32,623 bases of DNA from a virus. Position numbers and translations under genes: made by a program. The stretch covers positions 1 through 32,623 of the IMG/VR virus record IMGVR_UViG_3300044617_001318; one strand, 5' to 3'. This document shows positions 1-32,623 of the stretch, one piece after another. Positions within the stretch are counted from its first letter, which is position 1; every line of letters begins with the position of its first letter. The notes beneath the pieces are model-generated. The model made no database searches and was not told the DNA's origin. It worked only from the letters and a program-made list of their open reading frames with translations.

Positions 1-175
1 AGGCACAGGCAACTACGGCAACTACCCAGCCTACTTTTTCCAGCGCAACGGGCCTCCAGCAGCAAATCGATTCAACGGCAACGAATACGGCAACATTGCT
101 GTCGGCAAGCTGCTGACCGCTGACCAGCTCACGGCACTCGAAACCTACATGAACGGCTTAACGAAGGCATACTGA
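1..175 (+). CDS. C-terminal end of a phage tail-type protein (partial)
   Basis: An open frame enters from the left edge (first full codon at base 2) and stops at TGA 173-175, leaving about 57 residues. The sequence is rich in Gly, Asn and Tyr and ends in a segment with the pattern FNGNEYGNIAVGKLLT...LETYMN. I know this pattern from the last strand and helix of LamG/concanavalin-like domains at the ends of phage tail and adhesin proteins. A tail or receptor-contact role is inferred from that resemblance and from the structural neighbours. Its stop overlaps the next start by one base (TGATG). The beginning is outside the window. Confidence 0.6.
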   Translation, partial: GTGNYGNYPAYFFQRNGPPAANRFNGNEYGNIAVGKLLTADQLTALETYMNGLTKAY

Positions 176-423
176 TGGACACCAGAGCAACAGTCATCGT
201 CCCGCAGGATCAGATCCCTGCGGCACAGGCGACCTCGGACGATGCGTCCAAGATGTTCAACGCGCTGTATCAGGACGACCAAGGAGCGATTTACGGCGTG
301 GCCTCTGGCGGCATCTACGATGACACGCTGAACGCTCTCAGCGCAGCGCAGATCCCCGGATTGCTGTTCAGATTTCCCGATGGGCAACTGGAAGGCTTGA
401 CACCAGTCCCGCAAACCGATTAA
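175..423 (+). CDS. Small hypothetical protein upstream of scaffold
   Basis: 82 residues starting at ATG 175, which overlaps the previous stop by one base, so the two are probably co-translated. The protein is acidic and soluble, with no membrane segment and no motif I recognise. It includes a Gly/Tyr-rich stretch (AIYGVASGGIYDD). Its place between a tail-type protein and the scaffold suggests a structural or assembly accessory role, but this is position only. Confidence 0.65.
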   Translation: MDTRATVIVPQDQIPAAQATSDDASKMFNALYQDDQGAIYGVASGGIYDDTLNALSAAQIPGLLFRFPDGQLEGLTPVPQTD

Positions 424-471
424 CCTCAGTGCGTACTGGTGCGCTACACCAGGGATTCTTCGGAATCAACC

Positions 472-1245
472 ATGTCAGACCAAGAAGTAGCGGTTCAAGT
501 CGAACAGACCCCCGCGCCAGCAGAGCCCCAGGTTACGGCACCTGAATCTGCTGAAGTAGCACCACAAACGCCGGAAGCGACCAAGACCTTCACTCAAGAA
601 GAGCTTGACGCCATCGTTGCCAAACGGCTTGCGCGAGAGCAGCGCAAGTGGGAGCGCCAACAGCGCCCCCAGCAGCAAACGTCCGAGACGCCCAAGGAAC
701 TGCCGCCGGCAGAGCAGTTTGAGTCGGTTGAAGCCTACGCGCAAGCGCTGGCCGAACAGAAGGCTCAACAGCTTCTCCAGCAAAGGGACATGGAGCGCCA
801 ACAGGCCGAGCTGCTGGAGACGTACGCGGAACGGGAAGAGCAAGCGCGGGACAAGTACGACGACTTTGAAACGGTCGCTTACAACCCGAACCTGCGAATC
901 ACCACCGTGATGGCGCAGACGATTCAGGCTTCTGACGTTGGTCCTGACCTTGCCTATTATTTAGGCAGTCACCCGAAGGAAGCTGATCGCATCTCCCGCT
1001 TGAGCCCGATCTTGCAGGCCAAGGAGATCGGCAAGATTGAGGCGAAACTCGCCAGCAGTCCAATGCCGGTCAAGAAGCAATCGAGCGCCCCGGCGCCCAT
1101 CACGCCTGTCACAGCGCGAACGGCCGGAACGCCCGCTTACGACACCACGGACCCTCGCTCGGTCAAAGCGATGGATGCTACTGCGTGGATCGAAGCGGAG
1201 CGCCAACGGCAGATCCGCAAGTGGCAAGCCCAACAGCAAGTTTAA
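472..1245 (+). CDS. Scaffolding protein for capsid assembly
   Basis: 257 residues from ATG 472; the frame extends back to GTG 439, but the ATG gives the usual short acidic start (MSDQEVAVQVEQ). Residues 1-45 are Pro/Glu/Ala-rich and probably disordered. The next part carries TQEELDAIVAKRLAREQRKWER, a signature I associate with phage scaffolding (GP20-like) proteins, followed by a long Gln/Glu/Arg-rich coiled coil. The C-terminus is basic, as expected for binding coat protein. It lies 9 bp before the coat gene, the normal order in P22-like phages. Scaffolds fill the procapsid during assembly and leave before DNA packaging. Sequence identity across this family is low, so the call rests on composition, motif and position. 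Confidence 0.85.
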   Translation: MSDQEVAVQVEQTPAPAEPQVTAPESAEVAPQTPEATKTFTQEELDAIVAKRLAREQRKWERQQRPQQQTSETPKELPPAEQFESVEAYAQALAEQKAQQLLQQRDMERQQAELLETYAEREEQARDKYDDFETVAYNPNLRITTVMAQTIQASDVGPDLAYYLGSHPKEADRISRLSPILQAKEIGKIEAKLASSPMPVKKQSSAPAPITPVTARTAGTPAYDTTDPRSVKAMDATAWIEAERQRQIRKWQAQQQV

Positions 1246-1254
1246 GGAGCCATC

Positions 1255-2457
1255 ATGGCAAATAACATTCTTACGATTGACATGATCACGAGGAAGGCTC
1301 TCGAAATCCTCGAGAACAACCTTGTGATCACCCGTAACGTAAACCGTCAGTACGACAACTCGTTCGCGCAGGAAGGCGCCAAGATTGGTACGACCCTTCG
1401 TATCCGTCTGCCGGACCGCGCGCTGGTAACCGATGGCGCCGCGCTGCAAGTGCAGGACGACAACGAGCAGTTCACCACGCTCACCGTCTCCAGCCAGAAG
1501 CATATCGGCATCAACTTCACGACTGCCGAACTCACCATGCAGCTTGACGACTTCGCCGAGCGTGTGTTGAAGCCTCGGGTTAGTCAGCTGGCCTCCAGCA
1601 TCGACGCCGATGTGGCGAACGCTTACCAAGGCATCTTTGCCTCGGTCGGTACGCCTGGCACCGTTCCGTCGACCAGCCTGGTGCTGCTCCAAGGTCAGCA
1701 GAAGCTGAACGAGGCCGCCGCGCCGATGAGCCCGCGCTACGCCACCGTCAACCCGGCTGCCAACGCCGGTCTGGTCGAGGGCATGAAGGGCTTGTTCAAC
1801 CCGGTGTCGACCATCAGCCGTCAGTTCAAGTCGGGCCTGATGGGCGAAGGCATTCTGGGCTACGACGAGATGGCGATGTCGCAGTCGATCAAGCAGCACA
1901 CGACTGGCACCCGCACGGGCGCGCACACGGTGACCACCACCGTCAGCACCCAAGGCGCGACGACCGTTGCGATCACCGGCACCGGCACGCAGACCATCAA
2001 GAAAGGCGATGTCTTCACCATCGCGAACGTGTTTGCGGTCAACCCGCAGACCCGTGAGTCGACCGGCTCGCTTCAGCAGTTCGTAGCGACCGCCGACGCA
2101 ACCGCTGTGGCGGGTGCGTACACGGTCAGCGTCAGCCCGGCGATCTACACCTCCGGTCAGGCTCTGGCAACCGTGGACTCGTTCCCGCAAGCCACCGCAA
2201 CGGTGACCTTCTTGGGCAGCGCCAGCACCCAGTACCCGCAAAACCTGCTCTACCACAAAGACGCGATCGCGTTTGCGACCGCTGACCTTGTGATGCCGCA
2301 GGGCGTGGACATGGCGAGCCGCCAGGTTCACAACGGGATCTCCATGCGGATCGTGCGCCAGTACGACATCAACAACGACAGGATGCCCTGCCGTATTGAC
2401 GTCCTCTACGGCTACTCGGTCATTCGTCCGCAACTCGCTTGCCGTATGTGGGGTTAA
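1255..2457 (+). CDS. Major capsid (coat) protein, P22 gp5-like family
   Basis: 400 residues from ATG 1255, preceded by AAGGAG at 1244-1249. The N-terminal half resembles P22-type coat proteins (HK97 fold): MANNILT...ALEILENNLVITRNVNRQYD, then a beta-rich segment with KIGTTLRIRLPDR and HIGINFTTAELTMQLDDF. Residues about 210-330 are Thr/Val/Gly-rich beta sequence, where P22 relatives carry the inserted I-domain. The C-terminus (SMRIVRQYDINNDRMPCRIDVLYGYSVIRPQLACRM) is typical of the family. The protein forms the icosahedral shell. It sits directly after the scaffold and before two small candidate decoration proteins. Length is close to P22 coat (about 430). Confidence 0.93.
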   Translation: MANNILTIDMITRKALEILENNLVITRNVNRQYDNSFAQEGAKIGTTLRIRLPDRALVTDGAALQVQDDNEQFTTLTVSSQKHIGINFTTAELTMQLDDFAERVLKPRVSQLASSIDADVANAYQGIFASVGTPGTVPSTSLVLLQGQQKLNEAAAPMSPRYATVNPAANAGLVEGMKGLFNPVSTISRQFKSGLMGEGILGYDEMAMSQSIKQHTTGTRTGAHTVTTTVSTQGATTVAITGTGTQTIKKGDVFTIANVFAVNPQTRESTGSLQQFVATADATAVAGAYTVSVSPAIYTSGQALATVDSFPQATATVTFLGSASTQYPQNLLYHKDAIAFATADLVMPQGVDMASRQVHNGISMRIVRQYDINNDRMPCRIDVLYGYSVIRPQLACRMWG

Positions 2458-2460
2458 ACC

Positions 2461-2718
2461 ATGTCCAACACCAAACCCATTGGTGTGGCTTACGAGGATC
2501 AGGATCTCGACGATGCCATTATCGGCAAAGCACCAGCCCTTGGTGGCAAAGTCGGGTTCTACGGTACGACGCCGCTTACGCAGCGCGCCGCTGCCGCACA
2601 AGCGACCTCGCTTGTCGGCACGGCGTCTGCAACGGCTGTCGATACCAACCTCAAAGCTGCAATTATTGAAATCATGAACACCCTCCAAGCCATTGGCCTC
2701 TGGAAGGGTGCTGCTTGA
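2461..2718 (+). CDS. Head decoration/head-fibre-like protein, copy 1
   Basis: 85 residues starting 3 bp after the coat stop. The C-terminal 55 residues begin VGFYGTTP and end NTLQAIGLWKGAA, the layout of the short GFxG...LGL module found at the ends of phage head-fibre and decoration proteins. The N-terminal 30 residues are specific to this copy. The same module recurs in the next gene with 48 of 55 residues identical, so the two are tandem paralogues. The module probably forms a trimeric exposed domain. Being immediately after coat points to binding on the capsid surface. The family assignment is recognition from memory, not a search. Confidence 0.7.
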   Translation: MSNTKPIGVAYEDQDLDDAIIGKAPALGGKVGFYGTTPLTQRAAAAQATSLVGTASATAVDTNLKAAIIEIMNTLQAIGLWKGAA

Positions 2719-2733
2719 TAAAAGGAATCAATC

Positions 2734-3042
2734 ATGTCTATTCCCAAAGTCGGTGATGGTTACCAGGTCGGCGACGGCAACGTCAACGAGGAACTTGACG
2801 TAGGCCGTGGCGCGCAAGCGATCGCGGTCGGCGGCGCAAGCGCCTCGGTTAAGGTCGGCGCTACTGGTGGCGCGGTGGGCTTCTACGGTACGACCCCGAT
2901 CACCCTGCGCGCCAACTCGGCGCAGGCGACCTCGATCGTCGGCACCGCGTCGGCTACCGCTGTGGACACCAATCTGAAGGCTGCAATCATCGAGATCATG
3001 AATACGCTCTCGGCGGTCGGTCTTTGGAAAGGTGCTGCTTGA
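2734..3042 (+). CDS. Head decoration/head-fibre-like protein, copy 2
   Basis: 102 residues from ATG 2734, 15 bp after copy 1. The N-terminal 47 residues are Gly/Val/Ala-rich (VGDGYQVGDGNVNEELDVG), reading like a beta-structured anchor unlike the start of copy 1. The C-terminal 55 residues are the same GFYGTTP...GLWKGAA module with seven substitutions. The DNA of the module differs at many third positions, so the duplication is old and the protein has been conserved. Likely a second capsid-surface protein that could form mixed or alternative trimers with copy 1. Its final codons hold the SD (GGAAAGG) for the next gene. Confidence 0.7.
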   Translation: MSIPKVGDGYQVGDGNVNEELDVGRGAQAIAVGGASASVKVGATGGAVGFYGTTPITLRANSAQATSIVGTASATAVDTNLKAAIIEIMNTLSAVGLWKGAA

Positions 3043-3545
3043 GCCAGCAGACTGTTCTGCACGTCGGGTGCGGGGGCAACCCCGCGCCCAATTGGCTGGA
3101 CGAGTTCAAGGAAGTGCGTCTGGACATCGACGCACGTCACAACCCGGACATCGTGGCGTCCATGCTGGACCTGGGCGCTATTGGTCCGTTCGATGTGGTC
3201 TACAGCTCACACGCGCTGGAGCACGTTTACCCGCATGAGGTTCATGTGGCGCTGACGGAGTTCAATCGGGTGCTGGCCGACAGCGGCCGACTGGTCGTGG
3301 TCGTGCCTGATCTGGAAGACATCAAACCGACTGAAGACGTGGTCTACGAGTGCGAAGCCGGCCCGATCACGGGTCTGGATATGTACTACGGCTGGTCTAA
3401 GGTCATTCAAGAGAACCCATTCATGGCGCACAAGTGCGGTTTTGTGAAGGACACGCTGACCAAGGTGCTCCTGCAAGCAGGCTTTAGGCAGGCAGTCGTG
3501 GCCCGCGCGCCAGGCCACAATCTGGTCGGGGTGGCGATCAAATGA
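3039..3545 (+). CDS. Class I SAM-dependent methyltransferase
   Basis: 168 residues from TTG 3039. This start is chosen because GGAAAGG (3026-3032) lies 6 bases upstream and the TTG overlaps the previous stop (TTGA). The frame could also start at TTG 3024. Motif I is VLHVGCGGNP (residues 6-15), followed by an acidic residue after the second strand (VRLDIDA), motif II-like FDVVYSSHALEHV and GRLVVVVPDL, the pattern of Methyltransf_11-type enzymes acting on small molecules, sugars or proteins rather than DNA. It lies between capsid and tail genes and overlaps a glycosyltransferase by 4 bases, so it probably modifies a glycan or a virion protein. Substrate unknown. Confidence 0.85.
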   Translation: MSQQTVLHVGCGGNPAPNWLDEFKEVRLDIDARHNPDIVASMLDLGAIGPFDVVYSSHALEHVYPHEVHVALTEFNRVLADSGRLVVVVPDLEDIKPTEDVVYECEAGPITGLDMYYGWSKVIQENPFMAHKCGFVKDTLTKVLLQAGFRQAVVARAPGHNLVGVAIK

Positions 3546-4231
3546 AGGTTGTCTTTGCCACGCCTACATACACGCAACCGCACCCCGCCTATCTTCAAGC
3601 GCTTGAGAACTGCGTCCCGCTCTTGGACGCCTCTGGCATCGAACACCAGACGGTGTTTGAGGTCGGCTCGCCTTACATCAGCGCAGCGCGCGCCACACTG
3701 ACGCGCAAGGTGCTGGACACCGACGCGGAGGTGATCGTCTACATCGATCACGACGTGTCGTGGCGGCCCGAGGACATGCTGAAGCTCATCACGACTGAAG
3801 ACGACGTGGTGGCAGGCACTTATCGGTTCAAGAAAGACGAAGAAGAGTACATGGGCTCGGTCTTCTCAAACGCCCAAGGCACGCCTTCGGTGCGCGCCAA
3901 GGACGGCGCGCTCTACGCAAACGCCGTGCCGGCAGGCTTTCTGAAGATCACCCGTAACGGCATCCGGCGCTTTATGAAAGCGTACCCGCAACTGCTCTAC
4001 GGGCACCCGGAGCGCTACACGGTTGATCTGTTCAACCACGGCGCGCACAATGGCGTCTGGTACGGCGAGGACTATGCGTTTTCGCGCAACTGGCGCGACA
4101 TAGGTGGCGAGATCATCTTGTTGCCGGATCTGGACTTGGATCATCACAGCGCGACCCAGTGCTATCCCGGCAACTTTCACATGTTCCTTCGTCGGCAACC
4201 TGGAGGCGATCTATGCCCGTCATCTACCTGA
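3542..4231 (+). CDS. GT-A type glycosyltransferase
   Basis: 229 residues from ATG 3542, overlapping the methyltransferase stop by 4 bases (ATGA). The N-terminus (MKVVFATPTYTQPHPAYLQAL) is the nucleotide-sugar binding start typical of GT2-like enzymes. VIVYIDHDVSW holds the DxD metal site (D69, D71). Later GVWYGEDYAFSRNWRDIG carries the acidic ED pair seen near the acceptor site, followed by DLDLDHH. It probably transfers a sugar from a nucleotide donor to a virion protein, a fibre or DNA. Phage relatives often sit in structural clusters. The last 19 bases overlap the next small gene in another frame. Confidence 0.85.
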   Translation: MKVVFATPTYTQPHPAYLQALENCVPLLDASGIEHQTVFEVGSPYISAARATLTRKVLDTDAEVIVYIDHDVSWRPEDMLKLITTEDDVVAGTYRFKKDEEEYMGSVFSNAQGTPSVRAKDGALYANAVPAGFLKITRNGIRRFMKAYPQLLYGHPERYTVDLFNHGAHNGVWYGEDYAFSRNWRDIGGEIILLPDLDLDHHSATQCYPGNFHMFLRRQPGGDLCPSST

Positions 4232-4404
4232 AGCACCCCACCCACGGCGAGAAGATTGCTACGATGGAGATGGAAGCCGAACAGGATGAAAAGAACGGCT
4301 GGGTGCGGTATGATCCGGACGAGGCCGAGGCGCCTTCGACCAACGAGCTAGCCGCGCCTGCGCGGCGGCGTCGGAAGGACACCGCTCATGCAGAGCTACT
4401 ATGA
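4213..4404 (+). CDS. Small charged hypothetical protein
   Basis: 63 residues from ATG 4213, preceded by TGGAGG at 4201-4206 (6-base spacing). The gene overlaps the glycosyltransferase by 19 bases and the next fibre gene by 17. The sequence has a beta-like start (MPVIYLKHPTHGEKIA), an acidic middle (DPDEAEAP) and a basic run (ARRRRK) near the end. Short proteins with this type of start occur in head/tail clusters of other phages, but I cannot assign a function. Confidence 0.6.
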   Translation: MPVIYLKHPTHGEKIATMEMEAEQDEKNGWVRYDPDEAEAPSTNELAAPARRRRKDTAHAELL

Positions 4405-6001
4405 CATTGTCACAGACAGTGGCAACAACCCGATCAGCGGCGCGCTGGTTTACGTCTATGACTCGCTAGGCGCGCTCGCTACCCTCTACTCGGATAGCCT
4501 TGGCGTCACGCCGCTTTCCAACCCTGTCACAACTGACAGCAGCGGAAGGTTCATCTTCTACGCGGCCAACGGTATCTACAGCGCCGTCATCACCGCGCCT
4601 AGCTACGACAGCAAAACGATCACCGGCATCACGCTGAATGATCCTGCGCCCGCGCCAACCTTCACCGGCACCGGCGCCTATGTGCTGCAAACCAGCCCGA
4701 CGTTGGTCACGCCTAATCTTGGCACACCGACAGCCGCCACGCTGACCAACGCGACGGGGCTGCCGATTGATGGCGGCACGACAGGGACGCTACCCGTAAA
4801 CCGTGGCGGCACAGGCATAACTGCGTTTGGTACAGGTGTCGCCACCGCGTTAGGCCAGAACGTCAGCGGTTCTGGTGGCATCGCGTTGACGACCAGTCCA
4901 ACCTTCACCACGCCAAACCTCGGTACGCCAACAGCCGTCACACTGACTAATGCCACGGGTCTGCCGCTGACGACCGGCGTCACCGGAACGCTGGCAGTTG
5001 CCAACGGCGGCACAGGCATCACATCTCTTGGCACAGGTGTTGCGACTGCGTTAGGCGTCAACACAGGCACGGCTGGTGCGTTTGTCGTCAACGGTGGTGC
5101 GCTAGGAACTCCGTCATCCGGCACGTTGACGAGCTGCACTGGTCTGCCGATCAGCACTGGCGTGGCCGGTCTTGGCACTGGTGTGGCTGCGTTCCTAGCC
5201 ACGCCATCATCGGCTAATTTGGCAACAGCGGTGACCGGCGAGACAGGCACTGGTGCGCTGGTGTTTGCGACCAGCCCGACGCTGGTCACCCCGACGATCG
5301 GCGTGGCTACAGCAACGTCAATCAACGGGTTGGTGCTGAATCGAGGCACAGGTACAGGAAACGCTGAGAGCGTAGCGGTTGGTGGCACGGCATTGGATAG
5401 CGCCACAAATGGTCAGAAAAACACTTGCGTTGGATACGCCGCCGGCACTCAGATCACAAGCGGACAGGAGTCTGTTTGTGTCGGTTGGACAAGCGGAAAA
5501 GACTTGACGACCGGCAGAGGTATCTATGTTGGCCATGAGTCGCAAGCCAGTTCTGGCAGCGCAGACAAAGAAATTGTGATTGCGTTTGGTAAAACAGGAC
5601 TGGGAAACGAGACTGGGCTCTATGGTGGCGCTAGTGGCGTCTACAACGAGGGCAACACCACTGCATGGCAGACGACCTCGGACGAGCGGATCAAGCGCGA
5701 TATCGTTGACGCAGCTGGTGGTCTGGCAATCATCGATGCGGTGCAGGTGCGGAACTTCCGATACAAGACCGCAGCGGAGATGCCGCTCGACGACAATGGT
5801 AGGCCAATGGCCAGCGGTCTTAACCCCGACAAGTTGCGGATCGGGTTTATCGCGCAGGAACTGGAGCAGGTGCTGCCCGAATCAGTCACCGTGCAATCCA
5901 ATGGGGTGCGCTCAGTCAACATCGATGCCCTGCACTATCACTTGATCATGGCTGTGCAGCAGTTGTCGGCGCGCGTTGCACAACTTGAGGCGCAAAAATG
6001 A
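4388..6001 (+). CDS. Tail fibre 1 with S74 intramolecular chaperone
   Basis: 537 residues. Residues 1-90 form a beta-rich N-terminal module (YYDIVTDSGNNPISGALVYVY... NPVTTDSSGRF) that also begins fibre 2 and resembles the head-binding domain of P22 tailspike, so it probably attaches to the tail machine. Residues about 100-310 are a Gly/Thr-rich shaft with a roughly 67-residue repeat (SPTLVTPNLGTPT... NGGTGI). Residues about 340-400 have YadA-like GxxAG repeats. The C-terminus is a Peptidase_S74 chaperone: TSDERIK with candidate catalytic Ser431 and Lys436, then GFIAQELEQVLPE and a final coiled coil. In this family the chaperone trimerises the fibre and cleaves itself off before the Ser. The role is receptor binding. 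Confidence 0.9.
   Translation: MQSYYDIVTDSGNNPISGALVYVYDSLGALATLYSDSLGVTPLSNPVTTDSSGRFIFYAANGIYSAVITAPSYDSKTITGITLNDPAPAPTFTGTGAYVLQTSPTLVTPNLGTPTAATLTNATGLPIDGGTTGTLPVNRGGTGITAFGTGVATALGQNVSGSGGIALTTSPTFTTPNLGTPTAVTLTNATGLPLTTGVTGTLAVANGGTGITSLGTGVATALGVNTGTAGAFVVNGGALGTPSSGTLTSCTGLPISTGVAGLGTGVAAFLATPSSANLATAVTGETGTGALVFATSPTLVTPTIGVATATSINGLVLNRGTGTGNAESVAVGGTALDSATNGQKNTCVGYAAGTQITSGQESVCVGWTSGKDLTTGRGIYVGHESQASSGSADKEIVIAFGKTGLGNETGLYGGASGVYNEGNTTAWQTTSDERIKRDIVDAAGGLAIIDAVQVRNFRYKTAAEMPLDDNGRPMASGLNPDKLRIGFIAQELEQVLPESVTVQSNGVRSVNIDALHYHLIMAVQQLSARVAQLEAQK
4691..5092 (+). repeat. 201-bp coding repeat in fibre 1 shaft
   Basis: Two diverged tandem copies with a 201-bp (67-codon) period begin at 4691 and 4892. 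Each encodes TSPT...TPNLGTPTA.TLTNATGLP and then the NGGTGIT..GTGVATALG segment. A partial third copy follows around 5100-5150 (GTPSSGTLTSCTGLP). Such repeats vary shaft length by recombination. Confidence 0.75.
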
Positions 6002-6738
6002 CCATCCTCACCCTATCCGGTTCCGGCGTCTCGGCAGGCGACCTGATCAACGGGGCGCTGCGCCTCATTGGTCAGTTGGCCGAAGGTGAGACGCCTTCGC
6101 CTGAGACATCGGACGACGCCTTCACGGCGATGAACCAAATGATCGACTCTTGGTCGACCGAACGTCTGTCGGTGTTCTCGACGCAGGATCAAGTCTTTAC
6201 CTGGCCCGCCAACACGATCAACCGATCACTTGGGCCAACCGGCGACTTCGTTGGGCAGCGCCCCATCCTGCTCGATGACAGCACCTACTTCAAGGACACT
6301 AGCAGCGGCCTGTCCTACGACATCCTCTTCATCAACCAAGACCAGTACAACGGGATTGCGTTGAAGACTGCGGGGAGCACGTTCCCACAGATGATGTGGG
6401 TCAACATGACCTTCCCCAACGTCGAAATGTACCTGTATCCCCGTCCGACAAAGGATCTGGAGTTCCATCTGGTGTCGGTGCAGCCGCTCACGCAGGCTGC
6501 GTCGCTCAACACCATCCTTCAGTTCCCGCCAGGCTACCTGCGGGCGTTCCGGTACTGCCTCGCGTGCGAGCTCGCGCCTGAGTTTGGGGTCGAGCCGCCG
6601 CCCACCGTGCAGCGGATCGCGATGACGTCCAAGCGCAACCTGAAGCGCATCAACAATCCCGACGACATTATGGCGCTGCCGTACAGCCTGATCGCGCGCC
6701 GCCGTCAGCGCTTTAACATCTTCGCAGGCGGCTACTGA
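5998..6738 (+). CDS. Tail accessory factor, P22 gp4-like (head-tail adaptor)
   Basis: 246 residues, overlapping the fibre stop by 4 bases (ATGA). The sequence has AGDLINGALRLIGQLAEGETPSPE near the start and FTAMNQMIDSWSTERLSVF after it, the helical start characteristic of P22 gp4-family adaptors. A beta-rich middle follows (MMWVNMTFPNVEMYLYPRPT... LEFHLVSVQPL), then a helical C-terminus with LRAFRYCLACELAPEFG. In P22, gp4 binds beneath the portal, closes the packaged head and carries the tail. The next gene is gp10-like, matching P22 order. gp4 length in P22 is about 166, so this longer protein resembles the extended version in many environmental podoviruses. Confidence 0.85.
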   Translation: MTILTLSGSGVSAGDLINGALRLIGQLAEGETPSPETSDDAFTAMNQMIDSWSTERLSVFSTQDQVFTWPANTINRSLGPTGDFVGQRPILLDDSTYFKDTSSGLSYDILFINQDQYNGIALKTAGSTFPQMMWVNMTFPNVEMYLYPRPTKDLEFHLVSVQPLTQAASLNTILQFPPGYLRAFRYCLACELAPEFGVEPPPTVQRIAMTSKRNLKRINNPDDIMALPYSLIARRRQRFNIFAGGY

Positions 6739-8249
6739 TGAAGACGCCCATCCTCGGCGCTTCTTATGTCGCGGCGAGCATCAACGCGGCGAACGACCGC
6801 TGCGTGAACCTCTATCCGGAGGTGGTGCAGCAAGGCGGCAAGGAGCCTGCTTTTCTGCGGCGCACGCCAGGGCTCAAGCCTGTCGTGCAGCTCACAGGCG
6901 GGCCAATCCGGGGGATGTTTGTTGTACCGCAAAACAAATCCAACCCGCAGGTGCCGCAAAACGATGGGCGGGACTTGTTACTGGTGGTCACTTCAGACGA
7001 TGCACTGGGCAACAACACTCGCTTTTGGCTGGTGGAGTCTGACTACGGTACGACGCTACGAACGACCGTCAGCGCCAATTTGGGCGCAGGGCCAGTGTCG
7101 ATCGCTTATAACGGCACTCAAGTTTTCTTTGCGTGTAGCGATCCGTCTGGCAGCAGCTTTATCTATGACGTTGACACCAACCAGTTTCAGCAGATTACTG
7201 ACCCTGACTTCCCCGGCGCATCCTCGGTCGGCTTCATAGACGGATACTTTGTGTTCGCCGAGCCTAACAGCCAGAAGCTATGGGTGACCGCGCTGCTGGA
7301 CGGCGCGTCAATCGACCCATTAGACTTCGCGAGCGCCGAGGGCGCGCCAGACAGCATCGTATCGGTGCTGGTCAGCAACCGTGAAGTGTGGGTGTTTGGC
7401 GAGACGTCAACCGAGGTGTGGTACAACGCGGGCGGCCCTGACTTCCCGCTTGAGCGCATCGCGGGCGCTTTCAACGAGTTAGGCTGTGTGGCTAGGTACT
7501 CAACCACCAAAGTGTCCAACCGCGTCTTTTGGCTCGGCCGTAACGCGGAAGGTCAAGGGATCGTCTACCAGTCAAACGGCTACGTTGGCGAGCGGGTCAG
7601 CACACATGCGATCGAAACCGCTATCCGCACTTACGGCGACATATCAGACGCGATCGGTATGGCGTACCAACAAGACGGGCATCCGTTCTACGTCTTGACC
7701 TTCCCGACCGTGGCCAAGACGTGGGTCTATGACCTAAGTACGCAACTGTGGCATGAGCGTGCAGGTTGGATCGATGGCGCCTTTACGCGCTACAGGCCCA
7801 ACACAATGGCGCTTTTCAACGGCAAGATCATCGCGGGCGATTTTGAGAACGGCAAGATCTACGAACTGGACCCCGACGTCTACACCGACAATCTGTTGCC
7901 GCAGCGCTGGCTGCGCTCTTGGCGGGCGCTGCCCACAGGCCAGAACAATCTGAAGCGCACGGTGCAGCACAACCTACAACTCGACTGCGAGTCAGGCGTG
8001 GGGCTTGTGACTGGGCAAGGGTCCGACCCGCAGGTCATGCTGCGTTGGTCGGACGACGCTGGCCACAACTGGTCAAGCGAGCACTGGCGGTCGATGGGCG
8101 CGATCGGCGCCACCGGCACGCGGGTCATCTGGCGGCGGCTGGGTAGCACGGTAAGGCTGCGCGACCGCGTCTACGAGGTGAGCGGCACCGACCCGGTCAA
8201 GATCGCGATCATGGGGGCTGAACTCACCGCGAGCGCCACCAATGCCTAA
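6738..8249 (+). CDS. Packaged DNA stabilisation protein, P22 gp10-like
   Basis: 503 residues, close to P22 gp10 (472). The first 40 residues (ILGASYVAASINAANDRCVNLYPEVV) are the hallmark of the Phage_stabilise family, followed by FLRRTPGLKPVVQL. The rest is a beta-propeller-like series with repeated strands, such as GFIDGYFVFAEPNSQKLWVTALLDG and VSNREVWVFGETSTEVWYNAGG. In P22, gp10 assembles under gp4 as part of the DNA-retaining plug and helps hold the spikes. The start overlaps the gp4 stop (TGATG) and the end overlaps the next start by 8 bases, indicating coupled translation. Confidence 0.92.
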   Translation: MKTPILGASYVAASINAANDRCVNLYPEVVQQGGKEPAFLRRTPGLKPVVQLTGGPIRGMFVVPQNKSNPQVPQNDGRDLLLVVTSDDALGNNTRFWLVESDYGTTLRTTVSANLGAGPVSIAYNGTQVFFACSDPSGSSFIYDVDTNQFQQITDPDFPGASSVGFIDGYFVFAEPNSQKLWVTALLDGASIDPLDFASAEGAPDSIVSVLVSNREVWVFGETSTEVWYNAGGPDFPLERIAGAFNELGCVARYSTTKVSNRVFWLGRNAEGQGIVYQSNGYVGERVSTHAIETAIRTYGDISDAIGMAYQQDGHPFYVLTFPTVAKTWVYDLSTQLWHERAGWIDGAFTRYRPNTMALFNGKIIAGDFENGKIYELDPDVYTDNLLPQRWLRSWRALPTGQNNLKRTVQHNLQLDCESGVGLVTGQGSDPQVMLRWSDDAGHNWSSEHWRSMGAIGATGTRVIWRRLGSTVRLRDRVYEVSGTDPVKIAIMGAELTASATNA

Positions 8250-8799
8250 CCCGACCCCCTTCCGCATCCCGGCGCAGCGCGTGCCGTTGTTGGAGGAATC
8301 ATCAGCCAACATCATGTCGCGGGAGTGGTATCGGTTTTTGAACCGCAGCCCGCGCTACGGATCGTTCTACGACACCACAACGCAGACCGCTGCTGCGATT
8401 GACACACCCTACGCGGTCACGTTCAACAGCGAGACGGTATCGTTTGCCATTCAGCGTGGCACGCCAACCTCGCGCATCTATGTGCCTGATGTGAGCGTCT
8501 ACGACGTTCAGTTCTCGCTGCAACTGGACAAGACCTCGGGCGGCGTAGGCAACATCTACATCTGGCCGCGCATCAACGGAATCGACGTACCATTTTCAGC
8601 CAGCCGCACCCGCATTCAAGGCAACAACGCGGAACTGGTTACAGCGTGGAACTTCATGCTGAACATGCAGGGCGGCAGCTACTTTGAACTGATGTGGGCG
8701 GTCGACACGACTTCGGTACAATTGATCGCAGAAGCGGCGACCGCCTTCTGCCCGGCCATTCCATCGGCCATTCTGACCGTTTCTGAGGTGGCCCTATGA
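8242..8799 (+). CDS. Virion-associated beta-sandwich (C1q/TNF-like) protein
   Basis: 185 residues. After a helical N-terminus with REWYRFLNRSPRYG, the remainder reads as one compact beta-sandwich: FYDTTTQTAAAIDTPYAVTFN, then YDVQFSLQLDK, IYIWPRINGIDVPFS, TAWNFMLNMQGGSYFELMWAV and SAILTVSEV. This order (YxVTFN, FSLQL, WxRxNG, WNFxL, YFELMW) recurs in small phage structural proteins with a C1q-like jelly-roll appearance. It probably forms a trimeric surface or tail-associated knob. It lies between gp10-like and fibre 2, overlapping both. The fold call is by eye; the exact virion role is unknown. Confidence 0.6.
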   Translation: MPNPTPFRIPAQRVPLLEESSANIMSREWYRFLNRSPRYGSFYDTTTQTAAAIDTPYAVTFNSETVSFAIQRGTPTSRIYVPDVSVYDVQFSLQLDKTSGGVGNIYIWPRINGIDVPFSASRTRIQGNNAELVTAWNFMLNMQGGSYFELMWAVDTTSVQLIAEAATAFCPAIPSAILTVSEVAL

Positions 8800-10079
8800 G
8801 CTACAACCTGTCATCCGTCCCCAAGCTCCAGTTCTTCGACAACGACGGCAATCCGCTCGTTGGCGGCAAACTGTACACCTATGCGGCCGGCACGACCACA
8901 CCGCTTGCGACCTACACGGACTCGACCGGCGCGACGCCCAACACCAACCCGGTGATTCTGGACTCGCGCGGCGAGGCAAACATCTGGCTGGGGCAAGACC
9001 CCTACAAGTTCGTGCTGAAGACCTCGACCGACTCCACGATTTGGACGGTCGATAACGTCAGTTCCAACATCTCAGCCGCGCGGATCTTGGGTGCGAATGG
9101 CACGGCCGCGCTGCCGACCTATTCGTTTGCTAACGATAGCGACAGCGGCCTGTACCGCGTGGCGGCCGGTCAGTTGGGGTTGTCCGTTGACGGCAAACCT
9201 GTTTTGCGGACGACCAACGCGGCGATGACGTTTGGCCAAAACTGGACGACCGATACGCTCAACATCATTCAGTTTGGCACGTTTAACGGCATCTACGCTG
9301 GCACCGGACGCGCCAACAGCAACGCAAGCAATACTGCTGTTGGCCTTGACGCGCTCTACACCAATTCGGCTGGGTTTTACAACACGGCAATTGGCGAGTC
9401 TGCGCTTTACACTTCAACTGGCGGTAGCAATACGGCTGTTGGGTCTGCTGCTGGCTATAGCGTAACCAACGGCGAGTACAACGTCCTGATCGGCGCTGAC
9501 GCTGCTGGAGGCGTGACCAGCGGTACTGCGCTTGAAACCGGCGACTACAACGTCATCATCGGGCCAGAGGTTGATATTTCTGCTGCGTCAAGCAGCAACC
9601 AGATTGTCATTGGCAACCGCACCACAGGTTTTGGCAACTCCTACGTTACGTTTGGCGATAGCACGAATCGCGTCTACATCCAACTGAACGGAGTCACTAC
9701 GACATGGACTGCCGCGTCTGACGCGCGGCTGAAGACCAACGTCCAAGATTACGACGTTGGGCTTGCCTTCGTAAACGATCTGCGGCCGGTAACGTTTCGT
9801 TGGAAAGCCAAGCGAGACGTGCCGTCTGAGTTCGCTCGGCTGCACGCAGACGACGCCGCGCCGTGCATGGGCGCGCCTGACACGACCTACGAAGGGTTTA
9901 TTGCTCAAGAGGTCAAAGCGGCAATTGACAAGCATCAACTGCCTAACGGTCAGTCGATCTGGCATCAGGGCGACGACGGCACGCAGAGTCTGTCGCCTGG
10001 CGCGCTCATCCCTGTTCTTGTGCGCGCGATTCAAGAGTTAAGCCGACAGATAGATGAGTTGAAAGCGCTCAAAGCATGA
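8796..10079 (+). CDS. Tail fibre 2 with S74 intramolecular chaperone
   Basis: 427 residues. Residues 1-90 are the same type of N-terminal attachment module as fibre 1 but closer to the common form (FFDNDGNPLVGGKLYTYAAGTTTPLATYTD). Residues about 160-290 carry YadA-like head repeats such as NTAVGLDALYTNSAG, NTAIGESALYTS and NTAVGSAAG, a trimeric left-handed beta-roll. The C-terminal S74 chaperone has TAASDARLKTNV with candidate catalytic Ser308 and Lys312, the conserved YEGFIAQEV and a terminal coiled coil (IQELSRQIDELKAL). Like fibre 1 it is expected to self-cleave after trimerisation. Two S74 fibres with a shared attachment module in one particle suggest two receptor specificities or a branched fibre. 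Confidence 0.9.
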   Translation: MSYNLSSVPKLQFFDNDGNPLVGGKLYTYAAGTTTPLATYTDSTGATPNTNPVILDSRGEANIWLGQDPYKFVLKTSTDSTIWTVDNVSSNISAARILGANGTAALPTYSFANDSDSGLYRVAAGQLGLSVDGKPVLRTTNAAMTFGQNWTTDTLNIIQFGTFNGIYAGTGRANSNASNTAVGLDALYTNSAGFYNTAIGESALYTSTGGSNTAVGSAAGYSVTNGEYNVLIGADAAGGVTSGTALETGDYNVIIGPEVDISAASSSNQIVIGNRTTGFGNSYVTFGDSTNRVYIQLNGVTTTWTAASDARLKTNVQDYDVGLAFVNDLRPVTFRWKAKRDVPSEFARLHADDAAPCMGAPDTTYEGFIAQEVKAAIDKHQLPNGQSIWHQGDDGTQSLSPGALIPVLVRAIQELSRQIDELKALKA

Positions 10080-10534
10080 ACGTTCGTAACGCAGACAAGC
10101 AAGACTTGGCAGCGTTGGTTGATATGGGGGCCAAGTTCCACGCGGTGTCACCAGTACATCAAGCGATTCCGTTTGACTACGAGAGCTTTTATCGTTTTTG
10201 TGACACGTCGCTTGACAACCCTGACATTGGCTTTTGGGTAGCAGACCAAGACGGCGCGTTAGTGGGCATGACCGCTGCAATTGTCTACCCAGCCTACTTT
10301 AACGCACAGCGCCATATCGCGCAGGAGTTGTTTTGGTGGGTAGACGAAGCCGCTCGCGGCGCTGGCGCCGGAAAAGCGCTGGTAGAAGCCATTGAAAAAT
10401 GGGCGCAAAGCACGGGCGCAGACGCTGTCTTCATGCTTGCGTTGGCTGACAAAAACGAGGAAAAGATGCACAATCTGTACGCCCGCCGTGGCTACCGTCC
10501 GCTTGAGCGGACGTTTATAAAAGAGGTGCTGTAA
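10076..10534 (+). CDS. GNAT-family N-acetyltransferase
   Basis: 152 residues, overlapping the fibre 2 stop by 4 bases (ATGA). The acetyl-CoA binding motif A is visible as LFWWVDEAARGAGAGKALVEAIEKWAQ, with the GxGxG pyrophosphate loop. It is followed by motif B-like LALADKNEEKMHNLYARRGYRPLERTF, the usual NLYxRxGF ending. The N-terminus has a conserved DLAALVDMGAKFH start seen in phage-encoded GNATs. The enzyme should move an acetyl group to an amine. The target could be a virion protein or a host factor. Position between fibre and ejection genes is common for GNATs in podovirus structural clusters. Confidence 0.88.
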   Translation: MNVRNADKQDLAALVDMGAKFHAVSPVHQAIPFDYESFYRFCDTSLDNPDIGFWVADQDGALVGMTAAIVYPAYFNAQRHIAQELFWWVDEAARGAGAGKALVEAIEKWAQSTGADAVFMLALADKNEEKMHNLYARRGYRPLERTFIKEVL

Positions 10535-11559
10535 TGGCTATAGGAACCGCAGGGGCAATTATTGGCGGCTCGCTACTAAGCGGCGCGATGGGCGCCCGCG
10601 CGTCCCGCAAAGCAGCTGCCACGCAAGCGCAGTCTGCCCGCGAGGGCATGGATGCGCAAGAGCGGATGTTTGAGCGCCAGCTTGAGACTCAAGCGCCGTT
10701 CCGGCAAGGCGGTTTGCAAGCGCAGAACATGCTGATGAATGAGCTGCGGCGCCCTCAACAGTACCGCCCTTCAGCCGGGCTGTCGGCTGCGGACATCAAC
10801 CGCCAACAATTTCAGCAGACGGCGGGACTGTCACCTGGCGAAATCGCAGCGCAACAATACGCACCTTCTGAAGGGCTAGGCATTAACGAGTTGGCCGCGC
10901 AGCGGTTCAATTTTGAGGCCGACCCTGGCTATGCGTTCCGGATGTCCGAGGGGTTGAAGGCGCTCGAGCGCAGCGCCGCCGCACGCGGCGGGCTCCTGTC
11001 AGGCGGCGCTGGCAAGGCGTTCCAGCGTTACGGCCAAGGGCTGGCCTCGCAAGAATACGGCAACGCATTCGACCGATTCCAGCGTGAGCGCGCGGCCCGT
11101 GCGGGCCTTGGCGCGATGGAGTATGGCCGGTTTGCTGACGAGCAGGCTCGACGCGCGGCGCTTGGCCAGACCGAATACGGTAGGTTTGCTGATGAACAGG
11201 CCCGTCGTCAAGCGCTGGGCCAGATGGAGTACGGCCAGTTTGCAGGCGAGCGCAGCGCGCGCCTCTTGCCGCTCATGCAGATGCAGCAGTCTGGGCAAGG
11301 GCTGGCCTCGAACATTGCGGGCCAGATGGCAAACCTTGGTGCAGCGCAGGCGCAAGCAGCAGGTCAGATCGGCGCAGCAGGCGCTGCCGGCCAGATCGGC
11401 GCGGCCAACGCGCTGACCGGCGCGTTCGGCACCGGGGCGAACCTCTACATGCAGAACCAGTTCTTGAACCAACTGGCCGCGCGAAATCCCTACATAGGGT
11501 CAACTTACGCCGGTGATCCATACGCCTACGCAAGCAGTTACGGCCAAGGCAGCCTTTAA
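10534..11559 (+). CDS. Ejection (internal virion) protein 1, P22 gp7-like position
   Basis: 341 residues from ATG 10534, sharing one base with the previous stop (TAATG). The first 25 residues are a Gly/Ala-rich hydrophobic helix (IGTAGAIIGGSLLSGAMGARASRK), the typical start of small ejection proteins that help cross membranes. It continues with a Gln/Arg-rich helical region, three near-repeats around residues 83-125 (AGLS..DI.RQQF type), three exact-length 18-residue repeats (192-245), and an Ala/Gln/Gly-rich C-terminal third. It likely sits inside the capsid and leaves with the DNA to form a conduit through the envelope. Assignment is by composition and position before two more ejection-type genes. 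Confidence 0.75.
   Translation: MAIGTAGAIIGGSLLSGAMGARASRKAAATQAQSAREGMDAQERMFERQLETQAPFRQGGLQAQNMLMNELRRPQQYRPSAGLSAADINRQQFQQTAGLSPGEIAAQQYAPSEGLGINELAAQRFNFEADPGYAFRMSEGLKALERSAAARGGLLSGGAGKAFQRYGQGLASQEYGNAFDRFQRERAARAGLGAMEYGRFADEQARRAALGQTEYGRFADEQARRQALGQMEYGQFAGERSARLLPLMQMQQSGQGLASNIAGQMANLGAAQAQAAGQIGAAGAAGQIGAANALTGAFGTGANLYMQNQFLNQLAARNPYIGSTYAGDPYAYASSYGQGSL
11107..11268 (+). repeat. Three tandem 54-bp coding repeats in ejection protein 1
   Basis: Copies at 11107-11160, 11161-11214 and 11215-11268 each encode 18 residues of the form LGxxEYGxFAxExxxRxx. The first two differ at only three residues; the third is more diverged. All three are in frame, so copy number could change without breaking the gene. 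Confidence 0.85.
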
Positions 11560-11568
11560 GGAGCCAAC

Positions 11569-13095
11569 ATGGCTATCAATCAACTAATTGCCGCCGGCAT
11601 TCAGCAGCCTCGGTTCGAGTCTCCGCTGAACATGATGGCGCAGTTCGCCCAGCTTCAGCAGGCGCAGCAGGCCAACGCGCTGAATCAGATGCGGATGCAG
11701 CAGATGGAGCGCCAGATGGCGCAGGAAGAGGCGCTGGGCGGCATGGACTACGCGACGCTGTCGCAAAACCCGGAGGCAGCCCTGCGTTTCGGCGCGCCCG
11801 GACGCGCGCTGTACGGCGAAATGCTAAAGGGTCAGCGTGAGCGTCGGCAGGCCGAGCAAGCCCAGCGCGATGCAGAGCTTAAATCGTTAGGTACGCTGCG
11901 GTTCGCCCTTGCAGATGTCAATGACCAACCGTCGTATGACCGCTGGCGCGGACTCGTTGGGCAATTGGCGCCTAGCTTGAGGGATGCGGTCAAGCCCGAA
12001 TACGACCCGGAAGTAGTCAAGCGCTATCAAGTTGAAGCCGACAAGCGGCTCGAAGCGTTCTCACCAAAACCCACCCAGATGCGGTTGGGCGATCGTGTCG
12101 TGACGATCGATACGAACCCCAACAGCCCGACCTACAATAAAGAGATCAGCACGCGGGCGATGGGCGTCGAACCCAAGTCGCCAGAAGAACTTGCGCGCAT
12201 TGGCGCCGAAACCCAGCGAGCACTTGCGGCTGCTGATGTATCGCGGGCTGAACTGGCGGGCACGCTGCCGGCCCGACCGGGCGTGCAAACAGAGTTGACA
12301 CGCCTGATTGCGGAGCGTGACAAGCTTGCGCCTAACGACCCCAATCGTGCGGCGTATGACGCGCGGATTGCGTATTTGGGTGCCGGCAGCGCCAACACGA
12401 CGGCGGTCATTGAAGACCCCACGCAGCCTGGCCGGCAGATCGTTGTGAACCCCAATGTTTACGCGCCTGGCGGCGGGCTGGGCGCGCGGGGGGTGCTTGG
12501 AACCGCTGCCGCGCAAGCCGGTGTTTCCAGAGAAGAGGACAAAAAAGCAACCGGAAGACAAACGCTTGGCAGTATTCTTGACCAATATGAGTCGCTGTAC
12601 GATTCGCTTCAGGCTACTGGCAGCATCGTAAGTACTGAACGCGGCGTGATACCTAACATAGGGTCGTATATTGCTACGACACCACTAGGCCAAGTTGCAG
12701 GTCAAGCGGTTGGCTCTAGAGCGCAATCTGTTCGAGATCAAATCAGAGCAATGCGGACTGATTTGGCGCGGCAAATTATGCAAGCCACGGGCATGTCCGC
12801 TAAAAACTTGGACTCCAATCGTGAACTGCAACTCATGCTTGATTCGCTAGCAGATCCGGCCACCGGCTACGAAGCAGCAACAGCTATTATTGACCGATTG
12901 AGACGAACTTATGTGGAAGGAGGCGCGCCGCCTTCTAGAGGGTCAGTAGGTGGCGAGCAAACGCCTACTGCGACGCCTCCGCAAACGGTGCGTTTAAGAG
13001 GTACGACGCGCGAAGAATTGAACGCTGAAGTCAGTAAACTGCCCTCTGGCACTATTTTTATCGGGCCTGACGGCATAACCAGGACGAAACCATAA
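11569..13095 (+). CDS. Ejection (internal virion) protein 2
   Basis: 508 residues from ATG 11569 after AAGGAG (11558-11563). The N-terminus is a Gln/Met/Ala-rich helical region (MMAQFAQLQQAQQANALNQMRMQQMERQ), a strong sign of phage internal virion proteins. A mixed region with EAFSPKPTQMRLGDRVVTIDTNPNSPTYNKE and a long charged helix (SPEELARIGAETQRALAAADVSRAELAG) follows. A conserved helical C-terminal part has RTDLARQIMQATGMSAKNLDSNRELQLMLDSL. The last 70 residues are Thr/Pro-rich and probably flexible. It corresponds in position to P22 gp20 or gp16. It shares one base with the next start. Confidence 0.72.
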   Translation: MAINQLIAAGIQQPRFESPLNMMAQFAQLQQAQQANALNQMRMQQMERQMAQEEALGGMDYATLSQNPEAALRFGAPGRALYGEMLKGQRERRQAEQAQRDAELKSLGTLRFALADVNDQPSYDRWRGLVGQLAPSLRDAVKPEYDPEVVKRYQVEADKRLEAFSPKPTQMRLGDRVVTIDTNPNSPTYNKEISTRAMGVEPKSPEELARIGAETQRALAAADVSRAELAGTLPARPGVQTELTRLIAERDKLAPNDPNRAAYDARIAYLGAGSANTTAVIEDPTQPGRQIVVNPNVYAPGGGLGARGVLGTAAAQAGVSREEDKKATGRQTLGSILDQYESLYDSLQATGSIVSTERGVIPNIGSYIATTPLGQVAGQAVGSRAQSVRDQIRAMRTDLARQIMQATGMSAKNLDSNRELQLMLDSLADPATGYEAATAIIDRLRRTYVEGGAPPSRGSVGGEQTPTATPPQTVRLRGTTREELNAEVSKLPSGTIFIGPDGITRTKP

Positions 13096-15350
13096 TGGAC
13101 TGGGACAAAGCGCCTGTTTATAAAGGTGCGCGTGCGCCTGTCGTGGAGTGGGATGCTGCGCCGGTGTACGCAGCAGAAGCCACGCTAGACGCCGTCCCGA
13201 CAGAGCGCCCCTACTTGGAGCAGATGGGGCGCAACGTCGCAGGCGGCATGGTGTCCGGCCTTGGCGCGATCGGCTCGACTGTGCTGCGCGGGCTGGGCGA
13301 GGCTGAACGGCTAGGCGGCACCTACGCGGGCGTGCCGCCCGTGCTGTCGCAGCTTGGCATCGCTGACCGCACGCCAGAAGAAAGCGCGCGCCGCCGGGCG
13401 CTGATCGAGCGGTTTGTGACCGAGCGCATGGGCGCAGAGCCGGAGGCATTCGGGCGCACGGTGGGCCGGATCGGAACCGAGATCGCAGGTACGGCGGGCG
13501 TCGGTCCGCTGTTGGCCCCCGCCGCCGCTGCGCGCTTTCCGAATGTGGCGCGAGCGCTTGAGACAGGCGGCTTCGCAGGCGGTCAGGGCGCGGGCGCCAT
13601 CATCCCCCGCGTGCTGGGCGGCACGACGGTGGGCGGCGCGTCGGCCGCGATGGTCGATCCTGCCGACCTGACCACCGGCATGGCGTTTGGCGCGGGCGCG
13701 CCATTTGTCATGGGTGTGGCTGGCAAGCTGATCGGTAAAGGTCTAAGCGCTGCTGCTGACGCCATGACGGGCGGCGGCATCGCGCAGTCACGCGCTCGCA
13801 ACATGCTGGTGCAATCGATTGGCGAGCAGAACATGCCGAACGCTATGGCGGCGCTGCGCGCAGCTCGGCCTGAAGGCATCCCCGACGAAGCCTTGGTAGG
13901 CGTATCTCGCCCCGCTTTCATCTCGCTTGTAGACCTCGCAGCAAAACGCGACCCCGACAGCACGATTAATGCGCTGCGCGATCTGCAACATGAGGATATG
14001 TTCAACGAGCTTGCCAAGATTGCAGGCGGCTTCACGCAAGCGCAAGCGTTTAACACCGCTCGACAAACGCAGGCGAACCTTCGTGGCTACACTAGGCCAA
14101 GCGCAGAGCGAGCGCTGGAAGGCGCGCGCGAAGGCGCCGTTATTCCCGGACTTGAGCGTGAAGTTGCAGGTCTTCAAAGTCAAGCGGCGCAAGAGGTTGA
14201 GAATGTACGGCGGCTGGCGCGAGCGAGAGGCGCGGCTGAAGCTAAGGCGGGGGAAGGGTACCCAATCGGCGGCGCAGGCATAGGCACGCCTGACCTTACC
14301 GGCGCACCAAGAATTCCTGGCCGCTACACTTACGGAGACGAACTATCCAAACTTGCCGACCGCATGATGGACGACGCCGCCGCAGGGTCGCTGGACTTCG
14401 GCGCTGCGGCCCGACTGAAGCAGGCTGATATCGACGCTTTGACTGCGCGAGGCATTGCTCCGTTACGTACTGATGAACTTGTGCAAAAGATACAAGCTCT
14501 TGGGGCTCGTGACGAAACTGCCGGGAATCGAGAATTCAATCTTGCGCTTCGCCAAGTCGTGCGAGATATCCAAGACTGGACAAAAGCTGACGGTGTGATA
14601 TCGCCTATGGCACTTGAGGCTATCCGCAAAAACTCGGTTAACAGCGTTGTACAGCAACTGCGTCAAGGCGAATCAGAAAAGGTGCAGCGCCAAGTTGCAT
14701 CGGGAATTCTGTCTCAGATCAAACCAATCATTGATGACGCCATCGAAGCCGCAGGAGGTAAAGAATGGCGTAGCTACTTGAAAGCGTTTGAGTCAGGCAT
14801 GGATGAAGTCAAACAGCAGCAGTTTGCGGCTAAAGCGCTTGCATTGTTCCCGAAAGACAGGGCCAACTCTGCTGAAGAATATGTTCGGCTCGTGCGCGGC
14901 GATCGTCTTGAGGATTTGGATGAAGTCTTTGGGCGCGGTAACTATGACATCGTGCAGCAGATGGGCGCGCGCTACCCGACGTTGGATAAACTAGCTACCG
15001 CTATGGAACAGCAAGGTGCGATCAAAACCGCTGTTCAACGCGGTGCCGTGCCGCTGGAAACGATTCTTAAAGAAAGCCAAGGCTTGTTCAAGCTGCCTTC
15101 GTTCTTCGACCCCAAGGTAACCGCTGGCAACCGCATCTTGGACATCTTGGCCAATAAGGTCGACACCAAGACGATGGACATCGTAATGCGCGCGGTTCGC
15201 ACCAACGCGGATTTGGTGAAGATACTAGAAACTGTACCGCCGTCGCAGCGCAACCGTGTCATTCGGGCGCTGTCGAACGACAAGTCTTGGATGCCGGCGA
15301 CTACTGCGACAGTTACCGCAGGCGGCGCCATCAGCGCAGGCGAGGACTGA
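13095..15350 (+). CDS. Ejection (internal virion) protein 3, large
   Basis: 751 residues, the largest of the ejection set, in the position of P22 gp16. The start holds a short repeated phrase, WDKAPVYKGARAPVVEWDAAPVY. Residues about 35-230 are Gly/Ala-rich with several hydrophobic stretches (GGMVSGLGAIGSTVLRGLG, GMAFGAGAPFVMGVAGKLIGKG), suited to inserting into the host envelope. The rest is mainly charged helix, including ALEGAREGAVIPGLEREVAGLQSQAAQEVENVRRLARARGAAEAK split by glycines. It ends in a short hydrophobic tail (TATVTAGGAISAGED). No lysozyme or protease motif was seen. Confidence 0.72.
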   Translation: MDWDKAPVYKGARAPVVEWDAAPVYAAEATLDAVPTERPYLEQMGRNVAGGMVSGLGAIGSTVLRGLGEAERLGGTYAGVPPVLSQLGIADRTPEESARRRALIERFVTERMGAEPEAFGRTVGRIGTEIAGTAGVGPLLAPAAAARFPNVARALETGGFAGGQGAGAIIPRVLGGTTVGGASAAMVDPADLTTGMAFGAGAPFVMGVAGKLIGKGLSAAADAMTGGGIAQSRARNMLVQSIGEQNMPNAMAALRAARPEGIPDEALVGVSRPAFISLVDLAAKRDPDSTINALRDLQHEDMFNELAKIAGGFTQAQAFNTARQTQANLRGYTRPSAERALEGAREGAVIPGLEREVAGLQSQAAQEVENVRRLARARGAAEAKAGEGYPIGGAGIGTPDLTGAPRIPGRYTYGDELSKLADRMMDDAAAGSLDFGAAARLKQADIDALTARGIAPLRTDELVQKIQALGARDETAGNREFNLALRQVVRDIQDWTKADGVISPMALEAIRKNSVNSVVQQLRQGESEKVQRQVASGILSQIKPIIDDAIEAAGGKEWRSYLKAFESGMDEVKQQQFAAKALALFPKDRANSAEEYVRLVRGDRLEDLDEVFGRGNYDIVQQMGARYPTLDKLATAMEQQGAIKTAVQRGAVPLETILKESQGLFKLPSFFDPKVTAGNRILDILANKVDTKTMDIVMRAVRTNADLVKILETVPPSQRNRVIRALSNDKSWMPATTATVTAGGAISAGED

Positions 15351-15351
15351 C

Positions 15352-16152
15352 ATGGCCGACCCGCTCGCCAACCTCCTCGCCGAAAGCGGCGGGCTGACCT
15401 TCAACCAAGCGTTCGCCAACGCGCGAGCGCGGGGCGAAACGACCTTCCGCTGGCGCGACCCCAAGACCAACCGCGTCCAGACCTACACGACCGCGCGCGC
15501 TGACGACCGGCCCGCGCGGCCCAGCAACAACGCCATGCTGGAGGCGACCCGCGCTCGTCGCGAGGCGACCGATCTGATGGGCCTGCCGATGATGCCCGCT
15601 GACCTGCCGGCCAAGGACCGCGAACTGTGGCAGTACTACACCCCGCAGGCGCGCGAGGGGCGCATGGCCGAGTCGGACGCCGCTGCCGACCGCCGTCTGA
15701 TCCAGCGCGCCACCGCGCAGACTGAGGCCGACGCTGCCGAGCAGCAGGCGCTCGCTGACTCCAGCGACCGCGCGAAGATCTTGGGGCTCAACCGGCAGGC
15801 CGCTGACGAGCATCTGGCCGCCATGCGCGACTTCGAGATGCGAAACGCGATTGAGAGCCAAGTCAACGAGGCGTTTGAGCCGCGCCGGCTGATGATGGAG
15901 CGGCTGATCCAGCAGACGAACGAACGTGCTGCGGAGGTCGCGCTCAACAACCTACGCGCCTACGAGGGCCGCGAACAGGCTGCCGAGGACGCTTACCGCC
16001 AGCAGCAGTACCAGAACCAGTTGCGCGCGCAGGCGCTTCAGCCGGTGTATCCGGAGGCACTCCTGCCGTTTACGCGTGGGCTGAACGCGCTGCGTGGCTT
16101 GTTTGTCAGACCAAGGGCTCCGGCGCAGCCGCGCATCGAGCCGACGCTTTGA
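15352..16152 (+). CDS. Coiled-coil virion-associated protein
   Basis: 266 residues from ATG 15352, 1 bp after the ejection protein 3 stop, with GCGAGGA just upstream. Near the N-terminus LTFNQAFANARARGETTFRW...QTYTT matches a short phrase (FxxAFxxARxxGxxxFxWxxxxyxT) common in phage internal or structural proteins. The remaining 200 residues are almost all charged helix rich in Ala, Arg, Gln and Glu, predicted to form coiled coils. It is probably another internal or assembly-related protein, since it follows the ejection genes and precedes lysis genes. Function cannot be fixed from sequence. Confidence 0.65.
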   Translation: MADPLANLLAESGGLTFNQAFANARARGETTFRWRDPKTNRVQTYTTARADDRPARPSNNAMLEATRARREATDLMGLPMMPADLPAKDRELWQYYTPQAREGRMAESDAAADRRLIQRATAQTEADAAEQQALADSSDRAKILGLNRQAADEHLAAMRDFEMRNAIESQVNEAFEPRRLMMERLIQQTNERAAEVALNNLRAYEGREQAAEDAYRQQQYQNQLRAQALQPVYPEALLPFTRGLNALRGLFVRPRAPAQPRIEPTL

Positions 16153-16166
16153 ATGGAGTCTTATCA

Positions 16167-16331
16167 ATGGGAAGCATCAACGAAGTGGAGGCCCGACTGA
16201 TGACGCACGAAGAAGTTTGCGCGGTGCGCTACGAAGGCATCAACGCTCGCCTCAAGCGGCTGGAACAGATTCTGATCGGCAGCGCCGGCTTCATCATCGT
16301 GCTGCTCTTGGGCCTTGTCGTCAAACTCTAA
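16167..16331 (+). CDS. XhlA-like small membrane protein, lysis-associated
   Basis: 54 residues from ATG 16167, chosen because GGAG (16155-16158) lies 8 bases upstream; an in-frame TTG 16149 lacks a good SD. The first 33 residues are a charged helix (YEGINARLKRLEQI) and the last 20 form a single transmembrane segment (ILIGSAGFIIVLLLGLVV). This helix-then-membrane plan is that of hemolysin XhlA-type proteins that accompany holins. It sits 9 bp before the holin gene in a three-gene lysis cassette. It may modulate holin timing. Confidence 0.7.
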   Translation: MGSINEVEARLMTHEEVCAVRYEGINARLKRLEQILIGSAGFIIVLLLGLVVKL

Positions 16332-16340
16332 GGAGACAAC

Positions 16341-16505
16341 ATGAACGCAACCGTCCTGACCGCCGTCGTGCGGCACGTCCTGACCGCCGCTGGCGGCGGC
16401 TTCGCGGTGTCCTGGGGCATCGATGGTGAGACGTGGGAAGGGATCGTGGGCGCGCTCGCCACGCTCGCCGGGCTCGGCTGGTCGATCTGGGACAAGCGTC
16501 GATGA
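16341..16505 (+). CDS. Holin (Pam3-gp28-like)
   Basis: 54 residues from ATG 16341 after AAGGAGA (16330-16336). Two hydrophobic stretches are present: residues 5-26 (VLTAVVRHVLTAAGGGFAV) and 34-50 (EGIVGALATLAGLGWSIW), ending in a basic tail DKRR. The ETWEGIVGALATLAG...SIWDKR pattern matches small holins of the Pam3-gp28 type. It should accumulate in the inner membrane and open it for the endolysin, whose ATG overlaps this stop (ATGA). Confidence 0.8.
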   Translation: MNATVLTAVVRHVLTAAGGGFAVSWGIDGETWEGIVGALATLAGLGWSIWDKRR

Positions 16506-17014
16506 CCCGGTTTGAGGAGTGCCTCCAGCACGTCCTCCAGCATGAGGGCGGCTTCGTTCTGAACCCTCACGACCCCGGCGGCGCCACCAACCTTGGCGTG
16601 ACCAAGGAGACGTGGGAGCGCTGGGTCGGGCGGCCCGTCAGCGTGGACGCCATCAAGGCACTGACGGTCGAAGACGTGACGCCGCTCTACCGTGACAAGT
16701 ACTGGGACCGCCCACGGTGCGGCGCGCTGCCCGCCGGCATCGACTATGTCGTCTTCGACACGGCGGTCAACAGCGGGCCTGGCCGCGCGATCAAGTTCCT
16801 GCAAGAGGTCGCTGGCGTGACGGTCGACGGCGTGCTTGGCCCTCGGACGCTGGCGGCGGTCGAGGCGATCGCGGCGCCGGATGTCATCAACGCGTACTGC
16901 GACAAGCGGCTCGCGTTCCTGCAAGAACTCAAGACGTGGGAACACTTCGGCCGTGGCTGGGGCCGGCGCGTGCTGGAGGTCAGACGGACTGCTCTGGTGA
17001 TGGCAGCGGTCTGA
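16502..17014 (+). CDS. Endolysin, glycoside hydrolase family 108
   Basis: 170 residues from ATG 16502, overlapping the holin stop by 4 bases. The catalytic motif is at the start: LQHVLQHEGGFVLNPHDPGGATNLGVTKETW, with the EGG Glu (residue 15) as the expected acid catalyst, then RDKYWDRPRC. The C-terminal half has the PG_binding_3-type segment (VDGVLGPRTLAAV). The family (Glyco_hydro_108, N-acetylmuramidase) cuts peptidoglycan glycan strands during lysis. No signal peptide is visible, so export depends on the holin. No spanin pair was found nearby. The last 35 bases overlap a convergent leftward gene. Confidence 0.93.
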   Translation: MTRFEECLQHVLQHEGGFVLNPHDPGGATNLGVTKETWERWVGRPVSVDAIKALTVEDVTPLYRDKYWDRPRCGALPAGIDYVVFDTAVNSGPGRAIKFLQEVAGVTVDGVLGPRTLAAVEAIAAPDVINAYCDKRLAFLQELKTWEHFGRGWGRRVLEVRRTALVMAAV

Positions 17015-17156
17015 CGTGGTAGTCGCCGCAGAAGCGGCATAGGTACACCACCCCGCCGTCCAGCGTCTGCGCGAGCTGGACGGTCTGCTCCTTGGTCGGG
17101 CAGCGCCGCTCCAACTCGCGCCAGGCTTCTTCCTCCTCGGGTGTCCAGTCGGTCAC
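16980..17156 (-). CDS. Small CxxC protein, last gene of leftward operon
   Basis: 58 residues on the minus strand. The start is GTG 17156 with GAGGAGG (17164-17170) 7 bases upstream; GTG 17159 is the alternative. The SD overlaps the stop of the zinc-ribbon gene, so translation is probably coupled. The protein starts acidic (TDWTPEEEEAWRELERRC) and ends with CRFCGDYH, a zinc-knuckle-like CxxC...H. The 3' end overlaps the endolysin coding region by 35 bases, tail to tail. No known family recognised. Confidence 0.65.
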   Translation of the reverse strand: MTDWTPEEEEAWRELERRCPTKEQTVQLAQTLDGGVVYLCRFCGDYHVRPLPSPEQSV

Positions 17157-17168
17157 CACGGTGCCTCC

Positions 17169-17648
17169 TCACTGACCAAGGACGCTGAACCAGCTTTGCG
17201 GCTGCGTCGGGGTTTTGGTTCGGGGTTTAGCGGCGGCTCGGCTCTCCCCGTCTTCGATTCGATGAACCCGGACGGCGGGAACGGCCACGGGATCGGCTTT
17301 GGGTTTTGGCGGGGGCGGCGCGACGGGCTTGTCGGTGAGGTGCCAGAGCTTGCGCCCGCGCTCGCCAAATTTGTAGTGGACACGACCTTCCTTCTCCAGT
17401 TTTTTGATCGCGGTCTGTGCTGTTGAGGGCGTCACGCAGAAGTGCCGGCCAATCGTCTCATACGACTGCCAGCCCTTGCGCTCTGACATGAACCTGATCA
17501 AGCGTTCTTCCGTCATGGTTCCGATCTCATGCAGTATGACTTCCTCAGTTCTGTAGCGCTTGTGGCAGCGCAGGCAGCACCGAGTGCGATGGGCGCCTTT
17601 GGTCTTGCGCTGCCGCAGATAGCCGCCGCAGGCGGGGCAGGGGATCAC
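17169..17648 (-). CDS. Zinc-ribbon plus winged-helix putative regulator
   Basis: 159 residues from GTG 17648, which overlaps the upstream stop (GTGA) and follows a GGAGG-rich SD. Residues 1-33 form a zinc ribbon (CPACGGYLRQRKTK... TRCCLRCHKRYRTEE), similar in layout to the NrdR N-terminus. Residues about 45-104 form a winged helix: TEERLIRFMSERKGW, SYETIGRHFCVTPSTAQTAIKKLEKEGRV and a wing ending KLWHL. The Pro/Lys-rich C-terminus is probably unstructured. The protein should bind DNA and may regulate phage or host promoters. The candidate operator at 21723-21765 is a possible target, but this is speculation. Confidence 0.75.
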   Translation of the reverse strand: MIPCPACGGYLRQRKTKGAHRTRCCLRCHKRYRTEEVILHEIGTMTEERLIRFMSERKGWQSYETIGRHFCVTPSTAQTAIKKLEKEGRVHYKFGERGRKLWHLTDKPVAPPPPKPKADPVAVPAVRVHRIEDGESRAAAKPRTKTPTQPQSWFSVLGQ

Positions 17649-17887
17649 GCCCCCTCCTCCAGGTAGTCCCGGATGCTCTTGTCTTCCGTGCTGTTCACCG
17701 GGATGCAAATCGGATCTTCCCAGCCCTTGGCGTCAGCGCCACGGCGCAGCTCGACCGCGATGTCGTCGTACTCGGCCATGCCGAGCGCGTCGTCTGCGTT
17801 TTCCATAGCGGCCGCTTTCGCGGCCTTCTCGTCGTCTGCGACCACCACGAACTCAAAGGTCATCTTGACCGTCCAGAGCTTACTCAT
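17645..17887 (-). CDS. Conserved small phage protein (80 aa)
   Basis: 80 residues from ATG 17887, with AAGGAG seven bases upstream; the longer frame to 17992 has no supporting SD and overlaps another gene. The start LWTVKMTFEFVVVADDEKAAKAAAMENA reads as strand-strand-helix, followed by a strand (DIAVELRR) and WEDPICIPVN. I have seen this plan in many phage early regions, without a known function. It overlaps the upstream gene by 8 bases and the downstream GTG by 4. Confidence 0.7.
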   Translation of the reverse strand: MSKLWTVKMTFEFVVVADDEKAAKAAAMENADDALGMAEYDDIAVELRRGADAKGWEDPICIPVNSTEDKSIRDYLEEGA

Positions 17888-18059
17888 GGCCCGTCTCCTT
17901 GGGGTGCTGGGCGGCGATCTGCGCCTTGGTGAGCCGCGCCTCGACCACGATGGCGTCGCAGAGCGCGCGGGCCTCGCTGAACTTCTGCTCAAGGATCAGT
18001 TGCCAGACCTGATCCACCAGCTTCTTCATCTGATGGTGCCCTTCGGCGTAGTCAATCAT
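17880..18059 (-). CDS. Small helical hypothetical protein (59 aa)
   Basis: 59 residues from ATG 18059 with AGGAGAG just upstream. The sequence is almost entirely helical (HHQMKKLVDQVWQLILEQKFSEARALCDAI). Its start overlaps the end of the 131-residue gene and its end overlaps the 80-residue gene by 8 bases, so it is part of a coupled chain. No family recognised. Confidence 0.65.
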   Translation of the reverse strand: MIDYAEGHHQMKKLVDQVWQLILEQKFSEARALCDAIVVEARLTKAQIAAQHPKETGHE

Positions 18060-18447
18060 CGTGCTCTCCTAAGTCTGCTTCGGTAGTTTGGTCGGCAAAG
18101 CGGCGCCAGACCGTGTAGTTGAAACAAAAGCTCGTGCGTTGGTCTTCACTAAACCCGTTCACAGGCCCAGCAAATTCGTTGTGCATGGTGTTTTGTAACT
18201 TGCGCCGGAACTGCCCCGGATCGAAATCCAACCATGTCGCGTACTCGTTCAACCCGGACAGATCTTCATTGAACAGAAAACGCATCGCCGTCAAGGCGCT
18301 GGTTGTGATGTGGGACAAGTCGGGCTCTTCACCCTTCCGGCGTTTTAACGGATGCGAGCAGGCGTCGGCCACGGCAAGCTGAACCACCGTGGCCAACAGG
18401 TTTCGGCACGCTTGCGTCTGATCATGTCTGTCAAAAATTTCGATCAT
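18052..18447 (-). CDS. Hypothetical helical protein (131 aa)
   Basis: 131 residues from ATG 18447, which overlaps the upstream stop (ATGA) and follows AAGGA. It is soluble and helical, with NLLATVVQLAVADACSHPLKRR, then ALTAMRFLFNEDLSGLNEYATWLDFDPGQFRRKL. The pattern of an AxxFLF segment followed by LDxDPxxFRxKL occurs in phage and prophage proteins of unknown role. The C-terminal 30 residues have aromatic and acidic residues. Function unknown. Confidence 0.7.
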   Translation of the reverse strand: MIEIFDRHDQTQACRNLLATVVQLAVADACSHPLKRRKGEEPDLSHITTSALTAMRFLFNEDLSGLNEYATWLDFDPGQFRRKLQNTMHNEFAGPVNGFSEDQRTSFCFNYTVWRRFADQTTEADLGEHDD

Positions 18448-18707
18448 TTCATGTCCTTCAGTCGGGTAGGTTGCTGGGCGGCTGCCCACTTGGCCTGGTA
18501 CTCGGGCTGCTCGGAGGGCGGCACCCAGCCGTGCTTGCGCCAGGTGCGCTGGACGTCGGTTGCCGCTGCGATCATGTAGCGCTCGTCAAGCGCTTGAGCA
18601 GTTCCAGCCTCTCGCGCGAGTCGCGCAGCCTGCAAATTCTCATGTGCAGGCGTGTCGCAACGGACACGCGCCTCTTCCCCGTTACCTCTTCTTCCAGCAG
18701 CGCCCAT
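18444..18707 (-). CDS. Hypothetical protein (87 aa)
   Basis: 87 residues from ATG 18707, preceded by GAGGAG. The stop overlaps the next start (ATGA). The N-terminus is Gly/Arg-rich, the middle is a charged helix (ENLQAARLAREAGTAQALDERY) and the end has VQRTWRKHGWVPPSEQPEYQAKW. Another open frame (18572-18802) covers part of it, but that frame lacks an SD and does not fit the overlap chain, so this one is preferred. Function unknown. Confidence 0.65.
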   Translation of the reverse strand: MGAAGRRGNGEEARVRCDTPAHENLQAARLAREAGTAQALDERYMIAAATDVQRTWRKHGWVPPSEQPEYQAKWAAAQQPTRLKDMK

Positions 18708-18716
18708 AGTTGCTCC

Positions 18717-18887
18717 TCAGTAAGTGAGTTTAGTTTTCGCAGAGTTTCTCGCCAGTTCAATTCGCTTCTCCAAGTTGTTGATCTGCACCAAGACACGGTC
18801 AAGCGCGCGCTTGGCAGCGTTGTAGTCGCGCTGCCGTATGCGCGCCTCCAGCCGCGCCGCCTTCAGTCTCTCAGTCAAAGGGATCAC
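18717..18887 (-). CDS. Small coiled-coil protein (56 aa)
   Basis: 56 residues from GTG 18887, which overlaps the helicase stop (GTGA) and has GGAGG (18895-18899) 7 bases upstream inside the helicase gene. The protein is one basic helix (LTERLKAARLEARIRQRDYNAAKRALDRVLVQINNLEKRIE), probably a coiled coil. The overlap suggests it is made together with the helicase and could be a partner of it; this is inference from position. Confidence 0.65.
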   Translation of the reverse strand: MIPLTERLKAARLEARIRQRDYNAAKRALDRVLVQINNLEKRIELARNSAKTKLTY

Positions 18888-20173
18888 CGTAAAGCCTCCA
18901 TTGCAAGGTCAGACACCGTTCGCTTCTCAAACAAACCCTTCCAGATCGTGTCATCGACCGTCTTCTCGGTCAGGAGCACATAGTTCCACACAGGCCGGCG
19001 CTGCCCGCTGCGGTGCAGGCGCCCGACCGCTTGCTCGTAGAGCTCCAGCGACCACGGCAGCGACAACCACACCATCATGTGCTGGCCTTGCAGGTTGAGC
19101 CCGTGCCCGGCTGACTGCGGGTGCGCTGCCAAGAGTTCGATCTGGCCCGCGTTCCAGCGCGTGACGCTGTCCGGATGGTTGAGCGTCTCGACGTGCGGGA
19201 AGCGCCGCTCAAGCGCTGCCAACTGCTCCTTGAACTGATACCAGACAAGGGTCGGCGCGCGCTGGTTCTCATCCAGTATGTCCGCGAGCGCGTCGAGCTT
19301 GTGGTCTGAGCGCCAGACCGCGTAGCCGTGGTTGTCGTAGACGAACCCGGCTGCGAGCTGCTGGAGCTTCATCGTGACCGCCGCTGCGGACGGCGCGGTG
19401 ATGATGGCGCTGCCGTATTGAAGCAGCATCTCCTTCTTCATCGCGACGTAATCGTCCATCCGCATCGGCAGGCGCCGCTCGACTGTGTGAAGCGGGGGCA
19501 AACTGTCCTTGTAGTCAGCGTTCTCCAGCACAAAGGTCCACGGTTTGATGCGCTGCATCACACGCTCAAGCGCGCCTGGCAGCGGCGTCCATTGTCCGTA
19601 GTCACGGTTCAGGCAGTGGAAGTACTGTTGCAGGAACGCGCCTTTGCTGCGGCCCAGCATCTGCTGGTCGATGATCTTGCACTGGCCGAACACGTCCTCG
19701 AGTCCGTTCGCGGTGAACGAGCCGGTCAGCCCCCAGCGGATCTGCATGGGCTCGATCACTTTGGCAAGCGCCTTGTAGCGCAGCCCGCTCGGGTTCTTGA
19801 GCCGGGTCAGTTCGTCGAACACGACCACATCGAAGTTGAGCTTCTGTGTGGCGAGCCACTGAAGGTTGTCGTAGTTGGTCACAACGACCTGCGCGGCCGA
19901 CGCGAGCGCCTTGGCGCGCTGGGTCGGCGTGCCGACCGCAACCGCAATCTTGAGAGCGGGCGCCCACTTCATACCCTCGACCGGCCAGACGTCGGTGCAG
20001 ACCCGCTTGGGCGCGAGCACCAGCGCCCGCTTGGCGTGGCCCATGTCGAACAGATCCGCGAGCGCGGTGAGCGTGGTCGCCGTCTTGCCGGCCCCGACCG
20101 GCGCCAGCACCATCGCGCGATCGTTGGAATAGAGGAAGTCGGCCGCCTCTTCTTGGTAGTCACGCAAGCGCAC
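18884..20173 (-). CDS. SNF2-type superfamily 2 helicase
   Basis: 429 residues from GTG 20173, chosen because GGAGG lies 7 bases upstream at the end of the methyltransferase gene. Walker A is APVGAGKT (residues 24-31), the Walker B box is VVVFDELTRLKN (DELT, 120-123), motif III-like RWGLTGSFTANG follows, and motif VI is QAVGRLHRSGQRRPV (381-395), the form typical of SNF2 proteins. The start (LRDYQEEAADFL) is the usual Q-motif region. These compact phage SNF2 proteins use ATP to move along or remodel duplex DNA and usually sit beside VRR-NUC and PolA genes. They probably work in replication or recombination of phage DNA. Confidence 0.9.
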   Translation of the reverse strand: MRLRDYQEEAADFLYSNDRAMVLAPVGAGKTATTLTALADLFDMGHAKRALVLAPKRVCTDVWPVEGMKWAPALKIAVAVGTPTQRAKALASAAQVVVTNYDNLQWLATQKLNFDVVVFDELTRLKNPSGLRYKALAKVIEPMQIRWGLTGSFTANGLEDVFGQCKIIDQQMLGRSKGAFLQQYFHCLNRDYGQWTPLPGALERVMQRIKPWTFVLENADYKDSLPPLHTVERRLPMRMDDYVAMKKEMLLQYGSAIITAPSAAAVTMKLQQLAAGFVYDNHGYAVWRSDHKLDALADILDENQRAPTLVWYQFKEQLAALERRFPHVETLNHPDSVTRWNAGQIELLAAHPQSAGHGLNLQGQHMMVWLSLPWSLELYEQAVGRLHRSGQRRPVWNYVLLTEKTVDDTIWKGLFEKRTVSDLAMEALR

Positions 20174-21434
20174 TGGCAATCCTCCGTCCGACCCATCGAA
20201 CCACCGGCACCGCCCATGAGTTGCCCAGGGCTTTGTAGCGAGGGCCGTCAGGACTCTCAGACTTGCCGCGCCACGGGATGTTGGTGTACCCATCAGGGAA
20301 GCCTTGCAGTCTCTCGCACTCGACCGGGGTCAGCCGACGGACTTGCATACTGGAGGCATAGACCGCGTTGACCTGCTGAGTCACTTCCGCGCTTTGAGGG
20401 CTGCGGCTCGGGTCGTTACTTGCCGTCAGGGATGGCGCTACCGGCTGCATCACCGTGGGTCCGCTTGCGTTGACGCTGCTGCCGGGAGTTCCCATCGTGG
20501 CTGCAACATCTCCGGTGATCTGCCCGTTGTAGCAGTCGGTTCCAATAGCCAGCACGGGCGTCTGCCCCTCATCCACAGTCGAGTTGATGCCCTTGTGCAT
20601 CCGCTGCGTCAGGCAGTTGGCGACGGTGTAGGGCTGGATAGCTGCTGTTGGCGTTCCTGCCCCGCGGCTGCGACCAAGACTCGCCTCAAGAGTCCCGGCA
20701 ACGTCTTGGATCAATCCTCCGTCGCAGTCGAAGTCGGTGCCGAGGCCACCGCCAGCAGAGCTGCGTGAAGGGATGGTGGGAGCGACTTTCCTCGTTTCTC
20801 TGCGCGGCGCAGAATCCCGGCGCACGCCTTTGAACTCAAAAAGAACCGCTGCGGGATCGAAGTCTGCTCGAGCACTTGCGACAACGAACACACGCTTGCG
20901 TCGTTGGGCCAATCCGAAATATTGGGCGTCGAGGACTCGCCACGCGACTGCTCTCGCGGGTCCATCAACAAAACCAGCGTTCGTCCATCGGCCCCCTGGA
21001 GGGACGAGCGCTTCATCTTCACCGGCAAGTCCTGCCAAAAAGCACCCAAAGGCGTTATCTTTAGTGTTGAGGACTCCGGGGACGTTTTCCCAGAAGATGA
21101 TGGAGGGTCGATGTTCATCGATTGCATCTGCGATCTCACAAAAGGTTAGTGAAAGGTTGCCTCGCTCATCATCAAGCGAGCGGCGCAAACCTGCAACGCT
21201 GAACGCTTGGCAAGGTGTGCCGCCGCACAGGATGTCAGGCACCTCGACCGCGCCTGAACGGATCAGATCCGGCAGGCGCGTCATGTCGCCGAGGTTTGGA
21301 ACCCCCGGATAGTGGTGCGCCAGGACGGCGCTCGGAAACGGTTCGATCTCGGCGAACCACGCTGCTTGCCAGCCCAACGGGTGCCAAGCAACGCTGGCGG
21401 CTTCGATGCCGCTACAGACTGATCCAAATTTCAT
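20160..21434 (-). CDS. DNA (cytosine-C5) methyltransferase
   Basis: 424 residues from ATG 21434. All major C5-methyltransferase motifs are visible: motif I FGSVCSGIEAAS, motif IV CGGTPCQAFS with catalytic Cys75, motif VI ENV (116-118), motif VIII AQRRKRVFVVAS, motif IX RRLTPVECERLQGFPDGY and motif X ALGNSWAVPVV. The variable region between VIII and IX (about 190-370) is long and should define the target sequence. The enzyme methylates cytosine in phage DNA, probably to evade host restriction. No cognate restriction endonuclease is recognisable, apart from the adjacent VRR-NUC. It overlaps both neighbours by 4 (upstream) and 14 bases (downstream). Confidence 0.95.
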   Translation of the reverse strand: MKFGSVCSGIEAASVAWHPLGWQAAWFAEIEPFPSAVLAHHYPGVPNLGDMTRLPDLIRSGAVEVPDILCGGTPCQAFSVAGLRRSLDDERGNLSLTFCEIADAIDEHRPSIIFWENVPGVLNTKDNAFGCFLAGLAGEDEALVPPGGRWTNAGFVDGPARAVAWRVLDAQYFGLAQRRKRVFVVASARADFDPAAVLFEFKGVRRDSAPRRETRKVAPTIPSRSSAGGGLGTDFDCDGGLIQDVAGTLEASLGRSRGAGTPTAAIQPYTVANCLTQRMHKGINSTVDEGQTPVLAIGTDCYNGQITGDVAATMGTPGSSVNASGPTVMQPVAPSLTASNDPSRSPQSAEVTQQVNAVYASSMQVRRLTPVECERLQGFPDGYTNIPWRGKSESPDGPRYKALGNSWAVPVVRWVGRRIASALA

Positions 21435-21700
21435 AGCGTCCCCATGAGTTCATCGACATCCGACCGCGACCAGACCACGCAGACGCGTGCGCCGACCGCG
21501 CGCATCTCTGATATCGTTTGGTTCTGAAGGGCTGACAGCCGTCCTGTCTCGGCCTTCACTTCCACGAAGATCACCACGCCGCCCGGCATGATCAGCACCC
21601 GGTCCGGCACGCCACGATGAGCGGGCGAGACGAACTTGAACGCCAGCCCGCCTCGCTTCTTGACCTGCTTGACCAGATGCGCTTCAATGTCCTTCTCCAA
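21431..21700 (-). CDS. VRR-NUC domain nuclease
   Basis: 89 residues from TTG 21700 with GGAGG (21709-21713) 8 bases upstream. The whole protein is one VRR-NUC domain: EKDIEAHLVKQVKKRGG, then GVPDRVLIMPGGVVIFVEVKAETGRLSALQ, holding the PD...(E)xK active-site pattern, and a final VVWSRSDVDEL. Stand-alone VRR-NUC proteins of phages are Holliday-junction or structure-specific nucleases and usually lie next to SNF2 helicases. The stop overlaps the methyltransferase start (ATGA). It is the first gene of the leftward operon. Confidence 0.92.
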   Translation of the reverse strand: MEKDIEAHLVKQVKKRGGLAFKFVSPAHRGVPDRVLIMPGGVVIFVEVKAETGRLSALQNQTISEMRAVGARVCVVWSRSDVDELMGTL

Positions 21701-21722
21701 AATTTTTTCCTCCGACGAATGT

Positions 21723-21765
21723 TCAACAGTTTGGGGCGTTGCAAAGTTTTTGTCAACAGGTTAGG
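21723..21765. promoter_or_regulatory. Candidate operator: direct repeat spaced 30 bp
   Basis: TCAACAGTTTGGG (21723-21735) and TCAACAGGTTAGG (21753-21765) match at 11 of 13 bases and start exactly 30 bp apart, about three helical turns. One copy lies over the -10 of the leftward promoter, the other over its -35 and the spacer/-10 of the rightward promoter. A repressor bound to both could switch both operons. No binding protein is identified. Confidence 0.4.
21728..21756 (-). promoter_or_regulatory. Putative sigma-70 promoter, leftward operon
   Basis: On the minus strand a consensus -35 TTGACA (21751-21756) is followed after 17 bases by a weak -10 CAAACT (21728-21733). It faces the VRR-NUC gene, whose start is 28 bases further on. 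The weak -10 suggests that it is regulated or needs help. Confidence 0.45.
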
Positions 21766-21767
21766 AT
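21739..21767 (+). promoter_or_regulatory. Putative sigma-70 promoter, replication operon
   Basis: TTGCAA (21739-21744), a 17-base spacer and TAGGAT (21762-21767) form a good -35/-10 pair. The expected start near 21774 gives a short leader with AAGGAG (21781-21786) before the nuclease ATG at 21792. It overlaps the leftward promoter face to face, so polymerase can occupy only one at a time. Confidence 0.55.
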
Positions 21768-21791
21768 GCTCGCTCAAACGAAGGAGTGACC

Positions 21792-22883
21792 ATGACAGAA
21801 CATAGCAGGATCGTCGGAGGCTCAAGCGCGGCTCGGGTGATCGCGTGCCCGGGCAGCGTGCAGCTCGTCCGGAAAGCCCCGCCGCAGGTTGAGAACCAGT
21901 ACATGGCCGCAGGCACGCGGCTGCACAACGCGATCGCCTCGATGCTGATGAGCGAGCCGGTCGACCTGACCGAGTTCGACGACACCGAGCAGTCAAAACT
22001 TGACTTCGCGGTCAAGTTCATCGACACCCTTGAGGCCGAGGAGCCAGACCACCTTCTGGAGTTCGACGTCGAGGCGCGGGTCAAGTGGGACCGCGTGCCG
22101 GGCGCCTTCGGCACGGTCGACTTCATCGGTCGGCTCGGTGACAGCGCGGTCGTGCTGGACTGGAAGTTTGGCGACGGCGTGATGGTCGACGCCAAGGACA
22201 ACGCGCAGTTGATGTTCTACGCGCTCGCCGCCTTCCGGTCGGGCCACTGGGCGTTCGACGGTGCGGTGTTCGTTGAGCTCATCATCGTCCAGCCCTTCGA
22301 GGTGCGGCGCTGGGTGACCGATGTGCAGCGGCTGTTGGACTTTGAGCAGGATCTGATCTCAGCGATCCGCATCGCCGAGTCCGACACGCCCCCGCTCAAG
22401 ACCGGCTCGCACTGCCGCTTCTGCCCCGCGAAGGTGCTCTGCCCCGCGCAGACCGGCGAGATCGACCGCCTGGTGCGGCGCTCACTCGCCGAGCTCGACC
22501 CAGAGGCGCTGGGGCGCGCGCTCGCGCTCGCAGATGATCTGGAAGGGTTCATCGCCAGCGCGCGCGGGCTCGTGCAGCAGCGGCTGGAGGCGGGTCTGCC
22601 GGTGCCTGGCTGGAAGCTGGTCCCAAAACAGGCCCGCCGCAAGTGGGTCAAGGAATCTGACGCGCTGGCAGCGCTTGCCGCTGCCGGCGTCCCTGAGTCT
22701 GAACTGCTGGAGCTCAAGTCTCCCGCGCAGGCCGAGAAGGTGCTGAAGAAGCACAAGCTCGCTTTGCCGGACGGGCTTGCGGTTTCCGTCAGTTCTGGCG
22801 ACACCATCGCACCGGAGAGCGATCCCCGGCCCGCGAAGGTGCTTCTCGCGCAGCAGATGGCTGCTGCGCTTTCTAAACTTTGA
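21792..22883 (+). CDS. Cas4/AddB-like PD-(D/E)XK nuclease with Fe-S cysteines (DUF2800-like)
   Basis: 363 residues from ATG 21792 (SD AAGGAG, 5-base spacing). The RecB-type nuclease core is GTRLHNAIASML (His45), GAFGTVDFIGR (Asp110) and VVLDWKFGDG (Asp123, Lys125), then NAQLMFYALAA with the family's Q...Y motif. Four cysteines fit the iron-sulphur staple of Cas4 and AddB: Cys19 near the start (VIACPGS) and Cys208, 211 and 217 (HCRFCPAKVLCPAQ). The C-terminus is helical with a lysine-rich segment. Phage DUF2800 proteins of this plan lie before the SSB-like and PolA genes, as here. It is probably an exonuclease or end-processing enzyme used in phage recombination and replication. It is the first gene of the rightward operon. 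Confidence 0.88.
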   Translation: MTEHSRIVGGSSAARVIACPGSVQLVRKAPPQVENQYMAAGTRLHNAIASMLMSEPVDLTEFDDTEQSKLDFAVKFIDTLEAEEPDHLLEFDVEARVKWDRVPGAFGTVDFIGRLGDSAVVLDWKFGDGVMVDAKDNAQLMFYALAAFRSGHWAFDGAVFVELIIVQPFEVRRWVTDVQRLLDFEQDLISAIRIAESDTPPLKTGSHCRFCPAKVLCPAQTGEIDRLVRRSLAELDPEALGRALALADDLEGFIASARGLVQQRLEAGLPVPGWKLVPKQARRKWVKESDALAALAAAGVPESELLELKSPAQAEKVLKKHKLALPDGLAVSVSSGDTIAPESDPRPAKVLLAQQMAAALSKL

Positions 22884-22897
22884 TCTGGAGTTCAATC

Positions 22898-23545
22898 ATG
22901 TCCAATCTCGTCAAGTTTGGTTCTGCTGGTCTTCCCGCCGTTCAAAACCTCGCCGCTTCCCTGCGTAAGCTCGAACAGGCAGCGCCCTCGGTCATGGTCA
23001 TCCTGAAGATGGACAAGACCGGGCACTGGGTGTTCGGCGCCGAGCAGGAGGAGGTCGAGAACGGCAGCCGCTGGGCGGTCAACCCGCTCTCGTTCGTGCA
23101 TGGTTACATCGCCTGGGGCAAGGGCGAGGCGCTGGGCGAGATGATGGCGCCCATCACCGATCCGTTGCCGGAGGTCGGCGTGCCGCCCGCAGGTGCGGAC
23201 CGCGGCTGGGAGATGCAGTTGGGGTTCTCCCTCAAGTGCATCTCGGGCGAAGACGCCGGCATGGAAGCCCGCTATTCGACGACTTCTGTCGGTGGCAAGC
23301 GGGCCGTGCAGCAGTTGGGGCTTGCCATCGCGACGCAGGTCGAGAAGGCGCCCGACCGCCCCGTGCCGGTCATCACGCTGGGCAAGGACTCGTACCAGCA
23401 CAAGAGCTACGGGCGCGTCTTCACGCCCGTGTTCGAGGTGCAGGAGTGGGTCAGCATGAACGGTGAGGAGCCGGCCGCAGAGGATGTCCAGCAGTCGGAC
23501 GCCCCTGAGGCAGCGCCCGCCCGTCGCGTGCGCCGCACAGCGTAA
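22898..23545 (+). CDS. Candidate ssDNA-binding protein (DUF2815 position)
   Basis: 215 residues from ATG 22898 after GGAG (8-base spacing). It has a beta-rich body (SVMVILKMDKTGHWVFGAEQEEV, WEMQLGFSLKCISGEDAGMEARYSTTSVGGKRAVQQLGLAIA) and a tail with an acidic stretch (EEPAAEDVQQSDAPEAAP) ending in RRVRRT. In many phages the gene between DUF2800 and PolA is DUF2815, a gp2.5-like single-strand binding protein. This sequence is the positional equivalent, but I cannot confirm an OB fold by eye. A basic rather than acidic tip is unusual for an SSB. It is followed directly by a strong hairpin. Confidence 0.55.
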   Translation: MSNLVKFGSAGLPAVQNLAASLRKLEQAAPSVMVILKMDKTGHWVFGAEQEEVENGSRWAVNPLSFVHGYIAWGKGEALGEMMAPITDPLPEVGVPPAGADRGWEMQLGFSLKCISGEDAGMEARYSTTSVGGKRAVQQLGLAIATQVEKAPDRPVPVITLGKDSYQHKSYGRVFTPVFEVQEWVSMNGEEPAAEDVQQSDAPEAAPARRVRRTA

Positions 23546-23561
23546 GCAGCACAGCAGGAGG

Positions 23562-23586
23562 AACGGGGGCTTGGCCCCCGTTTTTT
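23562..23586 (+). terminator. Hairpin with T-run between SSB-like gene and polymerase
   Basis: AACGGGGGC and GCCCCCGTT pair in a perfect 9-bp stem with a TTG loop, followed by a run of six Ts (23581-23586). It has the full form of a rightward intrinsic terminator but lies inside the replication operon. AGGAGG (23556-23561) sits immediately before it and the loop TTG (23571) is in frame with the polymerase, so it may act as an attenuator or translational control hairpin. Confidence 0.75.
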
Positions 23587-23591
23587 ATCAG

Positions 23592-25556
23592 ATGACCATC
23601 TGGCTTGATTTCGAAACCCGCTCCGGATGCGACCTGCCGCAGCGGGGCGTCTACACCTACGCCCGTCACCCGTCCACGCAGGTGCTCTGCATGGCGTGGG
23701 CGCTGGACGACGGCGAGGTCGAGCTCTGGACGCCCGAGCAGCCGTTCCCGCAAGCGGTCAGGGATGCCATCCAGAACATGGAGGCCATCCGCGCTCACAA
23801 CGCGGCGTTTGAGCGGCTCATCTTCTGGTACGTCCTGTGCCCTGACTTTGACGTGCCGGAACCAACGCTTGAGCAGTTCTATTGCACCGCAGCACAGGCG
23901 CGCGCCAACTGCGCGCCGGGCAGCCTCGAGGACGTCGGTCGGTTCGCGGGCGCGGCGATGAAGAAGGACCACCGCGGTGCAGCATTGGTCAGGAAGTGCT
24001 GCGTGCCGCCGTTCAAGCACACCGAGCAGGATCTGGCCGACTTGTTTGAGTACTGTCGCCAAGACGTGCGCGCGATGCGCGCCATCTCGCAGTCGCTGCG
24101 GCAGTTGTTGGAGGTCGAGCTTGCCGACTACCATGCCAACGAACGGATCAACGATCGCGGCATCCGGATCGACGTCGACCTAGCGGCCGCTGCGATGGCC
24201 TACGCGGCTCAAGAAACCCGCGAAATCCAAGCCCGAGTGCGCGAGGTGACCGAGGGCGCGGTGCCGACCGTGCGCTCGCCTGCCATGCGGGCGTGGGTGC
24301 TGGAGCGGCTCGGGCCGCAGGCGCGCAAACTAGCCGTGCGCTACAAGGGCGGCGAGGCCAAGGATTCGATCGACAAATCAGTGCGGGCGACCCTGTTGGC
24401 GCTCGCGGAGGAGAACCCCGATGAGGTACCGCCCGCTGTTGCCGAGGTCATCCAAGCCGCCGACGATGTCTGGGCGTCTGCGACTGCGAAGTTCGGCCGC
24501 TTCGCTGCCTTGGCTGATCCAGAGGACGCGCGCCTTAGAGGCGCATTTGTCTTCGCTGGAGGAGCAGCGACTGGCCGCGCTTCAAGCTACGGTGCTCAGG
24601 TTCACAACATCCCTCGAAAGTCCGCCAAAGATCCACTGACCGTGCGCGCTGCCATGATGCGCCGCGAGCCGCTCGCGCCCGCCTACGGTAAGCGCGTGAC
24701 GGACGTGCTGAAGCTCATGCTGCGACCGGCGCTGGTGCCTGCTGACGGGCACGTCTTCGTTGTGGCCGACTGGTCCGCGATCGAGGGCCGGGTCAATCCC
24801 TGGCTCGCGGCAAATGCGACGGGCGAGGCGAAGCTTGACGTGTTCCGACGTCGGCTTGACCCCTACAAGGTCAACGCAGCGGCGACCTATGGTGTCCAGT
24901 ATTTGGACGTCACCGACGACCAGAGGCAGGTCGGCAAGGTGCAGGAGCTTGCGCTAGGGTTCGGCGGGGGTGCGGGTGCGTTCGAGGCGATGGCGCGGGG
25001 CTACGGCGTGCGCCTGCCCGCCGATCAGGTCGAGCGCAGCGTGCGTGGCTGGCGCCACGCGAACCCGTGGGCGCCCGTGTTCTGGTCCGACCTCGAGCGG
25101 GCCTACTGGTCCGCGATGCGCCACCCTGGGGCCGAGTTCGACGCGGGGCGGGTCACCTACCTCTACGACGGCCAGACCCTCTGGTACGCGCTGCCTTCAG
25201 GCCGGGTGCTTTGTTACCCCTACGCCCGGATCGAGGGCGACGAGATCAGTTACGCCAAGGCGTCCTGGAAGCCGGCAGCCGACGCGAAAGGGTGGCCCCG
25301 CGCGCGGCTCTGGCGTGGGCTCGCGTGCGAGAACGTGACGCAGGCAGCCGCGCACGACGTCCTGCGCGAGGCGCTGCGCCGGCTCGACGGCGTGGTCGCG
25401 CACGTCCATGACGAGATCGTGCTGGAGGTGCCCGAGGGCGAGGCCGAAGAGGCCAAAGCGATGCTCGAACAAGTGATGACAACAGCGCCCGACTGGGCGG
25501 CGGGACTGCCGCTAGCAGTCGAAGCGAAAATCATGCCGAGGTATGGAAAGGCTTAA
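23592..25556 (+). CDS. Family A DNA polymerase with 3'-5' exonuclease
   Basis: 654 residues from ATG 23592. The exonuclease domain is intact: Exo I WLDFETRS (Asp6, Glu8), Exo II IRAHNAAFER (Asn70) and Exo III YCRQDVRAM (Asp158). The polymerase domain has motif A VVADWSAIEGRV (Asp393), motif B region RQVGKVQELALGFGGGAGAF, and motif C VVAHVHDEIVLEV (His606, Asp607, Glu608). Length and motif spacing fit the compact PolA-type enzymes of phages. It should copy the phage genome. The ATG has no SD. An in-frame TTG at 23571 lies 9 bases after AGGAGG and would add seven residues, so the true start may be there. The 3' end holds the SD for the HNH gene. Confidence 0.95.
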   Translation: MTIWLDFETRSGCDLPQRGVYTYARHPSTQVLCMAWALDDGEVELWTPEQPFPQAVRDAIQNMEAIRAHNAAFERLIFWYVLCPDFDVPEPTLEQFYCTAAQARANCAPGSLEDVGRFAGAAMKKDHRGAALVRKCCVPPFKHTEQDLADLFEYCRQDVRAMRAISQSLRQLLEVELADYHANERINDRGIRIDVDLAAAAMAYAAQETREIQARVREVTEGAVPTVRSPAMRAWVLERLGPQARKLAVRYKGGEAKDSIDKSVRATLLALAEENPDEVPPAVAEVIQAADDVWASATAKFGRFAALADPEDARLRGAFVFAGGAATGRASSYGAQVHNIPRKSAKDPLTVRAAMMRREPLAPAYGKRVTDVLKLMLRPALVPADGHVFVVADWSAIEGRVNPWLAANATGEAKLDVFRRRLDPYKVNAAATYGVQYLDVTDDQRQVGKVQELALGFGGGAGAFEAMARGYGVRLPADQVERSVRGWRHANPWAPVFWSDLERAYWSAMRHPGAEFDAGRVTYLYDGQTLWYALPSGRVLCYPYARIEGDEISYAKASWKPAADAKGWPRARLWRGLACENVTQAAAHDVLREALRRLDGVVAHVHDEIVLEVPEGEAEEAKAMLEQVMTTAPDWAAGLPLAVEAKIMPRYGKA

Positions 25557-25558
25557 TC

Positions 25559-25957
25559 ATGGAAATGTGGCTACCAGTTGTAGGTTTTGAAGGTTTGTAT
25601 GAAATCAGTGATCAAGGTGCAGTGCGGGCAATGCACCGCGAAGTGCCGTATGGCCGACACGGGAGAACTGTATACGCACAAAGGACATTGAAACAATTTG
25701 CATCAAAAAATGGTTACCCATCAGTAAAGCTTTCTTTTGCGGGCAAAACAAAAACGGCTTACGTTCATCAGCTAGTGACGCGCGCTTTTTTAGGCCCAAA
25801 GCCTGAAACCAGTCAAAAGATAGAAGTTCGGCATCTGAACGGAAATAAGCGAGACAACCGCGTGGAAAATTTGCGCTACGGCACAGTAAAAGAAAATGCG
25901 GGCGATAGGGTAAGGCACGCCGCAGAGCGTAAACATGCAGGAGGTAAGACAGCATGA
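25559..25957 (+). CDS. HNH homing endonuclease (NUMOD4 plus HNH_3)
   Basis: 132 residues from ATG 25559, 2 bp after the polymerase stop. Residues 1-55 are a NUMOD4-type DNA-binding segment (EMWLPVVGFEGLYEISDQGAVRA). Residues about 55-115 form the HNH nuclease: AYVHQLVTRAFLGPKP, VRHLNGNKRDNRVENLRYGTVKENAGD, with the His of VRHLNGN and the Asn pairs in place. The gene is visibly more AT-rich than both neighbours, which points to recent arrival. Such free-standing endonucleases cut sites in relatives lacking them and so spread. Its end carries AGGAGGT (25939-25945), the SD of the next gene, and overlaps its start by 4 bases. Confidence 0.92.
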   Translation: MEMWLPVVGFEGLYEISDQGAVRAMHREVPYGRHGRTVYAQRTLKQFASKNGYPSVKLSFAGKTKTAYVHQLVTRAFLGPKPETSQKIEVRHLNGNKRDNRVENLRYGTVKENAGDRVRHAAERKHAGGKTA

Positions 25958-28248
25958 ATGAAAAATTCGTCAACTGGCTGATCGCGCTCGCCCCGGAGGG
26001 CGAGACAGCGCTCTTCATCAAGCAGCGGGTCCGGTCGAACGGCAAGTCGACCTATGTGGCGCACCTGCCCGAGCGCTACCTCCGCTCGCCTGACGGCGCC
26101 TGGTACGGCAACACCGGCAGCTTCAAGCTTGAGCGGCTCGCGGCAGGCGTGCGGGTCACCCGCGAGAACATCGACTACGTGTTGCTGCTGATGCTGGATG
26201 ACATCGGCACGAAGAGCAGGACGCCCCCGATCGAGCCGACCTGGAAGATGGAAACCAGTCCGGGGAACCAGCAGTGGTGCTACGTCTTCCGCGCCGAGGA
26301 CGCGCCGACCAAGCAACTGTTCACCGCAGCGGTGGCGGCGATCGCGGCGGCGGGCTTCACCGACGAGGGCGCGACCAACTGCGTGAGAAATTTCAGGCTG
26401 CCGGGCAGTATCAACCTGAAGCCCGAGCGCAACGGTTTCGAGTCGCGCTTGGTCGAGTGGCACCCGACCCGCGAGTTCACGCTTGAGCAGATCATGGCGG
26501 CGCTCAACGTGCCAATGCCCGACCCGACCGCGCTCATCGACCCGGTGCTGGTCGACGACGGCGAGTCGGACGAGGTCATGCAGTGGCTGTCGGCCGAGGG
26601 GCTGTTGCTGGAGCGGCCGAATGCGGCGGGCTGGGCGGGCGTAACCTGCCCGAATGCAGAGCAGCACAGCAACGACGACATCGAGGGCCGCTACTTCCCT
26701 GCTAGCCGGGCCTATAAATGCCTGCATGGCCATTGTGCCGACTGGAACAGCGAGCGGTTCCTGCGTTGGGTCGAAGAGCAGGGCGGCCCGGCGCAGGGCT
26801 ACGGGCTGCGCGAAGAACTGGTCGCCGAGCGGATGCGCGCGGTGCGGGCCGCGCTGACGCCGACCGAGGCGTTCCCCGATCAGGCCGCGCAGACGATCGC
26901 CGAGGTCGAACGGCGCGAGGCCGGGCGGGTCGAAAAAGAGGGCTGGTACGAGCGCTTCGCCTACCTGCACGCTGATGACGGGTATTTCGACCTGGTGGCG
27001 CGCAAACAATACAGCCGGTCGAACTTCGACGCGGTCTTCCGGCACGTGCTTTGCCTTTCGATCCACGCGGCGCCTGGCAGCAAGAGCCGGCGCCGGATCG
27101 AGGCGTCGCGATCGTTTGACGAGAACCGGCAGGACATGGGCGCAAGAGTGCTGCAAGGCGTCACTTACGCGCCGGGCGAGGGCGTGCTGGTCGCGCGGGC
27201 GGGCGACGTCTATGCGAACTTGTGGCGCGACGCGCGGCCGGCGGGCGCTGCGGGCGACGCGACGCCGTGGCTGCGGCACGTCGAGCGGATGGTGCCTGAC
27301 GCGGCCGAGCGCGAGCACGTGCTCAATTGGATGGCGTTTAAGGTCCAGCGCTCAAACGTCAAGATCAATCACGGCGTGCTGCACGGCGGCTTTCCCGGCA
27401 GCGGGAAAGACACTATGTGGGAACCGTTCCTCTACGCGGTCGGCGGTGCGTCAAAGGAAAACATCGCGACCGTTAAGAACGAAGAATTGAATTCGCAATG
27501 GGGCTACAGTTTGATGAGCGAGGTGCTGGTCATCAACGAGCTGCGCCAGACTGAAGTGTCGGACCGGCGCGCGCTCGAGAACCGGCTGAAGCCCCTGCTG
27601 GCGGCGCCGCCTGAGCTTCTATCGGTGAACCGGAAGGGCTTGCACCCGTTCGACGCGCTGAACCGATTGAGCGTTGTCGCGTTCTCAAACGAACGCATGG
27701 CGATTACGCTGACGTCAGACGATCGGCGCTGGTTTGTTTTGTGGTCCGACGCCGGCAAGATGGACCCTGCGGAGGCCGAACGGCTCTGGCAATGGTATGA
27801 GAAGGGCGGCCGCGATATTGTCGCCGCTTGGCTGCGCGCGCGGGACGTGAGCGGGTTCCTGCCTGGCGCAGCGCCGACCATGACCGAGGCCAAGGCGATC
27901 ATGTTGCAGGCGGGCCTGTCGCCGGTCGAGTCAGCGCTTGTTGAGTTGATCAAAGGGCGGCACGGTGAGTTCGCCCTTGGCGCCGTGCAGGCGCCCTGGC
28001 AGGCGCTCTGCGACCGTTTGGCGGGCCTGATGCCCAACGGCTCGCGCGTGAGCGTTTATGCGCTCTTTCACGCGTTATCGGAGGCCGGCTGGTTGGACTG
28101 CGGGCGGGTCAAGACGCCCGAGCACGCAACGAAGACTCACATTATGTGCGCGCCCGAGATTTGGGAGCATTTCGCTGGCAATCGATCCGAGATCCGGCGC
28201 CTGTGCGAGCGCGCGCGGACGGGCGGTCCCTTGCGGGTTGTAGGCTGA
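25954..28248 (+). CDS. Primase-helicase (PrimPol-like N-terminus, DUF5906/VapE-like helicase)
   Basis: 764 residues from ATG 25954 (AGGAGGT, 8-base spacing). The N-terminal third resembles phage RepB/PrimPol-type primases, with VLLLMLDDIGTKSR as the likely metal-binding strand and later NCVRNFRLPGSINLKP. A Cys/His cluster follows (VTCPNAEQHSNDD... YKCLHGHCADW), probably zinc-binding. The helicase part has Walker A GFPGSGKDT (479-487, the KDT form typical of DUF5906), then EVLVINELRQTE as Walker B and a sensor-like VVAFSNERMAI. The protein should prime synthesis and unwind the fork for the upstream polymerase. The exact primase subfamily is uncertain. Confidence 0.88.
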   Translation: MNEKFVNWLIALAPEGETALFIKQRVRSNGKSTYVAHLPERYLRSPDGAWYGNTGSFKLERLAAGVRVTRENIDYVLLLMLDDIGTKSRTPPIEPTWKMETSPGNQQWCYVFRAEDAPTKQLFTAAVAAIAAAGFTDEGATNCVRNFRLPGSINLKPERNGFESRLVEWHPTREFTLEQIMAALNVPMPDPTALIDPVLVDDGESDEVMQWLSAEGLLLERPNAAGWAGVTCPNAEQHSNDDIEGRYFPASRAYKCLHGHCADWNSERFLRWVEEQGGPAQGYGLREELVAERMRAVRAALTPTEAFPDQAAQTIAEVERREAGRVEKEGWYERFAYLHADDGYFDLVARKQYSRSNFDAVFRHVLCLSIHAAPGSKSRRRIEASRSFDENRQDMGARVLQGVTYAPGEGVLVARAGDVYANLWRDARPAGAAGDATPWLRHVERMVPDAAEREHVLNWMAFKVQRSNVKINHGVLHGGFPGSGKDTMWEPFLYAVGGASKENIATVKNEELNSQWGYSLMSEVLVINELRQTEVSDRRALENRLKPLLAAPPELLSVNRKGLHPFDALNRLSVVAFSNERMAITLTSDDRRWFVLWSDAGKMDPAEAERLWQWYEKGGRDIVAAWLRARDVSGFLPGAAPTMTEAKAIMLQAGLSPVESALVELIKGRHGEFALGAVQAPWQALCDRLAGLMPNGSRVSVYALFHALSEAGWLDCGRVKTPEHATKTHIMCAPEIWEHFAGNRSEIRRLCERARTGGPLRVVG

Positions 28249-28255
28249 AAAAAAA

Positions 28256-28275
28256 AGCCCGCCGGGAGGCGGGCT
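28256..28275 (-). terminator. Strong leftward intrinsic terminator
   Basis: AGCCCGCC and GGCGGGCT form an 8-bp GC-rich stem with a GGGA loop. Read leftwards it is followed by nine Ts (the A-run 28248-28256 on the plus strand, which begins in the primase-helicase stop codon). On the plus strand no T-run follows, so it ends the 30741-28296 operon only. Confidence 0.85.
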
Positions 28276-28295
28276 AACCGAAGGAGGAGAATCCG

Positions 28296-28358
28296 TCACA
28301 AGCGTAGCATGACTGCCAGCAGCGCGGCAAGCAGCGCGATCAGGGCAGCGGTGATCAT
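28296..28358 (-). CDS. Possible 20-residue membrane peptide
   Basis: ATG 28358 overlaps the clamp-like gene's stop (ATGA) and opens a 20-codon frame encoding MITAALIALLAALLAVMLRL, a single hydrophobic helix ending in Arg. An earlier in-frame ATG at 28370 would add four residues. No strong SD is visible, so expression would depend on coupling to the upstream gene. It is followed by the operon terminator. It is too short to judge by coding statistics and could be chance. Confidence 0.3.
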   Translation of the reverse strand: MITAALIALLAALLAVMLRL

Positions 28359-28954
28359 GCCGTCACCCATGCCGGCACGGCGGCCTCATCTGCGCGCCAT
28401 GACATTACCAAGCCGAAGAACTCCGGCAGCGCGTCGCACGTCACAATGCACGGCTGTTGCCCGCGCTGGCTGTAGCAGGGCTGCGCGTTGTCGGCGCCTG
28501 ATGCGGTCTTGATGCACGCGTGCAGGCGCTCGAGCAGCGCCGGATTGAACTGCGCCATTTCGACTGGCGCGGCAAGCGCTTTGCGCGTGACGTGATCGGT
28601 GTCGGGGAATTTACCGTCGACGGGCGTCAGCGTGTGCGTGACCGTGCCGTCGACGATCGTCACCCGGTTAGCGCTGGTGTCGACCGTGACAGTCAGGATG
28701 TCATCAAGGGTCCGCTTCCCGCCAGCGATCACCGGCTTTAGCGCTTCCAGCGGCAGAATGATGCTGACCGGCGTGCTGACGGCGGCGGGGCTCACCCGCA
28801 GGCGCGCGAGCGCGTGACCGTCGGTCGCTTCCAGAATGATCCCGCGCGGGTCCGCGCGGACATGCACGCCGAGCAGGTGATAGCGCACGTCGACGGTCGG
28901 CGCGCAAGACGCGATCGCGCGCAGCGCGCGCCTGGTGACAGTGAAATCGAACAT
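28355..28954 (-). CDS. DnaN-like sliding clamp, shortened
   Basis: 199 residues from ATG 28954. The sequence aligns by eye with domain II of bacterial beta clamps: RALRAIASCAPTVDVRYHLLGVHV (compare the DVRYYLNGM segment of E. coli DnaN), GIILEATDGHALARL (ATDGHRLA) and LTPVDGKFPDTDHV (VDGRFPDYRRV). A short domain III-like remainder ends EFFGLVMSWR. Domain I is missing and domain III is abbreviated, so the protein is just over half of normal length (about 366) and near T4 gp45 size. It could form a clamp on phage DNA or interfere with the host one. The homology is clear to me from motifs; activity is not shown. Confidence 0.72.
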   Translation of the reverse strand: MFDFTVTRRALRAIASCAPTVDVRYHLLGVHVRADPRGIILEATDGHALARLRVSPAAVSTPVSIILPLEALKPVIAGGKRTLDDILTVTVDTSANRVTIVDGTVTHTLTPVDGKFPDTDHVTRKALAAPVEMAQFNPALLERLHACIKTASGADNAQPCYSQRGQQPCIVTCDALPEFFGLVMSWRADEAAVPAWVTA

Positions 28955-28956
28955 GA

Positions 28957-29283
28957 TTAAACCCCTTCGTTGGTGGTCGGAACTGTGAGCCCGCGCGCGA
29001 TCGCGTCGCGGGCCTCATAGACGGCGTGCGGCACGTTGACCGGGTTGCCAGTGAGCGCGTCATCGAGCAGCGCGAGCGCGTCGCGCGCTGCGGCCAGCAG
29101 CTCGGCCGGGTCGACGCCGTCGACCGTGAGCGCGGGCCGCGTGCGGATGAGCGAGTCACCGAACACGGTGACGCTGGCCGACCGGACGGCGCGGTCGGGC
29201 CCGTAGAGTTCGATCTCGAGATGGTCACGGTTACGGGTCAGCGCGACGCGCGCGACGCCGTGAGCGAAGGCAGTAGTGATCAT
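28957..29283 (-). CDS. Hypothetical protein (108 aa) before the clamp gene
   Basis: 108 residues from ATG 29283 with AAAGG upstream, ending 2 bp before the clamp-like start. The first half is beta-like (ARVALTRNRDHLEIELYGPDRAVRSASVTVFG), the second helical (DPAELLAAARDALALLDDAL). The tight spacing suggests that it is made with the clamp-like protein and might act with it. No family recognised. Confidence 0.6.
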   Translation of the reverse strand: MITTAFAHGVARVALTRNRDHLEIELYGPDRAVRSASVTVFGDSLIRTRPALTVDGVDPAELLAAARDALALLDDALTGNPVNVPHAVYEARDAIARGLTVPTTNEGV

Positions 29284-29318
29284 AGTGGACCTTTCGGGTT
29301 TGTCGGCGCAAGGCGCGC

Positions 29319-29343
29319 CCGTCAGACCATAGGGGTCTGACGG
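29319..29343. other. 10-bp perfect hairpin between leftward genes
   Basis: CCGTCAGACC (29319-29328) and GGTCTGACGG (29334-29343) form a perfect 10-bp inverted repeat with a 5-base loop. It lies in the gap between the 44- and 108-residue genes. No T-run follows on either strand, so it is not a standard terminator. It may be an RNA-processing or stabilising stem, or an operator. Confidence 0.5.
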
Positions 29344-29356
29344 TCGAGCCCTGCGG

Positions 29357-29491
29357 TCAGACGGACAGCACCAGCGCGAGCGCGATGTACACGATCGCGC
29401 CGGCCGCGCACGCGGTCGCGATCAAACGCAGCGGGCGCTCCTGCGGCTCGAGCGGCTCGCCCGTGATTTTCTCGATGATGATGCGAAGCAT
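29357..29491 (-). CDS. Small membrane protein (44 aa)
   Basis: 44 residues from ATG 29491, with AAGGA 8 bases upstream. The first half is charged (LRIIIEKITGEPLEPQERP), the second is one transmembrane segment (LIATACAAGAIVYIALALVL). The clear SD and coding layout favour a real gene. Function unknown; an inner-membrane role is expected. Confidence 0.55.
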   Translation of the reverse strand: MLRIIIEKITGEPLEPQERPLRLIATACAAGAIVYIALALVLSV

Positions 29492-29539
29492 GATGGGTTT
29501 CCTTGTGGTGAGTGCGTCATAAAGTGTAGCAGGATAAAT

Positions 29540-29839
29540 TCAAATTGTGCAGCACCCGCAGCACGGCGCGTCTTCGCAGCGGCCGCGCGTGTTGCGGTAA
29601 TAAGACTGCCCGCCAATGACGATATGGTCGGACACCGGCGCGCGCAGGCGCGCGTACGCGCCGGCCGGCTCGAGCTGCACGTCAGACTCGCGGATATCTG
29701 GCGCGTCGACGTCGCGAGCACTGGCGCGAGCGCGCAGGATCGACCGACCGCGCCCGTGATAGTCGATTGTGTCACCGGGATAGATCGGCGCGCCCGTGCG
29801 GGCGCAGGTGCCAGGATAGCGGGCGAGCATGGTTTTCAT
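29540..29839 (-). CDS. Cys-containing small phage protein (99 aa)
   Basis: 99 residues from ATG 29839, overlapping the upstream stop (ATGA). The start MLARYPGTCARTGAPIYPGDTIDYHGRGR resembles a short phage segment (AxYxGTCxxxGxPIxxGDxI) with a probable metal-binding role. The C-terminus has a cysteine cluster (CEDAPCCGCC). Together they could hold a zinc ion. No function is known to me. Confidence 0.6.
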   Translation of the reverse strand: MKTMLARYPGTCARTGAPIYPGDTIDYHGRGRSILRARASARDVDAPDIRESDVQLEPAGAYARLRAPVSDHIVIGGQSYYRNTRGRCEDAPCCGCCTI

Positions 29840-30030
29840 GGTTTGTTGTCTCCAATCAGTTTGCGAGCGTAGGCGATCGCTGCGTCAGGGTTCGAATAGG
29901 TGCGGGTTTCAATGATGGCGTCCGCGTCAGTGTCGCGGAACTGCACGCGGAATTTACCTGCCGACCAGTCGGCCGTGACAGTGACGGCCAGACCATCGGC
30001 CGGATTATCGTGAGTGTAGATTGTGGCCAT
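29836..30030 (-). CDS. Small hypothetical protein (64 aa)
   Basis: 64 residues from ATG 30030 with GGAAC upstream. It reads as two or three strands followed by a helix (LAVTVTADWSAGKFRVQFRD... NPDAAIAYARKLIGD). Its stop overlaps the next start by 4 bases. Compact fold, no recognised family. Confidence 0.6.
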   Translation of the reverse strand: MATIYTHDNPADGLAVTVTADWSAGKFRVQFRDTDADAIIETRTYSNPDAAIAYARKLIGDNKP

Positions 30031-30075
30031 GATGATGTTCCAAGTTGTGGGCGCCCGTAGGCGCCCGGTTGATGG

Positions 30076-30741
30076 TCAGGTAGCAAGCTTGATATCGATC
30101 GTGCGCTTGCGCGTGCCGTGGGCGGGGAAGCCCACGATGGCGTCGCGCTGGCGCGCGCACAATTGGCAAGTCGCGCAGGACACGTCGTCGCGCTGGGTGG
30201 CCGGACACACGACGACGCGACGGCCAGCGGGCGTGCGCGTATTGTCGGTCGCGTCTGACGGCAGCACGACGACGACCGGACCGGCGCCGGTATCGGCGAG
30301 CGTATCGGCGTCGCGCAGGTCGTTTGCTGACAGGTTGATCGTAAATCCCCATTGATTGGCGTGCCGAATCCAGGTCAGCGAGTCAGCGTCGCGATAGTGC
30401 GAATAGGTGAACCCGCGACGGCCGGTATTGGCAGCGACCAGTTGACCCAGCGCGACAGGGTCGACCGTGCGCCCGTCACCGGGCAGGTCGCCGGCTTGAT
30501 TGTGGCGCCACAATTGGCCGTCGGGCAGGTCGGCAATGGCGCCGACGAACGTCGACCAATCAGTGCCACGGGCGCCCGATGAGACGGCGGACCAATGAAG
30601 CGCGAGCGGGCCGGATGCAGCGTAGCATCCCTCGCGCATCGCGCAGTCGACCGGACACGTGGCGCGCGTCGTCGTTGATACGGGAATCGGACCGGTTTTC
30701 GAATTAGCAGAGCGGGGCGACAGGTGGACAGTGTATGACAT
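30076..30741 (-). CDS. Cysteine-rich GP88-like phage protein
   Basis: 221 residues from ATG 30741; the frame runs back to 30825, but this ATG gives the familiar start MSYTVHLSPRSANSKTGPIPVSTT. A cysteine group CPVDCAMREGCYA follows, then HWSAVSSGARGTDW, PDGQLWRHNQAGDLPG and RRGFTYSHY, and near the end CPATQRDDVSCATCQLC. I recognise this as a conserved phage protein related to the GP88/DUF7227 group, whose cysteine layout recalls iron-sulphur or radical-SAM-like proteins. No SAM-binding function has been shown as far as I know. It is the first gene of the leftward operon. Confidence 0.6.
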   Translation of the reverse strand: MSYTVHLSPRSANSKTGPIPVSTTTRATCPVDCAMREGCYAASGPLALHWSAVSSGARGTDWSTFVGAIADLPDGQLWRHNQAGDLPGDGRTVDPVALGQLVAANTGRRGFTYSHYRDADSLTWIRHANQWGFTINLSANDLRDADTLADTGAGPVVVVLPSDATDNTRTPAGRRVVVCPATQRDDVSCATCQLCARQRDAIVGFPAHGTRKRTIDIKLAT

Positions 30742-30796
30742 GGTAGTTGACCTTTGGGGTAGTCGGGTTTTGCTTGATGAAGTGTTGCAAGCACGA

Positions 30797-30825
30797 ACGC
30801 TACAGACTTTGCTGCAGGTTGTCAA
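30797..30825 (-). promoter_or_regulatory. Putative promoter of the GP88-like/clamp operon
   Basis: On the minus strand TTGACA (30820-30825), a 17-base spacer and TAGCGT (30797-30802) precede the ATG at 30741, leaving a leader of about 50 bases. As at the other leftward promoter, the -35 is consensus and the -10 is poor, which suggests shared control. Confidence 0.5.
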
Positions 30826-31024
30826 ACTATTTGCTGCGCGGACGTGGGGCGCCCCGGTGGGGTAGCGAAAAGGGTTTAGGGTTTACCCCTAGTTTTCCCT
30901 CTGGTGGGGTACCTTGGGGTAATGTTTTTGAATTTTTCATTTGGACCCTAAAAATAAGCCTATACGCTAGCGCGTAGGGCGCGCCGTCCGCCCGCGCTCG
31001 CAGGCCAGCGACTTTTTACCCCCA

Positions 31025-31207
31025 CCCCAGACTGCCCCAAGTGCCCCAGACTGCCCCAAACCGCCCCAGCGCCCCAAACCGCGTGCAGCAAACCATCGAG
31101 CGCTTGGGGCACACCCCAGACTGCCCCAAAGCGTAAAGGTCTGACCATTGTTTGCCCGCGTGGCATCAACCTGTGGGGCACTGCCCCAACTACCCCAGAC
31201 TGCCCCA
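31025..31207 (+). repeat. Four perfect 15-mer iterons
   Basis: CCCCAGACTGCCCCA occurs at 31025-31039, 31044-31058, 31114-31128 and 31193-31207. Start-to-start distances are 19, 70 and 79 bp. Partial units (GCCCCA, CCCCAAACC) lie between, and inverted units (CTTGGGGCA, TGGGGCACTGCCCCA) at 31102-31189. Irregular spacing excludes CRISPR. The layout is that of protein-binding iterons. Confidence 0.85.
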
Positions 31208-31227
31208 CGGCGCGCTACCAGGACGGC

Positions 31228-31318
31228 GGTCGGCGGTCGGCGGTCGGCGGTCGGCGGTCGGCGGTCGGCGGTCGGCGGTCGGCGGTCGGCGGTCGGCGGT
31301 CGGCGGTCGGCGGTCGGC
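31228..31318 (+). repeat. (GGTCGGC)13 tandem array
   Basis: Thirteen perfect copies of the 7-mer GGTCGGC fill 91 bases without a mismatch. A fourteenth copy with one change (GGACGGC) precedes it at 31221-31227. The array is free of stop codons in all frames only because of its sequence, so the open frames across it are artefacts. Confidence 0.95.
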
Positions 31319-31440
31319 GCGCAGCTCGGCCGCGCCAGCGCGAGGCCAGCGCCGGCGAGCCCCCGGGGTAGGGCCGACGCGCCGGCAGGTCAAAATCGGA
31401 AGGGTCGCAAACATTTTTATTTTTTACGCTGACTGCCACA

Positions 31441-31461
31441 CCCCACACCCCACACCCCACA
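31441..31461 (+). repeat. (CCCCACA)3 tandem array
   Basis: Three perfect copies of CCCCACA, preceded by the degenerate TGCCACA (31434-31440) and followed by CCACTACACA. The unit length equals that of the upstream array, though the sequence differs. Confidence 0.8.
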
Positions 31462-31465
31462 CCAC

Positions 31466-31494
31466 TACACAACAGAAAGTCAGTCTGTTACATT
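31466..31494 (+). promoter_or_regulatory. Weak candidate promoter for terminase genes
   Basis: TACACA (31466-31471), a 17-base spacer and TACATT (31489-31494) resemble a promoter with four of six matches in each box. The expected start would be at about 31500-31501, next to the terS ATG at 31502, giving a leaderless message. Confidence 0.3.
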
Positions 31495-31501
31495 GCACCC
31501 C

Positions 31502-31939
31502 ATGACGTTCAAGACCCTGCCAATCGCCGCACGGCAACTGAAGGCCACGGAGGCGCGCCTCCAGTCCGTTTATGACGCAGCCAAGCTTGGTCTGAACGGC
31601 GACAACCTGGCGCTCGCCGCCGGGCTGTTGCCGGTCGAGTTTCGGCGGCTGCGCGAGATGGACCCGCTAGTCGAGATGGCTGAACAGAAGGGGCGCGCCG
31701 ACGCTGAGGCTGAACTGTCGAAAGTGTTGATGGCAGCGGCGCTGTCAGGTGACCACAAGGCGGCGCTTGAGATCCTGAAACACAAGCACGACTGGGTCGC
31801 CAAACAGCAGGTGCAGGTCGACGTCGCGCAACAGATCAGTATATTAGGGGCGCTTGAGGCAGCGGAGCGCCGCGTCATTGATGTGCAGATGAACGAGGTG
31901 CTGCCAGCCCATGCAACAGCCCAAGTACAGCGCGGATGA
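31502..31939 (+). CDS. terS: Terminase small subunit
   Basis: 145 residues from ATG 31502 (an in-frame TTG lies at 31493). The N-terminus has helix-turn-helix character: ATEARLQSVYDAAKLGLNGDNLALAAGLLPVEFRRLREMDP. A central helical part follows (AEAELSKVLMAAALSGDHKAALEILKHKHDWV), the oligomerisation region of small terminases. The C-terminus is a helix with a basic end that would contact the large subunit. It recognises the packaging site on phage DNA. No SD precedes the ATG, unlike nearly every other gene here. The terL start lies inside its 3' end. Confidence 0.82.
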   Translation: MTFKTLPIAARQLKATEARLQSVYDAAKLGLNGDNLALAAGLLPVEFRRLREMDPLVEMAEQKGRADAEAELSKVLMAAALSGDHKAALEILKHKHDWVAKQQVQVDVAQQISILGALEAAERRVIDVQMNEVLPAHATAQVQRG

Positions 31940-32623
31940 CGAACAGCTACTGATGAGCCGTCTTTGGTCTGCCAAGATCAAAGACGACCCAGAGGCGTTC
32001 GTGATGCTGGCGTTCCCGTGGGGGCAAGAGCACACACCGCTCACCAAGCACAAAGGCCCGCGCGCCTGGCAGCGGCGCATCCTGCGGCGCATTGCGAACC
32101 ATATCCGTGAAAACGGCGGCAAGGTTGACTACAGCGTGTTCAGGATGGCGGTCGCCTCCGGTCGCGGCATCGGCAAGTCGGCGCTTGTCAGTTGGCTGGT
32201 GCTGTGGATGCTGTCAACACGCATCGGCAGCACAACGATCGTGTCTGCTAATAGTGAAGCGCAGCTGCGGTCGATCACCTGGGCCGAGATCACCAAGTGG
32301 CTGGCGCTACTGATCAACAGTCATTGGTTCGAGATCAGCGCCACCCGGGTCAGCCCGGCCAAGTGGATCGCAGAGCTGGTCGAGCGGGATCTGAAGAAAG
32401 GGACTCGGTTCTGGTCGATCGAGGGGCGCCTGTGGTCGGAAGAGAACCCGGACGCCTACGCGGGCCTGCACAACACGGACGGGGTGTTTCTGGTGTTTGA
32501 CGAAGCGTCAGGCATACCGGACTCGATCTGGGACGTGGCGCAGGGCTTCTTCACAGAAAACACGCCGCACCGGTTCTGGTGTGCGTTCAGCAACCCGCGC
32601 CGCAACTCAGGGTACTTCTTTGA
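31911..32623 (+). CDS. terL: Terminase large subunit (partial)
   Basis: 237 residues are visible from ATG 31911, overlapping terS by 29 bases, and the frame runs off the right edge. The ATPase domain is clear: the adenine-side segment WQRRILRRIANHI, Walker A VASGRGIGKSAL (Lys89), then STTIVSANSEAQLRS, Walker B GVFLVFDEASGIP (Asp197, Glu198) and motif III region FWCAFSNPRRNSG. It powers DNA packaging through the portal. The C-terminal nuclease domain lies outside the window. The family looks like the P22/headful-related type with the SGRGIGKS loop, but the packaging mode cannot be settled here. Confidence 0.95.
   Translation, partial: MQQPKYSADDEQLLMSRLWSAKIKDDPEAFVMLAFPWGQEHTPLTKHKGPRAWQRRILRRIANHIRENGGKVDYSVFRMAVASGRGIGKSALVSWLVLWMLSTRIGSTTIVSANSEAQLRSITWAEITKWLALLINSHWFEISATRVSPAKWIAELVERDLKKGTRFWSIEGRLWSEENPDAYAGLHNTDGVFLVFDEASGIPDSIWDVAQGFFTENTPHRFWCAFSNPRRNSGYFF

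Follow-up and report, generated by a model that had tools for sequence, protein, structure and literature searches.

The bacterial beta sliding clamp, DnaN (PF02767; TIGR00663), has three domains and is about 366 amino acids long. All known bacterial clamp partners dock in one pocket on this protein (2024 review PMC11139829). Subsite I of the pocket is made up of R152, L155, T172, G174, H175, R176, L177, P242, R246, V247, V360 and M362, and subsite II of H175, N320, Y323, V344, M362, P363, M364 and R365 (PMC11139829). The beta dimer is held together by I78, F106, I272 and L273 along with several charged residues, and monomeric beta cannot support processive Pol III synthesis (PMC11139829). The delta subunit of the loader, however, binds monomeric beta about 50 times more tightly than it does the dimer (PMC11139829). 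Phages may encode full-length clamps of their own (PHROG 947; about 368 positions, three domains), and a further group of phage proteins, PHROG 3007 and 12598, is mostly only 170-230 amino acids in length.

In this report, we find that a gene in the window, by which we mean the whole 32.6-kb virus record analyzed, encodes a beta-clamp derivative of the latter kind. The gene occurs once in the window, and its product shares the architecture of PHROG 3007/12598 and belongs there, although its identity to members other than its close relatives is about 19-32%. The gene and its two parts are:

28355..28954 (-): clamp-like gene, ATG at 28954 and stop at 28355; 199 aa, derived from domain II and the second half of domain III of a beta clamp
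28589..28945 (-): equivalent of domain II; residues 4-122, corresponding to about 128-247 of E. coli beta
28394..28561 (-): equivalent of the second half of domain III (IIIB); residues 132-187, corresponding to about 318-365 of E. coli beta

The clamp fold, which an earlier note had proposed from the nucleotide sequence, is borne out by searches of several kinds. The Pfam model of domain II (DNA_pol3_beta_2, PF02767) matches residues 8-118 above its gathering score (E=3.4e-7); the Pfam models of domains I and III have no match in the protein. PHROG 3007 matches residues 4-189 of 199 (E=6.8e-21), and the processivity factors of PHROG 947 match through domain II homology (E=1e-15). A phmmer search of the PDB returned beta clamps only (best 4e-5), and a profile built from 51 relatives (alignment A3) matched beta clamps at 9e-30. 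The AlphaFold2 model (mean pLDDT 94.8, pTM 0.89) was likewise matched by Foldseek to beta clamps, with E about 1e-10 and a query TM of about 0.65-0.72; for short phage homologues in BFVD, the best superpositions are at about 3 A. Thus, profile searches and the predicted fold, which had been set beforehand as the places where the idea might fail, both gave clamp matches. Further, the gene is under purifying selection: its dN/dS relative to the nearest relatives is 0.19-0.27, and we therefore regard it as a selected protein, not a chance open reading frame. It is nonetheless no ordinary DnaN, as its score against the equivalog model TIGR00663 is 33.6 bits vs a cut-off of 137.65.

The anatomy of the protein is domain II followed directly by half-domain IIIB, with neither domain I nor half-domain IIIA (about 253-317 of beta). 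Positions 14-126 of the A3 profile align to 143-252 of Pseudomonas beta and positions 132-185 to 318-366, such that about 253-317 is skipped. The AlphaFold2 model has a complete domain II (two beta-alpha-beta3 units, the first channel helix shortened), a linker helix and, after that, a helix with three strands. In a long HMMER alignment made as a single stretch, the C-terminus had seemed to fall in half IIIA. This placement was ruled out when 77 full-length DnaNs were divided into their six half-domains and each was scored with a model of the C-terminal part. The reference set was chromosomal dnaN, which made up most of what a scan of genome contigs returned. IIIB was the best match in 77/77 (median 25.8 bits), vs a maximum of 0.2 bits for IIIA. 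With a single DnaN, hhalign aligned domain II alone. The Foldseek superposition of the model on beta has an overall rmsd of 7-8 A, which suggests that half-domain IIIB is shifted relative to beta; its placement may therefore differ, and with it the shape of the pocket. A homologue from Dhillonvirus is also confidently predicted (pLDDT 93.4) and also matches beta clamps among PDB structures; its model is missing the second channel helix of domain II. Of the earlier description of a two-domain clamp without domain I, then, the absence of domain I stands, whereas the protein has one and a half domains instead of two.

A comparison with DnaN reveals what was kept and what was discarded. The fold and sequence of domain II, the second half of domain III and all of the pocket positions are held in common; domain I, half IIIA and the dimer interface are missing from the short clamp. 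Every pocket position listed above falls in the parts that the family retains, and the dimer residues I78, F106, R103, I272, L273, E298 and E304 are all in the deleted parts. Four elements of the pocket are readily located in the window:

28868..28891 (-): pocket element 1, DVRYHLLG (beta D150-G157), holding pocket residues R152 and L155
28808..28825 (-): pocket element 2, TDGHAL (beta T172-L177)
28589..28618 (-): pocket element 3, DGKFPDTDHV (beta D238-V247), with P242, His for R246, and V247
28394..28405 (-): pocket element 4, MSWR (beta M362-R365)

The last of these reads MPxR in most of the family; the window copy has Ser for P363, and its near relatives have Pro. Across the family, conservation is high at P242 (100%), at R152, L155, T172 and G174 (98% each), and at M362 (96%), P363 (92%) and R365 (88%). 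Where DnaN itself is conserved to 90% or more, the DnaN residue recurs in the family at a frequency of 0.78 for pocket positions and 0.47 for the others (p=0.001, from permutations that ignore relatedness among members). The difference persists when the region of the search motif is left out (0.77 vs 0.42, p=0.0009). In reading these figures, it should be borne in mind that many pocket residues are also structural and that family members are not independent samples. The window copy keeps 12 of 16 scored pocket positions, having drifted at R176A, R246H, Y323L and P363S. We also note that a variable tail with a P-x-W motif follows the MPxR strand in 21 of 59 members (VPAWVTA in the window, 28358-28396); it is possibly an extra docking peptide or one that occludes the protein's own pocket.

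The channel-facing surface has been treated less kindly. The first channel helix is four residues, or one turn, shorter in the family than in beta, and the second has been lost from the Dhillonvirus and Kagunavirus members. R137 is replaced by Ala, Ser or Gly in almost all family members, and K198, invariant in the DnaN set, by Asp or Glu in 37 of 52. Despite these losses, the net charge of the channel helices is unchanged on average. Lost DNA-facing charge was accordingly ruled out as proof against DNA contact, and the short clamp could still touch DNA.

The family is widespread. Copies sharing 87-90% identity with the window protein were found in five viral contigs, one of the copies being partial and cut by the contig end. 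A broader search yielded 59 non-redundant members, a few longer or atypical ones (e.g. L113) being left out of the conservation counts. Against sequenced phages, tblastn with the EP23 homologue returned 275 records and with the Bcep781 homologue 224; some of the weakest matches are full-length clamps, and relatives are present in about 270 sequenced phage records. The bearers include Dhillonvirus, Kagunavirus, Skatevirus (BASEL phages Bas77-81; PMC11990801), Bcep781 and BcepC6B. Gene position varies among them, and some of the proteins are without the second channel helix. One side observation concerns the Skatevirus Bas80 (L010:11900-12480), in which an in-frame stop interrupts the clamp-like frame and two hypothetical proteins are annotated; the frame is intact in its relatives.

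These proteins already bear names, with "DNA polymerase III beta subunit" at one extreme and "RusA-like Holliday junction resolvase" at the other. Named members are Bcep781 gp15 ("DNA Pol III b subunit fragment"), EP23 p08 and BcepC6B gp31, and a Kagunavirus member is annotated "DNA polymerase III sliding clamp". The RusA-like label is found in, e.g., NC_016566.1, NC_054651.1 and NC_048112.1, and has spread to many phage records. We considered this assignment and rejected it: none of the 51 A3 members has a RusA Pfam match, all 51 match the DnaN central domain, and the structure matches are to beta clamps. Bcep781, moreover, has a separate RusA, gp22. The label on PHROG 3007 and 12598 is thus unsupported, and the proteins are beta-clamp derivatives. 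In the open-access literature we found annotations of short phage clamps and no paper studying the family, nor did we find there the exact anatomy or the contrast between pocket and ring. The window gene is therefore a new member of a family that is already annotated and, in that literature, unstudied.

If the short clamp retains a partner-binding pocket, what might occupy it? A search for phage-encoded candidates returned little. No separate clamp domain I scored above the cut-off in 39 records with the clamp-like gene, and on this ground we rejected a split clamp with domain I elsewhere in them; the lone sub-threshold match (14.5 bits) is to a frame of 224 aa, similar in length to the short protein of its contig. 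Pol III alpha, another conceivable partner, is absent from the 36 records searched for it. A PolA was found in 18 of the 39 records, and 21 had no match, some of these being fragments. A scan of 56 PolA sequences found no canonical clamp-binding motif, its only loose matches being near the N-terminus, and no such motif recurs in a neighboring phage protein family. A conserved docking motif in phage PolA or neighbors was therefore discarded as an explanation. With the motif missing from the phage proteins examined, the host is the most likely source of partners.

We propose that the short clamp is a sliding-clamp derivative cut down to the fold that bears the partner-binding pocket and forming no beta-type dimer ring, which the missing domain I and half IIIA make impossible. 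It would be a soluble, probably monomeric protein whose pocket would still bind the QLxLF-type motifs of replication and repair proteins, chiefly those of the host; candidate targets are the loader delta subunit, Pol III alpha and epsilon, Hda, MutS, ligase and Pol I. By competing with host beta, as a competitor or an adaptor, it would hinder host replication or repair, or else bring host proteins to phage DNA. Given the roughly 50-fold preference of delta for monomeric beta, a pocket protein without a ring would compete strongly. The pocket is kept, the ring parts are gone, the channel is decaying, and the lineages include those with and without PolA; a non-encircling binder of clamp motifs fits this combination best, and we put the chance that it is correct at about even. 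Among the alternatives in the earlier note was a decoy for the host clamp loader or clamp partners, and the note was right to name it, although the function itself is one that we infer.

The foremost competing explanation draws on the gene neighborhood. The relevant neighbors in the window are:

28957..29283 (-): gene for a 108-aa protein of unknown function, on the same strand as the clamp-like gene and 2 bp upstream of it
25954..28248 (+): primase/helicase (RepB-type primase and DUF5906), convergent with the clamp-like gene
23463..25556 (+): PolA-type DNA polymerase, identified by Pfam and PHROGs, without a canonical clamp-binding motif

The 108-aa gene is a probable operon partner; among the loci examined, it occurs only in the five nearest relatives. 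The PolA-type polymerase reported earlier for this phage is indeed present, and the clamp-like gene lies beside its cassette, which comprises a DUF2800 exonuclease, an SSB-like protein (so called because of the gene order in relatives), PolA and the primase/helicase. VRR-NUC, C5-methylase and SNF2 helicase genes are on the other strand from this cassette. Such a neighborhood recurs in many viral contigs. A DUF7227 protein (30079-30825 (-), E=9e-85) recurs near the clamp-like gene in several viral contigs (L068, L070, L121). Elsewhere, the window contains a perfect 7-bp tandem repeat, CGGCGGT, in 13.7 copies (31224-31319), a second 7-bp array, CCACACC x4 (31436-31463), and two adjoining ORFs of 85 and 102 aa (2461-3042) that look like a tandem duplication, their C-terminal halves (GTASATAVDTNLKAAIIEIMNTL...GLWKGAA) being nearly identical.

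By analogy with thioredoxin and T7 polymerase, the short clamp might be an accessory of PolA, binding the phage polymerase directly or via DNA and raising its processivity without encircling. The gene is at the end of the primase-polA cassette in the window and in many soil contigs, 6-8 bp after polA in Acinetobacter-type viral contigs, adjacent to polA in BcepC6B, and after polA and before VRR-NUC at several loci. Representatives of Dhillonvirus, Kagunavirus and Bcep781 encode PolA as well, but there the clamp-like gene lies within the head genes, on the opposite strand and a long way from polA. The protein is not tied to PolA, since about half of the bearing records have no PolA match, Skatevirus Bas80 with its complete genome among them. 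The 56 PolA sequences also lack a canonical docking motif. The statement in the earlier note that PolA enzymes normally do not use beta was too strong in view of the listing of Pol I among bacterial clamp partners (PMC9690074). We nevertheless consider an accessory role unlikely for the family at large; in the Acinetobacter/BcepC6B group, where the gene directly follows or adjoins polA, the pocket could have a phage partner instead of a host one.

Other neighbors hint at counter-defense. The short clamp may bind beta-docking host enzymes, or recruit a phage modification enzyme, and thereby protect phage DNA. In the Shigella phage EP23, a Dhillonvirus (L009:9977-11335), a gene for Nmad5 (E=2e-58) directly follows the clamp-like gene on the same strand, and this DNA-modification gene is the reported trigger of Tmn immunity in Dhillonvirus (PMC11846954). 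The Skatevirus neighbors are a C5-methylase and a ParB-like protein, and other phages have RdgC or the anti-restriction protein ArdC. These neighbors vary by lineage, however, and the association may mark only an early or accessory gene position. In the window, 7 kb separate the C5-methylase from the clamp-like gene. A helper of this kind seems to us rather doubtful.

Less probable again is a homo-oligomeric ring around DNA, be it a trimer of about two domains per chain, which the earlier note had raised on the model of gp45 and PCNA, or a tetramer with 12 half-domains. Subunits of two or three domains do make up six-domain rings (PMC9690074), pairing of half-domains across subunits is conceivable, and the channel-helix charge is retained on average. 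T4 gp45 and PCNA also share with the window protein a short subunit and the clamp fold. A gp45-like trimer, however, requires two complete domains per subunit along with undamaged channel helices. The short clamp has 1.5 domains per chain, its best fold and sequence matches are to beta clamps, the interface residues of half IIIA (I272, L273, E298, E304) and all of domain I are missing, and, of the channel helices, one has lost a turn in every member and another is absent in Dhillonvirus and Kagunavirus. In addition, we noticed no clamp loader in the Pfam and PHROGs annotations of the window ORFs. The trimer is thus disfavored.

Finally, the shortened sequence and the stop in the Bas80 copy might suggest a non-functional remnant of a captured dnaN, but the low dN/dS, the common architecture of the non-redundant members and of hundreds of phages, and the confident folds refute this for the family as a whole and leave it barely credible, even if a single copy could be dead.

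With the non-encircling pocket protein as the preferred reading, a broader proposal can be made, albeit tentatively and with somewhat less assurance: many phage genera may carry a ring-less, pocket-only mimic of the host clamp that captures host clamp-binding proteins as a means of replication take-over. Clamp mimicry as such a strategy is not described in the open-access literature that we searched. The anatomy of the short clamp in any event corrects the "RusA-like Holliday junction resolvase" label in many phage records. If the proposal is true, it would define a strategy by which common laboratory coliphages take over replication, and a natural protein that keeps the pocket and drops the ring would be both a tool and a lead for blocking bacterial replication.
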